Of a stretch of DNA of 64,000 bases, positions 1 to 64,000 are shown in pieces. The position numbers and the translations under genes were made by a program. How positions within the stretch are numbered: position 1 is the first letter of the stretch; each line of letters begins with the position of its first letter. Source of the stretch: Lutibacter maritimus. Its GTDB lineage: Bacteria; Bacteroidota; Bacteroidia; Flavobacteriales; Flavobacteriaceae. The stretch is taken from the NCBI RefSeq assembly GCF_900116115.1, contig NZ_FOZP01000001.1:78071-142070 (forward strand), written 5' to 3'. The notes under the pieces were generated by a model that had not been told where the DNA came from, did no database searches, and saw nothing but the letters and a program-made list of their open reading frames with translations.

Positions 1-1590
1 ATTATTAAAAGCGGTTGTATTTGTAATAGGATTTGTATTATTAATGGCATTTGTTTCCGTTAAAAAGTAGGTAATTGTAGGACTTGGGTTTTCGGCTGAA
101 ATTAAAGGATTAGCATCTTCTAAATTAAAGTTTACAAAACCATCAATATCATCATCACATTGTAATAATGACACAGGAGATGTAACAGAAGGAGAATTTA
201 AAATTGTGACATCTGTTGAAATAATATTTGTACTTGTACCAACGGTTATTGCTGCACTTATAGTGTAATTTCCTCCAGATGAAAATATATGAGTAGGATT
301 TAAAACAGTAGAAGTATTATTCACTCCTGAAGCTGGATCTCCAAAATCCCAAACAACGCTTGTTGGTGGAGCAGTGGAATTAATTGTAAATTCTGTAGCA
401 TCACCAAAACAATATTTTTTTGAAGAAATGGATGATAAAAAGAATGACTGTATAAAAGGAGGTAAGCCTTCTACAACTTTTCTGTTTGGATTTCCATTAC
501 TAACATCAATAGCATTGTGTACATAATTACAACTAGCCCCGTTACTCTCTGGGTTATTTATAACTCCTAAAAAAAAGGTTCCTGTTTGGCTGGTAGTACT
601 TATGGATAACGCTCTATATATTTTTCCGTCAATTGCTAATTGCAATCCTCCCCGAGTATTTATATTTGAAGAGTGTATAAGTATTCTAGAAGCAGAAATA
701 TTGGCACTAGCCATATTGAACTGATATAATTTACCAGGAGGCTTGTGAGTATTTCCTGATAATTGACTTGTAGTAACATATAATTTTTGACTTTGCATTG
801 AAAATTCAACGCCATAAGGGATGTCATTAGCAGTATCAAAATTTAATTGAGTTTCGTTTGATACTGAACCAGTAGCAGGATTGAAATCATAAATTTTCAT
901 AGATGCTCCAGTTCCAAAATTTGCACAAGCAATTTTTTTCCCATCAGGAGATATTTTTAGATAACCTCTAGAATCAGGAGCATTAGAAACGTTTGAAATT
1001 ATTGGAGTTGTATTCACTCCAGTTGCATCAACTCGCCAAGCTAAAAATCTATTTTGTATAAATGAAATTACCCAAAATGAATTGCTATCTGCGTGTTTTA
1101 CAGCGGTTATTTTTTCGTAGGCTTGTGCAACTAACGTTAAATTCTTTTGAGACGGAATTATATCTCCCAATCCACCATTTAAAGTTAAATCTACAGTTGA
1201 AAACCGTATTCCATTGGTTGATAAAGGAGATATGGCATTTCTGTCATCTACTGTAAAAATATAATATTGATTTAAATTTCCTGGTTTTGGTACTATTATG
1301 GCAGATTGTGTACTTGACGCATTTCCAAGCAATCCTGCTCCATTTGGCATTACCAAATGGTTTTTATTCCAAACAGTTACACCATCTGTATAAAATAGTA
1401 GATTTCCTAAATAATCACTTATTGTTGCGCAACCTTCAAAGGTATTTAATTGGCCATTTGTTAAAACAATAGGAGCACCGGAATTAAAATCTAACCCAGC
1501 ATATTGACCAAAGTACCAAATTGCAGCTTCTTTTTGCGAAAATGATACAATAGGAAATAGAACTAACAAAAAAAACACTACTCTTTTCAT
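1..1590 (-). CDS. Secreted PKD-domain protein, 3' part cut by window edge
   Basis: The minus-strand reading frame is open from an ATG at 1590 to the window edge (530 codons, no stop), so the C-terminus lies outside. Residues 1-19 form a signal peptide ending in SFSQ. Residues 20-380 match, nearly residue for residue, the N-terminal module of the next gene (WYFG..AG.(D/I)NF-like start, LLFY(T/S)DG(V/I)TVW, SSTQSAIIVP), which looks like a beta-propeller-type domain. Residues about 395-465 form a PKD domain (VVWDFGDPASG, NPTHIF). A QCDDD module starts near residue 477, as in the paralogue. By analogy with that neighbour it is probably exported by the type IX system and ends in a type B sorting domain, which cannot be seen here. 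The function is unknown; a cell-surface adhesin or matrix protein is possible. Confidence 0.85.
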   Translation of the reverse strand, partial: MKRVVFFLLVLFPIVSFSQKEAAIWYFGQYAGLDFNSGAPIVLTNGQLNTFEGCATISDYLGNLLFYTDGVTVWNKNHLVMPNGAGLLGNASSTQSAIIVPKPGNLNQYYIFTVDDRNAISPLSTNGIRFSTVDLTLNGGLGDIIPSQKNLTLVAQAYEKITAVKHADSNSFWVISFIQNRFLAWRVDATGVNTTPIISNVSNAPDSRGYLKISPDGKKIACANFGTGASMKIYDFNPATGSVSNETQLNFDTANDIPYGVEFSMQSQKLYVTTSQLSGNTHKPPGKLYQFNMASANISASRILIHSSNINTRGGLQLAIDGKIYRALSISTTSQTGTFFLGVINNPESNGASCNYVHNAIDVSNGNPNRKVVEGLPPFIQSFFLSSISSKKYCFGDATEFTINSTAPPTSVVWDFGDPASGVNNTSTVLNPTHIFSSGGNYTISAAITVGTSTNIISTDVTILNSPSVTSPVSLLQCDDDIDGFVNFNLEDANPLISAENPSPTITYFLTETNAINNTNPITNTTAFNN

Positions 1591-1660
1591 AATTTAGAGA
1601 GGCTTCTTGTTATAAAGATAGTATATATCTGTTTATTAAAAAGTTATATTGTGTTAAAAC

Positions 1661-4600
1661 TTATCGAATTAAACTAAAATGCCCTTTTCTAATTCTAATT
1701 TCGCCATTATTATCTATTAGTTCAACTGAAAACCAATAATCGGTTGCAGGTAAATAATTTCCGTTAAAAATACCATTCCAACCTTCACCTTTGGGGTCAA
1801 TTTGAGTAATTAGTTTACCATATCTATTAAAAATGTAGATATTTGAGTTGACATAAAATTTATCAGAAACTCCTAAAATTTTCCAAGTATCATTTATGCC
1901 ATCATTATTAGGTGTAAAAAACTTTGGATAACCTATAACCGAAACTTCAATTTTTGCAACACCACAATTGTTATTGTCTTTAATATATACTGTGTGAATT
2001 CCCGGTTCAACATTTTCAAAATAAGGTTCTGGTTGAAAATTTCCGATATTATTTATAGCAAATTCATAATCACCTATACCTAAATTTTCTGTTGAAATTG
2101 TGACGCTATTATTATCTGAATCATCTACAATTTTAATATCATTATAAGTAATTGTTGCAATTTCAGATTCAAAAACTTCTAGTATTTTTTTGAAAGATTC
2201 ACATCCTTCATTTGATGTAGCAATAACAGTATACGTACCTTTTTCACTAATTTGTACACTTGGTAAAGTACTAATAATTTGCCCATTTTGGTTTTTCCAT
2301 TCATAAGTATATTGTCCGTTTGCATTAAATGTAGCGACTGTAATTGGTGGTAGATTTTTGCAATAAATGGCTGTTTCAGGAATGTTAAAATTGGGTCTAG
2401 GATTTACTATTAAATTTAAATAAGGTCCTAATCCAAAACATTCGCCATTATCTTCACTTTCAACTCTAACATAAAGGGTTTGATTGTATGGGGTTTCATT
2501 TAAATAAGGTTGTGATACAGAGATAATATTTTGTTCTAATTGTGCGTCTTTTAAATTTCTGTAATATGAAACTTGTAGATTTTGACCAGTAGGAAATAAT
2601 TTTTTGATTTCTTCAGATTGAAGAGAAAGGTTAAATAAATTTTTTCCATCAGAAATAGCATCATCATCACATTGAATTACTTTTTTAAGATAATTTTTTG
2701 GAAATGAGGTTGAAGAAACTAATAAATTTACTTGAGCAATTCTAAAACAACCTTGTGAGTTTTCAATTCGGGCAAAAACTTTATTTTGAGTTGCGTTTGA
2801 GAAAGGAGCCTTAATAACTGCATTTGTACCTAATACAGCATCATTATTAGTTAAATGATAGGTTATTTTTAAATTTAAATTATTATTTGAAAGGTAATTA
2901 TTTGTTTCATTTAAATTAAAATCGGTATAGCCATCAGCCATACCATCTTCATCACATTGTTTTAAAGTAAAATTTGAATTTATTATAGGTAATGCATTTA
3001 CTTCTATATTAAATGATGTAGTTGTGCTACAATTTGGATTGTTTTTATTGGTTATTTTTATATAAATAGGCTGAATGTTAATTGTGGTATTTTTAAATGA
3101 AGTTGGATTTGTTATTGGATTGTTATATGCTGCATCAGAAAAATAAGCGATAGTAAATTTTGTTGGATCTTGTCCGTTAAGTATTTCTGAATTTTTTGTT
3201 GTTAAATTAAAAATTTCAAAACCATCAATTTCGGTTCCTGTATTGTTAGAATCACATTGCGATAAATTAGTGATGTTAACTGGTGGGTACGAAGTTTCAA
3301 ATATACTCAGATTAAATGTTGTGATTTGGTAACATAATGGACTATTTATATTTTGTATTCTTGCATAAATAGTTTCACTTCCATATGCGGTTTTGTTAGT
3401 ATATAAATTGGATAATTGATTTTGATTTAGATTGGCATCAGTTTGAGTATTAAAATACAAAACTTCAAAACCTGAAGCACTTTGCGCACTTAAAATTTGT
3501 GGACTAGTAATTGTATTAAAATCTATAGTATAAAAACCATCATTAACACCATCAGCATCACATTGTAAAATATTTGCAGGTTTATACATTGTTGGTTTTG
3601 CAAAAACTTCAATAGTTACTTCACCTTTGTATATAATTTTAAAACCACAATTATCAACAGTTTCAGCTTCTAAATAATAAACTCCTGCCATAGAGGCGCT
3701 TAAATTATTAATATTTAAAGTGGCATTAGTACTTATAACATTTCCTTTAAATATCCATTTATAAATTACATTTCCAGAGATGTTTTCTGAAGCAAGTTTA
3801 TAACTTTCACCTAAACATCTTTTTGCAACGGTTTTATTTAGGTTTTCTGTAGTTATTCCATCGGTAATTTCAATTGGTAATAATATTGATGAAATAAAAG
3901 GAGGTAAACCTTGCATTGCATAACTTTTAGAACCTAGGTCTAATGCTTTTTCTTGATAATCACAATTTAAGCCCAGTTTTTCAGGAGAATTAATAGCATC
4001 AAGATAATTTGTTCCTGTATTATAATCTAGAGGAACTGTAGCATATATTTTTCCATTTGGTGCTAATTGTAAGGCTCCTCTGTAACCTGGTTGTTTGTTA
4101 ATTAATTTTTTGGAAGCTATAATATTTGAACTTTCTAAATCGAACTGATAAAGTCTATTAGTATTTGAACTATACGTTGAACAATATAGTTTTGTGGATA
4201 AAGGCGAAAATTCAACACCATAAACGTGACCATCAGCAGCCACATTAGATATTAGTTGTAATCCATCATTGTTAATTTTTCCAGTAGCATCATCAAAACT
4301 GTACAATAAAAAATTTCCATATGCTCCAAAAGTTGCACTGGCTAATTTTTTTCCGCTTGGTGACACTTTTAAGTAGCCTCTTGGATCTTGCGAATAATTA
4401 TTTACGGTTGAAATGATTGGTGTTGATATTAAACCTGTACTATCAATCTTGTAGGTTACAAAAGTATTATTAACTAATGATATTACCCAATAAGAATTAC
4501 AATTAGCACCTTTTACAGAAGTAATTTTTTCAGTCCAATTTGCATTTTGTCCGTTTGATAAATCAATTGGAGCTCCTATAACATCGCCCAAACCGCCGTT

Positions 4601-5020
4601 TGCAGTCATATCAATGGTATAACATTGAAGTCCTTCTGTAGCACTTATTAAATTTCCATCCATATCATAATTATTTGCACCAACTGTAAAAAGATAATAG
4701 ATGTTGTTTTTTCCAGGATGCGGAACAATAATAGCAGATTGTGTACTTGAAGGATCGCCTTTTAAATTTTTTCCATTAGGCATTACATTGCTATTTTTAT
4801 CCCAAACGGTAATACCATCTGAATAAAAAAGAAGGTTTCCATTTTTATCGGAAAAAGATGAGCAACCTTCGTTAGTATTTAATTTTCCGGTTATTGGAAC
4901 TGGATTTCCTGAGTTAAAATTAATCCCTGCATTTTTTCCAAAATACCAAAAATTTGCTTCGCCTTGAGAAAATATTGTACTAGAAATTAAAAGTAAAAAA
5001 AGGAAAAGTAATTTTTTCAT
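1661..5020 (-). CDS. T9SS type B sorting domain protein with four QCD repeats
   Basis: This is an 1119-residue secreted protein. A signal peptide (residues 1-19) is followed by a 360-residue module shared with the upstream-facing neighbour at 1-1590. An Ig-like stretch (about 400-470) follows. Then come four modules of about 95-102 residues, each opening with QCD plus acidic residues (QCD at 486, 588, 688 and 783). A further Ig-like stretch lies at about 885-945. The end (about 1033-1119: FFTPNNDGINDTW, IFNRYGKLI, WNG.F.G..LPATDYWF) is the gliding-motility-associated C-terminal domain, the type B signal of the type IX secretion system. The protein is therefore expected at the cell surface or in the medium. 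The role is unknown; carbohydrate or protein binding by the repeats is a guess. A -7 element (TATATTTG on the minus strand) lies at 5043-5050. Confidence 0.9.
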   Translation of the reverse strand: MKKLLFLFLLLISSTIFSQGEANFWYFGKNAGINFNSGNPVPITGKLNTNEGCSSFSDKNGNLLFYSDGITVWDKNSNVMPNGKNLKGDPSSTQSAIIVPHPGKNNIYYLFTVGANNYDMDGNLISATEGLQCYTIDMTANGGLGDVIGAPIDLSNGQNANWTEKITSVKGANCNSYWVISLVNNTFVTYKIDSTGLISTPIISTVNNYSQDPRGYLKVSPSGKKLASATFGAYGNFLLYSFDDATGKINNDGLQLISNVAADGHVYGVEFSPLSTKLYCSTYSSNTNRLYQFDLESSNIIASKKLINKQPGYRGALQLAPNGKIYATVPLDYNTGTNYLDAINSPEKLGLNCDYQEKALDLGSKSYAMQGLPPFISSILLPIEITDGITTENLNKTVAKRCLGESYKLASENISGNVIYKWIFKGNVISTNATLNINNLSASMAGVYYLEAETVDNCGFKIIYKGEVTIEVFAKPTMYKPANILQCDADGVNDGFYTIDFNTITSPQILSAQSASGFEVLYFNTQTDANLNQNQLSNLYTNKTAYGSETIYARIQNINSPLCYQITTFNLSIFETSYPPVNITNLSQCDSNNTGTEIDGFEIFNLTTKNSEILNGQDPTKFTIAYFSDAAYNNPITNPTSFKNTTINIQPIYIKITNKNNPNCSTTTSFNIEVNALPIINSNFTLKQCDEDGMADGYTDFNLNETNNYLSNNNLNLKITYHLTNNDAVLGTNAVIKAPFSNATQNKVFARIENSQGCFRIAQVNLLVSSTSFPKNYLKKVIQCDDDAISDGKNLFNLSLQSEEIKKLFPTGQNLQVSYYRNLKDAQLEQNIISVSQPYLNETPYNQTLYVRVESEDNGECFGLGPYLNLIVNPRPNFNIPETAIYCKNLPPITVATFNANGQYTYEWKNQNGQIISTLPSVQISEKGTYTVIATSNEGCESFKKILEVFESEIATITYNDIKIVDDSDNNSVTISTENLGIGDYEFAINNIGNFQPEPYFENVEPGIHTVYIKDNNNCGVAKIEVSVIGYPKFFTPNNDGINDTWKILGVSDKFYVNSNIYIFNRYGKLITQIDPKGEGWNGIFNGNYLPATDYWFSVELIDNNGEIRIRKGHFSLIR

Positions 5021-5042
5021 ATATTTAAAACACTAAAGATTT

Positions 5043-5050
5043 CAAATATA
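5043..5050 (-). promoter_or_regulatory. TAnnTTTG -7 element for the T9SS protein gene
   Basis: Read on the minus strand this is TATATTTG, an exact match to the Bacteroidota -7 consensus, 22 nt before the start codon at 5020. No clear -33 TTTG is seen at the usual distance. Confidence 0.5.
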
Positions 5051-5082
5051 TAAATATATGCTTAAACGTTTGTTAATAATGG

Positions 5083-5910
5083 TTATAAATCTCTTTTTTT
5101 AAGTAGTAAAAAGGAAAAATAAATAAATGCGCTTGTCCAAAGTAAAACAATTAAAATATCTAACGGTTGTACAGAGAAGTCTTTAGATAAATCTTCTCCA
5201 ACTTGTTTAGCAACACTTTTAACAGCACTAAAGCGTGTAAATGGTTCTTTAATTAGGTTACTCATAGCTTCTAAAGGAAAAACGCGCATAATATCTTCGG
5301 CATTTGGTTTTATTTTCCAATAAAGCATTCCCTTTACAAAGCTTTCAAAAATAAACCAAACAAACATTGCGCCTACTGCAAATGCCGATCGTTTTACTAA
5401 TATTCCAAGAAAAAGTCCAAAAGAAAAGAATCCTAAAAGTTTTACAAAAAAAGCGATTAGATATTCTAAATCAGTAGTTACTATAGAAAATTCGTTAAAA
5501 TCTGAATATATATATCCTAAAATAAGTGAAACAGTAAATACAAAAACAGTTGAAATAAGTGAAAATAAAATTACTGTGTAAAATTTTGACAGGATGAATT
5601 CTTTTTTGCTTAAACCATCAATTAAATTCTGTTTTAATGTTTTATTGCTGTATTCATTTGCCATCATTGATACAATAACCAACAGTAAAAAGAATTTAAA
5701 CCAAGAAGCTAAAAACGTATTTAAGTGCCAAATATATGGGAAATTAAAAATGCCTTGTTCAGCTAAATGAAATTTTATAGGACCAATATCAAATTTTATA
5801 GCTGCTATTAAAGCAATTGAAGTTAATAATGCAAAATAAATGATAATTAAAACTTTACTTGCTTTGCTATATTTTAATTTATGAATTTCAATATTTAAAA
5901 GTCTAAACAT
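5083..5910 (-). CDS. ABC-2 type transporter permease
   Basis: This is a 275-residue integral membrane protein with about six hydrophobic segments (first near residues 20-40, last near 250-270), the usual size and layout of an ABC-2 permease. Its start codon overlaps the stop region of the ATP-binding gene at 5910-6812 by one base, so the two are translated as a coupled pair and surely form one exporter. The N-terminus (MFRLLNIEIHKLKY) and the large loop after the first segment are typical of flavobacterial ABC-2 permeases. The substrate cannot be read from the sequence. Confidence 0.85.
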   Translation of the reverse strand: MFRLLNIEIHKLKYSKASKVLIIIYFALLTSIALIAAIKFDIGPIKFHLAEQGIFNFPYIWHLNTFLASWFKFFLLLVIVSMMANEYSNKTLKQNLIDGLSKKEFILSKFYTVILFSLISTVFVFTVSLILGYIYSDFNEFSIVTTDLEYLIAFFVKLLGFFSFGLFLGILVKRSAFAVGAMFVWFIFESFVKGMLYWKIKPNAEDIMRVFPLEAMSNLIKEPFTRFSAVKSVAKQVGEDLSKDFSVQPLDILIVLLWTSAFIYFSFLLLKKRDL

Positions 5911-6812
5911 TATAATTTGTTGTTGGTTAATGTTAAAAATTGTTGTTCTAAACTAGGTTTGCGTTTTACCAAATGTGATAAAATAACACCATTTTTAAAT
6001 AAATAGTTGTTAATCTCTTTTGCGTTTATTGCTTTGCTTAATGTTGCAATAATTTTATCATCTTCTATTTTTACAGTGCCAATTCCTTCAAAATTAGATA
6101 GTAATTCTACTAATTTAGAAGTTTCTCCATCAACTTTTAGTTCAAACAAACCGTAAGAAGCTATCATTTCATCAACGCTTCCAGAGTACAATTTTACACC
6201 TTCTCTAATAACAACTACGTGTGTGCAAACTTTTTCAACTTCATCTAATAAATGCGATGCTAATAAAATAGTTGTTCCGTTGTGCGCTATTGTTTTTATA
6301 ATTTCTCTAATTTCATGAATTCCTTGCGGATCTAAACCATTAGTTGGTTCATCTAAAATTAAAATTTCAGGATCATTTAAAAGCGCTGAAGCAATTGCTA
6401 AACGTTGCTTCATTCCTAAAGAATACGTGCTAAATTTGCTGTCTTTTCGTTGAAATAAGTTTACTAATTTTAGTTTTTCCTCAATTTTATCAAATGTAAT
6501 TCCTTTAATTTTACAAACCAACTCTAGGTTTTGAACTGCAGTCATATACGGATAAAAATTTGGTCGTTCAATAATGGCTCCTACTTTTTTTAATGCATTA
6601 TGTGTAGATAAATTACCATCAAACCAACTAAAATTTCCTGAGGTTTTATTTACAACATTTAGTATAATTCCTAGCGTTGTAGATTTTCCGCTACCGTTTG
6701 GACCTAAAATACCATAAACATTTCCTTTTTTAATTTCAAAAGATAAATTGTTTACTGCATGAATGTTTCCAAACTTTTTATTAAGGTTATTTATTGTTAA
6801 GATTGTTTCCAA
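5910..6812 (-). CDS. ABC transporter ATP-binding protein
   Basis: This is a 300-residue ATPase that powers the permease encoded immediately downstream. It has Walker A GPNGSGKST (about residue 38), the signature YSLGMKQRL (about 129), Walker B ILILDEPTNGLD (about 149) and the switch histidine in ILLASHLLDEVE. The C-terminal 80 residues form the extra domain usual in ABC-2 exporter ATPases of the CcmA/NatA type. It is the first gene of a two-gene operon. The substrate is unknown; lipids, drugs or peptides are all possible for this class. Confidence 0.92.
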   Translation of the reverse strand: METILTINNLNKKFGNIHAVNNLSFEIKKGNVYGILGPNGSGKSTTLGIILNVVNKTSGNFSWFDGNLSTHNALKKVGAIIERPNFYPYMTAVQNLELVCKIKGITFDKIEEKLKLVNLFQRKDSKFSTYSLGMKQRLAIASALLNDPEILILDEPTNGLDPQGIHEIREIIKTIAHNGTTILLASHLLDEVEKVCTHVVVIREGVKLYSGSVDEMIASYGLFELKVDGETSKLVELLSNFEGIGTVKIEDDKIIATLSKAINAKEINNYLFKNGVILSHLVKRKPSLEQQFLTLTNNKL

Positions 6813-6872
6813 TAGATTTTTGTTTAGTATAAATTAAGACGAGTTTTATTTAAAATTGTTACAGCAATATAC

Positions 6873-6880
6873 TAAATTTG
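6873..6880 (+). promoter_or_regulatory. TAnnTTTG -7 element
   Basis: TAAATTTG is an exact Bacteroidota -7 consensus, ending 20 nt before the ATG at 6900. A TTG at 6856-6858 is the only -33 candidate and is somewhat close (14-nt spacer). Confidence 0.55.
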
Positions 6881-6899
6881 AGCCTTACAAGATTATTAT

Positions 6900-7964
6900 A
6901 TGGAAGAACAAAAATTAATTTCTCAAAAAAAACCAGCATTTCCAATCAATCAACAATTATATGATTATTTAACGGAATATAATAGAAATATTAAAATTCC
7001 TGTTTTTTATGATGATTTATTACGATTTGCAGGAGCCATAAATGTATATGATAAAAATGGTGAAGATACGTTGTGGATTCGAGTTTATTATGCTGAACAT
7101 GAGCGTGATGAAATTGATTTAAGTTTAAAACGTATGTACTTAATTTTGCATGGTGATGGAAGTGAAGACTCTTTACCTTTTTTAACTGTAGATGCTATTG
7201 ATTACTGTACTTTTGGAAATTCTAAACCGTTTAGAATTAAAGTTAGAAATATTTTAAACGATAATCATACGTATTTATATATTAAAAAAGCCGATGCATC
7301 AAGAGTGTATGGTTTGGAGTTAGAACATATTTTATCGCCAAATAATATTAACTTTTTGGTTTATAAAGATACTTTAATTGAAGAACATGTGTTAGGTATT
7401 CCTGGTGATCAATTTTTAGCAGAAAATTTAAAAACTGTTTCAGTTAGAGGAAAAAAACGTTTATCAAAAGAATTTGTGAAATTTAATGAGCGATGTATGA
7501 TTCGTTTGTTGGGCGATATGCGTTCTTATAATTATGTAATTGTAGCTTCGTATGATTTTGACCAAGTTGAATACAGAATTAGAGCTATGGATTTTGACCA
7601 ACAAAGTTTTGAAGGTAACTTAAAAGTTTATTTTCCACAATTTTTTAAAGAAAATTATCCGTTTGTAAAAATGGTGGAAGAAAATTTACAAAAAGAGTCT
7701 ATTGAGCAATATAAAAGGGAAGAACGTTCAGCAATTGCAAGAAGAATTAGAGGTTCGCAAGAAAGAGTTAACGATTTGCTGGCTTGTATGTTGCATGACA
7801 AAATTTCTACTCCAGAAAAAATTCATCAGTTAAAAATGGATTTAGTAAAATATACCAATGATAAAGACTTTAAAAAATGTACCTCAATGGGCGAAATTTT
7901 AAAAGTTGCTTTTGCTTTTGTGGTTAGAAATTATGAAAATGTAAACACTTATATAATAAGATAG
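6900..7964 (+). CDS. Conserved hypothetical protein
   Basis: This is a 354-residue soluble protein with no signal peptide or membrane segment. I do not recognise a named domain. The first 270 residues are mixed alpha/beta and rich in aromatic and charged residues; residues about 270-345 are helical and highly charged (start near REERSAIARRI). It has the feel of a flavobacterial core protein that is widely conserved but unstudied. It is transcribed alone: the ABC operon diverges upstream and a pRiA4b ORF-3-like gene converges downstream. A good -7 element lies just upstream. Confidence 0.75.
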   Translation: MEEQKLISQKKPAFPINQQLYDYLTEYNRNIKIPVFYDDLLRFAGAINVYDKNGEDTLWIRVYYAEHERDEIDLSLKRMYLILHGDGSEDSLPFLTVDAIDYCTFGNSKPFRIKVRNILNDNHTYLYIKKADASRVYGLELEHILSPNNINFLVYKDTLIEEHVLGIPGDQFLAENLKTVSVRGKKRLSKEFVKFNERCMIRLLGDMRSYNYVIVASYDFDQVEYRIRAMDFDQQSFEGNLKVYFPQFFKENYPFVKMVEENLQKESIEQYKREERSAIARRIRGSQERVNDLLACMLHDKISTPEKIHQLKMDLVKYTNDKDFKKCTSMGEILKVAFAFVVRNYENVNTYIIR

Positions 7965-7999
7965 TTTAATTAAAATTTTTAAACAATTTGTGTATAGAT

Positions 8000-8500
8000 T
8001 TAATAATTATCAAAATCTATGTCATCAATATTTTCTAAATCATCGCTATCTAAAAAATTATCAAAGTCGTCATACATTTTGTCTGCTTTAAACTCTTTTT
8101 CAGGAGCTTTTTCAGGAGGAAAACCAAATGATAGGGTAATTTTAGGTAAGTCTTTTTCTTTTTTTGTGGTTATTTCAGAAAGTTCTACAAAAAATGTCCA
8201 CATAGAAAAGAAATCATACACATAAATTAATTTATCACCTACTTTAGTTAACACATGATTTAATAAGCAATTACTCATTGAAATTTCTGTATCATCTTCA
8301 GACATGTCAAATAAAGGAATTTCATCACCTTGTTCCCATTCATTATTACTTCTGTAAAAAGAAGCCATTTCTTGTCCGTTAAAGCCAAAAGATTTCGCAA
8401 TAAAAAAATGTAAATCCTCTAAATTAGTTGCCTCATTTACAAGGAAATCTCTAAATACATCTTTTTCAACATCTAATATTACTCTAATTTTATAAGCCAT
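8000..8500 (-). CDS. pRiA4b ORF-3-like protein (IS1096 TnpR-like fold)
   Basis: This is a 166-residue acidic protein. The first 130 residues match the plasmid pRiA4b ORF-3 / IS1096 passenger TnpR-like family. The family hallmark YxYDFxDxW appears here as YVYDFFSMW (about residue 93). The last 35 residues are almost entirely Asp, Glu, Asn and aromatic residues. Despite the family name, such proteins are common chromosomal housekeeping genes in Bacteroidota and nothing mobile surrounds this one. The molecular role is unknown. A TACATTTG -7 element (minus strand, 8522-8529) precedes it. Confidence 0.75.
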   Translation of the reverse strand: MAYKIRVILDVEKDVFRDFLVNEATNLEDLHFFIAKSFGFNGQEMASFYRSNNEWEQGDEIPLFDMSEDDTEISMSNCLLNHVLTKVGDKLIYVYDFFSMWTFFVELSEITTKKEKDLPKITLSFGFPPEKAPEKEFKADKMYDDFDNFLDSDDLENIDDIDFDNY

Positions 8501-8521
8501 TGTTTTTATATATATGATTTA

Positions 8522-8529
8522 CAAATGTA
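8522..8529 (-). promoter_or_regulatory. TAnnTTTG -7 element
   Basis: Minus-strand TACATTTG, an exact -7 consensus, 21 nt before the start codon at 8500. No convincing -33 element is seen. Confidence 0.45.
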
Positions 8530-8575
8530 CTATATAAAGTTATAATTCTTATTTTTACAATCCAAGAATTTTTAT

Positions 8576-8992
8576 ATGACTGAAAAGGAAACCAAATTAC
8601 AAGCACTTAATGATATGTGTAAAAACACCTTAAATGAAACATTACAAATTACATATACAGATTTGGGTGAAGATTATTTAGTAGCTACAATGCCAGTTAA
8701 TGAGCGCGTTTACCAGCCAGACGGTATTTTAAACGGTGGCGCAACAATGGCTTTAGCAGAAACTGTTGGAAGTCCAACATCTATGTTAGCTATTGATTTA
8801 AACAAGTTTAGTGTTCGCGGAATTGAATTTTCTGCCAATCATTTACGAAGTGTAAAGCATGGAAATATTACCGCAACTGGAAAAATAATTCACAAAGGAA
8901 AAACCATTCATTTAGTTGAAATTAAAATTGTAGATGATAGAGGTAGAGTAATTTCGTTATGTAAACTAACAAATTACATTTTGGCTAAATAA
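8576..8992 (+). CDS. Hotdog-fold thioesterase, likely DHNA-CoA hydrolase (MenI-like)
   Basis: This is a 138-residue single hotdog domain of the PaaI/YdiI class, with the helix motif GGATMALAETVGS (about residues 53-65), where the acidic catalytic residue is the Glu of LAET. It sits 27 nt before menF. That neighbourhood suggests hydrolysis of 1,4-dihydroxy-2-naphthoyl-CoA, the step between MenB and MenA in menaquinone synthesis. YdiI-type proteins accept several acyl-CoAs, so the assignment rests on context more than on sequence. It is cytoplasmic and probably co-transcribed with menF. Confidence 0.8.
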   Translation: MTEKETKLQALNDMCKNTLNETLQITYTDLGEDYLVATMPVNERVYQPDGILNGGATMALAETVGSPTSMLAIDLNKFSVRGIEFSANHLRSVKHGNITATGKIIHKGKTIHLVEIKIVDDRGRVISLCKLTNYILAK

Positions 8993-9019
8993 AATAATTT
9001 AAAACTGAAATAAGTTCCA

Positions 9020-10093
9020 TTGCAAACTGAAATTACATCTTTTTTTAATAAAATAACAGCTATATATAAAGCTCAAAAACCATTTGTTGTTTATAGAAAA
9101 CCAAATGAAGAACTTGTGTCTTTAATAGTTCAAAACAATACAAAATTATATGAGTTAGAAGATTATAATCAGCAAGGTTTTGTATTTATGCCATTTTATG
9201 ATAATGGTAGAAAGGTGCTTTTTCCGGCTAAAGAATGTAGCACATTTCAAACAAAAATTACGCAATACGATACGCTTTTAACTAAAAATAGTGTTGTAAA
9301 AATTACCAATGATAATAATTTTAATAAAGCAAAAGAAGATCACATAAATTTAGTTGAAAAAGCATTAAAATTTATTAAAGAAGGAAAGTCTCAAAAAATT
9401 GTTTTATCAAGAAAAGAAATTATAGAATTTTCTCATTTTAATATGGTAAATACGTATAAAAAAATGTTGAAAAATTATATAAATGCTTATGTTTACATAT
9501 GGTTTCATCCACAAGTTGGACTTTGGATGGGCGCTACTCCTGAACGCTTGCTAAATATAAAAAACAACCATTTTAAAACAATGGCTTTGGCTGGAACACA
9601 ACCTTTTGTAAATACAACTGATGTTGTTTGGAAGGATAAAGAACTACAAGAACAGCAGTTTGTTACAGATTTTATTATCAATAACATAAAAAACAGTGTT
9701 GATATAAAGGAAATTAATGGGCCTTATACCATAAAAGCTGGTAGTTTATTGCATTTACGTACCGATATTTCTGGTGAATTAATTCATTTAAATATGTTAA
9801 AAGATTTAGTAACAGCTTTGCATCCAACACCTGCAGTTTGTGGATTGCCAAAAAATACTGCACAACAATTTATTTTAGAAAATGAAAGTTATTTAAGAAC
9901 ATACTATTCAGGTTTTTTAGGTGAGTTGAATATGCATAATTCTTCACAATTATTTGTAAACTTAAGATGTATGCAAATTATAAATAATTGTGCCGAAATA
10001 TTTGTTGGTGGAGGTATAACAAATGAAAGTGTGCCTGAAAAAGAGTTTGAAGAAACAGTTTCAAAAAGCCAAATAATGAAAAATATATTATAA
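9020..10093 (+). CDS. menF: Isochorismate synthase
   Basis: This 357-residue chorismate-utilising enzyme converts chorismate to isochorismate, the first committed step to menaquinone. The conserved C-terminal half is clear: KIVLSRKEI (the catalytic lysine region, about residue 128), GATPERLL, LHPTPAVCGLP and FVGGGITNESVPEKEFEET. The N-terminal third is variable, as usual for this family. The start is a TTG at 9020; no ATG lies nearby in frame. In bacteria that make siderophores the same fold can be EntC, but menD and menB are in this window and no siderophore genes are. It forms a pair with the upstream thioesterase. Confidence 0.92.
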   Translation: MQTEITSFFNKITAIYKAQKPFVVYRKPNEELVSLIVQNNTKLYELEDYNQQGFVFMPFYDNGRKVLFPAKECSTFQTKITQYDTLLTKNSVVKITNDNNFNKAKEDHINLVEKALKFIKEGKSQKIVLSRKEIIEFSHFNMVNTYKKMLKNYINAYVYIWFHPQVGLWMGATPERLLNIKNNHFKTMALAGTQPFVNTTDVVWKDKELQEQQFVTDFIINNIKNSVDIKEINGPYTIKAGSLLHLRTDISGELIHLNMLKDLVTALHPTPAVCGLPKNTAQQFILENESYLRTYYSGFLGELNMHNSSQLFVNLRCMQIINNCAEIFVGGGITNESVPEKEFEETVSKSQIMKNIL

Positions 10094-10291
10094 AAAAGAA
10101 ACACCAAGCTTTAAGTTTTTTATAACAATTTTATTTTTACACATTTAGTGGGGGATAATATGTAAAACAGATTCTAGCAATTCGTTCCCAAAAGCGCTAC
10201 CTAAACCTCGGTGTAATCTTTACCCAAAATTAACTTAATTTAAATGTGAAAACTTTTTAAATCGTAAAAAATAAGTACTAAATCGTAAAAA
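10094..10291. other. Convergent intergenic region without a recognised gene
   Basis: These 198 bases lie between the menF stop and the stop of the AraC-type regulator. I see no credible open reading frame and no strong terminator. The only structure is the 21-bp-period direct repeat at 10259-10291. The central part (about 10150-10225) is less AT-rich than the surroundings and might be a decayed remnant. Confidence 0.4.
10259..10291. repeat. Two direct repeats spaced 21 bp, AraC-site-like
   Basis: The 12-mer AAATCGTAAAAA occurs at 10259-10270 and again at 10280-10291, exactly 21 bp apart. That spacing matches the two helical turns between half-sites bound by AraC-family proteins, and an AraC-type regulator gene ends 1 bp away (10292). 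The position, in a convergent 3' region, is odd for an operator. Confidence 0.4.
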
Positions 10292-11419
10292 TTACGGTAT
10301 GCGTTTTTTAAATTTTGAAGGAGTACAATTTTCTGATATTTTAAATATTCTAATAAAGGAATTAAGTGATCCAAACCCCGAAAGTTCACTTATTTCTGCA
10401 ATAGGAATTTCAGGTGTTTTGTGCAATAATTTTTTAGCTTCGTTAACTCTAAACTCATTTACATATTGGTTAAAATTACAACCAATATTATCATTTATTA
10501 CCTTTGAAATATAAGACCTGTTTGTTCCTATTTCTTTAGCAACATCCCATATATTTAAGTGCGGGTTTAACCAAGGTTTTTCTTTTGTAAAATATAGCTT
10601 TAAATTTTTTTCAATTTCATTTAAATCATTTAAATGAATTTCTTCAATATCTAAAGAATTATTTTCAATATCTTCAGTAGTTGGTACTTGAATTAAACCA
10701 ATAATAGTTAAAATTAAATATAATATTGTAAATAGTAAACACACATAAAATAATAAAATTCCATTTGTATTTAAAGGTGTTCGTCCAATTAAAGTAACAT
10801 AAAATCCTGGAATGGACATAAATAAAATAAAGGAAATTGTTACTATATAAAATAGGCGAGTTTGGTACACATCTAAATTAGAAAATGAATTGTCTATACT
10901 TGATTTTACTCTTAAAATAAAACGAATAGTTAAAAAGTTATAAATTACAATTTGTAATAAATGAAATGCTCTACTACCTTTATATAAATATGCTAAAATT
11001 TTAGAATTTATATCGGTTAATTCACTATTGTATAAATTATTATTCATATAAATTAAATAACTTTCCCAGCTAGATAAACTTGAAGCTAATAACATTAAAA
11101 TACCTATTAATAGCGCTGGAGTAAAGTGATAGATCCAATTTACAGGTGCAATTTTGAAATTAAATGCACTATAAATATATAAGTAATACAATGGGTAAAA
11201 TGCTAATAATGAAGCTAAAAAGATAAAATCAAAATATTTAAAAGCTCTCCAATATTCATTGAATGATAAAAAATGGCCCACAAATAAAATAAAACTATTG
11301 AAAAAGAATAGTCCTAAAAAAAAACGATTTTTATATTTTTTGCTTGATGTTGAAATAAGTGTAATTGCACTAAATAAATTAACAAATAAAGTAGATAATA
11401 TGGCAATTATTTTAATCAA
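10292..11419 (-). CDS. AraC-family regulator with multi-span membrane N-terminus
   Basis: This is a 375-residue protein with two parts. Residues 1-240 contain seven or so hydrophobic segments, with no periplasmic sensor domain. Residues about 265-375 are an AraC-type double helix-turn-helix (LNIWDVAKEIGTNRSYISK, then IAEISELSGFGSLNSFIRIF, ending FKKRIP). It should be a membrane-bound transcription factor that senses something at or in the membrane. It is divergent from menD and convergent with menF, so it interrupts the men genes on the opposite strand. Whether it controls them is unknown. Confidence 0.85.
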   Translation of the reverse strand: MIKIIAILSTLFVNLFSAITLISTSSKKYKNRFFLGLFFFNSFILFVGHFLSFNEYWRAFKYFDFIFLASLLAFYPLYYLYIYSAFNFKIAPVNWIYHFTPALLIGILMLLASSLSSWESYLIYMNNNLYNSELTDINSKILAYLYKGSRAFHLLQIVIYNFLTIRFILRVKSSIDNSFSNLDVYQTRLFYIVTISFILFMSIPGFYVTLIGRTPLNTNGILLFYVCLLFTILYLILTIIGLIQVPTTEDIENNSLDIEEIHLNDLNEIEKNLKLYFTKEKPWLNPHLNIWDVAKEIGTNRSYISKVINDNIGCNFNQYVNEFRVNEAKKLLHKTPEIPIAEISELSGFGSLNSFIRIFKISENCTPSKFKKRIP

Positions 11420-11538
11420 AACAGCTATTTTGTTGAGTAATATTGAACGAAATATACTATTTCTTTATAAAAAATTGTATGATAATTATCAATATCATAT
11501 CTTATAAAAAAAGGCGAAAATTCTAAATTTAGTTTATG

Positions 11539-11546
11539 TAACTTTG
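11539..11546 (+). promoter_or_regulatory. TAnnTTTG -7 element for menD
   Basis: TAACTTTG is an exact -7 consensus ending 20 nt before the menD ATG. No clear -33 is present. Confidence 0.5.
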
Positions 11547-11566
11547 CAAATTAATTTTAATATTTA

Positions 11567-13234
11567 ATGCCTCAATTTCCAAAAAACGAACTCGCCCAAA
11601 TTGTATTAGCTTCTTGTTTAGCTAATGCTATTGAGCACGTGGTAATTTCACCTGGATCTAGAAATGCACCGCTAACTATAGGATTTTCAAACCATCCATC
11701 AATTAAAACATATAGTATTGTTGATGAGCGTTGTGCTGCCTTTTTTGCTGTTGGAATGGCACAACAATTGAAAAAAACTGTTGCAATTGTTTGTACTTCG
11801 GGCTCTGCATTGTTAAATTATTATCCTGCAATTTCTGAAGCTTTTTACAGCAATATTCCGTTGTTAATTATTTCTGCCGATAGACCAAAACATTTAATTG
11901 ATATTGGTGATGGACAAACTATTAGACAAGAAAATGTTTTTCAAAATCACATTTTAACATCAGTTAATTTAACAGAAAATTATACCGATATAAATGTTAT
12001 AAAAAATATTATTAATAATGCAATTAATAAAGTAAAATTAGAAAAAGGTCCTGTACATATAAATGTTCCTTTTGACGAACCTTTGTATGAAACATCAGAA
12101 GATTTATTAGTTGTTGATGCTGTAATTGAAACAAAACAAAAAGAATTTATTGATACTAATACATTAGATGCTTTTTCAGCTAGTTGGAATGTAGCTTCAA
12201 AAAAAATGATTTTAGTTGGAGAGCATTTTCCTAATGATGAGCTACAAAAACAGTTAGAATTTTTTGTTGATGATCCTTCGGTTTTAATTTTAATTGAAAA
12301 TACGGCGAATGTTTCGCATCCAAAATTTATAAATAGTATTGATAAATTAATTTTTCCATTAGAAGATAATGAGTTGGAATTTTTTCAACCGGATATTTTA
12401 TTGACTTTGGGAGGTTTAATTGTGTCAAAAAAAATTAAACAGCATTTAAGAAAATTTCAACCAAAACAACATTGGCATATTGATGCTAAAAGAGCATTCG
12501 ACACTTTTTTATGTTTAAAATACCATTTTAAAGTAAGTCCAAATTACTTTTTTAGTCAATTTATATTAAAAGTTTCAGCTGTTGAAAGTAATTATCAGCA
12601 ATTTTGGTTGACAAAAAAAGCAGGAAGATTATTAAAACATAAAAGCTTTATTGAAAATTGTGAGTATTCCGATTTAAAAGTTTTTGATACCTTGTTGAAA
12701 TCAATACCAAATGAAACCCAACTTCAATTAAGTAATAGTTCAGTAATACGTTATTCTCAATTGTTTGATATTCATAAATCAATAAAAGTTTTTTGTAATA
12801 GAGGAACAAGTGGTATTGATGGAAGTACCAGTACGGCAATTGGTGCTGCATGTGCAGTTGAAGGAAATACTGTTTTTATAACTGGAGATATTAGTTTTTT
12901 TTATGATAGTAACGCATTGTGGAACAAATATATTCCAACAAATTTTAAAATAATAGTAATAAATAATGGTGGTGGAGGTATATTTCGATTTATTCCTGGA
13001 CCACAAAAATCGAATGCTTTAGATTATTTTGAAACGCCTCATAATTTAACCGCTGAGCATTTGTGTAAAATGTATAATTTAGAGTATTTTTCGGCGTGTA
13101 ATTCTGATAGTTTAAACAAAGAGCTTACAAAGTTTTATAAAAATTCTGAAAAGCCAAAATTGTTAGAAATTTTTACGCCAAGAGAAGAAAATGACAAAAT
13201 ATTAAAAGCATATTTCAATAATTTAAAAGAATAA
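11567..13234 (+). CDS. menD: SEPHCHC synthase (MenD)
   Basis: This 555-residue thiamine-diphosphate enzyme joins 2-oxoglutarate to isochorismate, giving 2-succinyl-5-enolpyruvyl-6-hydroxy-3-cyclohexene-1-carboxylate, the second step to menaquinone. The N-terminal Pyr domain has HVVISPGSRNAPL (residue about 25) and the conserved Glu region VDERCAAFFAVG. The C-terminal PP domain has the Mg/ThDP motif from TGDISFFYDSNALW to INNGGGGIF. The length is typical. A TAACTTTG promoter element precedes it and the next gene starts 4 nt after its stop, so the S1-domain gene is co-transcribed. Confidence 0.96.
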   Translation: MPQFPKNELAQIVLASCLANAIEHVVISPGSRNAPLTIGFSNHPSIKTYSIVDERCAAFFAVGMAQQLKKTVAIVCTSGSALLNYYPAISEAFYSNIPLLIISADRPKHLIDIGDGQTIRQENVFQNHILTSVNLTENYTDINVIKNIINNAINKVKLEKGPVHINVPFDEPLYETSEDLLVVDAVIETKQKEFIDTNTLDAFSASWNVASKKMILVGEHFPNDELQKQLEFFVDDPSVLILIENTANVSHPKFINSIDKLIFPLEDNELEFFQPDILLTLGGLIVSKKIKQHLRKFQPKQHWHIDAKRAFDTFLCLKYHFKVSPNYFFSQFILKVSAVESNYQQFWLTKKAGRLLKHKSFIENCEYSDLKVFDTLLKSIPNETQLQLSNSSVIRYSQLFDIHKSIKVFCNRGTSGIDGSTSTAIGAACAVEGNTVFITGDISFFYDSNALWNKYIPTNFKIIVINNGGGGIFRFIPGPQKSNALDYFETPHNLTAEHLCKMYNLEYFSACNSDSLNKELTKFYKNSEKPKLLEIFTPREENDKILKAYFNNLKE

Positions 13235-13238
13235 AAAA

Positions 13239-13655
13239 ATGGATTTAAAAGTAGGTGATAAAGTAGATTTACTTGTAGTTAGAAATACAGGAATAGGATT
13301 TACAGTTTTGGTAGATGGAGCATATGAAGGGTTACTTTATAAAAACGAATTGTATCAAAAAATTGAAGAAGGTCAAAACTTAGTTGGCTATGTTAAAAAA
13401 ATTCGTGATGACGAAAAAATTGATGTAAGTCTTCAAGCAGTTGGTTTTAAACAAACCATTGTTAAAAATGAAATTATTATTTTAAATGCCTTAAAAAAGC
13501 AAGACGGTTTTATTGGGTTAAACGATAAAAGTTCACCCGATGAAATTAAATATCAATTAAATATGAGTAAAAAGGCTTTTAAAAATGCCGTTGGAGGCTT
13601 ATTTAAGCAAAAACTTATTACTATTGAAGATGATGGAATAAAGCTAGTTCAATAA
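13239..13655 (+). CDS. Short S1-like RNA-binding protein (CvfB C-terminal type)
   Basis: This is a 138-residue protein. Residues 1-65 form one S1/OB module (KVGDKVDLLVVR..GIGFTVLV, then GYVKKIRDDEKIDVSLQ). Residues 75-138 resemble the winged-helix module at the end of CvfB/YitL proteins (MSKKAFKNAVGGLFKQ). Full-length CvfB has about 280 residues with three S1 modules; only the last S1 plus winged helix is present. It lies 4 nt after menD and ends at a strong bidirectional terminator. The likely role is nucleic-acid binding, perhaps in ribosome or mRNA metabolism; nothing links it chemically to menaquinone. Confidence 0.8.
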   Translation: MDLKVGDKVDLLVVRNTGIGFTVLVDGAYEGLLYKNELYQKIEEGQNLVGYVKKIRDDEKIDVSLQAVGFKQTIVKNEIIILNALKKQDGFIGLNDKSSPDEIKYQLNMSKKAFKNAVGGLFKQKLITIEDDGIKLVQ

Positions 13656-13685
13656 AAAAAACCACCTAATTAGGTGATTTTTTTA
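13655..13685. terminator. Bidirectional intrinsic terminator
   Basis: The palindrome CACCTAATTAGGTG (13663-13676) is flanked by an A-run on the left and a T-run on the right. It therefore ends both the menD operon (plus) and the C1 peptidase operon (minus), whose stop is at 13686. Confidence 0.85.
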
Positions 13686-14843
13686 TTATATTTTTAAATC
13701 CTTTTTTAAAGCTTCATTTAAAGCCTTTTTATTTACCATTACAGAGATAGTTTTTAGTTTAAAGAAAGGTTTGCTCATATATACATAACCTTCGTTTCCA
13801 ATTCTATCACTATTAGCTCCCCAAGAGTTTTTAACTTTATAATATTCATTATTGTTCTGATCTTTTACCAAACCTACAATATGCATTAAATGATCATCAG
13901 TAGTGTTGTAATTTTCAAATTCTTGTTGTCTAAATTCTGGAGATATTTCACTTTCTTCAACAATATAAGTTAAACATTTTTCTTGATCATCTAATTTTTT
14001 TGGAACAATTGCAACACCGTATTTTGATGAAAATGTTTTTTCAGAAACATCGCAATCCAGCGCTAACGTATAGCCATTTTTTAAAGCATCGTCTGTAGCT
14101 TCAACCAATTGATTTAAGGTGATGTTATAAAAAAGTCCGTTTGAAAAATTATCAGGGATATTTAAAATAAATTGAGAATTAAATGGTTGATGTAAAAATG
14201 ACGTTAAAGTAACATAGTTTGACGGATCAAATTTAGTCATTTCTAAAAAAGTTTTTGGAGTATAAGTAATACCATTATAATTGAAATTTTCAGGTTTTTT
14301 ACCCAATTTTAAATCTAAAATTGAATCAACAGAAATTTTCCAATTTGGATATTTAGAGTTTTTGTCATTTTTAATATAATCATCTAAAATTACTTGAATT
14401 TCAGGAACAATTTTAGAATGATTGTGTGACGTTGCATTTGACATTAATCCTGTGTATGCGCTTTCGGGAACCAATCCATGTAATTTTACAGAATTTAAAA
14501 CATCATGAGCTAAACCGCCTTCACTAAATTGAATTTTACCTTGGCGCATTACATAATTCCATGCTTTTACAGGATATGTTTCTCGTACATTGTACATTTC
14601 TGAAATATCTATCATTTCACCTGTATTTTTGTAAATTTCAGATTCAATAAAAGAGGATGCTGAAAAACTCCAGCAAGTACCTGTATTTCCTTGATTTTTA
14701 ATTGCCGAAGCTTCAATATCAATAATTGGTACAAAGTGATATTTTTGTTGGGTAGGAATATTTACTTCAACTACTGTGTCTTCTTGCGAATACAATGTGG
14801 TTGTTAGTAGTATTGAAATTAAAAATAATACTAGTTGTTTCAT
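13686..14843 (-). CDS. Secreted C1-family cysteine peptidase (bleomycin hydrolase type)
   Basis: This is a 385-residue papain-fold peptidase with a signal peptide (residues 1-19, ending LYSQ). The catalytic residues are visible: Gln and Cys in KNQGNTGTCWSFSASSF (about residues 49-65), His in DDHLMHIVGLV (about 317) and Asn in KVKNSWG (about 337). Long insertions between Cys and His resemble the C1B (bleomycin hydrolase/PepC) branch rather than cathepsins. Unlike PepC it is predicted to be exported. It is last of a three-gene minus-strand run (gaps 22 and 12 nt) with the degenerate esterase and the giant metallophosphoesterase fusion. Confidence 0.88.
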   Translation of the reverse strand: MKQLVLFLISILLTTTLYSQEDTVVEVNIPTQQKYHFVPIIDIEASAIKNQGNTGTCWSFSASSFIESEIYKNTGEMIDISEMYNVRETYPVKAWNYVMRQGKIQFSEGGLAHDVLNSVKLHGLVPESAYTGLMSNATSHNHSKIVPEIQVILDDYIKNDKNSKYPNWKISVDSILDLKLGKKPENFNYNGITYTPKTFLEMTKFDPSNYVTLTSFLHQPFNSQFILNIPDNFSNGLFYNITLNQLVEATDDALKNGYTLALDCDVSEKTFSSKYGVAIVPKKLDDQEKCLTYIVEESEISPEFRQQEFENYNTTDDHLMHIVGLVKDQNNNEYYKVKNSWGANSDRIGNEGYVYMSKPFFKLKTISVMVNKKALNEALKKDLKI

Positions 14844-14865
14844 ATATAAGTATTTAAATTAAAGT

Positions 14866-16068
14866 TTATTGTTTATTTTCTTCATTTTCAGTTTCTGAAT
14901 CATCAATTATACCGTCTCTTTTGTTTAAAACACGTTCAATATTTTCATAATAACCATCAGCGTTAGGATCGCCTTCGGGTAATTTCATATAACCATTTTT
15001 GTAATATTTTAAAGCTAATTTGTATTTTTTTCCGGTTTCATAATACCTACCAATATAGTAGTCTCCAATAGGTGAATCTTTGTATAATTTGTTAATCATT
15101 TCACCAAAGTTTTTTAAATAATCACCATTTTCTTTATCTAAAATTATGGATTCTATTGCAAAAATATCTTTTTGTCTTAATTTTAAATTGCTTCCAAATA
15201 AATATTCTATTTCAACATATTTATTTTCTAAATAAGCAATTGCATCGGCTGGAGACAAATTTTTAATATTATTTTCAAATTCATCGGTTGATATGGGAGA
15301 ATATAATTCAAAAATGGATGCTAATGCACTTGGTATAGATTGCCCTATGGTTGCTGTTGTATTATTGTTAAATGCTTCGTATTTATATTTGAATTTTGGA
15401 TTTTGAACACTGTCTAATAATGCTTTTGTTTCATTAATTTTTGTTTGTATGTTTTCTGAATTATTTTTACCGTTAGATAGGTAGTAATAAATATTCTCAT
15501 CTTTTAAACTCAGAGTTTTTTGATGAAGCAACAAAGGCATGTCTATTGCATAATACGGATTTATATTGATAAAAGCATTAAAGCTTGGGTACTCTTCAAT
15601 TAAAAAATAATTAATAAAATTAGCAGTTAATGTTGTGCCAACAATGGTTTTAAATGGCGAAACTCTATAATTTTCTTCTAAATATTGAAAAAGTTCACCG
15701 CTAATAAATCTATAAAAACTGGCGCCTTCTTCTGTAGGTAAACTATTTTCTTTTTGGTAGGAGCAATCTCTATATCTTTCATCATTATAATTTTGATTAA
15801 TTCCAACAATTATTTGTTCTGGAGCTTCATCTTTATTAGCAAATAAAATAGCATTACCAACATATACATCAAATAAATATTCGGCATCTAAAACAATTGC
15901 AACTGGATATAATTTAGAGGTTTCAGTTTGATAACTTGGAGGGACATAAATTTTTATATACCGATCATTATTTAATTCCATAGAATTAAATTTTTTCACC
16001 TTAATATCTTGAGAACTTGAAATAAGTGAAAAGTTTACTAAAAAAACAACTAAAAATATTTTTTTCAT
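14866..16068 (-). CDS. Exported esterase-D-like protein with degenerate active site, TPR-like tail
   Basis: This is a 400-residue protein with a signal peptide (1-19). Residues about 22-255 follow the alpha/beta-hydrolase esterase-D (putative esterase) pattern: RYIKIYVPPSYQ, YPVAIVLDAEYLF, IIVGINQN..R..DC. The nucleophile elbow, normally G-H-S-x-G, reads GTTLT (144-148), so the Ser is missing. The segment that should carry the catalytic His (NNTTATIGQSIPSALA, 234-250) has none. Residues about 330-375 look like one or two TPR/Sel1-type helical repeats. It is therefore probably a pseudoenzyme with a binding or scaffolding role. It lies between a secreted peptidase and an outer-membrane fusion protein in one operon. 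Confidence 0.8.
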   Translation of the reverse strand: MKKIFLVVFLVNFSLISSSQDIKVKKFNSMELNNDRYIKIYVPPSYQTETSKLYPVAIVLDAEYLFDVYVGNAILFANKDEAPEQIIVGINQNYNDERYRDCSYQKENSLPTEEGASFYRFISGELFQYLEENYRVSPFKTIVGTTLTANFINYFLIEEYPSFNAFININPYYAIDMPLLLHQKTLSLKDENIYYYLSNGKNNSENIQTKINETKALLDSVQNPKFKYKYEAFNNNTTATIGQSIPSALASIFELYSPISTDEFENNIKNLSPADAIAYLENKYVEIEYLFGSNLKLRQKDIFAIESIILDKENGDYLKNFGEMINKLYKDSPIGDYYIGRYYETGKKYKLALKYYKNGYMKLPEGDPNADGYYENIERVLNKRDGIIDDSETENEENKQ

Positions 16069-16080
16069 TTGTATAATTTT

Positions 16081-19000
16081 TTAAAATCCGAAACCTAAAC
16101 CAAATTTAACATAAGCACCATCTTTACTATTAAATATTGATAAATTTAAATTTAACATGTCTGCGCCTGTTAGCCACAATCCTCCGCCATAGGCTGTTTT
16201 CCAATCATTTGAATTTTCATTTTTTAACCAAACTCTTCCATAATCAAAACCAGTAAATATACCAAATTGCATTGGAACTAATTCGGTTTTAACATTTCTT
16301 AAGTTAAAGCGAATGTCTGAATTTTGGTAAAAGGATGAGTTTCCAGTAAATCTTTGATTTCTAAAACCTCTTAAGCCATCTATTCCACCGATTGTTGCTG
16401 CATTATAAAACTCAAAAGTATCACCAAATATTATATTTCCTTTAAACTTTGTAGCGAAGACAATTTTTCCATTACTTATTATTTTATAATTAATGCCAAG
16501 TGAAGGGCTAAAGAAACCATTATTTTCAGTGTTTTTTTCAATGTTTTGTTTCCAGCCGGCTTCTAAACTAAAGTTCATTCCCAAGGTTGGAAATGCTTTA
16601 TTATCATAATTTTCATAGCTATAAAATGTGTGAATTCCAGTATAGGTTTTTCTTTTTTCTTGCTTATAATTTATAGCATTTATATATCTGTTTGCAGTGT
16701 TTTCTACTTCAATACTTTCAAATAAAGGACCAATTTTAAATTCTGAACCAAGTCTTCCTTTCCATTTTAAAAAAGGGTTTACTGCATAAGTACTTATTTT
16801 TACACGGTGATAATTATCGTTAAATTCATTTTCAAAATTTTGGGTTTCGTTTCCGAAATTATAAAAGTTGATACTATAATTTGGACTGGTAAATTTTGTT
16901 TCAACTAATAAGTTCCAATTTCTAAAAATGTTTGCATATTCTGCATTGTAAGAAATATCGTAACCCTTATTAGAAAAATAATACGACGCATTTATTGTGT
17001 GTTGTTGTGTAAATGGATTTCGTTCAAATCCAAAAACCGTATACGTATTTATAATTCCAACTCTAAAACCATCATCTGGATTAGAGCCTATAGAAGGCAT
17101 AATTTGATTTTGGTTATATTTTAATTTTTTATAATTATAAACATTGGTTTTATAGTTATTTGTTAATTTTGTTTTTACATGTAAATTATTAAATGTATTT
17201 TTCTTTGTTTTATAATCATAAATGGTAACTCTCTTTTTGTTTTCAATGTTATAGATGTCGTTGTTTTGACCACCAATAATTCTTATTGGAATTATATTGT
17301 TTTTTACGCCAGTTACTTTAAAAACATCTTTATCATCCAAACCATATATCCAAATTTCGGAAGTTTCTTCTTTTGAATATATTTTTTGAAAAAATTTAGT
17401 GCCTTTTTCATTATTTTTTATGTTATAAATTTTTACTAGGGTTTTTCCATTTATAAGGCGTTCAATTTCAAACAAATTGTCTTTATCATTTCCTTTTACA
17501 ACAGCATATTTAGCTAAATGTTTGTAATATATTTTTGCTATTTTAGGTAAATTTTTTAATCTGCCCAGCAATTTCTTTTTAATATCAAAAATTGTTTTGT
17601 CATGAACTTCGGTTGGGAAATTTTTAAAAGCTTCATCAACTATTTCTGGTGTAATATTTTGTTGAATAAATTTTACTTGTTTATTCCAAGATGCAAAATC
17701 GGCCTTATTTATCAGCGCCATATCTAGCGGATAAGGTTCTAAGTTAAACCATTTTACATTTCTTATATCTTCATTAAAAACTTGCATAAGTTTAAGCGCA
17801 GGAATGGCACGCGTTAAAAATCCTAAAATTAAGCCATCATTTTTAGAAAATGCTTGATCTCTATCTCTTGGCACAGGCTTATAAGTTGTTTTGTTACCAT
17901 TTTTAAATGTTGCCCAACGCCATTGATCTTCATGTCTGTCCCAATCACCAATAAGCATGTCAAATAAACGAGCTCTAATGTAAGCATCTTCATCCACTAA
18001 AAAATCGTCTGATTTTCTAAGGTTTTTTAATAAATCATCAGTTCCAATTAATTCTTTTGAATATCCAAAACTTTTAATGTTATGATTGTCTGATGCATGT
18101 TCTTCAATCATATATAATTCGTCTCCAAATTCATTATTAAAATTACTTAAAGCATTTTGTTTAGGTACATAATACAATGTTGGGTTTGTATGGAACAAAT
18201 TAATTGCATCTGCTAATTTTCCAATGGTAAAAGGTGCGTAAGGGTGCGAAGTTGTGTAGATATCTAACAATAAATCTTCAGTATAAGTATTTTCAAATTG
18301 ACCTTCTATATATTGATTTTTAAAAGCAACAGCTTGTAGGTACTGTGTGGCGCTTTTTTTTAAAGCTCTCATTACAAATTGTCTACCGTTTTTGTCTTCT
18401 AATCGCAGTGATTTAGATTGATGTCCACCTCCAGTTTTTATGGGTTTTAATCCACCAAAAAGTGTATCTAATAAAACAGTTGGAGCAGTAACTTTTGTTC
18501 CGTAATACTTTCTGTAATGTTTGCCCCACAAACTTAAATAAATGCTTCCTTTTGAAATTTCTTTTGTTGAATAAATTGATGCTGTTTCAGTTTTTGGAAA
18601 ATTTACAGGAAAATTTACTATTTCTTTATCTTTTTTTGAAGTGTATATTTCTTTTTTAAAAAGCAATATTTTTTTTTCTTTTGCTTCAGTGTAAAAATAA
18701 ACATCTGTAGCTCCATTTTTATATAGAACTACTTTCGCATATCCCAAACCTCCATACGAAAATTCACTACCATTAATAACACGTGCAGCAGCAGTTTTAG
18801 AGCCAGAACCACTTATAATTTGTGGAATGTTGTTTTGCACAATATATTGTAAATTATGTTCATGGCCTGAAATAAAAATTACTTTTTCTGCTTTTTGTGC
18901 AAGAGTAACAATTCTATTTTTTAATTCTAAATACAAGCTATTGTTTAAATCTTGAACAGAAATTCCACTAGTAGTTCTAAAAATATTGGCAAGTGTTCCT

Positions 19001-19779
19001 ATAATTGGTAAAGGAAAATTATTATTTACAGGATAAAGTTGCGATTTAAATGAAAATTGTCCACCATGCGATCCATTGCTAAAAAGTGGATGATGCATTG
19101 CTACTATGGTAGTTTTTAATTCATTCTTTTTTATTAAACTTTCAAATTCATCAAAAAAAAGTTCTCGTGTTTTAATATCACAATTATCGTTCATTGTTGG
19201 GTTTTTGTCCCAATTTTCTAAGTACCACTGGGAGTCTATTATTATTAAAACAAGGTCATCCGAAATGTCAATTTTTTTAATAGGACAACCATCTTTTGGG
19301 AAAAATGAATCTTTACCTAACCTATCGGTAATATAATCCTGTTCTCTTTTTAATCCTTTTATACCTTGGTTGTAATAGTCATGATTTCCAGGGATAAAAA
19401 TGGTTTTACCCTTAAAATTTTCAACTAAATTTATTTGAGCATTTAACCTATGTTCTGAAATTTTTCTTGTTGGATGTGATTTTTTAGGCAATCCTTTTTC
19501 ATATAAATTATCACCTAAAAATAAAAGAGTTGCATTTTTATCAACAGAAGAAAGTTCATTTTTTAATAAATTAAAATGCGTTAAATTTTCATTTAAATTT
19601 GCATTTCCGGCATCGCCAATTGCATAAAAAGTATGTGCTATTTCTAAGTTTTTTTCATTTTCAAGAAGTGTTGCATCCCATTTTTTTTCATTTTTATACT
19701 GTGCTTTATAAGAAGCGCAGCTAACTAAAAACATGAGCACAATTGAATATGAAAATAGATAAATTGAAGAAGTTCGCAT
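16081..19779 (-). CDS. Metallophosphoesterase + kinase-like domain + Omp85-type barrel fusion lipoprotein
   Basis: This is a 1232-residue protein. The N-terminus has a lipobox (FLVSC, Cys21). Residues 50-330 are a calcineurin-like phosphoesterase with all metal-ligand motifs: GDAGNANLN (55), GDNLYEKG (89), GNHDY (131), HHP (229) and GHEHN (305). Residues about 445-700 resemble an atypical kinase: a glycine-rich strand (GGGHQSKSLRLEDKNGRQF, with VMRALKK after it), then LIGDWDRHEDQW (609-620) and PRDRDQAF (637-644), similar to the DRHxxN and D-x-D sites of HipA/FAM20/CotH-type folds. Residues 760-850 hold Gly/Asp-rich strands (GNDKDNLFEI, GLDDKDVFKV, GGQNNDIYNI). Residues about 900-1232 are a BamA/TamA-like outer-membrane barrel with the GLRGFRNQRF motif and a terminal Phe. 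The first domain is well supported; the kinase-like reading is inference. It is first gene of a three-gene operon. Confidence 0.85.
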   Translation of the reverse strand: MRTSSIYLFSYSIVLMFLVSCASYKAQYKNEKKWDATLLENEKNLEIAHTFYAIGDAGNANLNENLTHFNLLKNELSSVDKNATLLFLGDNLYEKGLPKKSHPTRKISEHRLNAQINLVENFKGKTIFIPGNHDYYNQGIKGLKREQDYITDRLGKDSFFPKDGCPIKKIDISDDLVLIIIDSQWYLENWDKNPTMNDNCDIKTRELFFDEFESLIKKNELKTTIVAMHHPLFSNGSHGGQFSFKSQLYPVNNNFPLPIIGTLANIFRTTSGISVQDLNNSLYLELKNRIVTLAQKAEKVIFISGHEHNLQYIVQNNIPQIISGSGSKTAAARVINGSEFSYGGLGYAKVVLYKNGATDVYFYTEAKEKKILLFKKEIYTSKKDKEIVNFPVNFPKTETASIYSTKEISKGSIYLSLWGKHYRKYYGTKVTAPTVLLDTLFGGLKPIKTGGGHQSKSLRLEDKNGRQFVMRALKKSATQYLQAVAFKNQYIEGQFENTYTEDLLLDIYTTSHPYAPFTIGKLADAINLFHTNPTLYYVPKQNALSNFNNEFGDELYMIEEHASDNHNIKSFGYSKELIGTDDLLKNLRKSDDFLVDEDAYIRARLFDMLIGDWDRHEDQWRWATFKNGNKTTYKPVPRDRDQAFSKNDGLILGFLTRAIPALKLMQVFNEDIRNVKWFNLEPYPLDMALINKADFASWNKQVKFIQQNITPEIVDEAFKNFPTEVHDKTIFDIKKKLLGRLKNLPKIAKIYYKHLAKYAVVKGNDKDNLFEIERLINGKTLVKIYNIKNNEKGTKFFQKIYSKEETSEIWIYGLDDKDVFKVTGVKNNIIPIRIIGGQNNDIYNIENKKRVTIYDYKTKKNTFNNLHVKTKLTNNYKTNVYNYKKLKYNQNQIMPSIGSNPDDGFRVGIINTYTVFGFERNPFTQQHTINASYYFSNKGYDISYNAEYANIFRNWNLLVETKFTSPNYSINFYNFGNETQNFENEFNDNYHRVKISTYAVNPFLKWKGRLGSEFKIGPLFESIEVENTANRYINAINYKQEKRKTYTGIHTFYSYENYDNKAFPTLGMNFSLEAGWKQNIEKNTENNGFFSPSLGINYKIISNGKIVFATKFKGNIIFGDTFEFYNAATIGGIDGLRGFRNQRFTGNSSFYQNSDIRFNLRNVKTELVPMQFGIFTGFDYGRVWLKNENSNDWKTAYGGGLWLTGADMLNLNLSIFNSKDGAYVKFGLGFGF

Positions 19780-19820
19780 TAATCAATGTTTTTTGAAAGG
19801 TAAAAATACATATTTTTATG

Positions 19821-19828
19821 TACTTTTG
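19821..19828 (+). promoter_or_regulatory. TAnnTTTG -7 element for the HD-PycTM gene
   Basis: TACTTTTG is an exact -7 consensus 22 nt before the ATG at 19851. A TTTG at 19792-19795 gives a slightly long spacer of 25 nt. Confidence 0.5.
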
Positions 19829-19850
19829 AGTTGAATTATATTTTGCTAAA

Positions 19851-21086
19851 ATGTTAGAAAATGATTTTTTTAAAGGTGTAGAAACTTTTATTTTTAATTT
19901 ATTTAAAAATGAATTACCACCTCAAGTTGTTTATCATAATTTTGAACATACAAATCAGGTTGTAAAACACACATTTGAAATTGGTACTGCTGAAGGTGTT
20001 TCAGATGAAGACATAGAAATATTATTATTAGCCGCTTGGTTTCATGATATTGGATTTGTTCATGGTTATGAAAAACATGAAGAAAAAAGTAAAGAAATTG
20101 CTGAAAACTATTTACATAAATTAGGGTATAATTCGCATAAAATTGAAAAAGTAACAACATTAATTTGTGTTACTAAAATGCCACAAAAACCTACAAATAA
20201 ATTAGAAGAAATTATTTGTGATGCAGATTTGTACCATTTAGGAACAGAAAGCTTTGTTGAAAAATCAAATTTACTACGATCAGAGTGGGAGATGTTATGC
20301 AATAAGCATTTAACTGATATTGAATTTTTAACCACAAACGAAACATTTTTAAAATCTCATAAATACTTTACTAATTATGCGTTTTCTAAATTAACTGCAC
20401 AAAAAACATTAAATTGGTTAAAAATTGAAAAAGATTTAAAAAAAGCGAAACTTAAAGAAGAAGAACTTACTGTAAAAAGTAAGCAAAAAAAAGCGGAACT
20501 AAAGCGTAAAATAGATAAAGCTGAACGTCCAGAACGAGGTATTGAAACAATGTACCGAGTTACGTTAAAAAATCATATAAAACTTAGTGATATTGCTGAT
20601 ACTAAAGCAAATATATTGCTTTCTGTTAGTGCAATAATATTGTCAATTGCACTTTCTACATTATTTCCAAAGTTAGACAAAGCAGATAATTATTATTTAA
20701 TTTATCCTACCTTATTCTTTTTGTTTGTTACTGTTATTACCATGATTTTTTCAATTTTATCTACTCGACCAAAAGTTACCTCTGGAAAGTTTACAAAAGA
20801 AGATGTGGTTAATAAAAAGGTTAATTTATTATTTTTTGGAAACTTTCATAAAATGCCACTTGATGAATTTCAAGAAGGAATGAGTGTGCTTATGAATGAT
20901 CGAGAATATTTGTACAAATCATTAATGAAAGATTTGTATTTTTTAGGTATAGTTTTAGAAAAAAAATATAGGCTATTGAGAATAGCCTATAATATTTTTA
21001 TGGTTGGTATAATAATTTCAGTTATAGCATTTGTTATTGCGTTTGAAATGATGAAAAATGAAGGTTTTACAGCAGGTTTAATTTAA
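19851..21086 (+). CDS. HD-domain protein fused to Pycsar-type membrane effector domain (PycTM/DUF5706-like)
   Basis: This is a 411-residue protein. Residues 1-190 form an HD phosphohydrolase domain with a full metal site: His in YHNFEH (28-33), H65-D66 in WFHDIGF and Asp in CDADLYHLG (123-131). Residues about 190-230 are a charged helical linker. Residues 232-411 match the membrane effector domain named PycTM in Pycsar immunity: a helix (MYRVTLKNHIKLSDIADTKA) leading into hydrophobic segments at about 254-273, 281-302 and 380-399. HD domains usually hydrolyse nucleotides or cyclic nucleotides. No cyclase is encoded nearby, so membership of a defence system is not shown. The 3' end overlaps the convergent GAF gene by 9 bp. 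Confidence 0.85.
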   Translation: MLENDFFKGVETFIFNLFKNELPPQVVYHNFEHTNQVVKHTFEIGTAEGVSDEDIEILLLAAWFHDIGFVHGYEKHEEKSKEIAENYLHKLGYNSHKIEKVTTLICVTKMPQKPTNKLEEIICDADLYHLGTESFVEKSNLLRSEWEMLCNKHLTDIEFLTTNETFLKSHKYFTNYAFSKLTAQKTLNWLKIEKDLKKAKLKEEELTVKSKQKKAELKRKIDKAERPERGIETMYRVTLKNHIKLSDIADTKANILLSVSAIILSIALSTLFPKLDKADNYYLIYPTLFFLFVTVITMIFSILSTRPKVTSGKFTKEDVVNKKVNLLFFGNFHKMPLDEFQEGMSVLMNDREYLYKSLMKDLYFLGIVLEKKYRLLRIAYNIFMVGIIISVIAFVIAFEMMKNEGFTAGLI

Positions 21087-23462
21087 GTTTGTTACAGTGT
21101 TCATAATTTCTTCAAAAGTAATTTTATTTTCATGTTTAATTTGATAGTTAACCTGAACCCTAATTGCTTTTAGTCCCGAAATTCCTTGTAAATCTTCAAC
21201 ATCTACTTTTTCAATTGTATTTAATAAGTACTTTTTTGATTGTAAATACTTTATATATTTCATGTATTCCATTGCTTCTTTATTTTGACTATAAACAATG
21301 GCTATTTTACCGGGTTGAGTTAATCGTTGGTTGGTGTTTTTAATGTGCGCCTTATCTATTCTTTTTTTTATAATTTCATATCTAATATTATATGCACCAT
21401 CAACATCAAAACGTTTTTCATCCATTCTAAATTTAATGGCTAAAGGATTGCTGTGTACCAAAATTAAGGAAGCAACTTGTAATGGGTGCGAAAGTTTATT
21501 TTTTAAATTATTTGCTAAATTTTCAACCTCGCACATCATTTGTAATTGCCATAACCTTAGATTGTACAAATAAATTTTATTGTATGTATGGTTTTTTACT
21601 AACGATTGCCCTATGTACATATTGTAATCTATACCATCGGTTTTGTACCGTTCAAAATAATGCGGAAACATATTTTGAGCTTCCACTTGTTTATGGTCTA
21701 TAAAACTTGCTAATTCTTCATTTAGAATGGTTACGCTATCTTCATATTTTTTACGTTTGTCATATACTACTAAAAGTTTTTCATCTATTTGTAGCATATA
21801 ATTTGCAATATCTTCTTTTAATGACTCGTCAACAGTTTTTAAATGATTGAAAACTGGATAAATATCTTTGTTTAAAAAATCGGTAAGCATTACTTCATCA
21901 CCAGAATTTAAACCATTTTTAATATTTTTTAAACATGTTTCAATTCTAAAAAGTAAATCGCTATAAATAGGTAAATTGTATATGTGATTTGCTTTTTTTA
22001 TAATATTTCCGGCTAATTTTAATTGCTTAACCAAATCATTTTGAATGGCGTTATTTCTGGCAATGGAGGAGCCTTTTATATCTGTTTGCCCATACAATGG
22101 TACTACATTTTCAAAAGTTATGTTTTTAAGATTATGTATGTTAGACGAACTATCTTCTATATTAAATATATATTCTTCAGCTTCTTCATAAAATTTCCAT
22201 TTAACTGTTGGGTGTAATGATGTGTAGTTTTCTTGAATTATAGATTCTAGTTTGGTTTCATATTCTTCCATGAAACGTCTTATTGCAATTTTAAATACAG
22301 GAATTACGTCTTTTAATTTATATGCATTAATTGAGTTTAGTTCGTATTTGTTTACAGAAACTAACTCCATAATTCCAAAAAAATCTTCTTTTAATTTTAT
22401 TGGCACTAAAATTAAACTTTGAATATTTTGATTTTTTAAGGATGTATATAAGCCATTGTAGTTGGTTGATTCTCCATATTTTTCAATATCAGAAATGGCT
22501 AGTAGTTCATTGTCTTTGAAAACTTTACTAACAATTCCTTTGCAAAAGAAATCGTTAACTTTGCAATCAGATTTGTTATTTAATAAAAAACTTTTTTTCT
22601 CTTTTTGATTTGAAAAAGTGATGCCTTCTTTGCTGAAAGAATATGTTGAAAAACCAAATTGAATGGCTGTTGAGCCAAATAGTTTAGAAATGCTATGTTC
22701 TAATTCTTCAAACCCTTTTTCATCTTTTCGCAATAAATTTTCCTTTAATGTTGAAATTGATTGATCCTGTGTTACATCAAACAAATTCATCATTCCAAAC
22801 CCTGTAAATTGATAGCTGTTTGGTGGAAATTTTTCTTTCCAAATATCAATATTGTTAAAATTATCTAACAATAATTTTACATCATCGTCGGTAATTTTTG
22901 GTGCTGATTTTAATGGGTAAACTTTAAAAAAATCACCATTTATCATGGTTCTGTAATGTTTTGTAATTCCAGTATTTTTATCAGGAATATCAAAAAAGAA
23001 AGGTCTTCTAAAATCAATATTTACATTATAACAATAAGATAAAATAAATGTACAGCTTAAAATGTACATATTGGATTCATCAAAATTTCTTAATTTAAAA
23101 CTGTAGTCTTCTCCTGCATCTTCAATAATTTGTTGAAATCGTTTAGATAGTTTAAATGTTGTAAATTCAAAAGGAATTGTAGCGGCTTTTATTTCATTAT
23201 CTTGTAATAAATCTGGGAATAAAATTGATAATAATTTATTAATTTCTTTTTTAAATTTTTCAAGTAAATTTAAATCTTCAAAGCCTTGTTTAAGTTCAGG
23301 GAATTGTTTGTATTCTTCTAATAAATTTATAGCCGTTAACTGTAAATAGTGATTTTCATCTAAAGAAATTTTTTCTAAATAATCAAAAACCGCTTCAAAA
23401 CTAATTTTTAGTTTTAGAGGTAATTCAGCATTATCGTTATAATTAGTGAGTAAAATTCTCAT
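21078..23462 (-). CDS. GAF-domain protein, flavobacterial conserved type
   Basis: This is a 794-residue soluble protein. Residues about 250-400 look like a GAF sensor domain (strand FGSTAIQFGFSTYSF, then ILVPIKLKEDFFGIMELVS). The flanks are mainly helical and I recognise no kinase, cyclase, diguanylate cyclase or helix-turn-helix output. The first 230 residues and last 390 residues appear specific to Bacteroidota. It converges on and overlaps the HD-PycTM gene by 9 bp and diverges from menB. A minus-strand TAATTTTG -7 element lies at 23511-23518. It may be a cytoplasmic sensor or scaffold; the ligand is unknown. Confidence 0.75.
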   Translation of the reverse strand: MRILLTNYNDNAELPLKLKISFEAVFDYLEKISLDENHYLQLTAINLLEEYKQFPELKQGFEDLNLLEKFKKEINKLLSILFPDLLQDNEIKAATIPFEFTTFKLSKRFQQIIEDAGEDYSFKLRNFDESNMYILSCTFILSYCYNVNIDFRRPFFFDIPDKNTGITKHYRTMINGDFFKVYPLKSAPKITDDDVKLLLDNFNNIDIWKEKFPPNSYQFTGFGMMNLFDVTQDQSISTLKENLLRKDEKGFEELEHSISKLFGSTAIQFGFSTYSFSKEGITFSNQKEKKSFLLNNKSDCKVNDFFCKGIVSKVFKDNELLAISDIEKYGESTNYNGLYTSLKNQNIQSLILVPIKLKEDFFGIMELVSVNKYELNSINAYKLKDVIPVFKIAIRRFMEEYETKLESIIQENYTSLHPTVKWKFYEEAEEYIFNIEDSSSNIHNLKNITFENVVPLYGQTDIKGSSIARNNAIQNDLVKQLKLAGNIIKKANHIYNLPIYSDLLFRIETCLKNIKNGLNSGDEVMLTDFLNKDIYPVFNHLKTVDESLKEDIANYMLQIDEKLLVVYDKRKKYEDSVTILNEELASFIDHKQVEAQNMFPHYFERYKTDGIDYNMYIGQSLVKNHTYNKIYLYNLRLWQLQMMCEVENLANNLKNKLSHPLQVASLILVHSNPLAIKFRMDEKRFDVDGAYNIRYEIIKKRIDKAHIKNTNQRLTQPGKIAIVYSQNKEAMEYMKYIKYLQSKKYLLNTIEKVDVEDLQGISGLKAIRVQVNYQIKHENKITFEEIMNTVTNLN

Positions 23463-23510
23463 TCAATAATTTAAAAAGTTAGTTTAAATGATTTGTCGTT
23501 ATTGTAAATG

Positions 23511-23518
23511 CAAAATTA
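23511..23518 (-). promoter_or_regulatory. TAnnTTTG -7 element for the GAF gene
   Basis: Minus-strand TAATTTTG, an exact consensus, 48 nt upstream of the start codon at 23462. Confidence 0.45.
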
Positions 23519-23546
23519 CTAATTTAAATAATAATAAATTATTTTA

Positions 23547-23560
23547 GTTACAATTGTAAC
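23547..23560. promoter_or_regulatory. Perfect 14-bp palindrome between GAF gene and menB
   Basis: GTTACAATTGTAAC is a perfect inverted repeat in the divergent intergenic region, 75 nt before the menB ATG and about 30 nt upstream of the GAF-gene -7 element. The symmetry suits a homodimeric repressor or activator. The bound protein is unknown. Confidence 0.4.
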
Positions 23561-23634
23561 ATACGTTAAGATTTAAATATATAGTTTTTTTTACCGTTTA
23601 AATCCTTTATTTTTACCATCTAAATTTAATTAAA

Positions 23635-24474
23635 ATGAATCAAATAAACTGGAAAACTGTAAAAGAGTTTGAAGACATTACGTATAAAAAATGTAATGGT
23701 GTTGCCAGAATAGCTTTTAACAGACCAAATGTTAGAAACGCATTTAGACCAAAAACTACCAAAGAATTATATGAAGCTTTTTATGATGCAGGTGAAGATA
23801 CCTCAATAGGTGTTGTTTTGTTATCTGCCGAAGGACCATCAACAAAAGATGGTGTGTATTCTTTCTGTAGTGGAGGCGACCAAAAAGCGCGTGGTCACCA
23901 GGGCTATGTTGGTGATGATGGCTACCATCGTTTAAATATTTTAGAAGTGCAACGTTTAATTCGTTTTATGCCAAAAGCTGTAATTGCAGTAGTGCCAGGT
24001 TGGGCAGTTGGTGGCGGACATAGTTTGCACGTAGTTTGTGATTTAACTTTGGCAAGTAAAGAACACGCAATTTTTAAACAAACCGATGCCGATGTAACTA
24101 GTTTTGATGGCGGTTACGGATCTGCTTATTTAGCTAAAATGGTTGGGCAAAAAAAAGCACGTGAAATATTTTTCTTAGGAAGAAATTATAACGCACAAGA
24201 AGCTTTTGAAATGGGAATGGTAAACGCTGTTATACCACATGACGAGTTGGAAAATACAGCTTATGAATGGGCACAAGAAATTTTAGCAAAATCACCAACA
24301 TCTATAAAAATGTTAAAGTTTGCAATGAATTTAACAGATGACGGAATGGTTGGACAACAAGTTTTTGCAGGTGAAGCAACTCGTTTAGCTTATATGACAG
24401 ATGAAGCAAAAGAAGGAAGGAATGCTTTTTTAGAAAAGCGCAAACCAAACTTCGAGAAAAAATGGATTCCATAA
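23635..24474 (+). CDS. menB: 1,4-dihydroxy-2-naphthoyl-CoA synthase
   Basis: This is a 279-residue crotonase-fold enzyme that closes the naphthoate ring from o-succinylbenzoyl-CoA. The hallmarks of MenB rather than a generic enoyl-CoA hydratase are all present: RPNVRNAFRPKT, FCSGGDQKARG, PGWAVGGGHSLHVVCDLT, TDADVTSFDGGYGSA and the C-terminal FLEKRKPNF. The length is typical. It is followed 22 nt later by a fumarylacetoacetase-fold gene and then a strong terminator. The genes for MenH, MenC, MenE and MenA are not in this window. Confidence 0.97.
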   Translation: MNQINWKTVKEFEDITYKKCNGVARIAFNRPNVRNAFRPKTTKELYEAFYDAGEDTSIGVVLLSAEGPSTKDGVYSFCSGGDQKARGHQGYVGDDGYHRLNILEVQRLIRFMPKAVIAVVPGWAVGGGHSLHVVCDLTLASKEHAIFKQTDADVTSFDGGYGSAYLAKMVGQKKAREIFFLGRNYNAQEAFEMGMVNAVIPHDELENTAYEWAQEILAKSPTSIKMLKFAMNLTDDGMVGQQVFAGEATRLAYMTDEAKEGRNAFLEKRKPNFEKKWIP

Positions 24475-24496
24475 TAATCAATAATTAGAATGATTT

Positions 24497-25108
24497 ATGA
24501 AAATAATTTGCATTGGTCGTAATTACACCAAACACATTGAAGAATTACAAAACGAAAAGCCAACAGAACCTGTCATATTTTTAAAACCAGATTCAGCAAT
24601 TTTAGCAAAAAATCAACCTTTTTTTATACCGCCTTTTTCAAATGACATTCATTATGAAGTTGAAGTTTTGGTAAAAATAAATAAAGTAGGTAAATATATT
24701 GATGAAAAATTTGCCCATAAATATTATGATGAAATTGGTTTAGGAATTGATTTTACAGCTAGAGATTTACAAAATAAATTAAAAGATAAAGGATTACCAT
24801 GGGAAAAATCTAAAGCTTTTGATGGAAGTGCTGTAATTGGAGAGTTTTATCCAAAAGATCAATTGGGAGATTTATTAGATTTAAATTTTACACTTCAAAG
24901 AAATGAAGAAATTGTTCAAAATGGAAATTCAAAATTTATGCTATGGAAAATTGATGAATTAATAGCATACGTTTCTCAGTTTTTTACCTTAAAAAAAGGC
25001 GACATTATTTTTACTGGAACACCAGAAGGTGTTGGTAAAGTTACAGAAAGTGATGTGCTAATTGGAACAGTTTGTGATCAAAAGGCCTTTGAAATTAAAA
25101 TTAAATAA
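24497..25108 (+). CDS. Fumarylacetoacetate hydrolase family protein
   Basis: This is a 203-residue FAH-fold protein. Conserved residues: KPDSAI near the N-terminus, the metal-binding acidic cluster (HYEVEVLVKI, then GLGIDFTARDLQ), GLPWEKSKAFDGSAVIG and the C-terminal GDIIFTGTPEGVG. The short single-domain form includes acylpyruvases, oxaloacetate decarboxylases and related C-C hydrolases; the exact substrate cannot be told. It is probably co-transcribed with menB and ends at a perfect bidirectional terminator. Confidence 0.9.
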   Translation: MKIICIGRNYTKHIEELQNEKPTEPVIFLKPDSAILAKNQPFFIPPFSNDIHYEVEVLVKINKVGKYIDEKFAHKYYDEIGLGIDFTARDLQNKLKDKGLPWEKSKAFDGSAVIGEFYPKDQLGDLLDLNFTLQRNEEIVQNGNSKFMLWKIDELIAYVSQFFTLKKGDIIFTGTPEGVGKVTESDVLIGTVCDQKAFEIKIK

Positions 25109-25114
25109 TAAAAA

Positions 25115-25145
25115 AACCGCCAAACTTAAGTTTGGCGGTTTTTTT
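25115..25145. terminator. Bidirectional intrinsic terminator
   Basis: A perfect 26-nt palindrome (25115-25140, arms AACCGCCAAACTT and AAGTTTGGCGGTT) is flanked by an A-run and a T-run. It lies between the FAH-family stop (25108) and the stop of the convergent gene at 25147. Confidence 0.92.
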
Positions 25146-25146
25146 A

Positions 25147-25560
25147 TTAAAATGTAAATAATATTGGCCTTGGTATGTTTGGCTCTTCTTTTCTGTGCTC
25201 TTTTAAGATGTTGTAACCAAAGTGAGTTTTCACTAAATCTTTAAAATTATATTGTAATCGAGGAAATTCTTTCAATAACTTATCAAAAGTTTTAGCTGTA
25301 GAATTTTTCATAAAATGACCTGTAATTTCAGTATAAGCCTTTGTTAAAGTATAATTAAATTTGTTGCTATTTAAAGCGTTTTTAAAATAATTTTCTTTAA
25401 TCTCACAGTTTTTAATAATAGCAGTTTCCAACCCGTATTTATTAATTAATATCCACGCCATTCTTAAAAGAACTTCGTGGGTAAATAAACTCGGATCTAA
25501 AGAACAATTCTCAATTTGTTTTAAGAGTTCTTTATCGCTCATTTCGTTAGTAGTAATCAT
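25147..25560 (-). CDS. Conserved hypothetical protein
   Basis: This is a 137-residue soluble, all-helical-looking protein with no signal peptide. Features visible are an acidic N-terminus (MSDKELLKQIENCSLDP), FTHEVLLRMAWIL, and a C-terminal HFGYNILK followed by Pro-rich residues. I recognise the sequence pattern only as an unstudied bacterial family. It is monocistronic, between a shared terminator and the divergent cinA gene. An in-frame alternative start (MSDKEL...) lies six codons downstream. Confidence 0.7.
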   Translation of the reverse strand: MITTNEMSDKELLKQIENCSLDPSLFTHEVLLRMAWILINKYGLETAIIKNCEIKENYFKNALNSNKFNYTLTKAYTEITGHFMKNSTAKTFDKLLKEFPRLQYNFKDLVKTHFGYNILKEHRKEEPNIPRPILFTF

Positions 25561-25601
25561 AGCGTATAGGGTTTTAGCTTTTTCTTATTTACAAGATGTA
25601 A

Positions 25602-25638
25602 TTTTTGCCTAAAGGTTGCGTTGTAATTTGTACTTTTG
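25602..25638 (+). promoter_or_regulatory. cinA promoter (TTTG-N23-TAnnTTTG)
   Basis: TTTG ends at 25607 and TACTTTTG lies at 25631-25638, a 23-nt spacer within the range reported for Bacteroidota promoters. The ATG follows 21 nt later. Confidence 0.65.
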
Positions 25639-25659
25639 TTACAAAATTTTATAAAATAA

Positions 25660-26904
25660 ATGCAAGCAGAAATAATTACTATTGGTGATGAAATTTTAAT
25701 TGGACAAATATTAGACTCAAATTCAAAATTTATTGCTACAGAATTAAATAAAATAGGAGTTTCAGTATATCAAATTACCTCTATTCAGGATGATAAAAAA
25801 CATATTTTAGAAGCTTTAAAAAATGCACAAAGTAAAGCTGATATTGTAATACTTACAGGTGGTTTAGGACCAACAAAAGATGATATTACAAAATTAACGT
25901 TGGCAGAATATTTTAATGATACATTAATTTTAAATGATGAAATTGTTGAACATATTAAAACCATGTTTGCAAAAGTAAATTATCCATTTACTGAAGTAAA
26001 TAAAAATCAAGGTTTATTACCTTCATCGTGTACACCATTATTTAATACTGTTGGAACTGCACCTGGAATGTGGTTTGAAAACAATAAAAAAGTTGTTGTT
26101 TCTTTACCTGGCGTACCATTTGAAATGAAAACATTAATGAGTTTAAGTGTTTTACCAAAAATTCAACAAACCTTTAAATTACCATACATACTACATAAAA
26201 CAATTTTAACCTACGGAATGGGTGAAAGTATAGTTGCTGAAAGAATTGAGGATTGGGAAAATAATTTACCAAATTTTATAAAGTTAGCTTATTTACCATC
26301 TTTTGGAAATGTTAGATTACGTTTAACAGCTAAAGGAATTTCAAAAGAAATTTTAGAAAATTCCATAAAAGTTGAAGTAGTAAAATTGCAAAATATAATT
26401 TCTGATATTATTATAGGATTTGAGGAAAATGAAACTATTGAAGTTTCAATAGGATTATTGCTAAAAGAAAAACAACAAACAATTGCAATTGCTGAAAGTT
26501 GTACAGGTGGTTCCATTTGTAAAAGAATAACAGCAATTCCAGGAGCTTCTAATTATTTTATAGGAGGAGTAATTGCGTATAATGCAAGTGTGAAAATAAA
26601 TGAATTAAGCGTTGATAAGCGTTTGATTGACGAATTTTCTGTGGTTAGTTGTCAAGTTGCTGAAGCAATGGCTAAAGGAATTCAACAAAAATATCAAACA
26701 ACCTATGCAATAGCAACTACAGGGAATGCTGGTCCAACAACCGACGATACAGATACAACAGTAGGAACAGTTTTTATTGCTGTAGCAACTCCTGCAGCGG
26801 TTTATTCTGAAGAGTTTTTCTTTGGAAAACCACGTGAAAAAGTTATAGAAAGAGCCACAAATAAAGCTTTGGAAATGATTAGAAAAGAAATTTTAAAAAA
26901 CTAG
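25660..26904 (+). CDS. cinA: CinA-family nicotinamide-nucleotide amidohydrolase
   Basis: This is a 414-residue two-domain protein. Residues 1-170 are a MoaB/MogA-like domain (IITIGDEILIGQILDSNS, ILTGGLGPTKDD, PGVPFEMK). Residues about 255-412 are the PncC deamidase domain (AIAESCTGGSICKRI with the catalytic Ser, then TTGNAGPTTDD, GTVFIAV). It recycles NMN to nicotinate mononucleotide in the pyridine nucleotide cycle; the N-terminal domain is linked to ADP-ribose pyrophosphatase activity in some relatives. It is upstream of the ribosomal protein cluster, a common flavobacterial order, but a separate rpmB promoter lies between them. Confidence 0.94.
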   Translation: MQAEIITIGDEILIGQILDSNSKFIATELNKIGVSVYQITSIQDDKKHILEALKNAQSKADIVILTGGLGPTKDDITKLTLAEYFNDTLILNDEIVEHIKTMFAKVNYPFTEVNKNQGLLPSSCTPLFNTVGTAPGMWFENNKKVVVSLPGVPFEMKTLMSLSVLPKIQQTFKLPYILHKTILTYGMGESIVAERIEDWENNLPNFIKLAYLPSFGNVRLRLTAKGISKEILENSIKVEVVKLQNIISDIIIGFEENETIEVSIGLLLKEKQQTIAIAESCTGGSICKRITAIPGASNYFIGGVIAYNASVKINELSVDKRLIDEFSVVSCQVAEAMAKGIQQKYQTTYAIATTGNAGPTTDDTDTTVGTVFIAVATPAAVYSEEFFFGKPREKVIERATNKALEMIRKEILKN

Positions 26905-26913
26905 TGAAATAAG

Positions 26914-26945
26914 TTTGTGTATTTAGAAGGAATATTATAATTTTG
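26914..26945 (+). promoter_or_regulatory. rpmB promoter (TTTG-N20-TAnnTTTG)
   Basis: TTTG at 26914-26917 and TAATTTTG at 26938-26945 with a 20-nt spacer: both elements match the Bacteroidota housekeeping sigma consensus exactly. This fits a highly expressed ribosomal operon. The leader is about 35 nt. Confidence 0.8.
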
Positions 26946-26984
26946 CATCTCGTTTGAGAAAACACTAAATAAAGGTACAGAAAT

Positions 26985-27224
26985 ATGTCAAGAGTTTGTG
27001 AACTTACTGGAAAAAAAGCAATGGTTGGAAACAATGTTTCTCATGCCATGAATAAAACTAAAAGAAAATTTGACGCTAATTTAATAAAAAAGCGTTTTTA
27101 TATTCCTGAAGAAGATAAATGGGTAACATTAAAAATTTCCACATCTGCTTTAAAGAATATAAATAAATTAGGAATCTCCGCTGTTATGAAAAAAGCAGTT
27201 GAAAATGGTTTTTATAAAAAATAA
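26985..27224 (+). CDS. rpmB: 50S ribosomal protein L28
   Basis: This is a 79-residue protein of the usual length for Bacteroidota L28, starting MSRVCELTGKKAMVGNNVSHA and continuing with the conserved KTKRKFDANL and KRFYIPEEDKWVTLK. It binds 23S rRNA in the large subunit. It leads the rpmB-rpmG-DUF4295-ftsY run; the gap to rpmG is 7 nt. It has its own consensus promoter. Confidence 0.98.
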   Translation: MSRVCELTGKKAMVGNNVSHAMNKTKRKFDANLIKKRFYIPEEDKWVTLKISTSALKNINKLGISAVMKKAVENGFYKK

Positions 27225-27231
27225 TTAGGAA

Positions 27232-27417
27232 ATGGCAAAGACTAAAGGAAATAGAATTCAAGTAATATTAGAATGTACTGAGCATAAAGCATCTGGTTTA
27301 CCAGGTACTTCAAGATATATTACAACTAAGAATAAAAAGAATACTCCTGATAGAATGGAAATTAAAAAATTCAATCCTATCATGAAAAAAATGACAGTTC
27401 ATAAAGAAATTAAATAA
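27232..27417 (+). CDS. rpmG: 50S ribosomal protein L33
   Basis: This is a 61-residue protein: [19 protein letters not shown], then [22 protein letters not shown] and [10 protein letters not shown]. The single Cys means the four-cysteine zinc site is absent, i.e. a C-minus L33. It is translated 7 nt after rpmB. Confidence 0.97.
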
Positions 27418-27426
27418 TATAGGATT

Positions 27427-27579
27427 ATGGCAAAGAAAGCAGTAGCATCGTTACAAACTGGATCAAAAAGATTAACAAAAGCTATTAAAATGGTGAAATC
27501 TCCTAAAACAGGAGCGTATTCATTTGTAGAGGCTATTATGGATCCTGCAAACGTAAATGAATTTTTGAGCAAAAAATAA
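27427..27579 (+). CDS. DUF4295 small basic protein
   Basis: A 50-codon gene (ATG 27427, TAA 27577-27579) follows rpmG by 9 nt. It starts MAKKAVASLQTGSKRLTKAI and ends VNEFLSKK. This matches DUF4295, a Bacteroidota-only family that is always found next to rpmG and is likely a ribosome-associated lysine-rich protein. Nothing biochemical is known to me. A terminator-like hairpin follows. Confidence 0.92.
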   Translation: MAKKAVASLQTGSKRLTKAIKMVKSPKTGAYSFVEAIMDPANVNEFLSKK

Positions 27580-27601
27580 AAATTGTTCATTTCAAAATAA
27601 T

Positions 27602-27640
27602 AAGGCTACTTTCATAATAGAGAGTAGCTTTTTCTTTTTT
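27602..27640 (+). terminator. Intrinsic terminator after ribosomal cluster
   Basis: Arms AAGGCTACT (27602-27610) and AGTAGCTTT (27623-27631) pair with one G-U, followed by TTTCTTTTTT. It may be leaky so that ftsY, 25 nt later, is partly co-transcribed. Confidence 0.7.
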
Positions 27641-27665
27641 ATATTTATACCATAAATTGTAAAGA

Positions 27666-28619
27666 ATGAGTTTATTTAAAAAAATATTTTCGAAAGAAAA
27701 AAAAGAATCGCTAGATAAAGGTTTAGAGAAATCAAAAACATCGTTTTTTTCTAAGCTATCGAAGGCTGTTGCTGGTAAAACTAAAGTTGATGATGGTGTA
27801 TTAGATAATTTAGAGGAAATATTAATTTCGTCTGATGTTGGTGTAAATACAACTTTAAAAATTATTGAAAGAATTGAAGAGCGTGTAGCTAAAGATAAGT
27901 ATTTAGGTACTGATGAGTTAAATAAAATTCTTCGTGAAGAAATTGCAGCTTTGTTAGCTGAAACAAATGTTGGTAATGAAACTGATTTTGTAATTCCTAC
28001 AGATAAAAAACCGTATATTATTATGGTTGTTGGGGTAAATGGTGTAGGAAAAACTACAACTATTGGTAAATTAGCAGCTCAGTTTACTAAAAATGGTAAA
28101 AAAGTAGTTTTAGGCGCGGCTGATACTTTTAGAGCTGCGGCCATTGATCAATTACAAGTTTGGGCAGATAGAGTTGGAGTGCCAATTGTTCGTCAAGAAA
28201 TGGGAAGTGATCCTGCTTCTGTTGCTTTTGATACTTTAAAATCTGCCGTTTCTCAAAATGCCGATGTTGTAATTATTGATACAGCAGGAAGATTACACAA
28301 TAAAGTTAATTTAATGAATGAGTTAACAAAAATTAAACGTGTAATGCAAAAAGTGGTTGTAGATGCTCCGCACGAAGTTTTATTGGTGTTAGATGGTTCT
28401 ACTGGGCAAAATGCTTTTGAACAAGCTAAACAGTTTACAAAAGCTACCGAAGTTACATCACTTGCTGTTACAAAATTAGATGGAACAGCAAAAGGTGGTG
28501 TTGTTATTGGAATTTCAGACCAGTTTCAAATTCCTGTAAAATATATTGGTGTTGGTGAAAAAATTGATGATTTACAAGTATTTAATAAAATTGAATTTGT
28601 AGATTCTTTTTTCAATTAA
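27666..28619 (+). CDS. ftsY: Signal recognition particle receptor FtsY
   Basis: This 317-residue SRP-type GTPase docks ribosome-SRP complexes at the inner membrane. Residues about 20-100 are the N domain. The G domain carries GVNGVGKTTTIGKLA (G1), DTFRAAAIDQLQVW (insertion box), DTAGRLHNK (G3), TKLDGTAKGG (G4) and IGVGEKIDDLQVF at the end. The acidic A domain of the E. coli protein is missing, as usual in Bacteroidota. It follows the ribosomal cluster and ends at a strong terminator. Confidence 0.97.
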   Translation: MSLFKKIFSKEKKESLDKGLEKSKTSFFSKLSKAVAGKTKVDDGVLDNLEEILISSDVGVNTTLKIIERIEERVAKDKYLGTDELNKILREEIAALLAETNVGNETDFVIPTDKKPYIIMVVGVNGVGKTTTIGKLAAQFTKNGKKVVLGAADTFRAAAIDQLQVWADRVGVPIVRQEMGSDPASVAFDTLKSAVSQNADVVIIDTAGRLHNKVNLMNELTKIKRVMQKVVVDAPHEVLLVLDGSTGQNAFEQAKQFTKATEVTSLAVTKLDGTAKGGVVIGISDQFQIPVKYIGVGEKIDDLQVFNKIEFVDSFFN

Positions 28620-28640
28620 AAAATAATATTGTACTATTAA

Positions 28641-28677
28641 AAAGACCTTTTTTGTAAAACATTAAAGGTCTTTTTTT
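28641..28677 (+). terminator. ftsY terminator
   Basis: Arms AAAGACCTTT (28641-28650) and AAAGGTCTTT (28664-28673), loop of 13 nt, then a T-run (28671-28677). Confidence 0.85.
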
Positions 28678-28701
28678 ATCTTTAATGTTAAATTATTTAA
28701 T

Positions 28702-30351
28702 ATGAAAAATACCATTGTACTTATAACTGTTTTATTGATATCAATTTCTTGCAAACAAAAGGAAAATCCTATTGTTTTTGCTGCTTATGATGAATCAAAT
28801 GAAATTTTTGAGCAACAAAGTCATGAGTTGGAAAGAATGAAATTTAAATTAATTCAGTCTAAATATTTAGATATGAATGCTGTTTTTGAACCTTTTGAAA
28901 ATGATTTGGCTTATTTTTCAGAAAATGAATATCAAAATTTACTTCCGTATATTATTGAAAAAGATATTCCATCTATTCAAGAATCAGTAGAAAATGGTAT
29001 TTTATCATACGAGAAAATTGTGCTTTTCTATTTATACAGAATCAGAAAATTTGAAAGTTCAAATGATTTAGCGTTGCATAGTATTATTTCATTAAATCCA
29101 AATGTAATAAAAGAAGCAAGAGATAAAGATTTAAGCAAACCTAAAGATGTAAAATATACTTTATATGGATTGCCAATTTTATTAAAAGATAATATTAATA
29201 CTGTTGGAATGCCTACAACTGCAGGTGCATTTGTGCTGAAAGAAAATACAAATACTGATGATGCTTTTATTGTAAAAAAATTAAAGGAAAACGGCGCTTT
29301 AATTTTGGGTAAAGCTAATTTAAGTGAATGGGCGTATTATTTTTGTGATGGTTGCCCGCTTGGTTATAGTGCTGTTGGTGGACAAACATTAAATCCCTAC
29401 GGAAGAAAGTTATTTGAAACGGGTGGATCTAGTTCTGGAAGTGGTGTAAGTGTTGCAGCAAATTACGCTGTGGCTGCTGTTGGGACAGAAACCTCTGGAT
29501 CCATATTATCGCCATCAAGTAAAAACTCTGTTGTTGGATTAAAACCTACAATTGGCTTGTTAAGTAGAAGTGGAATTGTACCTATTTCTAGTACGCTAGA
29601 TACTCCTGGACCAATGACAAAAAGTGTGATTGATAATGCCATTTTTTTAGCAGCAATGACAGGCGTTGATACTGAAGATACTACAACAATAAATGTTGAT
29701 GCTAATGTAGATTATTTAAAATATTTAACTTCATCAACCATTAAAGGGAAAAGGCTAGGGGTGATAAAAGATCTATTATCTGATTCTATTTACAAGAAAA
29801 ATGTTGAATTATTAAAAAATTCGGGAGCAATACTAATTGAGTTTGAGCCACGTCAATTACAATTAGAAGGTTTTTTAACCTTGTTAAATATAGATATGAA
29901 ATATGACTTGCCAAAATATTTAAATGCATATGCTGATAAAAATTTAAAAATAAAATCTATTGAAGATATTATTCAAATTAATTTAGAAGATTCAATTCAA
30001 AGAGCTCCTTATGGTCAACAATTATTTGAAGGAATTGTGCAAGATTCTACAACGCTTGCTGAACTTGAAGTTATAAAAAGTAATTTAAATGCAACTGGCA
30101 AACAATTTTTTAATGAACCAATGGATTCTTTAAATTTAGATGCAATTTTATCAATAAATAATTATCATGCAGGTTTTGCTGCGGTTGCAAAATATCCTTG
30201 TTTAACAGTTCCTATGGGGTATGAAAAATCAGGAGAACCAATTAGTTTAACATTTATTGCAAAACCTTTTCAAGAACAAAAATTATTGCAGTTAGGTTAT
30301 GCTTTTGAGCAACTTTCAAAAGTTAGAAAACAACCTAAAAATTATAAATAG
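28702..30351 (+). CDS. Amidase signature family lipoprotein
   Basis: This is a 549-residue protein with a lipobox (LLISISC, Cys17), so it is anchored in the periplasm or outer membrane. The amidase-signature catalytic triad is present: Lys162 in LPILLKDNINT, a Ser in GTETSGSILS (about 265) and the nucleophile within GGSSSGSGVS (about 241-250). It lacks the GatB/GatC partners and has a 150-residue N-terminal extension, so it is not GatA. It is more like extracellular amidases acting on peptides or small amides. It is followed by rimO, which has its own -7 element. Confidence 0.9.
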   Translation: MKNTIVLITVLLISISCKQKENPIVFAAYDESNEIFEQQSHELERMKFKLIQSKYLDMNAVFEPFENDLAYFSENEYQNLLPYIIEKDIPSIQESVENGILSYEKIVLFYLYRIRKFESSNDLALHSIISLNPNVIKEARDKDLSKPKDVKYTLYGLPILLKDNINTVGMPTTAGAFVLKENTNTDDAFIVKKLKENGALILGKANLSEWAYYFCDGCPLGYSAVGGQTLNPYGRKLFETGGSSSGSGVSVAANYAVAAVGTETSGSILSPSSKNSVVGLKPTIGLLSRSGIVPISSTLDTPGPMTKSVIDNAIFLAAMTGVDTEDTTTINVDANVDYLKYLTSSTIKGKRLGVIKDLLSDSIYKKNVELLKNSGAILIEFEPRQLQLEGFLTLLNIDMKYDLPKYLNAYADKNLKIKSIEDIIQINLEDSIQRAPYGQQLFEGIVQDSTTLAELEVIKSNLNATGKQFFNEPMDSLNLDAILSINNYHAGFAAVAKYPCLTVPMGYEKSGEPISLTFIAKPFQEQKLLQLGYAFEQLSKVRKQPKNYK

Positions 30352-30402
30352 TTAAAATTTGGGTATTTATAATTAGACTTAACTCAATTAAAAAGGTTTG
30401 AT

Positions 30403-30410
30403 TACTTTTG
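30403..30410 (+). promoter_or_regulatory. TAnnTTTG -7 element, decides rimO start
   Basis: TACTTTTG is an exact -7 consensus. Transcription would begin near 30416, so the in-frame TTG at 30398 cannot be the start; the GTG at 30440 gives the usual N-terminus. Confidence 0.6.
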
Positions 30411-30439
30411 CAAAAAATATAATTCAAAATACAAAATTT

Positions 30440-31750
30440 GTGCGTACAAAAACTAAGAAAGAAAATAAAATTAATGTAGTTACTTTAGGTTGTTCTAAAA
30501 ACGTTTACGATAGTGAAGTTTTAATGGGACAATTAAAAGCAAACAACAAAAATGTGGTTCATGAAGATGAAAATGATGATGGAAATATTGTTGTAATAAA
30601 CACTTGTGGTTTTATTGGTGATGCAAAGGAAGAATCTATAAATACCATTTTACATTACGTAAATAAAAAAGAGTTAGGGGAAGTAGATAGAGTATATGTA
30701 AGCGGTTGTTTAAGTGAACGTTATAAACCAGATTTGCAAAAAGAAATCCCGAATGTTGATGAGTATTTTGGAACACATGATTTGCCTAATTTACTAAAAG
30801 TTTTAGATGCAGATTACAAGCACGAATTAATAGGAGAGCGTTTAACAACTACACCAACGCATTATGCATATTTAAAAATAGCAGAAGGTTGCGACAGACC
30901 TTGCTCATTTTGCGCTATTCCTTTAATGCGTGGTGGAAATGTTTCAACGCCAATAGAAAACTTGGTGATTGAAGCTACTAAACTGGCAAAAAAAGGAATT
31001 AAAGAACTTATTTTAATTGCACAAGATTTAACTTATTATGGTTTAGATATTTATAAAAAACGTGCCTTGGCCGATTTGTTAAAAGAATTGGTTAAAATTG
31101 ATGGTATTGAGTGGATCCGTTTACATTATGCTTTTCCAACAGGTTTTCCGTTGGATGTTTTAGAAGTGATACATAACGAGTCAAAAGTGTGCAATTATTT
31201 AGATATTCCATTGCAGCATATTAATGATGATATTTTAAAATCGATGCGCAGAGGGACTTCACACGAAAAAACGACTAATTTAATTGCCGAATTTAGAAAA
31301 GCTGTTCCAGATATGGCAATTAGAACTACGCTAATTGTTGGTTATCCTGGTGAAACAGAAGAAGCTTTTCAAGAATTAAAAGATTGGGTACAAGAAATGC
31401 GTTTTGAACGCTTAGGTGCTTTTGCTTATTCACATGAAGAAAACACTCATGCAGCTAATTTAGAAGATGATGTTCCAGAAGAAGTTAAACAACAACGTGT
31501 AAATGATATTATGGAATTGCAAAGCCAAATTTCTTGGGATTTAAATCAGGAAAAAATTGGGAAAACATTTAAAGTAATTATTGATAGAAAAGATGGAAAT
31601 CTATTTGTTGGAAGAACTGAATTTGATTCGCCAGATGTAGATAATGAAGTTTTAATTGATGCAACAAAACATTACGTGCAAGTTGGTAAATTTGTGAATG
31701 TAAAAATTACAGAAGCTACAGAATTTGATTTGTACGCAGAGCCTGTTTAA
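30440..31750 (+). CDS. rimO: Ribosomal protein S12 methylthiotransferase
   Basis: This radical-SAM enzyme adds a methylthio group to the conserved Asp of ribosomal protein S12. The start is placed at a GTG (30440, VRTKTKKENK), which matches family length and lies downstream of the TACTTTTG element; a longer frame from a TTG at 30398 would begin inside the promoter. The product has 436 residues. The N-terminal MTTase domain has VVTLGCSKNVYDSE. The radical-SAM CxxxCxxC is GCDRPCSFCAIPLMRGG. The C-terminal TRAM domain ends the protein (LFVGRTEFDSPDVDNEVLI). It is followed by a shared bidirectional terminator. Confidence 0.95.
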   Translation: MRTKTKKENKINVVTLGCSKNVYDSEVLMGQLKANNKNVVHEDENDDGNIVVINTCGFIGDAKEESINTILHYVNKKELGEVDRVYVSGCLSERYKPDLQKEIPNVDEYFGTHDLPNLLKVLDADYKHELIGERLTTTPTHYAYLKIAEGCDRPCSFCAIPLMRGGNVSTPIENLVIEATKLAKKGIKELILIAQDLTYYGLDIYKKRALADLLKELVKIDGIEWIRLHYAFPTGFPLDVLEVIHNESKVCNYLDIPLQHINDDILKSMRRGTSHEKTTNLIAEFRKAVPDMAIRTTLIVGYPGETEEAFQELKDWVQEMRFERLGAFAYSHEENTHAANLEDDVPEEVKQQRVNDIMELQSQISWDLNQEKIGKTFKVIIDRKDGNLFVGRTEFDSPDVDNEVLIDATKHYVQVGKFVNVKITEATEFDLYAEPV

Positions 31751-31766
31751 AAAAATAAATTAAGAT

Positions 31767-31798
31767 AAAAAAAGCGAGCATTAGCTCGCTTTTTTTAT
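31767..31798. terminator. Bidirectional intrinsic terminator
   Basis: Arms AGCGAGC (31773-31779) and GCTCGCT (31784-31790), tetraloop ATTA, with A- and T-runs on the two sides. It serves rimO (plus) and the M14 peptidase (minus, stop at 31800). Confidence 0.92.
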
Positions 31799-31799
31799 C

Positions 31800-34259
31800 T
31801 TAATTTAAGAAAACTGCATTTGCAAAAAACAGTTTTCCATTCTCCCAAAAAGATCTGAATAACGGATTGTCTACCATATAAATAAGCTGTCCTCTACCTT
31901 TATTTTCAATACCAAATAATAAAGAGTTAGAAACGTTTTTTAAAGCTCCTTTTCCTGCAAAACCTGAAACATTAGTAGCATTTTCAGGGAAATAACCCAC
32001 ATTAATTCCTTCATTAAATAATTTATATGAAGTGCCATTTAATTTTAAACTATAATAAAAAGTGTCGTATCCAAAAGCTAAAGGATGCGTGGTATCTATA
32101 GTACTTTTAAAAATACTACCCGTAATAATTTTGTTTAAATAGTTTCTTTCTTGATTTTTAAAAGGTACTAAATTTGGTTTTTTACTACCTGACAAAGAAT
32201 CTTTTTTAGTTTTTAATAAAAAATCTTTTTTATTAGAAAAATTGTTTAGTGCTGTTCCAATGACAATTATTGTTCCTCCATTTTTTGTGTATTCGGTAAT
32301 TATTTTTAATTCTTTATCGTTAGCATTAAATCCTTCAGGTAAAATAATTACATTATATTTATTTAAATTAACTCTTCCCATATTTGAAGTGTTTAAAACT
32401 GTAACCGGATATTTTAATTGCGTTTCAAAAAAGTGCCAGATTTCTCCAAAACTATAGGGAGAAACTTTTTCACCAGTTAATAATGCAATGTTTTTTGGTT
32501 TTATAAGTGAATAATTTGATGAACCAAAATCAAAACCAGTACTTACAAAACCAGAATTTACAGCAACTATTTTCTCATTTAAGTTTACGGAAATATTTTT
32601 AATCAAATCACTAAAATTAGAAAGGTGTTCATTGTCATTTTTTAAAATAACCAAACTTCCTTTTACATATTTTGTACCTTCAATTGAAAAATCAGCATTA
32701 CTAAAACGCACATTAATAGTATTTTTTAATAACTCACTTAAAAAAGCTGCATCAGTAACTACATTCCATTTGTGAATGTACGCATAAGCATTTTCAACAA
32801 AAGTACTTTTTTGATTGTCAAGATTATTAGTTGCTACATTTGGCAACTCATTTTTTGTAGAAAATCCTTGTAAACCATAAGCGTAAGGTAAACTCCACGC
32901 AGTAATATCATAGGTTAATGAATCTTTAATTTTTGTTTCAGGTTCAAATAAAACCTTTACCATTTTTCCTTTAGGTTGGTTGGTAGGTATTACTAAATCT
33001 GTTTTAGTTAGCTGAATTGTTTTGTTGCTTTTTGAATTATAATCGTAAACTTTAGCAGAACTTTCTTTAGTTGTATAATATGTAATTTCGTGTTTGTCTA
33101 ATAATTTTGTTAGACTTGTAATTTTAGAAGCATCTCCTTTTAAAACATAGTTTTTAACTTCTAATTCAGAATTGTCAAAATATTTTTGAAATTCCTCAAT
33201 CATTTTTGATGTGTTTTTGGTAGCAACTTCAACAGTAGATAATCCAGTGGTTGTGTGGTGTTCAATTCTATCTTTTAAAGTAAGTTCGCTGTTGTTTTCT
33301 GTAATAATTCCCAAACCAGCTTTTCCGTGACCAGCTTGTTCGTAAGTCATACCAATAGCGCCCATAAAGGTTGGATACGTATCTCCATAACTTGGGTATA
33401 ATAAATCAAAAGACTCTTTGGTAAAATACATCCAACCTTTTTTATCAAAATGTTTTGCATGGTTTTTTCCAATTTCAGTTTGAAATTCTCGTTGCCAATC
33501 TGTAATTGTTTCGTGAAAAGGCTCCGCAGCAGGAGCAAAATAGTAAGGATTATTTATAAATTGTTCATGAAAATCCACGTGAATATGTGGCATCCATTTG
33601 TTGTAAATTTTTAGGCGTTGTTGTGTTTCAATTTGTGTTGCCCAAGCCCAATCTCTATTTAAATCAAACAAATAATGATTTGGTCTTCCTCCAGGCCAAG
33701 GTTCATTATGTTCAAGTGCATCGGGGTTTGCTGTATAAGGTATATTTTTAACTTGTTGAAACCAATTAACATAACGATCTCTTCCGTCAGGATTTAAACA
33801 AGGATCCATAATAACAACAGTATTTTGCAACCAATCTTTATTTTCTGTTATTAATTTGTATAAAGTTTCCATAGCGGCTTCGGTGCTTGATGCTTCATTG
33901 CCGTGAACATTGTAACTTAACCAAACAATTCCAACTTTTATAGCTGGGTTACCTTTTAAAATACCTGTTCTTTTTAAATTATCTTGTCTAATTTGCTCTA
34001 AATTTTTTATGTTTTCTTCTGAAGAAATATATGAGATAAACAAAGGTCTGTTTTCATTCGTTATCCCATATTTTTCTAATATTACATTGCTAGAGTTTGC
34101 ACTTATGTAAGAGAAATAATCAACAACTTTATGATGATTTGTAAATTGTGTTCCTAATTCATACCCTAAAAAACTAGATGGCGAAATAATTTGCTGTGCG
34201 TTTGTAAATGAAATTACTGTAGTAATAAGAAAATTAAGTAAAAAAAGTGCTTTCTTCAT
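31800..34259 (-). CDS. Secreted M14 zinc carboxypeptidase with GATase-like tail
   Basis: The start is set at ATG 34259 (MKKALFLLNFLITTVISF..), which gives a clean signal peptide; a longer frame from 34370 adds 37 residues ahead of it and crosses the divergent promoter. The mature protein (819 residues in all) has the M14 zinc site: YNVHGNEASSTEA (His and Glu), HVDFHEQF (His), and the catalytic Glu region GMTYEQAGH. The C-terminal part contains a class-I-glutamine-amidotransferase-like fold (LPEGFNANDKELKIITEY, GGTIIVIG) without a clear catalytic Cys. It is likely a periplasmic or secreted peptidase for nutrient peptides or cell-wall peptides. Confidence 0.9.
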   Translation of the reverse strand: MKKALFLLNFLITTVISFTNAQQIISPSSFLGYELGTQFTNHHKVVDYFSYISANSSNVILEKYGITNENRPLFISYISSEENIKNLEQIRQDNLKRTGILKGNPAIKVGIVWLSYNVHGNEASSTEAAMETLYKLITENKDWLQNTVVIMDPCLNPDGRDRYVNWFQQVKNIPYTANPDALEHNEPWPGGRPNHYLFDLNRDWAWATQIETQQRLKIYNKWMPHIHVDFHEQFINNPYYFAPAAEPFHETITDWQREFQTEIGKNHAKHFDKKGWMYFTKESFDLLYPSYGDTYPTFMGAIGMTYEQAGHGKAGLGIITENNSELTLKDRIEHHTTTGLSTVEVATKNTSKMIEEFQKYFDNSELEVKNYVLKGDASKITSLTKLLDKHEITYYTTKESSAKVYDYNSKSNKTIQLTKTDLVIPTNQPKGKMVKVLFEPETKIKDSLTYDITAWSLPYAYGLQGFSTKNELPNVATNNLDNQKSTFVENAYAYIHKWNVVTDAAFLSELLKNTINVRFSNADFSIEGTKYVKGSLVILKNDNEHLSNFSDLIKNISVNLNEKIVAVNSGFVSTGFDFGSSNYSLIKPKNIALLTGEKVSPYSFGEIWHFFETQLKYPVTVLNTSNMGRVNLNKYNVIILPEGFNANDKELKIITEYTKNGGTIIVIGTALNNFSNKKDFLLKTKKDSLSGSKKPNLVPFKNQERNYLNKIITGSIFKSTIDTTHPLAFGYDTFYYSLKLNGTSYKLFNEGINVGYFPENATNVSGFAGKGALKNVSNSLLFGIENKGRGQLIYMVDNPLFRSFWENGKLFFANAVFLN

Positions 34260-34313
34260 TGAATTTAAAAATTTTGAAAACCAAAAGTACTCAAATAAAT
34301 TCATAGAAATTAA

Positions 34314-34342
34314 TTGCAAAAAATTATTATGGCCTATTTTTG
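34314..34342 (+). promoter_or_regulatory. Promoter TTG-N18-TAnnTTTG
   Basis: TTG at 34314-34316 and TATTTTTG at 34335-34342, spacer 18 nt. It drives the Dph6-like gene and lies inside the over-long frame of the divergent M14 gene, which supports the shorter start of both genes. Confidence 0.65.
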
Positions 34343-34357
34343 CAAAAAATATATATT

Positions 34358-35062
34358 TTGAAAAAAGCATTCTTTAATTGGAGTACCGGAAAAGATTCCG
34401 CATTGGCACTGTATACTATTTTAAAAGACTCTAATTTTTCGATTGAAAAATTGGTTACTTCTGTAAATAAAAGTTTTGATAGAGTCTCAATGCATGGCGT
34501 TCAGGAAGAGTTATTAAATCAGCAAGCAGAAAGTTTGGGTTTACCTTTGCAAAAAATATATTTTCCAGAAGAAGTTTCAATGGATTTATACGGTGAAATT
34601 ATGAAAAGCAGTATGGATCATTTGGTTGCCGAAGGATATGAATACTCAGTATTTGGAGATATATTTTTAGAAGATTTAAAAAAGTATAGAGAACAAAAAT
34701 TAGCCGAAGTGAATTTAAAAGGTGTTTTCCCGCTTTGGAAAAGAGATTCTAGAGAAATAATGACAGAATTTATTTCACTAGGGTTTAAAGCAATCACGGT
34801 AAATGTAAATTCAACATATTTAGATGAAACATTTGTTGGAAGAGTATTAGATTTAAATTTTATAAATGATTTACCAGAAAGTGTTGATGTTTGTGGTGAA
34901 AATGGCGAGTTTCATACATTTGTATATGACGGACCAATTTTTAAAAAACCAATTGAATTTTCTATGGGCGAAAAAACTAAAAAAGAGTATAAAAAAGATA
35001 AAAATACAAATTGGGATACTAGTTTTTGGTATATCGATTTAATTCCTAAAAATAATCGTTAA
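34358..35062 (+). CDS. Dph6-like ATP pyrophosphatase (diphthine-ammonia ligase family)
   Basis: The preferred start is TTG 34358 (MKKAFFNWSTGKDS), since the promoter element at 34335-34342 excludes the earlier TTG at 34340. The product has 234 residues. The PP-loop is FNWSTGKDSALALY; further conserved motifs are FGDIFLEDLKKYRE, VFPLW and DVCGENGEFHTFVYDGP. Eukaryotic and archaeal relatives amidate diphthine on EF-2; bacteria lack diphthamide, so the bacterial substrate is unknown. It is cytoplasmic. The next gene is 74 nt downstream with only an imperfect -7 element (TACTTTTA), so co-transcription is possible. Confidence 0.85.
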   Translation: MKKAFFNWSTGKDSALALYTILKDSNFSIEKLVTSVNKSFDRVSMHGVQEELLNQQAESLGLPLQKIYFPEEVSMDLYGEIMKSSMDHLVAEGYEYSVFGDIFLEDLKKYREQKLAEVNLKGVFPLWKRDSREIMTEFISLGFKAITVNVNSTYLDETFVGRVLDLNFINDLPESVDVCGENGEFHTFVYDGPIFKKPIEFSMGEKTKKEYKKDKNTNWDTSFWYIDLIPKNNR

Positions 35063-35136
35063 TTTTTTGTTAGATATTTTATCAGATTTCGACGAACAGC
35101 CTAAATTGATTACTTTTATAAAATAAACCTATCAAT

Positions 35137-35799
35137 ATGAATGATGATTTTTGCATTTCGGAAGATAATTCATACAATTTTGAAAAGCATTGGAATAACG
35201 CATATTTAAAAACGCCCACACAAAGTTTGGGTTGGTACGAAGAAAATCCAATACAATCTGTAGATTTAATAAATGAATGCAATTTATCATCCGATGCATT
35301 AATTTTTAATGCAGGTGCAGGAGCTACAACCTTAATAAATAAACTAGTAGCCCAAGGTTATAGCAATATAATTGTAAATGATATTGCAGCATCTGCACTT
35401 ACTGAATTAAAAAATAACTTAACATCACATAAGCATACAAAAATTCAATTTATTGTTGATGATTTAACAAATCCAACAGAATTATTGAATTTAAAAAACA
35501 TTGATTTATGGCATGATAGAGCCGTTTTGCATTTTTTTACAGATGAATCTCAGCAATTAGCTTATTTTAATTTAATAAAAAAAACAGTTAAAGTTGGTGG
35601 TTTTGTAATTTTAGCAGAATTTAATTTAGACGGCGCAAAAAAATGCTGCGGATTAAATGTGGTGAATTACAATGTAGAAATGTTTCAAAAAGGTTTAGGA
35701 AAAGAGTTTCAGTTATTAAAATCATTTAATTACACATACATTCAACCATCTGGAAATACTAGAGAATATGTGTATTCATTATTTAAAAGAGCAGCATAA
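35137..35799 (+). CDS. Class I SAM-dependent methyltransferase
   Basis: This is a 220-residue protein with the family order WNNAYLKTPTQSLGWYEE, motif I (ALIFNAGAGATTLINKL, usually DVGGG), the acidic residue after strand 2 (IIVNDIAASAL) and WHDRAVLHFF. Methyltransferases of this kind act on small molecules such as thiols, selenium or tellurium compounds in some relatives. The bshC gene starts 5 nt after its stop, so a thiol-related role is an attractive inference but not shown. Confidence 0.85.
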   Translation: MNDDFCISEDNSYNFEKHWNNAYLKTPTQSLGWYEENPIQSVDLINECNLSSDALIFNAGAGATTLINKLVAQGYSNIIVNDIAASALTELKNNLTSHKHTKIQFIVDDLTNPTELLNLKNIDLWHDRAVLHFFTDESQQLAYFNLIKKTVKVGGFVILAEFNLDGAKKCCGLNVVNYNVEMFQKGLGKEFQLLKSFNYTYIQPSGNTREYVYSLFKRAA

Positions 35800-35804
35800 A
35801 ATTA

Positions 35805-37403
35805 ATGAAAGTACATTCTATTCCATTTCAAAATACAGGTTATTTTTCTAAACTAATTTCAGATTATTTAGATAAAAACGCTGAATTGTCAGAATTTTAT
35901 GATAATTATCCAAATTTAAACGGATTTGAAAATCAACTAAAATTAAGACAAAACTCTAATTTTGATTCAGATTCTAGTAGGAGTATTTTAGTAAGTGCTC
36001 TTAAAAATCAATATGTAAATTTTCCAGTTTCTATAAAAACTGAAAGTAATATAAATGCTTTAAGCAAGCATAATACTTATACCATAACTACTGGACATCA
36101 ACTAAATATTTTTACGGGGCCATTGTATTTTTTGTATAAAATTGTTTCAACTATTAATTTAACAAAGCAGTTAAAAGAAAAATTTCCAACGTATAATTTT
36201 GTGCCGGTCTATTGGATGGCAACTGAAGATCACGATTTTGATGAAATAAACTATTTTAATTTTAAGGGTAAAAAAGTTGTTTGGAACAGAGGAAGCAGTG
36301 GAGCCGTAGGTCGTTTAAAGACTGATGGTTTTGATGAGGTTTTTAATGAATTTTCAAAACATTTAGGTACTACAAAAAATGCTAATTATTTAAAATTTTT
36401 ATTCGAAGAAGCATATTTAAAACATAAAAATTTAACAGACTCCACACGCTATTTGGTAAACAAACTTTTTGGTGAATACGGTTTAGTAATTATTGATGGT
36501 GATGATAAAAGTTTAAAAAAACAATTTGCACCTATTGTAAAAGATGAATTGTTGAATGCTACTTCATTTAATAAGGTAACTTTAACAAGTACAAAACTTG
36601 CAGAGAGTTATAAAATTCAAGTAAATCCTAGAGAAATCAATCTTTTTTATCTTACAGAAAATTTACGTGAACGTATTATTTTTGATGAAGGTATATATAA
36701 AATTTATGGAACTGATATTTCATTTACTGAAGATGAAATATTGATGGAGTTAGAAAATAATCCTGAAAAATTTAGTCCAAACGTTATCATGAGACCTGTT
36801 TATCAGGAAACTATTTTACCAAATTTATGTTATATAGGCGGCGGTGGAGAGTTGGCGTATTGGTTTCAGTTAAAAGATTATTTTACGGCAATAAATACAC
36901 CTTTTCCAATTTTATTGCTTCGCAACTCAGCATTATTAATTGCAAAAAAACAAGTTATAAAAGCACAAAAATTAAATGTTACTTTAGAAGAATTATTTTT
37001 AAAACAACCTACTTTAATAGATAAAAAAGTAAAAGAAATTTCTGAAATTGATATTGATTTTTCTAAGCAAAAACTTTTTTTAAAAGAGCAATTTAAGGAT
37101 TTAAAAGAATTAGCGAAGCAAACAGATGTTTCGTTTATTGGTGCTGTTAACGCTCAGGAAACTAAGCAATTAAAAGGTTTGGGTAATTTAGAAAAGCGTT
37201 TGTTAAAAGCGCAAAAGCGAAAATTATCTGATGTAGTTTTAAGATTGGAAAATCTTCAAAATGCATTATTTCCAAATAAAAGTTTAGAAGAACGAACTCG
37301 AAATTTTTCAGAGTTTTATTTAGAAATAGGAGAGGAATTAATTCCTATGTTGTTAGAATCTTTAAATCCGTTAGATTTAACTTTTAGTGTTATTGAATAT
37401 TAA
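35805..37403 (+). CDS. bshC: Bacillithiol biosynthesis cysteine-adding enzyme BshC
   Basis: This 532-residue enzyme adds cysteine to glucosaminyl-malate in the last step of bacillithiol synthesis. Family motifs: TITTGHQLNIFTGPLYFLYK (about residues 92-111), PVYWMATEDHDFDEIN, RPVYQETILPNLCYIGG and AYWFQLKDYF. The C-terminal coiled-coil region (about 385-480) is typical. Its presence implies that the cell uses bacillithiol as a redox buffer; BshA and BshB are not in the window. It is co-transcribed with the methyltransferase upstream and converges on the gene at 37410. Confidence 0.96.
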   Translation: MKVHSIPFQNTGYFSKLISDYLDKNAELSEFYDNYPNLNGFENQLKLRQNSNFDSDSSRSILVSALKNQYVNFPVSIKTESNINALSKHNTYTITTGHQLNIFTGPLYFLYKIVSTINLTKQLKEKFPTYNFVPVYWMATEDHDFDEINYFNFKGKKVVWNRGSSGAVGRLKTDGFDEVFNEFSKHLGTTKNANYLKFLFEEAYLKHKNLTDSTRYLVNKLFGEYGLVIIDGDDKSLKKQFAPIVKDELLNATSFNKVTLTSTKLAESYKIQVNPREINLFYLTENLRERIIFDEGIYKIYGTDISFTEDEILMELENNPEKFSPNVIMRPVYQETILPNLCYIGGGGELAYWFQLKDYFTAINTPFPILLLRNSALLIAKKQVIKAQKLNVTLEELFLKQPTLIDKKVKEISEIDIDFSKQKLFLKEQFKDLKELAKQTDVSFIGAVNAQETKQLKGLGNLEKRLLKAQKRKLSDVVLRLENLQNALFPNKSLEERTRNFSEFYLEIGEELIPMLLESLNPLDLTFSVIEY

Positions 37404-37409
37404 AAAAAA

Positions 37410-37829
37410 TTAAATGGTTTTAAATGAGTGAGTTTCATTTTTAAAAACATACTCAATTCTTAAAACTTTGTTGTTTTTTATTTGAGCAGCTTCTTTTTCA
37501 TTCACTTCAAAATCAATTTCTGAAACATGAAAAGGCGTGTTTTTAATGGCATTTGAATCAATATCTGTATTGTCAGAATGAATCGTTAATGAATCTTTTT
37601 CAAAATGAAAAGTTAAGGTACATCCAATACGTTTAATTTTAACTGGAAAATCTGCTATTAAAATTGTTTTGATAAATGGAAATCCACCCAATTCTTCAAA
37701 ATCTAAATATACATCACACGTTTCATTTTCAGCATATTTTGTGCCGCCATCAAATTTAATTTTTGGAAATGCTTGGTTAGAAATAGGTTCTTTTTTTGAT
37801 TTTAATAAGTTTGAAAATGAAAATCCCAT
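37410..37829 (-). CDS. Conserved hypothetical protein
   Basis: This is a 139-residue soluble protein of mostly beta-strand character (IKFDGGTKYAENETCDVYLDF, TLTFHFEKDSLTIHSDN, VLRIEYVF). I do not recognise a family. It is the second gene after the zinc-ribbon-like lipoprotein on the minus strand (gap 14 nt), so the two are co-transcribed. It converges on bshC with a gap of only 6 nt. Confidence 0.65.
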   Translation of the reverse strand: MGFSFSNLLKSKKEPISNQAFPKIKFDGGTKYAENETCDVYLDFEELGGFPFIKTILIADFPVKIKRIGCTLTFHFEKDSLTIHSDNTDIDSNAIKNTPFHVSEIDFEVNEKEAAQIKNNKVLRIEYVFKNETHSFKTI

Positions 37830-37843
37830 AGTATTTTTAAATA

Positions 37844-38281
37844 TTAATTGTGATATGCTGCATTATGTTCTAAAACTTCTCCACAAGAAGCGCAGTTTGT
37901 AGCCGTTCCAGCTCCACCATAACAAGCGTTTTTACAGGTGTAATGATATACTCCATTTGCATTTTGTGCAGGTTCAACAGCAGCCGAATTTGTTGAGGGG
38001 CTATTGGCGTTTGGTAAAGGTGTATTGCTTTCAACTTTTATAGGGCCGCTTTTTAAAAACTCATCATTATGAAAAGCTTGATTGTGTGTGTAAGGTGTTT
38101 TACAAACAGGACAATTTCCTGCAGTGTCACTGCCACTATTTTCACATTTATTAGCACAAATGTAATGCTTGGTTATTTTTGTTGAAGTGTTACTACCAGG
38201 AATGGTTTTTGGTTTATCTTCTTTACAAGACAATGAAAGAAATAATGTAAATAAAAATAAATATGTTAGCAGTTTTTTCAT
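37844..38281 (-). CDS. Lipoprotein with two zinc-ribbon-like repeats
   Basis: This is a 145-residue protein with a lipobox (LFLSLSC, Cys19). Two related modules follow: HYICANKC, then CPVCKTPYTHNQAFHN (about residues 39-71), and HYTCKNAC, then CASCGEVLEHNAAYHN at the C-terminus. Each has a C-x3-C pair followed by C-x2-C and a trailing HN-x3-HN. A Pro/Ser/Asn linker separates them. The spacing suggests a metal-binding ribbon on the periplasmic or surface side, perhaps zinc or copper; this is inference. It is the promoter-proximal gene of a two-gene unit. Confidence 0.75.
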   Translation of the reverse strand: MKKLLTYLFLFTLFLSLSCKEDKPKTIPGSNTSTKITKHYICANKCENSGSDTAGNCPVCKTPYTHNQAFHNDEFLKSGPIKVESNTPLPNANSPSTNSAAVEPAQNANGVYHYTCKNACYGGAGTATNCASCGEVLEHNAAYHN

Positions 38282-38370
38282 AGTAATGTATTGATTTTTT
38301 TATTTGTTTTTTCAAATATACTGAAATTAAAAAAGATACAAAAACACGTCAGTTTTGGTGCTGATAAAAA

Positions 38371-38402
38371 TAAAAAGTCCGAGCTTGTAGTTCGGACTTT
38401 TA
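38371..38402 (-). terminator. lpd terminator
   Basis: Arms AAAAGTCCGA and TTCGGACTTTT around an 8-nt loop; on the minus strand a T-rich tract follows. It lies 18 nt after the lpd stop. Confidence 0.85.
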
Positions 38403-38419
38403 TATTTATGAATATAATT

Positions 38420-39808
38420 TTATAAATGAATTACTTCTCCATAAGCATCAGCAACTGCTTCCATTACAGCCTCACTCATAGTTGGATGTGGGTGAATTGC
38501 TTTTAACACTTCGTGTCCTGTTGTTTCTAATTTCCTACCTAAAACTGCTTCAGCAATCATATCTGTAACTCCAGCACCAATCATATGGCATCCTAACCAT
38601 TCTCCATATTTTGCATCAAAAATAACTTTAACAAAACCATCTGGTGTTCCCGCTGCTTTTGCTTTTCCTGATGCTGAAAATGGGAATTTACCAACTTTAA
38701 TTTCGTATCCTTCTTCTATAGCTTTAGCTTCAGTTAAACCAACACTTGCAATTTCTGGTGTTGCATACGTACAACCAGGAATATTTCCGTAATCTACTGG
38801 CTCTGTATGTAAACCTGCAATTTTTTCAACACAAGTAATTCCTTCAGCCGAAGCAACGTGAGCTAGAGCAGGACCAGGAACAACATCTCCAATTGCGTAA
38901 TAACCAGGAATGTTAGTTTGGTAAAAATCATTTACTAAAATTTTATCTCTGTCAACAACAATTCCAACATCTTCTAAACCAATTCCTTCAAGGTTTGATT
39001 TGATTCCAACTGCCGATAAAATTACATCAGCTTCTAAAATTTCTTCACCTTTTTTAGTTTTTACCACAGCTTTTACACCTTTTCCTGAAGTATCTACAGA
39101 TTCTACAGAAGAGTTTGTCATTACATTTATGCCAGATTTTTTGAATGAACGTTCAAATTGTTTTGAAACATCTATATCTTCTAAAGGAACTAAATTTGGT
39201 AAAAATTCAACAATTGTTACTTCAGTTCCCATTGAATTGTAAAAATGTGCAAACTCAACACCAATTGCCCCAGAACCTACAACAATTAATTTTTTAGGTT
39301 GTTTTGGCAATGTCATAGCTTGTCTATAGCCAATTACTTTTTTACCATCTTGTGGTAAGTTTGGCAACTCACGTGAGCGAGCACCTGTAGCAATAATAAT
39401 ATGATCAGCACTGTATTCAGTTACTTTTCCATCAGAATCGGTAACATCAACTTTTTTACCAGTTTTAATTTTACCAAAACCATCAATTACATCAATTTTA
39501 TTTTTTTTCATTAAAAATTGAACACCTTTACTCATTCCATCGGCAACGTTTCTACTGCGTTTAATTACAGCTTCAAAATCTTTATCAATTGCTTCAGCTT
39601 TTAAACCATATTCATCCACATGTTTTAAATAGTCATAAACTTGTGCGCTTTTTAATAAGGCTTTTGTTGGAATACATCCCCAGTTTAGGCAAATTCCACC
39701 TAAATTTTCTTTTTCAATAACGGCAACTTTAAAGCCAAGTTGCGATGCTCTAATAGCTGTTACATATCCTCCAGGACCACTACCAATTATAATAACGTCG
39801 TATTTCAT
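38420..39808 (-). CDS. lpdA: Dihydrolipoyl dehydrogenase
   Basis: This FAD disulfide oxidoreductase re-oxidises dihydrolipoyl groups in 2-oxoacid dehydrogenase or glycine-cleavage complexes. The start is set at ATG 39808 (MKYDVIIIGSGPGGY), because a frame from 39850 would begin upstream of the promoter element at 39848-39855. The 462-residue protein has the FAD motif GSGPGG, the redox pair GGICLNWGCIPTK, the NAD motif VVGSGAIGVEFA, the second FAD motif GYYAIGDV and the dimer-interface His-Glu in HPHPTMSEAVMEA. No lipoyl E2 gene is adjacent, so the partner complex cannot be named. Confidence 0.96.
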   Translation of the reverse strand: MKYDVIIIGSGPGGYVTAIRASQLGFKVAVIEKENLGGICLNWGCIPTKALLKSAQVYDYLKHVDEYGLKAEAIDKDFEAVIKRSRNVADGMSKGVQFLMKKNKIDVIDGFGKIKTGKKVDVTDSDGKVTEYSADHIIIATGARSRELPNLPQDGKKVIGYRQAMTLPKQPKKLIVVGSGAIGVEFAHFYNSMGTEVTIVEFLPNLVPLEDIDVSKQFERSFKKSGINVMTNSSVESVDTSGKGVKAVVKTKKGEEILEADVILSAVGIKSNLEGIGLEDVGIVVDRDKILVNDFYQTNIPGYYAIGDVVPGPALAHVASAEGITCVEKIAGLHTEPVDYGNIPGCTYATPEIASVGLTEAKAIEEGYEIKVGKFPFSASGKAKAAGTPDGFVKVIFDAKYGEWLGCHMIGAGVTDMIAEAVLGRKLETTGHEVLKAIHPHPTMSEAVMEAVADAYGEVIHL

Positions 39809-39847
39809 GTTTTTTGATTTTCTAATTTGATGACTGATTTTACTCAG

Positions 39848-39855
39848 CAAATTTA
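39848..39855 (-). promoter_or_regulatory. TAnnTTTG -7 element for lpdA
   Basis: Minus-strand TAAATTTG, an exact consensus, 40 nt before the ATG at 39808. Confidence 0.5.
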
Positions 39856-39910
39856 CTTATTTTATTTTCTTTTTTTAAATCATTATTAAAGATTTAAAAA
39901 TGAAATGTTT

Positions 39911-41680
39911 TTACATTCTTTCTGGAACTTCAATTCCTAATAATTTGAAAGCTGATTTTATAATTTCAGCAACTTTATTAGAAAGTTGAGTTCTAAATAT
40001 TTTTTCATTTAAATTTTCACAGCCTAAAATTGGCACAGTTTGATAAAATGAATTGTATTCTTTTACCAAGTCATACGTAAAATTAGCAATTAAAGCAGGA
40101 CTGTGATTGCTAGCTGCATTTTGAATTACTTCTGGAAATAATTGAATTTGCTTAATTAATTCACGTTCTTTTTGATGTAATTTTATTTCCGAAATTTCTA
40201 CAGCATAATTAAAATTAGCTTTTCTTAAAATAGATTGAATTCTAGCATATGTGTATTGGATAAAAGGACCTGTATTTCCTGCAAAATCAACAGATTCTTC
40301 TGGATCAAACATAATACGTTTTTTAGGATCTACTTTTAAGATGTAATATTTTAAAGCTCCTAAACCGATGGTTTTATATAATGTTTCTTTTTCTTCTGTT
40401 GAATAACCTTCTAGTTTTCCTAATTCCTGAGAAATTGTTCTGGCAGTATCTGTCATTTCTAACATTAAATCATCAGCATCAACCACAGTTCCTTCTCTAG
40501 ATTTCATTTTTCCACTTGGTAAATCTACCATTCCGTAAGATAAGTGATAACAGTTTTTAGCCCACTCAAATCCTAGTTTTTCTAAAATTAAAAATAATAC
40601 TTTAAAATGGTAATCTTGTTCATTTCCAACAGTGTACACCAATTCATTCAGATCAAAATCTTTAAAACGCTCAATTGCAGTTCCAATATCTTGGGTCATA
40701 TAAACCGCTGTTCCATCTGCTCTTAAAACAATTTTTTCATCTAAGCCTTCTTTCGTTAAATCTATCCAAACAGAGCCATCTTCTTTTTTGTAAAAAATTC
40801 CTTTTTCTAAACCTTCTGCAACAATATCTTTTCCTAATAAATACGTATTGCTTTCGTAATAATTTTTATCAAAATCTACACCTAATTCTTTATAAGTTTC
40901 ATTAAAACCAGCATATACCCACTCATTCATTGTTTTCCAAAGTGCAACAATTTCTTCATCTCCAGCTTCCCATTTAAGCAACATTTGTTGTGCTTCAAGT
41001 AATATAGGTGCTAGTTTTTTTGCTTCTTCTTCGGTTTTACCTTGTGCAATTAATTGTTTAATTTCTTCTTTATAGGCTTTATCAAAAGCAACATAATAAT
41101 TACCAACTAATTTATCGCCTTTTAAACCAGAAGTTTCCGGAGTTTCGCCATTTCCAAATCGTTGCCAAGCCAACATACTTTTACAAATATGTATACCACG
41201 ATCGTTAATAATTTGGGTTTTATATACTTTTTTACCGGAAGCTTTAATAATTTCAGCAACAGAATATCCTAATAAATTATTTCTGATATGTCCTAAATGC
41301 AACGGTTTGTTAGTGTTTGGTGAAGAATACTCGACCATTACAGCTTTATGGTCAGGATTTGGTTCAACAATTCCAAAAGTGCTGTTATTTTTAATTTTGT
41401 TGAAATCTGAAATAAAATATGTATCAGAAATAACTAGGTTTAAAAAACCTTTAACCACATTAAAATCGGAAATTTCGGCAACATTTTCTTTTAAATATTC
41501 TCCAATTTTTGTTCCAATGATTTCTGGATTGCCTTTTACAAAACGTAAAAAAGCAAAAACAACAATTGTAATATCTCCTTCAAAATCTTTTCTAGTTGCT
41601 TGAAATTCAACAGAATTAATTTCTACATCATATATTTCTTTGAATCCTTTTTTTACAGCTATTTCTAAACTAGTTTGCAT
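39911..41680 (-). CDS. argS: Arginyl-tRNA synthetase
   Basis: This 589-residue class I synthetase charges tRNA-Arg. Motifs: KPLHLGHIRNN (HIGH box, about residue 126), SYGMVDLPSGKMKSREGTVV (KMSKS-like region) and the C-terminal DALR anticodon-binding domain (QYTYARIQSILRKA and onward). The N-terminal ~100 residues form the Add1 domain that contacts the D-loop. The length fits Bacteroidota ArgRS. A minus-strand TACTTTTG element at 41708-41715 precedes it. Confidence 0.97.
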   Translation of the reverse strand: MQTSLEIAVKKGFKEIYDVEINSVEFQATRKDFEGDITIVVFAFLRFVKGNPEIIGTKIGEYLKENVAEISDFNVVKGFLNLVISDTYFISDFNKIKNNSTFGIVEPNPDHKAVMVEYSSPNTNKPLHLGHIRNNLLGYSVAEIIKASGKKVYKTQIINDRGIHICKSMLAWQRFGNGETPETSGLKGDKLVGNYYVAFDKAYKEEIKQLIAQGKTEEEAKKLAPILLEAQQMLLKWEAGDEEIVALWKTMNEWVYAGFNETYKELGVDFDKNYYESNTYLLGKDIVAEGLEKGIFYKKEDGSVWIDLTKEGLDEKIVLRADGTAVYMTQDIGTAIERFKDFDLNELVYTVGNEQDYHFKVLFLILEKLGFEWAKNCYHLSYGMVDLPSGKMKSREGTVVDADDLMLEMTDTARTISQELGKLEGYSTEEKETLYKTIGLGALKYYILKVDPKKRIMFDPEESVDFAGNTGPFIQYTYARIQSILRKANFNYAVEISEIKLHQKERELIKQIQLFPEVIQNAASNHSPALIANFTYDLVKEYNSFYQTVPILGCENLNEKIFRTQLSNKVAEIIKSAFKLLGIEVPERM

Positions 41681-41707
41681 ATGTTATGGCTAAATTATTT
41701 CGAAATG

Positions 41708-41715
41708 CAAAAGTA
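41708..41715 (-). promoter_or_regulatory. TAnnTTTG -7 element for argS
   Basis: Minus-strand TACTTTTG, an exact consensus, 27 nt before the start codon at 41680. Confidence 0.5.
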
Positions 41716-41733
41716 CTAAATTCAATAGAATTT

Positions 41734-43257
41734 TTACTGTTTTATAAACTCAAATTCAGTAAAATCAAAATCTGGGTTTGGAACATCAATATGTAATTTA
41801 GAAATTTCACCTTCTTTATTTAAATCGAACCATAGTTTTCCTTCAGGAAGTGATGATAATTCTTTGGGAAATCTAAAGGTAAAAATATGATGATTCCAAT
41901 GTTTTAAATCGGCATAAAAAATAGGCGTTTTATCCATGTTAAAATGCAGCTTGTTATTTTTTACCGAAACAGTTACTGTTCCGTACATTTTATCTTTATA
42001 AACCCCAGTGTATTTATCTATAGTTAAGTGATTACTATTTAGTTTTCCTCTTAAATTTTCAATTTCACTGAATTGAATGCTATCTCTTTTTGCTTGTTGG
42101 TTTTTATATCCTAAATAATCGGCAGACCAATCTTTACCTTCTAAATTGTTGGTTAAAATAACATCGAGAATTTTATTGCTAAGCGCGCCTGGTAACCAAT
42201 TTAAGCTATTGGTAAGTATTACAACACCTATTTTTTTCTCTGGAATAAAAAACGATTTTGAAATCATTCCATCATAACCACCTCCGTGAGAAACTACTTT
42301 ATAACCTTCGTAATCTTGTAAATCCCAACCCAAGCCGTATGATTTAAAATGAATGTTTTCAGTATTTTTACCAACTTCAAAATTTATGTGAGGTGTGGTT
42401 ATTCTTCTAAAACTTCTATCATTAAAAATGGTGGTTTTATTGATGGTTCCTTCATGTAAATTTAATTGTAGCCATTTAGAAAAATCATTCACCGATGATA
42501 TTAAAGCGCCAGCAGGTGCAATATTATCCCAATTAACCCAATTTACTTCATTGTTTGTGCCGTTTTCAAAATAATAAGGTGTAGCAACATTGGTGCTTTT
42601 TGAAAGCTGAGAGGTAGATGTTAAGGTTCTATTCATTTGTAGCGGACTTAAAAAATGTTGTTTTACAAATTCAGCCCAACTGTTTCCACTTACTTTTTCA
42701 ACAATTTTACCCGCAGCTAAAAATGCAATGTTAGAATAGCCAAAAGTGGTTCTAAAATCATATTTTGGAGTTAAATATTGTTGTGCTTCAATTATTTCTT
42801 CTGCAGTTAATGTTGTTCCATACCACAATAAATCACCACTAAAAGTTGCCAAACCACTTCTATGACATAATAAATCTTCAATAGTAAAATTTAGTGTTGT
42901 ATAAGCATCATACATTTTAAAATATGGTAAATAATCTATCACTTTATCGGTCCATTTTAACTTTCCTTCTTCAACCAAAATAGCAATGGCTGAAGCAGTA
43001 AAAGCTTTAGAGTTTGATGCTACAGCAAACAACGTGTTTCCATCAACTTTTGTGTTTTTTTTAATGTTTGAATACCCGTAACCTTTGCTAAATACTATAG
43101 AATCTGCATTTACAATGGCAATTGCCATTCCAGGTATTTGCCATTCATTTAATGATTTTTGAAAATAGGCATCTAAGTGATTAATTTGTTCTTTGGTTTG
43201 TGAAAAAACCGATGTACTTACAACTAAAATTGCTAATAGGGTTTTGAGAAATTTCAT
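41734..43257 (-). CDS. Secreted serine hydrolase, class C beta-lactamase family
   Basis: This is a 507-residue protein with a signal peptide (1-19). The active-site motifs of the AmpC/esterase EstB family are present: S81-x-x-K84 (VASNSKAFTA), Tyr-Ser-Asn (FGYSNIAFLAAG, about residue 166) and HGGGYDGM in place of KTG (about 321). The last ~100 residues form a lipocalin-like DUF3471-type domain. Such proteins are usually D-aminopeptidases, carboxylesterases or transpeptidase-like enzymes rather than true beta-lactamases. It is monocistronic. Confidence 0.9.
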   Translation of the reverse strand: MKFLKTLLAILVVSTSVFSQTKEQINHLDAYFQKSLNEWQIPGMAIAIVNADSIVFSKGYGYSNIKKNTKVDGNTLFAVASNSKAFTASAIAILVEEGKLKWTDKVIDYLPYFKMYDAYTTLNFTIEDLLCHRSGLATFSGDLLWYGTTLTAEEIIEAQQYLTPKYDFRTTFGYSNIAFLAAGKIVEKVSGNSWAEFVKQHFLSPLQMNRTLTSTSQLSKSTNVATPYYFENGTNNEVNWVNWDNIAPAGALISSVNDFSKWLQLNLHEGTINKTTIFNDRSFRRITTPHINFEVGKNTENIHFKSYGLGWDLQDYEGYKVVSHGGGYDGMISKSFFIPEKKIGVVILTNSLNWLPGALSNKILDVILTNNLEGKDWSADYLGYKNQQAKRDSIQFSEIENLRGKLNSNHLTIDKYTGVYKDKMYGTVTVSVKNNKLHFNMDKTPIFYADLKHWNHHIFTFRFPKELSSLPEGKLWFDLNKEGEISKLHIDVPNPDFDFTEFEFIKQ

Positions 43258-43320
43258 AAAAAAGATTTTAAAAAACGAATTTAATACTATTTATAAAGTT
43301 ATCACAAACAAATAACATGA

Positions 43321-43328
43321 TATATTTG
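43321..43328 (+). promoter_or_regulatory. TAnnTTTG -7 element, leaderless arrangement
   Basis: TATATTTG is an exact consensus only 4 nt before the ATG at 43333. Transcription would start at or next to the start codon. Confidence 0.55.
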
Positions 43329-43332
43329 CACT

Positions 43333-43830
43333 ATGGAAGATTTTTTAAAGGAGTTGCCAAAATTAGCGAAAGAAAAAGAGCAGGAAAGCAAAAAATATTT
43401 TCAGAAGCTAAAGAAACGTACACCCAAAAATTTAGATTTAATAATGCAAGATTTGCATACGGAAGAATTTGAAAAAACAGATTGCTTAACGTGTGGTAAT
43501 TGCTGTAAAACTACAAGTCCGATTTTTACAATTAAAGATATTGAACGAATTTCTAAACATTTTAGAATGAAAGTATTAGATTTTACAAATCAATATTTAA
43601 AAAGAGATGAAGATGATTTTTATGTACTACAAACTGCTCCGTGTTCTTTTTTAGATTTAGAAGATAATATGTGTACCATTTACGATGTCCGCCCAAAAGC
43701 CTGTAGTGAATATCCACATACTGATAGACGTAAATTTATTCAAATTACCAATTTAACTATTAAAAATACAGAAATTTGTCCTGCTGCTTATAATATTGTT
43801 GAGGCCTTAAAAAAGAAACTACCAATTTAG
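43333..43830 (+). CDS. YkgJ-type cysteine cluster (Fe-S or Zn) protein
   Basis: This is a 165-residue cytoplasmic protein. The family cysteine cluster reads DCLTCGNCCKTTSP (about residues 49-62), with further conserved cysteines in APCSFLDLEDNMCTIYDVRPKAC cut here as CSFLD, MCTIYDVRP and ACSEYP. The N-terminal 45 residues are a basic helix (KYFQKLKKRTPKNLDLIMQD). Members bind a metal or an Fe-S cluster; the function is unknown. The -7 element is so close that the mRNA would have almost no leader. Confidence 0.88.
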   Translation: MEDFLKELPKLAKEKEQESKKYFQKLKKRTPKNLDLIMQDLHTEEFEKTDCLTCGNCCKTTSPIFTIKDIERISKHFRMKVLDFTNQYLKRDEDDFYVLQTAPCSFLDLEDNMCTIYDVRPKACSEYPHTDRRKFIQITNLTIKNTEICPAAYNIVEALKKKLPI

Positions 43831-43960
43831 TTAATACTACTAACGTTTTTTAATATTTAATAGTGTCAAAAATCATTTTTTTTGAAATGTCATTTATTTT
43901 CATGTTATTTGATAAACAAATTACTTAGCTAAAGTAAAAAATAACTGATTTTAATAATTT

Positions 43961-45274
43961 ATGAAAAAAATAATTTTAGTCGCTTTTGTATTATCCGCTT
44001 TTGTATTAAAAGCTCAAATGAAAGTAGATGACGTAAAAACGTTTACGTTAACCAACGGAATGAAATTTTTAGTGGTAGAAGATTTTTCCATACCAAATGC
44101 CAATATGTATTTATTTTATAAAGTTGGTAGTAGAAATGAATATCAGGGAATTACGGGACTTTCTCACTTTTTTGAGCACATGATGTTTAATGGCGCCAAA
44201 AAATATGGACCAAAGCAATTTGATCAAACTATGGAATTTAATGGTGGCGCAAATAATGCATATACTACAGAAAATGTAACCGTTTATACCAATTGGTTTC
44301 CTGCTTCGGCTGCAGAAGTTATTTTTGATTTGGAAAGTGATAGAATTGCTAGTTTAAGTATTGATCCTGAAATGGTTGAAAGTGAAAGAGGAGTTGTGTT
44401 GAGTGAAAGAAGTACTGGTTTAGAAAATTCTCCTTGGAGATTATTGTCGCAATCGCTTCAAGCAACAGCATTTCAAGAGCATCCATATCATTGGCCTGTA
44501 ATTGGTTATGAAGATGATATGAAAAACTGGACACAACAAGATTTAGAGCGTTATTTTAAAACGTATTATGCACCTAATAATTGTGTGGTAGTAGTTTCTG
44601 GAGCGTTAAAATTTGAAGAAGTTAAAAGATTAGCGGAAAAATATTTACAACCAATTCCAGCACAAACAGCACCACCTAAAGTGCATATTGTTGAGCCAAA
44701 ACAAACTGGAGAACGAAGAATAACTGTTCAAAAGGAAGTTACCAATCCGTATCTAATGATTGGTTACAAAACACCAGAATCTAAACATGAAGATTATTAT
44801 GCTTTAAATATTTTAAGTTCTATACTTTCTAGAGGGAAATCATCACGTTTGTATGCATCTTTAGTTGATAACCAGCAATTAGCAACAATGGTTTTTACAG
44901 ATTATGGTGATAGCTTTGACCCTAATTTATTTAACTTTTACGCTGTTGCCAATAAAAATGTTTCTTCAGAATCTATTGAAAAAGCCATTTATTTTGAAAT
45001 TGAAAAAGTTAAAAATGAAGGAATTAGCGAAACTGAACTTCAAAAAGTAAAAAATCAAAAATTAATGGAGTTTTACAATCAAATTGAAACTATTGATGGT
45101 AAATCTAATAATATTGGAACGTATGAAGTGTTTTTTGGGGATTATAAAAAAATGTTTAATGCACCAGAAAATTACAATAAGGTAACTGTTACAGATGTAC
45201 AAAATGTTGCTAAAAAATATTTTTCTAAAAGCAATAGAACAGTAGGTGTATTAAAAACAAATGTAGAAGAATAG
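43961..45274 (+). CDS. M16 zinc peptidase, catalytic partner
   Basis: This is a 437-residue exported peptidase (signal peptide 1-19) of the pitrilysin/processing-peptidase family. The inverted zinc motif HxxEH is HFFEH (residues 69-73), with the distal Glu about 75 residues further in ESERGVVLSER. The C-terminal half lacks the usual R..Y substrate-binding pair (it reads LVDNQQLATMVF). The next gene, 2 nt downstream, has the reverse pattern, so the two probably make a heterodimer like mitochondrial processing peptidase. Confidence 0.93.
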   Translation: MKKIILVAFVLSAFVLKAQMKVDDVKTFTLTNGMKFLVVEDFSIPNANMYLFYKVGSRNEYQGITGLSHFFEHMMFNGAKKYGPKQFDQTMEFNGGANNAYTTENVTVYTNWFPASAAEVIFDLESDRIASLSIDPEMVESERGVVLSERSTGLENSPWRLLSQSLQATAFQEHPYHWPVIGYEDDMKNWTQQDLERYFKTYYAPNNCVVVVSGALKFEEVKRLAEKYLQPIPAQTAPPKVHIVEPKQTGERRITVQKEVTNPYLMIGYKTPESKHEDYYALNILSSILSRGKSSRLYASLVDNQQLATMVFTDYGDSFDPNLFNFYAVANKNVSSESIEKAIYFEIEKVKNEGISETELQKVKNQKLMEFYNQIETIDGKSNNIGTYEVFFGDYKKMFNAPENYNKVTVTDVQNVAKKYFSKSNRTVGVLKTNVEE

Positions 45275-45276
45275 TT

Positions 45277-46662
45277 ATGAAAATCTTAAATATAAAATCA
45301 ACAGTAATATTTTGTTTGTTGGCAATTACGCAAATTTCTTTAATTGCCCAAAGTTATAAATTACCAAATTACACAACTTTTAAACTTTCAAACGGTTTAA
45401 CGGTTTACCTAATGGAACAACATGATGTTCCTGTAATTAGTTTGTCTGCAATTGTTGCTGCAGGAGCAATTTATGACGGTGAAAATCCCGGTTTAGCTTC
45501 ATTAACTGCTGCGGCTTTAATGCATAGTACTCAAAATTTTTCAAAAGCTAAAATTGATGAAGAAATAGATTTTATTGGTGCAAATATAAACACTTATGCA
45601 TCGAAAGAATTTGCAGGTTTGTCCGCAAAATTTGCTTCAAAAGATTCAGATAAAGTATTGAAAATATTTAAAGAAATTATGTTGAATCCTACTTTTAATT
45701 CTGAAGAATTTGATAAAGAAAAAAGTAGATTGTTGGTAGAACTCGAACAGAAAAAAGAAAGTCCAAGAGCCGTAATTGGTTCGTATTTTGATAAATTAAT
45801 TTATGGCAATCACGTTTATGGAAATGTAATTAGCGGAACTACTACAAGTGTTGAAAAATTGGCGGTAAACGATGTAAAAGACTTTTATGAAAATAATTAT
45901 TTGCCAAATGAAAGTGCCATTTGTATTGTGGGCGATTTTTCATCAAAAGAAATGAAATCAACCATTACAAAATTATTTTCAGGATGGAAAAAAAGGAATA
46001 TTGTTAGAGCAAATGTTTTTGATGCAACAGTTAAAGTGCCATCTAAAAATAATGTATTGCTTGTAAATAAAGACGATGCTAACGAAACTACATTTTATAT
46101 TGGTTCAACTGGAATTAGTAGAAATAATCCAGATTTTGTAGCCATTAGCGTTGTAAACACGTTGTTTGGAGGCAGATTTACCTCCATGTTAAACGATGAA
46201 TTGCGTGTAAATAGTGGTTTAACTTATGGTGCAAGTAGTAGATTTAGTACTTTAAAAAATGCAGGTACTTTTTATATAAGTACTTTTACAGCAAAGGAAA
46301 CTACACAAGAAGCGATTGATAAAGCTTTGGAAGTTTTAAAGTCATTACACCAAAATGGTATTGATGAAAAAGCACTAACTTCGGCTAAAAATTACGTAAA
46401 AGGTCAGTTTCCTCCAGATTATGAAACTACCGATCAACTGGCAAGATTACTTTCAGAAATGTTTTGGTATAATTTTGACGCATCATTTATTAATAATTTT
46501 GAAAATAATGTAAATAGTTTAGATCTTTCAAAAGCAAATAACATTATTGCGACGTATTTTCCAAAAGACAATTTACAATTTGTTTTAGTGGGTAAAGCCT
46601 CTGAAATTAAACCAATTGCTGAAAAATATGGAGATGTTACTGTAGTAGAGATAAAAGATTAA
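45277..46662 (+). CDS. M16 peptidase-like partner without zinc site
   Basis: This is a 461-residue exported protein (signal peptide about 1-24). At the position of HxxEH it reads AALMHSTQNF, so the zinc site is absent. It keeps the R/Y pair of the C-terminal half (LRVNSGLTYGASSRF, about residues 309-323). This matches the non-catalytic subunit of bacterial M16B heterodimers. It is translationally coupled to the catalytic gene upstream. Confidence 0.92.
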   Translation: MKILNIKSTVIFCLLAITQISLIAQSYKLPNYTTFKLSNGLTVYLMEQHDVPVISLSAIVAAGAIYDGENPGLASLTAAALMHSTQNFSKAKIDEEIDFIGANINTYASKEFAGLSAKFASKDSDKVLKIFKEIMLNPTFNSEEFDKEKSRLLVELEQKKESPRAVIGSYFDKLIYGNHVYGNVISGTTTSVEKLAVNDVKDFYENNYLPNESAICIVGDFSSKEMKSTITKLFSGWKKRNIVRANVFDATVKVPSKNNVLLVNKDDANETTFYIGSTGISRNNPDFVAISVVNTLFGGRFTSMLNDELRVNSGLTYGASSRFSTLKNAGTFYISTFTAKETTQEAIDKALEVLKSLHQNGIDEKALTSAKNYVKGQFPPDYETTDQLARLLSEMFWYNFDASFINNFENNVNSLDLSKANNIIATYFPKDNLQFVLVGKASEIKPIAEKYGDVTVVEIKD

Positions 46663-46690
46663 TATAATTTTTTATATTAAAATATAATAC

Positions 46691-47938
46691 CTACTCATAA
46701 AGTAAATAGTTTTCTCTTATTTTTTTGAAAGCATTAATGTCGTGTTGCCAAGATTCTCTAATCTTTTTAGCGGAAACATTGGTTTTTAATTGATCCTCAA
46801 GTAAGGTATTTCCTGCATGAATAGTAAATGTAGCTCCAAAAAAAGTTTCGGAAACTGGTATTTTTTTGTATGCATCAATAAGCCAGTTAATGTTAATTTT
46901 ACTTAATCTATCTGTGTTTTCTAAATCAACGCCATAACATAATTTCCCTTCATGTTTTGGATGTTTAGATCCAAAATTAGGTTGAGGTGTGTAGCTAAAT
47001 TCATTTTCAGGAAAAAATGGTGCACCATATCTTTGAAATTGAAATTCTGTTCCACGACCAGCATTTATAGTTGTGCCTTCAAAAAAACCTAAACTCGGAT
47101 ATAAATTAATAGCAACATCATTCGGTAAATTTGGCGAAGGTCTAATAGGTAAACTGTATATACTTTTATGCGTGTAATTTTTTAAAGGAATAACAGTTAA
47201 GTCACATTTATTGTTGGTTTTTAACCAGTTTTCACCGTTAATCATGGTTGCATATTCACCAATAGTCATTCCATAAACTAACGGCACAGGATGCATACCA
47301 ACAAAACTTTTATATTCAATTTGTAAAGTAGGGCCATCAATATAATGTCCGTTTGGATTTGGTCTGTCTAATACAATTACTGGAATTCCAGCTTCTGCAC
47401 AAGCTTCCATCACATAGTGTAAAGTAGAAATGTAAGTGTAAAATCGCACGCCAACATCTTGAATATCAAATATTACTGCATCAATTCCTTTCAACTGTTC
47501 TTGGGTTGGTTTTTTATTATTCCCATATAAAGATACAATTGGAATACCTGTTTTTGTATCAATACCATCTTTAACAAGTTCACTGGCATCAGCAGTTCCT
47601 CTAAAACCATGTTCTGGTGAAAAAACTTTACTAATAGTTATGTCTAACGCATGTAAAGAATCAACTAAATGAGTATACGATTGATTATTTTTTTTTAAAA
47701 TAACAGATGTTTGATTTGCAACAATTGCAATTTTTTTAGAAAATAAAGATGGTAAATATATGTATGTTTGTTGCGCTCCGGTAATAATATTTTTTTTTCC
47801 TTTTGAGTCTTTTTCAGAAGTGATTTTTTCCATTTCTACATCCGAATTAATAGGTTTTGCAGGTTTACAAGAAAACAACATAAAAAACACAAAAGAAAAC
47901 AAGAAGAAATATGTATTTTTGAACGGTTTAGAAATCAT
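46691..47938 (-). CDS. Exo-beta-N-acetylmuramidase NamZ-like lipoprotein (DUF1343)
   Basis: This is a 415-residue protein with a lipobox (FFMLFSC, Cys24). The DUF1343 hallmarks are clear: SPEHGFRGTADA (about residue 110), VIFDIQDVGVRFYTY, VLDRPNPNG, GPTLQ, RPSPNLPN and AGRGTEF. Characterised members (NamZ/YbbC) release N-acetylmuramic acid from peptidoglycan fragments, so it probably takes part in wall recycling or scavenging. Its start codon lies 8 nt from the start of the divergent LolC/E-like gene. Confidence 0.9.
   Translation of the reverse strand: MISKPFKNTYFFLFSFVFFMLFSCKPAKPINSDVEMEKITSEKDSKGKKNIITGAQQTYIYLPSLFSKKIAIVANQTSVILKKNNQSYTHLVDSLHALDITISKVFSPEHGFRGTADASELVKDGIDTKTGIPIVSLYGNNKKPTQEQLKGIDAVIFDIQDVGVRFYTYISTLHYVMEACAEAGIPVIVLDRPNPNGHYIDGPTLQIEYKSFVGMHPVPLVYGMTIGEYATMINGENWLKTNNKCDLTVIPLKNYTHKSIYSLPIRPSPNLPNDVAINLYPSLGFFEGTTINAGRGTEFQFQRYGAPFFPENEFSYTPQPNFGSKHPKHEGKLCYGVDLENTDRLSKININWLIDAYKKIPVSETFFGATFTIHAGNTLLEDQLKTNVSAKKIRESWQHDINAFKKIRENYLLYE
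47914..47921 (+). promoter_or_regulatory. TAnnTTTG -7 element inside namZ-like coding sequence
   Basis: TATTTTTG is an exact consensus on the plus strand, lying within the signal-peptide codons of the divergent NamZ-like gene. It places the transcript start of the LolC/E-like gene near 47927, 20 nt before its TTG start. Confidence 0.5.
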
Positions 47939-47946
47939 ATATAAAA

Positions 47947-49182
47947 TTGAATTACGAAATATTTATTGCAAAACGAATTGTTGCTGCTAAAAAGTATAAA
48001 AGTAGCATATCATCTCCAATAATAAAAATTGCGATTATAGCAATTGCGCTAGGAATCATTATTATGATGATTGCTATAGCGACTGGAATTGGTTTGCAAC
48101 AGAAAATACGTGAAAAATTGTCGGGTTTTAATGGACATATTCAAATAACCAATTTTGATAATAATAATTCAGAAATTACTTTGGTGCCAGTTTCAAAAAA
48201 TCAGGACTTTTATCCAGAATTTAAAACAGTATCTAATATTAAAAATGTGCAGGTTTTTGCTACAAAAGCTGGTATTATTAGAACAGAAACCGATTTTGAA
48301 GGTATTATTTTAAAAGGTGTTGCAAATGATTATGATTGGACATTTTTTCAAGAATATTTGGTGGAAGGAAAATTGCCTAATTATAGTAGTGAAGTTTCTA
48401 ATGATGTTTTAATTTCAAAAGAAATTGCAGATAGAATGGCTTTGAAATTAGGTGATGAGTTTAACATTCTTTTTGTTAAAAATGATCCATCAAAAGCACC
48501 GTGGATAAGAGTAGTAAAAATTGTTGGAATTTATAATTCTGGTTTTCAGGAGTTTGATGGAAGTTTTGTAATAGGAGATATTAGACATATTCAAAAAATG
48601 AATAGATGGAATGATGATCAAGTAGGTGGTTTTGAAGTGTTAATTACTGATTTTAATGAAATTATTCCCAAAAGTAACGAAGTTTATATGCAAACGGGCT
48701 CTACATTAAACAGTGAAAGTGTTGTAGAAAAATATCCTTCTATTTTTGAATGGATTAGCCTTTTTGATAATAATATTTATTTAATTATAGTAATTATGAT
48801 TTTAGTTGCTGGAATAAATATGATTACTGCTTTGTTGGTTTTAATTTTAGAAAGAACTCAAATGATTGGTATTTTAAAAGCTTTAGGAAGTAGTAATGTT
48901 AGTATTAGAAAAGTGTTTTTATATAACGCCGCCTATTTAATATTAAAAGGCTTGTTTTGGGGGAATTTAATAGGATTATCTATTCTTTTTATACAAAAGT
49001 ATTTTGGTGTAATTACGTTAAATCCAGAGACATATTATGTAAGTGAAGCGCCAATTTATTTAAATTTCGGTTATATTATTTTATTAAATATAGGCACACT
49101 AATACTTTGCTTATTAATGTTAATAATTCCAACAATTATTATTTCAAAAATAAGTCCTGTAAAATCAATTAAGTTTGAATAA
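47947..49182 (+). CDS. LolC/LolE-type ABC transporter permease
   Basis: This is a 411-residue FtsX-family membrane protein. The first membrane helix is at about 25-48 (IIKIAIIAIALGIIIMMIAI), followed by a 210-residue periplasmic MacB-like domain (GLQQKIREKLSGFNGHI onward) and three helices at about 275-300, 325-350 and 370-400 (ERTQMIGILKALG motif between). This is the layout of the LolCDE lipoprotein-release permease. The start is TTG 47947. The LolD ATPase is not adjacent. It diverges from the NamZ-like gene. Confidence 0.88.
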   Translation: MNYEIFIAKRIVAAKKYKSSISSPIIKIAIIAIALGIIIMMIAIATGIGLQQKIREKLSGFNGHIQITNFDNNNSEITLVPVSKNQDFYPEFKTVSNIKNVQVFATKAGIIRTETDFEGIILKGVANDYDWTFFQEYLVEGKLPNYSSEVSNDVLISKEIADRMALKLGDEFNILFVKNDPSKAPWIRVVKIVGIYNSGFQEFDGSFVIGDIRHIQKMNRWNDDQVGGFEVLITDFNEIIPKSNEVYMQTGSTLNSESVVEKYPSIFEWISLFDNNIYLIIVIMILVAGINMITALLVLILERTQMIGILKALGSSNVSIRKVFLYNAAYLILKGLFWGNLIGLSILFIQKYFGVITLNPETYYVSEAPIYLNFGYIILLNIGTLILCLLMLIIPTIIISKISPVKSIKFE

Positions 49183-49186
49183 AATA

Positions 49187-49405
49187 TTATTTTTCTGGCT
49201 CTTCATTTGAACCACAAGCTCCCATAGTATCTCCATCGTGCAATGCAATGTGTACATATGCAGCTACACGAGCAATATTAATAGTATGAGCATTTTCAGG
49301 ATTACCAGGAGGAACATGGCAAACGTCTACTTTGTCAGCAGAAAGTAAAAATGCTCCAACACTAATTCCGATAATCAATCCGAAATAAAGAAATTTGTTT
49401 TTCAT
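49187..49405 (-). CDS. Small exported protein with CHVPPGNP motif
   Basis: The start is set at ATG 49405 (MKNKFLYFGLIIG), giving 72 residues and a normal signal or anchor segment; a longer frame from 49447 adds 14 residues before it. After the hydrophobic segment comes VDVCHVPPGNPENAHTI and HIALHDGDTMGAC, with two Cys about 34 residues apart. This C-H-(V/I)-P-P-G-N-P...H-x-H-x-G-D...G-x-C pattern recurs in secreted proteins of many bacteria, often as a C-terminal module of larger ones. Here it stands alone. The Cys/His set suggests a disulfide or metal site; the function is unknown. Confidence 0.75.
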   Translation of the reverse strand: MKNKFLYFGLIIGISVGAFLLSADKVDVCHVPPGNPENAHTINIARVAAYVHIALHDGDTMGACGSNEEPEK

Positions 49406-49533
49406 AATAGTAATTTTAATAGTTAATAAAAGTCTTAAAAAAAACATATATTTTTTTAATTGAAAAGATATCTTATCATGTTGAGGATAAGGTGATTATA
49501 AATATAGTAAATTTTTATGAAAAATAAAAAGTA

Positions 49534-51120
49534 TTAAAATTCACTAGTAAAATGCAATTTTACTGTTGGATATTTTTGCTGAGTCATTTGAATTGAAAAG
49601 GCTGAATCTGCCAAAAATACTAATTGACCTTGTTTATCTGTTGCTAAATACCGTTGTTTTACACGTTTAAACTCCTTAAACTCTTCGCTTTTCGGATTTT
49701 CTGGTTCTACCCAACACGCTTTATGTACTTGAACATTTTCATAACTACATTTTGCGCCGTATTCATGTTCTAAACGGTATTGAATAACTTCAAATTGTAG
49801 CGCACCAACAGTACCAACTACTTTTCTGCCGTTAATATCTAATGTAAATAGCTGGGCAACACCTTCATCCATTAACTGATCTAAACCTTTAAATAATTGT
49901 TTGGCTTTTAGTGGATCAGCATTATTTACATAACGGAAATGCTCTGGTGAAAAACTTGGAATTCCTTTAAAATTTAATTGCTCACCTTCGGTTAATGTAT
50001 CTCCAATTTTAAAGTGACCAGTATCTGGCAAACCAACAATATCACCTGGATAAGATTCTTCAACAATCTCTTTCTTTTCAGCAAAAAAAGCATTTGGACT
50101 AGAGAATTTTAATTTTTTTCCTTGACGGACGTGTAAATAAGGAGCATTTCTTTTAAACATTCCTGATACTATTTTAACAAACGCAATACGGTTTCTGTGG
50201 TTTGGATCCATATTTGCGTGAATTTTAAATACAAATCCGGTTAAAGTTTCTTCTTTTGAGTCTACCAAACGCTCTTCAGACATTTTTGGTTGTGGTGATG
50301 GCGCAATTTCAATAAAACAATCTAACAATTCTTTTACACCAAAATTATTTAATGCAGAGCCAAAAAATACAGGTTGTAAGTTTCCTTTTAAATATTCATC
50401 TTTATCAAAATCTGGATATACTTCATGAACAATCTCTAATTCCTCACGCAGGGTTTCGGCAGATTTAGCACCAATAATTTTATCTAATTCTGGAGTTGTA
50501 ATATCGGTAAATTCAACACCTTTTGATACAGTTTGTTTGTTGTCACCAGAGTATAAGTTTATTTTCTTTTCGTAGATATTATAAATTCCTTTAAAATCAT
50601 AACCCATTCCAATTGGGAAACTTAAAGGCGTTACAGATAAACCTAATTTTTGTTCAACTTCATCCATTAAATCAAAAGCATCTTTCCCTTCACGATCCAT
50701 TTTATTGATAAAAACTATGATAGGAATTTTTCGCATTCTACAAACTTCAACTAATTTTTCAGTTTGCTCTTCCACACCTTTTGCAACGTCAATTACTACA
50801 ATTACACTATCAACAGCCGTTAAAGTTCTAAAAGTATCTTCGGCAAAATCTTTATGTCCAGGTGTATCTAAAATATTTATTTTTTTATCTTTATAAATAA
50901 AAGCCAATACAGATGTAGCAACAGAAATACCACGTTGGCGCTCAATTTCCATAAAATCGGAAGTTGCACCTTTTTTTATTTTATTACTTTTTACGGCGCC
51001 AGCTTCTTGAATTGCCCCACCAAATAATAATAATTTTTCGGTTAAGGTAGTTTTACCAGCATCGGGATGCGAAATAATTCCAAAGGTTCTTCTGCGTTGT
51101 ATTTCTTTTAAAAAACTCAT
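49534..51120 (-). CDS. prfC: Peptide chain release factor 3
   Basis: This 528-residue translational GTPase recycles RF1/RF2 from the ribosome after termination. It has ISHPDAGKTTLTEKLL (G1), RGISVATSV (switch I region), DTPGHKDFAEDTFR (G3) and INKMDREGKD (G4), then the RF3-specific C-terminal domains (ELLDCFIEIAPSPQ, HVRQGKKLKFSS, GALQFEVIQYRL). It is monocistronic. A minus-strand TATATTTG -7 element lies at 51139-51146, 18 nt before the start. Confidence 0.97.
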   Translation of the reverse strand: MSFLKEIQRRRTFGIISHPDAGKTTLTEKLLLFGGAIQEAGAVKSNKIKKGATSDFMEIERQRGISVATSVLAFIYKDKKINILDTPGHKDFAEDTFRTLTAVDSVIVVIDVAKGVEEQTEKLVEVCRMRKIPIIVFINKMDREGKDAFDLMDEVEQKLGLSVTPLSFPIGMGYDFKGIYNIYEKKINLYSGDNKQTVSKGVEFTDITTPELDKIIGAKSAETLREELEIVHEVYPDFDKDEYLKGNLQPVFFGSALNNFGVKELLDCFIEIAPSPQPKMSEERLVDSKEETLTGFVFKIHANMDPNHRNRIAFVKIVSGMFKRNAPYLHVRQGKKLKFSSPNAFFAEKKEIVEESYPGDIVGLPDTGHFKIGDTLTEGEQLNFKGIPSFSPEHFRYVNNADPLKAKQLFKGLDQLMDEGVAQLFTLDINGRKVVGTVGALQFEVIQYRLEHEYGAKCSYENVQVHKACWVEPENPKSEEFKEFKRVKQRYLATDKQGQLVFLADSAFSIQMTQQKYPTVKLHFTSEF

Positions 51121-51138
51121 CTGTTAAATTTTGAGGTG

Positions 51139-51146
51139 CAAATATA
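51139..51146 (-). promoter_or_regulatory. TAnnTTTG -7 element for prfC
   Basis: Minus-strand TATATTTG, an exact consensus, 18 nt before the prfC start codon. Confidence 0.5.
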
Positions 51147-51230
51147 GGTTATAAAGTTTGAAAGTTGAAAAGTTTAAAACTTGAAAAGCAGTTTTGCACT
51201 TTTTTAACGTTTGTATTTTGTAAGTTTGTG

Positions 51231-51238
51231 CTTATTGA
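51231..51238 (+). promoter_or_regulatory. TAnnTTTG -7 element, decides idi start
   Basis: TAAGTTTG is an exact consensus ending 7 nt before the ATG at 51246. An upstream in-frame ATG at 51165 would lie outside the transcript. Confidence 0.55.
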
Positions 51239-51245
51239 TAAAAAA

Positions 51246-51764
51246 ATGAAAGAAGAACTTGTAATTTTAGTAAACGAAAAGGACGAACAAATAGGCTTAA
51301 TGCCAAAAATGGAAGCACATGAAAAAGCGGTGTTACACAGAGCATTTTCCGTATTTATTTTTAATGATAAAAATGAATTAATGTTGCAGCAACGTGCGGC
51401 TCATAAATACCATTCACCTTTATTATGGACAAATACTTGTTGCAGTCATCAGCGTAACGGTGAAACTAATATTGAAGCAGGTAAAAGAAGATTGCAAGAG
51501 GAAATGGGTTTTATGTGTGATATTGAAGAAGTTACATCGTTTATATATAAAGCGCCATTTGATAATGGCTTAACTGAACACGAATTAGATCATATATTAA
51601 TTGGGTATTACAATAGTGAGCCAAAAATTAATAGTGATGAAGTTGAAAGTTATAAATGGATGCCGTTGGAAGCAGTGAAAAATGATATTGAAGAAAATCC
51701 GGCAATTTATACGGAGTGGTTTAAAATAATTTTTAAAAATTATTACAGTTTTATTAATAAGTAG
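51246..51764 (+). CDS. idi: Isopentenyl-diphosphate delta-isomerase, type I
   Basis: This 172-residue NUDIX-fold enzyme interconverts IPP and DMAPP, the building blocks of the menaquinone side chain and carotenoids. The start is ATG 51246 (MKEELVILVNEKDE), which gives the family length; the 27 residues encoded upstream are promoter sequence. Catalytic features: HRAFSVFIFN, WTNTCCSHQRNGE (active-site Cys) and the Nudix-like RRLQEEMGF with ELDHILIG. It leads a three-gene run with a small membrane protein and queD. Confidence 0.95.
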   Translation: MKEELVILVNEKDEQIGLMPKMEAHEKAVLHRAFSVFIFNDKNELMLQQRAAHKYHSPLLWTNTCCSHQRNGETNIEAGKRRLQEEMGFMCDIEEVTSFIYKAPFDNGLTEHELDHILIGYYNSEPKINSDEVESYKWMPLEAVKNDIEENPAIYTEWFKIIFKNYYSFINK

Positions 51765-51768
51765 TTGA

Positions 51769-52065
51769 ATGAAAAAAATAGAAGAAAATTTTATTGAAAG
51801 TTGGGAACTTGTTAGAAAGAACGGAAGAAATAGATACGCACTAAGAACCGGTGTTTTATGGAGTGTTTTTACTGCTTTTTTAACCAAAATTTTTGAATTG
51901 TCGGCTTATTCATTTAAAGAAGTGTATTTTACAAAATCATTTTTAAACTATTTAGCGCTATTTATTTTAGTTGGAATAGTTTTGTTTTGGCAGTTTATAT
52001 GGAAATTTAATGAAAAAAGGTATCAAGCATTAAAAAGGAAACAAGAAAATGAAAGTAACAGTTAG
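51769..52065 (+). CDS. Small membrane protein
   Basis: This is a 98-residue protein with two hydrophobic segments (about residues 28-45, VLWSVFTAFLTKIFEL, and 60-80, FLNYLALFILVGIVLFWQF) and a highly charged C-terminal tail. I recognise no named family beyond small Bacteroidota membrane proteins. It begins 4 nt after idi and overlaps the start of queD by 17 nt in another frame, so all three are translated from one message. Confidence 0.75.
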   Translation: MKKIEENFIESWELVRKNGRNRYALRTGVLWSVFTAFLTKIFELSAYSFKEVYFTKSFLNYLALFILVGIVLFWQFIWKFNEKRYQALKRKQENESNS

Positions 52066-52462
52066 CAGAAAAGCGCATTTTAATGCGGCTCATAGATTGT
52101 ACAATTCTGATTGGACAGATGCTAGAAACGCTACAGTTTTTGGAAAATGTGCCAATCCAAACTACCATGGTCATAATTATGAATTAATAGTTTCGGTAAA
52201 AGGAGAAATTCATCCAGAAACTGGATTTGTAATGGATATGAAGATTTTAAAATACTTGATTGAAAAAGAAGTAGAAGAGCAATTTGATCATAAAAATTTA
52301 AATGAAGAAGTTGCAGAGTTTAAAACTTTAAACCCAACGGCTGAAAATATTGTGGTTGTTATTTGGAACAAATTACGAGCAGAAATTGATAATAAGTTGG
52401 AGCTTTCAATTACCTTATACGAAACTCCACGAAATTTTGTAACCTACTCAGGCGAAGTATAA
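52049..52462 (+). CDS. queD: 6-carboxytetrahydropterin synthase (QueD/PTPS family)
   Basis: This is a 137-residue T-fold enzyme. Zinc ligands: HFNAAHRLY (His near residue 10) and the HGH of CANPNYHGHNYELIV. The catalytic Cys is in FGKCANPNYHG, the His in FDHKNLNEEV and the Glu in ITLYETPRNFV. It makes the preQ0 precursor for queuosine from dihydroneopterin triphosphate. The 17-nt overlap with the preceding gene suggests coupled translation. A strong terminator follows. Confidence 0.92.
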   Translation: MKVTVSRKAHFNAAHRLYNSDWTDARNATVFGKCANPNYHGHNYELIVSVKGEIHPETGFVMDMKILKYLIEKEVEEQFDHKNLNEEVAEFKTLNPTAENIVVVIWNKLRAEIDNKLELSITLYETPRNFVTYSGEV

Positions 52463-52501
52463 AAAAAGCTCCATAATTTTAATTTATGGAGCTCTTTTTA
52501 T
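52461..52501 (+). terminator. Intrinsic terminator of the idi-queD operon
   Basis: Arms AGCTCCATAA (52467-52476) and TTATGGAGCT (52484-52493), followed by CTTTTTATTTTT. An A-run precedes, so it may also act on the convergent gene. Confidence 0.85.
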
Positions 52502-52511
52502 TTTTATACTT

Positions 52512-52715
52512 TTATTTTCTTTTACAAGTATTAATTCCAAGCAAAGTATAAAGCGGACAAAAACTTGCTAAACTTGTAATTAATAATACAATTCCAATAG
52601 CTAAAATAATTATAGCGGTAGTGCCACTAATAACATTTAGGTAATATAAAACTGCTATTAAAACGCCAATTAAAACTCTAATAAATTTATCGGCTGTTCC
52701 CATATTTGCTTTCAT
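52512..52715 (-). CDS. DUF2892 (YgaP-like) small membrane protein
   Basis: The start is set at ATG 52715 (MKANMGTADKFIRVLIGVL), giving 67 residues; an upstream frame to 52754 adds 13 residues that do not fit the family. The pattern is typical of DUF2892: a short amphipathic start, two membrane helices (FIRVLIGVLIAVLYYL and AIIILAIGIVLLITSL) and the C-terminal FCPLYTLLGINTCK with two Cys. In YgaP the domain anchors a rhodanese; here it stands alone, as in many Bacteroidota. The role is unknown. Confidence 0.85.
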   Translation of the reverse strand: MKANMGTADKFIRVLIGVLIAVLYYLNVISGTTAIIILAIGIVLLITSLASFCPLYTLLGINTCKRK

Positions 52716-52767
52716 ATATTTAGGTGTTTGATTGTTAGTTAAATAAAAATACAAAAAAGAAATGTAA

Positions 52768-53358
52768 TTAATCTTTTTTATGCTTATTTAGTTCATCTTG
52801 TAGCCGTCTCATAACTTTTTGTTCTCTTTCTAAAGCTTTAGTTCGGTGTTCTTCAAACTCTTCTTCAACCTCTTTTAAGTTTAATTTAGCTTCTTTTGTA
52901 ATTTGATTACTTTGCTTAAATTTTATATAAAATAATACAAATAAACCGATAAAGACTAAAATAAGGAAATAAGTTAATGTTTTATAAAAATGTTTGCTTA
53001 AGGATATTCCTAAAAATGAAATTTGTTGTTCTTCAGTGGTTAATTTTTCATTTAATTGTTTAATTTCAGTAAGTTCATTTTTTAAACTATCAATTTCTTT
53101 TTGAAAATTCATTAAACTATTTTTATGAATAGCCAATGCATTTTTATTTTTTGAAATAGAATCAATTACATTCGCTTTAAGTTTTAAAAGCCATTGTTGT
53201 TTTACTACTTTATGGTCTTGATAATTGTTCGATTCATTAATTAAATAATCAAATTGATTTTTTACAGAACCAGTATCAATAAATTTTTTGGTTGATTGAC
53301 TATAAAAAAATGTACTAGAAAAAATGAATGCAATTAGTAATATTTTATTTTTAAACAT
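52768..53358 (-). CDS. Coiled-coil membrane protein, unknown function
   Basis: This is a 196-residue protein with a signal peptide (1-20, ending FFYSQ), a periplasmic helical part with a heptad-rich coiled coil (about 80-112, LMNFQKEIDSLKNELTEIKQ), one membrane helix (about 128-148, TLTYFLILVFIGLFVLFYI) and a charged helical cytoplasmic tail. Relatives in Bacteroidota are often mislabelled as tRNA methyltransferase; nothing here supports that. It lies between the DUF2892 gene and add on the same strand. Confidence 0.75.
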   Translation of the reverse strand: MFKNKILLIAFIFSSTFFYSQSTKKFIDTGSVKNQFDYLINESNNYQDHKVVKQQWLLKLKANVIDSISKNKNALAIHKNSLMNFQKEIDSLKNELTEIKQLNEKLTTEEQQISFLGISLSKHFYKTLTYFLILVFIGLFVLFYIKFKQSNQITKEAKLNLKEVEEEFEEHRTKALEREQKVMRRLQDELNKHKKD

Positions 53359-53397
53359 ATATTTATTTTAATTTTCTTTTTTAAACGATAAGAGTTG

Positions 53398-54402
53398 TTA
53401 CTTATTATTATAATAATTGTTTAATTCAATTAAATATTCTTCTTTTTTTAAATCATCAATTAATGAGTATTGAAATGAATTTTTTGCAATTTGATAAATT
53501 TCTTCTTTGTTAAGGTTTAAAGCTTTTTGAATTGCTATATAATTATCGTTTACGTGTCCTCCAAAATAAGCAGGGTCATCAGAGTTAATAGTAACTTTTA
53601 AACCTAAGTCCATCATTTTTTTTAACGGATGATTTTTTAAATCATCCACAACTTTTAAAGCAGTGTTTGATAAAGGACAAATAGTTAATGCCAAATCTCT
53701 ATCAATAATGTCAGCAATTAAATTTTCATCTTGCAAACAATTATTACCATGGTCAATGCGCTTAATTCCTAATAAATCTATTGCTTCCCAAACGTAATCT
53801 GCATCACCTTCTTCACCTGCGTGTGCTAATGGAATATAACCTTCATTTATGGATGCTTCAAACACTTTCATAAATTTTGAAGGTGGATTTCCAGCTTCAG
53901 AAGAATCTAACCCAACCGCCGTAATTTTATCTTTAAATGGTAGTGACTCTTGTAATGTTTTAAAGGCATCTTCTTCACTTAAATGTCGTAAATAACTCAT
54001 TATTAATAATGAAGATACACCTAAATTAACTTCAGCATCAGCACAGGCATTTGAAATTCCTGTAATCACAGTTTTAAAAGAAATGCCTCTTTTTGTATGC
54101 GTTTGTGGGTCAAACATAATTTCAGTGTGTCTTACATTTTGTTCAGCACATTTTTTTAAATAACTATAGGTTAAATCGTAAAAATCTTGTTCATATATTA
54201 AAACATTTGCTCCTTGATAATAAATATCTAAAAAATCTTGTAAGCAATTAAAATTATATGCTTTAGCTAATTCTTCAACAGTATTATAAGGTATTTTAAG
54301 GTTGTTTCTTTTTGCTATTTTAAATAATAAATCAGGCTCTAAAGTACCTTCAATATGTAAATGTAATTCTGCTTTAGGTAAATTTTGAATAAATTGTTTC
54401 AT
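53398..54402 (-). CDS. add: Adenosine deaminase
   Basis: This 334-residue zinc amidohydrolase converts adenosine to inosine in purine salvage. Motifs: KAELHLHIEGTLEP (zinc HxH), GLDSSEAGNPP, LAHAGEEGD (zinc His and catalytic Glu), IDHGNNCLQD (catalytic His) and TINSDDPAYFGG (zinc Asp). The length is typical. Some members prefer adenine; the short, clean ADA pattern favours adenosine, but the substrate is not certain. Confidence 0.93.
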   Translation of the reverse strand: MKQFIQNLPKAELHLHIEGTLEPDLLFKIAKRNNLKIPYNTVEELAKAYNFNCLQDFLDIYYQGANVLIYEQDFYDLTYSYLKKCAEQNVRHTEIMFDPQTHTKRGISFKTVITGISNACADAEVNLGVSSLLIMSYLRHLSEEDAFKTLQESLPFKDKITAVGLDSSEAGNPPSKFMKVFEASINEGYIPLAHAGEEGDADYVWEAIDLLGIKRIDHGNNCLQDENLIADIIDRDLALTICPLSNTALKVVDDLKNHPLKKMMDLGLKVTINSDDPAYFGGHVNDNYIAIQKALNLNKEEIYQIAKNSFQYSLIDDLKKEEYLIELNNYYNNK

Positions 54403-54519
54403 TCTTAATAAAAAATTTTAAGATATAATTTGCTATTTTATAAATTTATAATAGCAATTTTAAAGTTGTAAAACTACATAAAACATTATTTTTATAGCAT
54501 ATTTGTTAAAAATAAATAA

Positions 54520-55047
54520 ATGAAAAAAATAATAATAGTAATTTCAGCAACAATAGGTATAGTTCTGCTGTTATTATTGAATAAAAAAGAAGAAATGAAA
54601 ATAATTGAAATAGGAGATAAGGTACCTAATTTTATTTTAAAAGATCAAAATGGAAATTTTTTTAATATTGAAAATGAAATTGGTAAAAGAATGGTGATTT
54701 ATTTTTATCCAAAAGATGATACTCCGGGCTGCACAAAAGAAGCTTGTAAATTTAGAGATGATTTTGAAAGTTTTAATGATTTAGGAGCTTCAGTTATAGG
54801 AATTAGTGCAGATAGCGTGGCTTCACATAAAAAATTTGAAGAAAAATATAACTTACCATTTACTTTATTAGCTGATGTAGATAATAAAGTTAGAGCATTA
54901 TTTGGTGTTCCAAAAAGTATGATATTTTTACCCGGAAGAGTGACTTATGTAATTGATAAAAAGGGTATTGTTAGGTATATTTTTAATAGTCAATTCGGTG
55001 AAGAAAAGCATATTGAAAATGCGCTAAATAAATTAAAAGAGCTATAA
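54520..55047 (+). CDS. bcp: Peroxiredoxin, BCP/PrxQ type, membrane-anchored
   Basis: This is a 175-residue thiol peroxidase. Residues 1-21 are a hydrophobic anchor or signal segment, which cytosolic BCP lacks, so the enzyme likely faces the periplasm. The peroxidatic Cys71 and resolving Cys76 are in KDDTPGCTKEACKFRDDF. IGISADSVASHKKF and FGVPKSM complete the family pattern. It belongs to an oxidative-stress neighbourhood with oxyR and dps 2-3 kb away. Confidence 0.92.
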   Translation: MKKIIIVISATIGIVLLLLLNKKEEMKIIEIGDKVPNFILKDQNGNFFNIENEIGKRMVIYFYPKDDTPGCTKEACKFRDDFESFNDLGASVIGISADSVASHKKFEEKYNLPFTLLADVDNKVRALFGVPKSMIFLPGRVTYVIDKKGIVRYIFNSQFGEEKHIENALNKLKEL

Positions 55048-55083
55048 GGCTATAAATAAATAACCTTATAGCAATATATTATG

Positions 55084-55449
55084 TTAAGAAGCATTTGATA
55101 TAGCTGCATTTAATGGGAATTTAAAAACAGCTTTACAAATAGTTTCATTTAATTCCGGTGCTTGGTTATAAACGGTAGCCAATAAATGCAATTCCGAAGC
55201 ATCGTATTTAATAATTTGAGATTTTATAAGCAATTTATCGTTTAAAAAGGCATTTTTTAAAAGCTGCAATTTGTATAATTGAGGAAGTGGAAACGCCATA
55301 TACGCATGTTTGGTAATAATACTTTTAACAAAATCTTCCATTTCATTGTATAAAACGTGTGTTAAAAGGGCGTTTTTATTATTGATATCTTTTTCAGTTA
55401 CTGTGAAGTTTCTTTCTGGACTAGTATAAGTATTTTCTAATGTTTTCAT
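55084..55449 (-). CDS. Hypothetical protein, possibly hotdog-like
   Basis: This is a 121-residue cytoplasmic protein. The pattern of a central helix (ALLTHVLYNEMEDFVKSII) followed by strands (KLLIKSQIIKYDASELHLLATVYN, split by DASEL, and ETICKAVFKFPL) resembles a hotdog thioesterase fold, but no catalytic Asp/Glu signature is clear. I do not recognise the family. It is preceded 11 nt upstream by a 37-codon frame and, further upstream, by the structured RNA and its terminator on the same strand. Confidence 0.65.
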   Translation of the reverse strand: MKTLENTYTSPERNFTVTEKDINNKNALLTHVLYNEMEDFVKSIITKHAYMAFPLPQLYKLQLLKNAFLNDKLLIKSQIIKYDASELHLLATVYNQAPELNETICKAVFKFPLNAAISNAS

Positions 55450-55459
55450 AGTTTTTGTT

Positions 55460-55573
55460 TTAATAATGATTTAATAAGGGTATGGGAATGTGTCTATTTT
55501 TGTTTATAAATAATTGATTACAAAGCGTTGAAATTTTGGAATAGACTTGCTGGATAATTTGTGATTGTTTCAT
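55460..55573 (-). CDS. Possible 37-residue peptide upstream of 55449
   Basis: A frame on the minus strand reads MKQSQIIQQVYSKISTLC, then NQLFINKNRHIPIPLLNHY, with stop at 55460-55462, 11 nt before the next start codon. It could be a small protein or a leader peptide coupled to the downstream gene. No promoter consensus is seen directly upstream. Evidence is only the open frame and its position. Confidence 0.3.
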   Translation of the reverse strand: MKQSQIIQQVYSKISTLCNQLFINKNRHIPIPLLNHY

Positions 55574-55603
55574 AATAGTTGTTTTTAAATTAATAATTAT
55601 TGC

Positions 55604-55637
55604 AAAAAAAAGGTGCTTTTTGTAAAAAGCACCTTTT
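55604..55637 (-). terminator. Intrinsic terminator of the structured RNA
   Basis: Read on the minus strand: stem AGGTGCTTTTT / AAAAAGCACCT (55634-55611) followed by a run of eight T (55611-55604). Very stable. Confidence 0.85.
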
Positions 55638-55815
55638 AAATATATTTTAATAGTTTGTTATCATCAACAATAATAGAAAGTGCTTTTATGTGTACATACC
55701 TGCTGTTGCTTAAGCATATTTACAGCTACAGTACAAACAACAGAATACGATGATTTAAAATCAATCATAGTTGATGTATTAGTAGTTGGTATGTATAAAA
55801 TTGCTTTCATATTGT
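55604..55815 (-). ncRNA. Candidate structured small RNA, three-way junction, about 210 nt
   Basis: A consensus promoter on the minus strand (TTTG 55849-55846, 18-nt spacer, TATTTTTG 55827-55820) should start transcription near 55815. The RNA can fold into a long interrupted closing stem: 55815-55810 with 55672-55667, 55808-55804 with 55680-55676, 55800-55795 with 55689-55684, and 55794-55788 with 55700-55694, every pair Watson-Crick. Inside are two hairpins: 55780-55776/55748-55744 plus 55768-55763/55755-55750, and 55743-55735 with 55711-55703 (9 bp, one G-U). A strong terminator ends it at 55604. A 47-codon frame from 55810 (MKAILYIPTTNTSTMIDFK...) is an alternative reading. A 6S-like RNA is one possibility. 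The fold was found by eye, not by a program. Confidence 0.6.
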
Positions 55816-55819
55816 ATTC

Positions 55820-55849
55820 CAAAAATAAAATATTTTTTTAATTATCAAA
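55820..55849 (-). promoter_or_regulatory. Consensus promoter of the structured RNA (TTTG-N18-TATTTTTG)
   Basis: Both the -33 TTTG (55849-55846) and the -7 TATTTTTG (55827-55820) are exact matches to the Bacteroidota housekeeping promoter, with an 18-nt spacer. It is among the best promoter matches in the window. Confidence 0.75.
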
Positions 55850-55890
55850 CATTAATTTAAAAAATATTTAATTAATGATTCAAATTCTTG

Positions 55891-55898
55891 TAAATTTG
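55891..55898 (+). promoter_or_regulatory. TAnnTTTG -7 element
   Basis: TAAATTTG, exact consensus, 23 nt before the ATG at 55922. No clear -33. Confidence 0.5.
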
Positions 55899-55921
55899 CC
55901 CGAAAATATAAATATATTATT

Positions 55922-56188
55922 ATGGCAAGTGTTAAAAATTTAAAGAAAGATATTAATTACGTTTTAGGTGATATTATTGAAGAATGTTACGTATGGGAAT
56001 TATTAAACCCAAGAGCTGATAACAAAAAAGCTGAAGCAATTATTGATGAAGCTATTGCTTCTTTTGATTCTTTAATAGCAAAAGTAAATGCTAAAAAAGT
56101 GGAAGATAATAAAGCACATTATAAAGCAATCAATAAAGAGTTTGAAGAAACTGCAAATGCATTGTTAGCAAAAATTAATTCTTTATAA
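55922..56188 (+). CDS. Small conserved helical protein
   Basis: This is an 88-residue cytoplasmic protein, entirely helical in appearance (INYVLGDIIEECYVWELLNP, then EAIIDEAIASFDSLIAKVN, then YKAINKEFEETANALLAKI). I recognise it only as a small family found across Bacteroidota. The helical-bundle look and acidic/lysine-rich surface suggest a binding protein. It has its own -7 element and is the first plus-strand gene after the divergent structured RNA. Confidence 0.75.
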   Translation: MASVKNLKKDINYVLGDIIEECYVWELLNPRADNKKAEAIIDEAIASFDSLIAKVNAKKVEDNKAHYKAINKEFEETANALLAKINSL

Positions 56189-56307
56189 TATTTTAGGATT
56201 TATTTAAGCTTTTTTTGTTATGATTTATTATTTTTTTTGATTAAATTTATACAATAATAAACCCAAAATAACGTTCTTTTAATAACCAACTAAAATCTTT
56301 ATAATTT

Positions 56308-56520
56308 ATGGCAAGAGCAATGTTTGAGTATACTAAAGCTGTACTCGAAAAAGTTAGCTTTAACGCAGATTTGTTTAAAAAGGAATTAGAAAAAGCAGTT
56401 AACAGATTATTACCCTATGAAATAAAAGAATTATTCTATTGGCTAAAAGACTTTACATCAAATAAACCTGAATTGTATGGTTGTTTAGCATTAGTTGAAA
56501 ACACAAAAAGGAGCCTTTAA
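56308..56520 (+). CDS. Small conserved hypothetical protein
   Basis: This is a 70-residue protein (MARAMFEYTKAVLEKVSFNA, then FKKELEKAVNRLLPYEIKEL, then FYWLKDF) with a helical pattern and no membrane segment. I do not recognise a function. Its stop codon shares the bases TTAA with the stop of the convergent oxyR gene, and both stops lie in the loop of a terminator hairpin. Confidence 0.75.
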   Translation: MARAMFEYTKAVLEKVSFNADLFKKELEKAVNRLLPYEIKELFYWLKDFTSNKPELYGCLALVENTKRSL

Positions 56521-56535
56521 GCTCCTTTTTTTTGT
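56505..56535. terminator. Bidirectional terminator overlapping both stop codons
   Basis: Perfect 10-bp arms AAAAAGGAGC (56505-56514) and GCTCCTTTTT (56521-56530) flank the 6-nt loop CTTTAA, whose last bases hold both stops. A T-run follows on the plus strand. Confidence 0.88.
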
Positions 56536-57464
56536 TGTATTGGGCTAATAATTTTTACGTCATTAAATGCAATAACACCTCTAATTACACTGTCTATTAC
56601 ATTTTTTAGCGAATCTATCATATGTATCTTTAATTGAGATTTATGATAGATTAAACTCACTTCTCTGGCAGGTACAGGCTCTTTAAAATCTTTTAAATAT
56701 ACTTTATCTTTTTCATTTATATCTAACGTTTGTAAGTACGGCAGTAAAGTCATTCCTAAACCTTCTTTAGATAGTTTTATAAGTGTATCAAAGCTTCCAC
56801 TATGCAATTGAAAATGTGAATTTTTATTGCCTAAGGCACTACATAAATTAATAATATTTTCTTTAAAACAATGTCCATCTTCTAATAGTAAAATGTCATC
56901 AATATTTAAATTTTCAACATCAATTGTTTTTTTGCTAAATAATCTGTGTTCTGTTGGTACAAAACCTACAAATGGTTCATAATATAATACGCGTTCTTTT
57001 AAAATATCATTTTCAAGAGGTGTGGCAGCAATAGCAACATCAATATGACCATCCGTTATTTTTTTTACAATTTCTTCGGTAGTTAGTTCTTCAATTTTTA
57101 AGTTAACTTTTGGATATTTTTTTATAAATGTTTTTAAAAATAATGGTAGAAGTGTTGGCATAATAGTAGGAATAATACCTAATTTAAAATCTCCTCCAAT
57201 AAAGCCTTTTTGCTGATCAACAATATCAGTAATTCTATTGCTTTCATCAACAATAATTTTTGCTTGTTCAACAATTTTAGTGCCTACATCGGTTAATTGA
57301 ATTGGTTTTTTATTTCTATTAAAAATTTGAGTATCTAATTCTTCTTCCAATTTTTGAATTTGCATACTTAAAGTAGGTTGTGTTACAAAGCAATGTTCTG
57401 AAGCAATTGTGAAATTTTGGTATTCGGCAACCGCTAAAATGTATTTAAGTTGTGTGATTGTCAT
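56517..57464 (-). CDS. oxyR: Hydrogen-peroxide-responsive LysR-type regulator OxyR
   Basis: This is a 315-residue LysR-type regulator. The N-terminal helix-turn-helix is MTITQLKYILAVAEYQNFTI onward with CFVTQPTLSMQIQKLE. The redox pair sits in LLEDGHCFKENIINLC: Cys199 and Cys208, the same numbering and spacing as in E. coli OxyR. It is therefore a true peroxide sensor. It is divergent from dps (105 bp apart), its expected target, and converges on a small gene by a shared 4-bp overlap. Confidence 0.93.
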   Translation of the reverse strand: MTITQLKYILAVAEYQNFTIASEHCFVTQPTLSMQIQKLEEELDTQIFNRNKKPIQLTDVGTKIVEQAKIIVDESNRITDIVDQQKGFIGGDFKLGIIPTIMPTLLPLFLKTFIKKYPKVNLKIEELTTEEIVKKITDGHIDVAIAATPLENDILKERVLYYEPFVGFVPTEHRLFSKKTIDVENLNIDDILLLEDGHCFKENIINLCSALGNKNSHFQLHSGSFDTLIKLSKEGLGMTLLPYLQTLDINEKDKVYLKDFKEPVPAREVSLIYHKSQLKIHMIDSLKNVIDSVIRGVIAFNDVKIISPIQQKKGA

Positions 57465-57498
57465 TTATATAAATTTTTATGATAAAGATATTAAAACA

Positions 57499-57544
57499 AT
57501 CGATAATATTTATATTAAACAATAAATAATATTGCCGATATTTG
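57499..57544 (+). promoter_or_regulatory. oxyR-dps control region, imperfect inverted repeat and weak -7
   Basis: An imperfect inverted repeat (ATCGATAATATTTAT at 57499-57513 against ATAAATAATATTGCCGAT at 57522-57539) lies between oxyR and dps. The dps -7 is GATATTTG (57537-57544), one mismatch from consensus, and no -33 is seen. A weak promoter preceded by a symmetric site fits activation by OxyR. Confidence 0.5.
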
Positions 57545-57569
57545 TTATAGAAATTTAAAAAATAAATAT

Positions 57570-58040
57570 ATGAACACAACAATTATTGGATTAGACAAAA
57601 ACCGTACTGAAAAACTTGTAGTTAGCTTAAATGATTTATTAGCAAACTTTCAAGTTTATTATCAAAGTTTAAGAGGTTTACATTGGAATATAAAAGGTAA
57701 ATCATTTTTTGAGTTACACGTTAAATTTGAAGAGTTTTATACGGATTCTCAAGAAAAAATAGATATGATTGCTGAAAGGATTTTAACTTTAGGTGGACAT
57801 CCTTTACATACTTTTGAAGATTATTCAGCTTTAGCTAAAGTACCTGTTGGTAAAAATATTTCAAAAGATACAGAAGCAGTTGCTTTAGTAGTTAACTCAT
57901 TAACTGAATTATTGAAAATTGAACGTTCAATTTTAGAGGAATCTGGAGAGGCAAATGATGAAGGAACAAACTCTATGATGAGTGATTTTATTGCGGAACA
58001 AGAAAAAACAATATGGATGTTAAATTCGTGGTTAAATTAA
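57570..58040 (+). CDS. dps: DNA-protection ferritin-like protein Dps
   Basis: This is a 156-residue protein forming the Dps dodecamer that oxidises and stores iron with peroxide and shields DNA. The ferroxidase ligands are seen in LRGLHWNIKGKSFFELHVKF (His residues) and FYTDSQEKIDMIAERIL (Asp and Glu). The C-terminal EQEKTIWMLNSWLN is typical. It is divergent from oxyR with a weak, probably activated promoter, and followed by a strong terminator. Confidence 0.95.
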   Translation: MNTTIIGLDKNRTEKLVVSLNDLLANFQVYYQSLRGLHWNIKGKSFFELHVKFEEFYTDSQEKIDMIAERILTLGGHPLHTFEDYSALAKVPVGKNISKDTEAVALVVNSLTELLKIERSILEESGEANDEGTNSMMSDFIAEQEKTIWMLNSWLN

Positions 58041-58054
58041 TATTTTAATTACAT

Positions 58055-58085
58055 AAAAAAGGGAAGCAACAGCTTCCCTTTTTTT
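58055..58085. terminator. Bidirectional intrinsic terminator
   Basis: Arms GGGAAGC (58061-58067) and GCTTCCC (58072-58078), tetraloop AACA, with A6 before and T-run after. It serves dps and the convergent acyltransferase gene (stop at 58090). Confidence 0.92.
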
Positions 58086-58089
58086 ATGT

Positions 58090-58896
58090 TTAACTCCAAA
58101 ATTTTCTTTGTTTATTAAGTTCATCCTCTTGTTTTTTAAATTCTTCAGGAGAAATTACTTTTAATTGTGATGGATGTTGTTCAATTTCAAATTGAATTCT
58201 TTCAATAATTTCTTCAATAGTTTCATTATCATAATCAATTTCCATAGGTTGCTTTATAACCATTGATTGTAAAACATTCCTTTTTTTAATAAGCAATCCT
58301 TTTTTATCATAAGCTCTTCTAAAACCATCAATTACAATAGGAACCACAACAGGTTTGTAGGTTTTTATAATATGTGCTGTTCCTCTTCTAATTGGTTTAA
58401 AAGGAGTAGTTGTTCCTTGTGGAAAAGTAATTACCCAACCATCATTTAAAGCCTTTTTTATATTACTAATATCAGACATTTTAACTTGTCTGTTTACATC
58501 TTTACCTTGGCTTCTCCAGGTACGTTCAATTGAAATTGAACCTACATACGCAAATATTTTTGGTAACAAACCAGCTTTCATGGTTTCGGAAGCGGCAATG
58601 TAATAGATATTTAATTTAGGTTTCCAAATGTATCCTATATTTTTAATGCTATTTTCTCTTCCTTTTAGAGCTGCATTAAACACATGAAACATTGCGGCAA
58701 CATCGGCAAAATAAGTTTGATGATTAGAGATAAAAAGTACGTTTTTATCGGGTAATTGTCTAATTATTTCAGAACCTTCAATTTCAAGTGAATTAAATCT
58801 TCGGTATCTTCCGTGAGAAACTACTCCGAAAATACGAATAAGCCACCTTTTTATAAATAGGATATGGCCAAAAGGATTTCTTTTAAAAATTGGCAT
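58090..58896 (-). CDS. PlsC-like lysophospholipid acyltransferase, atypical motifs
   Basis: This is a 268-residue acyltransferase-fold protein. Motif I, normally N-H-x4-D, reads NHQTYFAD (58-65), i.e. H-x5-D. Motif III, normally FPEGTR, reads FPQGTT (158-163). The membrane-proximal helix and IERTWRSQG region fit the 1-acylglycerol-3-phosphate acyltransferase superfamily. The same variant motifs seem usual for a flavobacterial subfamily, so it may still be active on an unusual acyl acceptor such as an aminolipid. It is in a run of minus-strand genes but 42 nt from the NUDIX gene. Confidence 0.85.
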   Translation of the reverse strand: MPIFKRNPFGHILFIKRWLIRIFGVVSHGRYRRFNSLEIEGSEIIRQLPDKNVLFISNHQTYFADVAAMFHVFNAALKGRENSIKNIGYIWKPKLNIYYIAASETMKAGLLPKIFAYVGSISIERTWRSQGKDVNRQVKMSDISNIKKALNDGWVITFPQGTTTPFKPIRRGTAHIIKTYKPVVVPIVIDGFRRAYDKKGLLIKKRNVLQSMVIKQPMEIDYDNETIEEIIERIQFEIEQHPSQLKVISPEEFKKQEDELNKQRKFWS

Positions 58897-58938
58897 TTAG
58901 TTGGTTTTGGTTACAACAAATTTAGTAAAAAAAAATGA

Positions 58939-59571
58939 TTATAATTTTTTAATTAATTCTTTGAGTTCGCTTAGCATCATTGCTGTTGCTCCCCAAACAA
59001 CATAATTATTTAATTTAAAGCATGGTACAATCATATTTTTAGCATACGAAGTTGATAAAATATGTGTAGTTAAATTATTGTCATTTAAAAAATCTGACAT
59101 TGATACATGAATAAGTGCTGCTACTTCGTGATTTTTCACAAACTTTGGCAAATAATTAATTGTACTTAAAAATGGCGTAACCATAAAATTACTTGGTGGA
59201 ATGTAAACATCTGTCATTTGTTTAAAAATTGAAATGTCATTTATTTCAACACCAACTTCTTCCTGTGTTTCGCGTAATGCTGTTTTTTCAAGTAAAATAT
59301 CATCGGTTTCAAATTTTCCGCCTGGAAAACTAATTTGTGAAGCATGTGTTCCGTTATAATTGGCTCTTAGTGTTAATAAAAAGTGAGTTTTATTATTTTT
59401 ATCAGGATAAAATAATACTAATATAGCAGCTTTTTTTGGGTTTTTAGCTTGAATAAAATCTTCCGATAATTTGGTTCTTACTTTAGGAGCTAATTTAAAT
59501 TGCGCATCTAAGCCTCCAAGTTCTAAAGAAGTTATTCTGTTTAAATTATTTTTAAAATAGGTAAAATCCAC
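58939..59571 (-). CDS. NUDIX hydrolase, CoA pyrophosphatase type
   Basis: This is a 210-residue protein with the UPF0035 signature LLTLRANYNGTHASQISFPGG immediately before the Nudix box (GGKFETDD, then TALRETQEEVGVEI, about residues 88-112). These features mark the NudL/CoA-diphosphatase group, which cleaves CoA or oxidised CoA to phosphopantetheine and 3',5'-ADP. It is cytoplasmic. The stop codon of the TRIC-like gene abuts its start (59571/59572), so the two are coupled. Confidence 0.9.
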   Translation of the reverse strand: MDFTYFKNNLNRITSLELGGLDAQFKLAPKVRTKLSEDFIQAKNPKKAAILVLFYPDKNNKTHFLLTLRANYNGTHASQISFPGGKFETDDILLEKTALRETQEEVGVEINDISIFKQMTDVYIPPSNFMVTPFLSTINYLPKFVKNHEVAALIHVSMSDFLNDNNLTTHILSTSYAKNMIVPCFKLNNYVVWGATAMMLSELKELIKKL

Positions 59572-60183
59572 TTAACGCTTGGTATAAAATGTTGGTAATG
59601 ATAAATGAAACACAACTGCAATTATTCTAATTGTTATAACCACAGAAGATGTTGCCACATACACAATAGTTTCATTAAACCCTAAATTGTGTAATAATAA
59701 ATAAATCATAGCTCCAAATACACAAGCTGTTGCATAAATTTCTTTTCTGAAAATTACAGGAACTTCATTGCATAAAATATCTCTAATAACACCTCCAAAT
59801 GATGCGGACATTGTTGCAATTGAAATAACTACCACAGGATGAAAACCAGCATTTAAACCAATTTCTGTTCCCATAATGGTGTATAAACCAAGTCCAATGG
59901 TATCAAATAAAAACAACGATTTATTTAAGTATTTTAACTTTCTACGGAAAAAAACTGCAAAAAAATACGATCCCATTATTATAAAAATAATGTCGGTATT
60001 TTTCATCCAAAATACGGGTTGTGCACCAATTAAAACATCACGTAGTGTTCCTCCACCAACTGAAGTTGCAAATGCAATTATAAAAACTCCAAACGGATCT
60101 AATTTTTTTCGCATAGCAACAAGAGATCCTGAAATTGCAAACGAGATAATTCCTAAAATATCTAATACGTTAAAAAGCGTCAT
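59572..60183 (-). CDS. TRIC-type cation channel family protein (UPF0126/YadS)
   Basis: This is a 203-residue membrane protein made of two copies of a three-helix unit. Each copy carries the glycine-rich G-x-x-R-D motif: VGGGTLRDVLIGAQPVFW (about residues 42-59) and FGGVIRDILCNEVPVIF (about 128-144). Bacterial TRIC homologues are trimeric monovalent-cation channels. Its start overlaps the stop of the RDD gene by one base, so the RDD-TRIC-NUDIX set is one operon. Confidence 0.92.
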   Translation of the reverse strand: MTLFNVLDILGIISFAISGSLVAMRKKLDPFGVFIIAFATSVGGGTLRDVLIGAQPVFWMKNTDIIFIIMGSYFFAVFFRRKLKYLNKSLFLFDTIGLGLYTIMGTEIGLNAGFHPVVVISIATMSASFGGVIRDILCNEVPVIFRKEIYATACVFGAMIYLLLHNLGFNETIVYVATSSVVITIRIIAVVFHLSLPTFYTKR

Positions 60184-60899
60184 TACATTTGTTGGGTAAA
60201 ATAGTTGTAGTCTTTAATCACAATATCCACAAAATCAATTGGTTTTAAATCGGTTTGAATACCTGTTAAATCAACAATTTTTTGATGAATTTTTACAATA
60301 ATATTATGATTTCCTTTTCTTTTTGCTTTCAAGTACAATTCTTTAATGGTTTGAATGTCTTTATCAGTAAGTACAGTTACTTGCGGAAAAGTTGGTTGGT
60401 ATTCTTCAGGAATATCAACAGCAACGGTATCATTAATTGAAATGAATTTTTTTTCTGAAATCACGGTAGTTCCTGCAGCTATATCGCCCAAACGTTGTCC
60501 TTTTCCATTTAATAAAATGGTTAACAAAGCTATAGAGCCTGATGCCATTGAAATATCAATTATTCGAAGCATCCAACGTATTAAAAAATTTGAAAATGTA
60601 GGTTTTGAACCGTCTAATTTTGTAACTCTAATTTTATTTACATATTTACCCGGACTTTGTCCATTCATTAAAGTTTCAAACAATAAACTATAAAAAAATA
60701 CGGGTAAACTTAACAATCCATAAATTAGATAAAGTTCACCAGAAATTAAATTTAAACTATCTAAAATTAAGTAAATTATTAGGTAATATCCGCCAACAAT
60801 AAACATATCAATTAAAAAAGAGCCTATACGCGTACTTAAATTGGCTACATTTTGTTGAATTGTTACATTTTGGGCAGTTTCAATATGAAAATTATCCAT
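60183..60899 (-). CDS. RDD-family membrane protein
   Basis: This is a 238-residue protein with the RDD hallmark residues in NLSTRIGSFLIDMFIVGGYY (Arg and Asp of the first helix), a second helix near 55-75, GQSPGKYVNKIRVT and the third helix with RWMLRIIDI and GQRLGDIAAGTTV. The C-terminal 70 residues form a soluble tail. RDD proteins include transporters or accessory membrane proteins; the ligand is unknown. It diverges from the SpoIIM gene and leads the RDD-TRIC-NUDIX operon. Confidence 0.88.
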   Translation of the reverse strand: MDNFHIETAQNVTIQQNVANLSTRIGSFLIDMFIVGGYYLIIYLILDSLNLISGELYLIYGLLSLPVFFYSLLFETLMNGQSPGKYVNKIRVTKLDGSKPTFSNFLIRWMLRIIDISMASGSIALLTILLNGKGQRLGDIAAGTTVISEKKFISINDTVAVDIPEEYQPTFPQVTVLTDKDIQTIKELYLKAKRKGNHNIIVKIHQKIVDLTGIQTDLKPIDFVDIVIKDYNYFTQQM

Positions 60900-61006
60900 T
60901 ATTTATAGGTGATCTTTTTTGGCTGATACAATTTGATTTTCTACTTTCGTTAACTTGAATCTTCAATAGTATTAATTGCTATATTGAAACGACAAAAATA
61001 ATAAAA

Positions 61007-61975
61007 ATGCGTGAAGCATCCTTTGTAAAAGCAAATAAAAAGAAATGGCTATTGTTTGAAAATGTTCTTGATAAAAAAGAACAGCTTTCTCCCAATAAAT
61101 TATCCGACCTATATATTGAAATTACGGACGATTTGAGTTATGCCAAAACCTTTTATCCGCAAAGTAATACAGAGGTTTACTTAAATTCTATTGCATCCAG
61201 AGCGCATCAAAATATTTATAAAACCAAAAAGGAAAGCAAAAACAGGTTAATTACTTTTTTTAAAACAGAATTTCCTTTAGAGTTTGTTAAATATCATAAA
61301 CAGCTATTAATAGCGTTTTCAACCTTTGTTTTTTTTGGAATTATCGGCGCGTATTCAGCAGCTACTGATGGTGATTTTGTTCGTTTAATTTTAGGAGATG
61401 GCTACGTAAACACAACCTTGCAAAACATTGAAAAAGGTGATCCAATGGCAGTTTACAAAAAAATGGATGAAGCAACTATGTTTATTGCAATTACATTAAA
61501 CAATATAAAAGTTGCAATGACAGCTTTTATTTTTGGAATATTATTGTCTGTTGGAACTCTGTATGTAATGCTTCAAAACGGAATTATGTTAGGTTCTTTT
61601 TTGTACTTTTTTTATGAAAAAGGATTATTATGGGAGTCTTCTAGAACAATTTGGATTCACGGAACCATAGAAATTTCTGTAATTATCATAGCTGGTTGTG
61701 CCGGTTTAGTATTAGGTAATGGTTTATTATTTCCACAAACCTATACTCGATTAGCATCTTTTAAAAGAAGTTTTAAGGCAGGAATGAAAATTATGATAAG
61801 TACCATTCCGTTTTTTATTGTTGCTGGATTTTTAGAAGGTTTTGTAACCCGACATACTGAAATGCCCGATTGGTTAGCAGTTTTTATAATATTAATTTCA
61901 TTCAGTACAATTGTGTACTATTATGTTATATACCCAATTAAGTTATCAAAAAAACAAATTGTAGATGGAAGTTAA
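61007..61975 (+). CDS. SpoIIM-family membrane protein
   Basis: This is a 322-residue protein of the stage II sporulation protein M family, which in non-sporulating Bacteroidota has an unknown role. A 95-residue cytoplasmic N-terminus (MREASFVKANKKKWLLFENV) is followed by about five membrane helices (first at 101-120; the conserved LNNIKVAMTAFIFGILLSVG lies at about 163-182; IHGTIEISVIIIAGCAGLVLG near 220). It overlaps the next gene by 11 nt. The set SpoIIM-membrane protein-DUF4129-DUF4350 commonly precedes MoxR ATPase and DUF58 genes. Confidence 0.9.
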   Translation: MREASFVKANKKKWLLFENVLDKKEQLSPNKLSDLYIEITDDLSYAKTFYPQSNTEVYLNSIASRAHQNIYKTKKESKNRLITFFKTEFPLEFVKYHKQLLIAFSTFVFFGIIGAYSAATDGDFVRLILGDGYVNTTLQNIEKGDPMAVYKKMDEATMFIAITLNNIKVAMTAFIFGILLSVGTLYVMLQNGIMLGSFLYFFYEKGLLWESSRTIWIHGTIEISVIIIAGCAGLVLGNGLLFPQTYTRLASFKRSFKAGMKIMISTIPFFIVAGFLEGFVTRHTEMPDWLAVFIILISFSTIVYYYVIYPIKLSKKQIVDGS

Positions 61976-62852
61976 AAATTTTATTGAATTTAAAAAAGAG
62001 CGTGATTTAGGTGCTATTATAACTGATACATTTAAATTTATTAGAGAAAATTGGAAAGAATATTTTTTAACTGTTTTAAAAATTGTTGGCCCAGTTTTAT
62101 TAGTAGCACTTGCCGTTTTGGTGTTTTATATGTTTACAATGTCCGATTTATTTACCAATGTTGGAGGCATTCAAAATAACCCAGGTACATTTTTAGGAAC
62201 CTTATTTTCTTGGGTTTTTGGATTAATTTTCGTGTATATTTTATTGTATACATTGCTATCAATGGCATCGTTATATTTTATAAAATCGTATATCAATAAT
62301 CATGGAAACGCAATTTTTTCAGAAATAAAAACCAATATTTTAAAAAACATTTGGAAATTTATTGGATTAGGCTTTTTAATTACTTTGGTAACCATTGTTG
62401 GAATGATTTTTTGTTACATTCCAGGTATTTATTTAGGTACTGTTATGTCTTTAGCAACATCAATTATGGTGTTTGAAGAAAAAAGTATTGGCGATACATT
62501 TTCGCATGCTTTTACATTAATTAAAGGTGAATGGTGGAATACATTTGGAGTACTTATTGTTGTGTGGATGTTGTTGGTTATTTTAGGACAAGCGTTTTCA
62601 ATTCCAGCATTTATTTATCAAATGATAAAAATAGGCACTATGGTTGGAACAGAAGACCCAACAGCTGTATTTTCAATTTTTAAAGATCCTATTTATTTGG
62701 TATTAAATATTTTATCCTATGTTTTTCAATTTATTTTATACTCAATTCCATTAATTTCAACTGTTTTTGTGTATTACGATTTAAATGAGCAAAAAAATCA
62801 AACAGGTACTTTTGAAAAAATCGATAGTATTGGTAATGATACTACGTTATAA
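61965..62852 (+). CDS. Multi-span membrane protein of the SpoIIM-DUF4129 cluster
   Basis: This is a 295-residue protein with about six membrane helices (first at about 38-58, YFLTVLKIVGPVLLVALAVL). The pattern, with KIVGPVLL, FCYIPGIYLGTVMSLA and GEWWNTFG, resembles DUF4013/YciC-like membrane proteins. It is translationally coupled to SpoIIM upstream (11-nt overlap) and lies 3 nt before the DUF4129 gene. It probably forms part of one membrane complex with them; that is inference from the tight order. Confidence 0.8.
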   Translation: MEVKNFIEFKKERDLGAIITDTFKFIRENWKEYFLTVLKIVGPVLLVALAVLVFYMFTMSDLFTNVGGIQNNPGTFLGTLFSWVFGLIFVYILLYTLLSMASLYFIKSYINNHGNAIFSEIKTNILKNIWKFIGLGFLITLVTIVGMIFCYIPGIYLGTVMSLATSIMVFEEKSIGDTFSHAFTLIKGEWWNTFGVLIVVWMLLVILGQAFSIPAFIYQMIKIGTMVGTEDPTAVFSIFKDPIYLVLNILSYVFQFILYSIPLISTVFVYYDLNEQKNQTGTFEKIDSIGNDTTL

Positions 62853-62855
62853 TTT

Positions 62856-63596
62856 ATGAAGAAAACACTTCTTTTTTTATGGTTTTTAACAATCTCTTTG
62901 AGCGTTTTTGCGCAATCAGATACATTAACCGTACAAAAAGATAAAGAAGTTATACCTCAAAAAAAGTTTGATAAAAGTAATTTAGAAGAATACAAAGCAG
63001 ATAAAGATTTTGATTATACAGAAAACTTAGAGTTTAAAGAACCTACGCTGTTAGATCGTATTTTAAATTGGATTGGCAGACAAATTGTGCGTTTTTTAGA
63101 GTGGATTTTTGGAGTAGAAAGTGCACAAGGAATTTTTAAAACAATTTTATTAGCATTGCCATACATTGTTGCCGGATTAGTGCTGTTTTTATTGTTTAAA
63201 TTCTTTTTAAAAGTCAATTCTAATGCCATTGTTTCAAATAGTAAAAATAAATCAGTGGTAACTATTACTGAAGATGAAGAGTTAATTAAAAATAAAGATA
63301 TTTCAAAATTAATAGCAAAAGCCATTGAGAATAAAAATTACAGATTGGCAGTTCGTTATTATTATTTACAATTGTTAAAACAGTTAGAAGAAAAGGAAAT
63401 AATTACTTGGGAACAACAAAAAACCAACGAAGATTACGCTACAGAAATAAATGAAGTCAACTTAAAATTATCCTTTAAAAAATTAACAAAATTGTACGAT
63501 TTTATTTGGTACGGAAGTTTTGATATTAATGAATTAGAGTTTACAAAAGTATCTTCAGATTTTGAAAATGTAAATAAACTATTGAATAAAAAATAA
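62856..63596 (+). CDS. DUF4129 domain protein
   Basis: This is a 246-residue protein with a signal peptide (1-20, ending SVFAQ), a short periplasmic part, one membrane helix (about 99-120, ALPYIVAGLVLFLLFKFF) and a cytoplasmic C-terminal DUF4129 domain (NYRLAVRYYYLQLLKQLEE, then WEQQKTNEDYATEI, then FIWYGSFDI). DUF4129 accompanies transglutaminase-like or MoxR/DUF58 modules in many bacteria. The TTG start of the next gene follows 1 nt later. Confidence 0.88.
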   Translation: MKKTLLFLWFLTISLSVFAQSDTLTVQKDKEVIPQKKFDKSNLEEYKADKDFDYTENLEFKEPTLLDRILNWIGRQIVRFLEWIFGVESAQGIFKTILLALPYIVAGLVLFLLFKFFLKVNSNAIVSNSKNKSVVTITEDEELIKNKDISKLIAKAIENKNYRLAVRYYYLQLLKQLEEKEIITWEQQKTNEDYATEINEVNLKLSFKKLTKLYDFIWYGSFDINELEFTKVSSDFENVNKLLNKK

Positions 63597-63597
63597 A

Positions 63598-64000
63598 TTG
63601 GATAAATCGTTTAAAATATACGTTGTTGTTTTTTTACTGCTAATTTTAGGGTATTTATATCTTGAAAGCACAAAAAAGCAACCTATAAATTGGTTTCCAA
63701 GTTATGCGGAAAATCATAAAATTCCGTATGGCACGTATGTTTTAAGAAATGAACTAAAAACGTTTTTACCAAATGTTACTATTGATGAAATTAAAATTCC
63801 ACCATATATTTATTTAGAAGATTCTACAAGAACCGGAACCTATTTTTTTGCTGATGAAGCCATTAATTTTGGTGATGCAGAGTTTTTTAGATTAATGGAA
63901 TTTGTAAAAAGAGGAAACGATGTTTTTATTTCAACACACGGAATTCAGATAGATACTCTTAATTTTAAAACCAAGCGGTTAGTAACTGGTAATTTAGATG
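63598..64000 (+). CDS. DUF4350 domain protein, 5' part only
   Basis: A frame opens with TTG at 63598, one base after the DUF4129 stop, and stays open to the window edge (134 codons). It begins MDKSFKIYVVVFLLLILGYLY (one membrane helix), followed by INWFPSYAENHKIPYGTYVL and FFRLMEFVKRGNDVFIS. This matches the DUF4350 proteins that follow DUF4129 in Bacteroidota; the fold of their soluble part is GATase-like. The remainder lies outside the window. Confidence 0.85.
   Translation, partial: MDKSFKIYVVVFLLLILGYLYLESTKKQPINWFPSYAENHKIPYGTYVLRNELKTFLPNVTIDEIKIPPYIYLEDSTRTGTYFFADEAINFGDAEFFRLMEFVKRGNDVFISTHGIQIDTLNFKTKRLVTGNLD

Follow-up and report, generated by a model that had tools for sequence, protein, structure and literature searches.

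A candidate leader-peptide transcription attenuator ahead of a hotdog-fold protein gene in Lutibacter and its relatives

The window analysed here, a stretch of 64,000 nucleotides from the genome of Lutibacter maritimus (contig NZ_FOZP01000001.1, positions 78,071 to 142,070), carries on its minus strand a compact unit of promoter sequence, short open reading frame (sORF1) and terminator, whose parts are listed in Table 1. An earlier note on this DNA had described the TTTG motif, the box 18 nt further on, an RNA of about 210 nt and the terminator, all of which are present as described. It had also placed the unit between a peroxiredoxin gene and the oxyR-dps pair. These genes are indeed there, but closest to the unit lie a 121-codon ORF on the same strand downstream (orf121), with the peroxiredoxin gene beyond it, and a divergent 88-codon ORF upstream (orf88), beyond which follow a 70-codon ORF, oxyR and dps. 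Of the 38 genomes examined in the genus, 35 encode the 88-aa protein of orf88, which has no Pfam match above the cut-off; among the loci listed, a similar divergent gene was seen by eye upstream of the leader in many other genera. The note had further mentioned a 47-codon frame beginning within a few nucleotides of the transcript start: this frame, sORF1, has 48 codons and its ATG lies ∼5 nt past the predicted +1, as had been said. The structured RNA had been recognized, but the antiterminator alternative and a second short frame, sORF2, had been missed.

Table 1. Features of the predicted attenuator and its neighbours in the window (position 1 is the first nucleotide of the window)
Feature	Position	Strand	Remarks
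orf88	55922–56188	+	divergent 88-codon ORF
−33 element TTTG	55846–55849	−	from the sequence; 18-nt spacing to the −7 box
−7 element TATTTTTG (TAnnTTTG)	55820–55827	−	from the sequence; predicted +1 near 55815
sORF1	55664–55810	−	48-codon leader peptide MKAILYIPTTNTSTMIDFKSSYSVVCTVAVNMLKQQQVCTHKSTFYYC; intact frame in relatives
Region 1	55787–55814	−	5′ part of sORF1; potential partner of region 2 in a protector stem
Region 2 (extended)	55671–55701	−	partner of region 1; holds the antiterminator element
Antiterminator element AAAAGCACTTT	55677–55687	−	lies at the sORF1 3′ end; 11 possible pairs to region 3
Terminator AAAAGGTGCTTTTTACAAAAAGCACCTTTTTTTT	55604–55637	−	
Region 3	55625–55637	−	terminator 5′ arm AAAAGGTGCTTTT; partner is region 2 or region 4
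Region 4	55604–55620	−	terminator 3′ arm and U-tract; from sequence and fold
sORF2	55460–55573	−	37 codons, MKQSQIIQQVYSKISTLCNQLFINKNRHIPIPLLNHY; between terminator and orf121
orf121	55084–55449	−	predicted regulated gene; 121-aa hotdog-fold thioesterase-like protein

The position of +1 follows from assigning the −7 box to −12 through −5, a rule taken from the accessible part of a study on Flavobacterium psychrophilum (PMC9723704). The RNA predicted from the sequence has a length of ∼212 nt and runs from near 55815 to ∼55604. Folding of the stretch 55815–55596 yields −49 kcal/mol versus −33.1 ± 3.6 kcal/mol for 200 dinucleotide shuffles, none of which folds as well (z −4.4, a value partly due to the terminator, whose hairpin it includes). 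This bears out the claim of more pairing than expected, and the minimum free energy structure does contain the 24-pair closing stem in several segments and the internal hairpins that had been reported. The closing stem is one of two alternative structures in the window species, the other being the antiterminator. A −7 box was found in 47 of the 50 homologous leaders of the family, 33 with the strict TAnnTTTG and 14 only with the relaxed TAnnTTTA; the rule used finds none in L083, L096 and L101. Between terminator and orf121 the strict TAnnTTTG is absent from 49 of 49 segments, a scan that covered the strict consensus alone though 14 leaders carry TAnnTTTA by the rule used. Judged by this strict scan and by linkage, the hotdog gene appears to be without a promoter of its own. 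A search of the own genome with the promoter pattern gave 7 matches compared with 14 for a reversed control and was not used. The unit has no blastn match in a phage collection.

Conservation of the unit in relatives is tied to one neighbour. A blast search over 38 genomes of the genus returned matches in 25; two matching loci (L028, L029) agreed by chance in the terminator alone and were set aside. The orf121 gene is present in 24 of the 38 genomes, and the unit in all 24 of these: 21 have it complete beside orf88, G005 has it complete at a contig end without orf88, G014 has it incomplete and interrupted in the data, and in G011, where orf121 lies away from orf88, the leader accompanies orf121. 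Fourteen genomes are without orf121, and the orf88 site was fetched for 12 of them: pattern search and inspection by eye found the unit in none. In L076 a lone GGTGCTT turned up, with no hairpin to it. These 12 congeners keep orf88, the 70-codon ORF and oxyR but not the unit, which goes with the orf121 hotdog gene rather than with oxyR/dps.

The earlier note had envisaged a 6S-type or an OxyS-like RNA, the latter being OxyR-controlled and acting in trans. No Rfam family reaches its gathering threshold in the window; 6S-Flavo, Flavo-1 and other Rfam families were therefore rejected, and the unit stays below the covariance-model score of at least 85 bits that we required for 6S-Flavo (RF01685). 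A relaxed scan gave 23 weak matches, many on the terminator hairpin, with neither 6S-Flavo nor Flavo-1 among them, and a scan of the loci of six relatives returned only a tRNA. The 6S-Flavo RNA of this genome lies on the same contig outside the window (C19:453393–453500, 104 bits). A free-standing small RNA of either type, which ends at the terminator, acts in trans and is linked to orf121 only incidentally, would still explain promoter, terminator and strong fold, and a terminated RNA could accumulate and take on such a role. We regard it as improbable, given the missing Rfam match, a 6S-Flavo RNA encoded elsewhere, a unit that occurs with orf121 in 24 of 24 congeners and in none of the 12 examined without it, and a co-varying antiterminator (see below) that would have no role in such an RNA.

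A coding role had been left open, and the sORF1 frame proved to be unbroken across the genus, with 44–51 codons in 23 of 23 complete Lutibacter leaders, and in 50 of 50 loci of the own family, where six starts were set by hand. The median dN/dS of sORF1 is ∼0.5 in the unsaturated pairs of 22 Lutibacter sequences. Searched with a profile of sORF1, the own genome yields the unit and nothing else. The frame begins very close to the transcript start: under the −7 box placement given above, the 5′ UTR comprises 0–5 nt in 47 of 50 family loci, and by eye it is 0 nt in five loci of a third family (L131, L132, L134, L135 and L136, four with deviating boxes) and 14–26 nt in the three loci of a second family. 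Leaderless mRNAs make up 5.5% in F. psychrophilum according to the accessible part of PMC9723704, so a near-leaderless sORF1 would be unusual; consequences such as a sensitivity to 70S initiation are conjecture. In the sORF1 peptides Cys, Met and Gln are abundant and Asp and Glu scarce, a bias that may in part follow from AT-rich composition. Cys is enriched about 4-fold without forming runs, Lutibacter peptides carry short Gln stretches (QQ to QQQQ), and Trp is present in 24 of 25 second- and third-family leaders, many of them related. Alignments and composition of sORF1 reveal no run of codons for one amino acid common to all and name no signal. A hairpin in the middle of sORF1 sits at differing places among Lutibacter subgroups, with no single conserved one established.

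The 3′ end of sORF1 can pair with the 5′ arm of the terminator, and antiterminator and terminator therefore exclude each other. Between the element AAAAGCACTTT and the arm 11 pairs are possible, one of them G-U. The strongest duplex with the arm falls within the final 37 nt of sORF1 in 44 of 50 family loci; it lies elsewhere in sORF1 in L022, L080, L089, L094, L097 and L100, although L097 and L100 also have GCATCTT at the usual place. At 14 other terminator-like sites in the window the best duplex is −6.5 kcal/mol, compared with −12.2 kcal/mol at the unit. A wider control over the loci studied, with unit-like sites recognised by motif, found 14 of 172 other sites reaching −12: one is a true unit (L087), 12 are GC-rich terminators of the third family and the last is a site in L072.

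We resampled synonymous codons with the peptide fixed. Element-arm pairing gives z < 0 in 50 of 50 loci (mean −1.90, p < 0.05 in 15), with modest significance at the single locus (p = 0.16 in the window). The fold of sORF1 gives z < 0 in 49 of 50 (mean −2.19, p < 0.05 in 33). For the pairing of regions 1 and 2, z is −4.55 in the window species and −1.35 on average over the 50 loci, with z < 0 in 42 and p < 0.05 in only 18. On average, pairing is above the synonymous-codon expectation. Furthermore, the core of the element, searched in the last 40 nt of sORF1 only, stands in frame 1 in 28 loci, in frame 2 in 20 and in frame 0 in 2, and the peptide over it differs accordingly (KSTF, MHLE, and VKA in the third family). 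Because the core sits in differing frames, it is the RNA and not the peptide sequence that is kept.

These results also bear on the reading in which sORF1 and sORF2 encode small functional proteins in an operon with orf121, the terminator providing ordinary partial termination. The frame of sORF1 unbroken in 50 of 50 family loci, dN/dS values of about 0.5 for both frames in Lutibacter and a Pro-rich pattern common to the C-termini of sORF2 speak for it. The peptides diverge strongly, though, and one part of them that is conserved (KSTF, MHLE, VKA) coincides with the antiterminator element in differing frames; structure exceeds the synonymous expectation, and no sORF2 was detected in L023 and L107 or, by eye, in third-family loci. 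We accordingly give such an operon little chance.

The pairing partners change together. Terminator arms fall into six sequence classes, each with matching elements: GTGAAGGC goes with GCCTTCAC, GGGAAGCACCTC with GAGGTGTTTCCC, GGAGAAGCA with TGCTTCTCC and ATCGAAAGTATC with GGTGCTTTCGAT. We measured covariation by arm-swap permutations. Compared with the median arm of the foreign classes, the own arm pairs better in 72 of 75 loci, the exceptions being L080, L096 and L101; the commonest arm class comprises 48 loci, and its foreign arms are mostly of the GCGCCTTC class (19 of 27). Permutation of arms over the loci gave −9.5 ± 0.3 versus an observed mean of −12.8, the lowest among 5000 permutations being −10.9. 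Kinship among loci inflates counts over loci. At the level of genera (23, each represented by a single locus picked by hand), z is −5.4 and 0 of 20,000 trials reach the observed pairing. Some cases deviate: elements of the small AGTGCTTTT class reach a mean of −11.0 with GGTGCTTTT arms versus −10.2 with their own, the own arm of L135 ranks 22 of 23 in the genus-level permutation, and, when a wider stretch is considered, the best duplex in 8 of 22 leaders of the third family involves a G-rich segment next to GTGAAGGC. Covariation is the strongest evidence that we have, since neither a free small RNA nor coding sequence predicts it.

Folds with an occluding ribosome, which are equilibrium predictions and not kinetics, suggest how translation could decide between the two structures. 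With the ribosome at the sORF1 stop codon the unoccluded part folds into the terminator in 75 of 75 loci, a result partly true by construction because little else is left to fold. With the ribosome upstream of the element, the antiterminator is predicted in 73 of 75. In the untranslated leader at least half of the element is paired in 43 of 75 loci, the window species included; with the element sequestered in these only, the outcome without translation may vary among clades.

Taken together, we consider it highly probable that the unit, placed ahead of the hotdog gene, attenuates transcription under the control of leader-peptide translation. The sequence parts, their conservation, the linkage and the covariation support this view, and from them we infer transcription, ribosome-dependent switching and the direction of regulation. 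RNA polymerase would start near 55815 and ribosomes would engage sORF1 close to the very beginning of the transcript. A ribosome that reaches the stop codon would cover the element at 55677–55687, so that the terminator forms, transcription ends near 55604 and the ∼212-nt RNA alone is made. If the ribosome is stalled or slowed upstream of the element, the latter would pair with the 5′ arm, no terminator would form and transcription would run on into sORF2 and the hotdog gene. When sORF1 remains untranslated in the window species, region 1 could sequester the element, leading to termination again. Mutually exclusive structures and a terminator would also fit a riboswitch-type leader that binds a ligand or protein, with the sORF incidental, which we hold to be very improbable: no conserved aptamer-like core was seen (by Rfam search), the middle of the leader differs among clades, and what persists is the frame, the pairing of element and arm and, in the first and third family, a start that is nearly leaderless.

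We turn to the genes beyond the terminator. AlphaFold2 models orf121 with a mean pLDDT of 85 (19 sequences), and the top Foldseek matches of the model are thioesterases (TM about 0.7); Pfam and NCBIfam give only sub-threshold thioesterase matches (E 0.21 and 0.099, respectively). In an alignment of 33 sequences no acidic residue is conserved at 90% in the long helix (residues 30–46), which makes catalysis uncertain. One locus of the genus (L053, from G024 with 87% completeness) shows one in-frame TAA near the 3′ end of orf121. Between terminator and hotdog gene, a permissive rule that accepts frames of at least 25 codons finds sORF2 in 48 of 50 family loci, but not in L023 and L107; the dN/dS of sORF2 is 0.56 in Lutibacter, and the shared C-terminal pattern reads ..PIPLLLYP or ..IPIPI.. 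Third-family loci viewed by eye have no sORF2 and the gene follows soon after the terminator, with a longer gap in L178 and L179. We regard sORF2 as accessory, and it may be a second leader peptide. One genus genome (L007) has an insertion of ∼160 nt with inverted-repeat ends, MITE-like, between attenuator and sORF2. Three loci of one genus (L082, L084, L085) carry a same-strand ORF ∼70–80 nt downstream of the hotdog gene, which by its motif resembles a DEAD-box helicase and which might share the attenuator.

The arrangement extends beyond the genus. A profile of orf121 matches 42 of 397 family genomes, two of them from the own genus. Besides 13 short weak matches there are 27 longer ones (L081–L107) in 17 further genera, and in 27 of 27 a short ORF ends 22–34 nt ahead of a terminator, upstream of the hotdog gene. 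In several other genera, as in the two other families, inspection by eye shows different genes upstream, and the unit still precedes the hotdog gene. A search at order level matched 10 of 395 genomes, the own included. The second family of the order has the leader in 3 of 3 genomes. The third has orf121 homologues in 34 of 88 genomes (E ≤ 0.001, some weak), and a script that examined 26 loci, several near-identical, found a terminator in 23 and an sORF in 22: L164 lies at a contig edge that leaves 147 nt upstream, L168 (also labelled L135) escaped the script although its terminator is visible by eye, L180 is a true miss by the rules used with no terminator within 420 nt, and L166 has no sORF by the rule used. 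Overall, a short ORF between promoter and terminator is present in 50 of 50 own-family loci and in 25 of 29 from the second and third families; leader counts leave out L147–L156, the weak third-family matches and the 13 weak family matches. At class level 36 of 395 genomes match, and these look like general hotdog proteins, since eight of nine loci examined have no terminator within 420 nt and the ninth (L138) has one with weak pairing only.

Attenuators of amino-acid biosynthesis are known from trp and his. Another example is ilvB1 of Mycobacterium tuberculosis, as mentioned in the accessible part of PMC13236596. The predicted unit resembles the trp/his/ilv systems in its promoter, short leader ORF and mutually exclusive antiterminator and terminator, and a ribosome at the stop codon is here predicted to favour termination as well. 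Unlike these, it has no run of regulatory codons, its target is a hotdog-fold protein and not a known biosynthetic enzyme, sORF1 is leaderless or nearly so in most loci, and in most of the family a second sORF follows past the terminator. Leader-peptide attenuation has been proposed ahead of amino-acid operons of F. psychrophilum; those attenuators share family, promoter type and general mechanism with our unit, but their target genes are other than orf121 and the hotdog locus is not named in the accessible part of that study (PMC9723704).

A leaderless sORF ahead of a regulated gene has a parallel in mycobacteria, where cysteine-responsive attenuators with leaderless polycysteine sORFs were reportedly described by Canestrari et al. 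in 2020, to judge from the title. In contrast to those sORFs, the Cys of our unit forms no runs and a terminator is involved. The accessible part of PMC13236596 terms the mycobacterial system translation attenuation and also mentions the whiB7 leader. As in leaders of the TnaC/whiB7 type, the signal of our unit may be a stall caused by nascent peptide or drug and not amino-acid shortage, although no motif match to the unit has been established. TnaC is an arrest-peptide leader. One tentative idea, which we think rather unlikely, is an order-wide sensor of translation stress: the nascent peptide of the leaderless sORF, with its many Cys, Met and Gln residues, frequent Trp and little Asp or Glu, would arrest the ribosome on a small molecule, or would report the state of leaderless initiation, and so induce a hotdog protein that lacks a conserved long-helix acid and may bind rather than hydrolyse acyl-CoA.

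From the features compared here, the view that the locus represents a new variant of leader-peptide transcription attenuation, spread over three families of one order, is well supported. We found no description of it in the literature searched, which, being open-access only, is weak evidence of absence. Bacteria of this group have no Shine-Dalgarno sequences, as stated in the accessible part of PMC9723704. The predicted switch occurs in three families despite repeated replacement of the sequences that pair, and this persistence would make translation-coupled termination cleanly testable in such bacteria. It would also offer a handle on an uncharacterised hotdog protein: whatever causes the stall on sORF1 would tell when the cell needs it.
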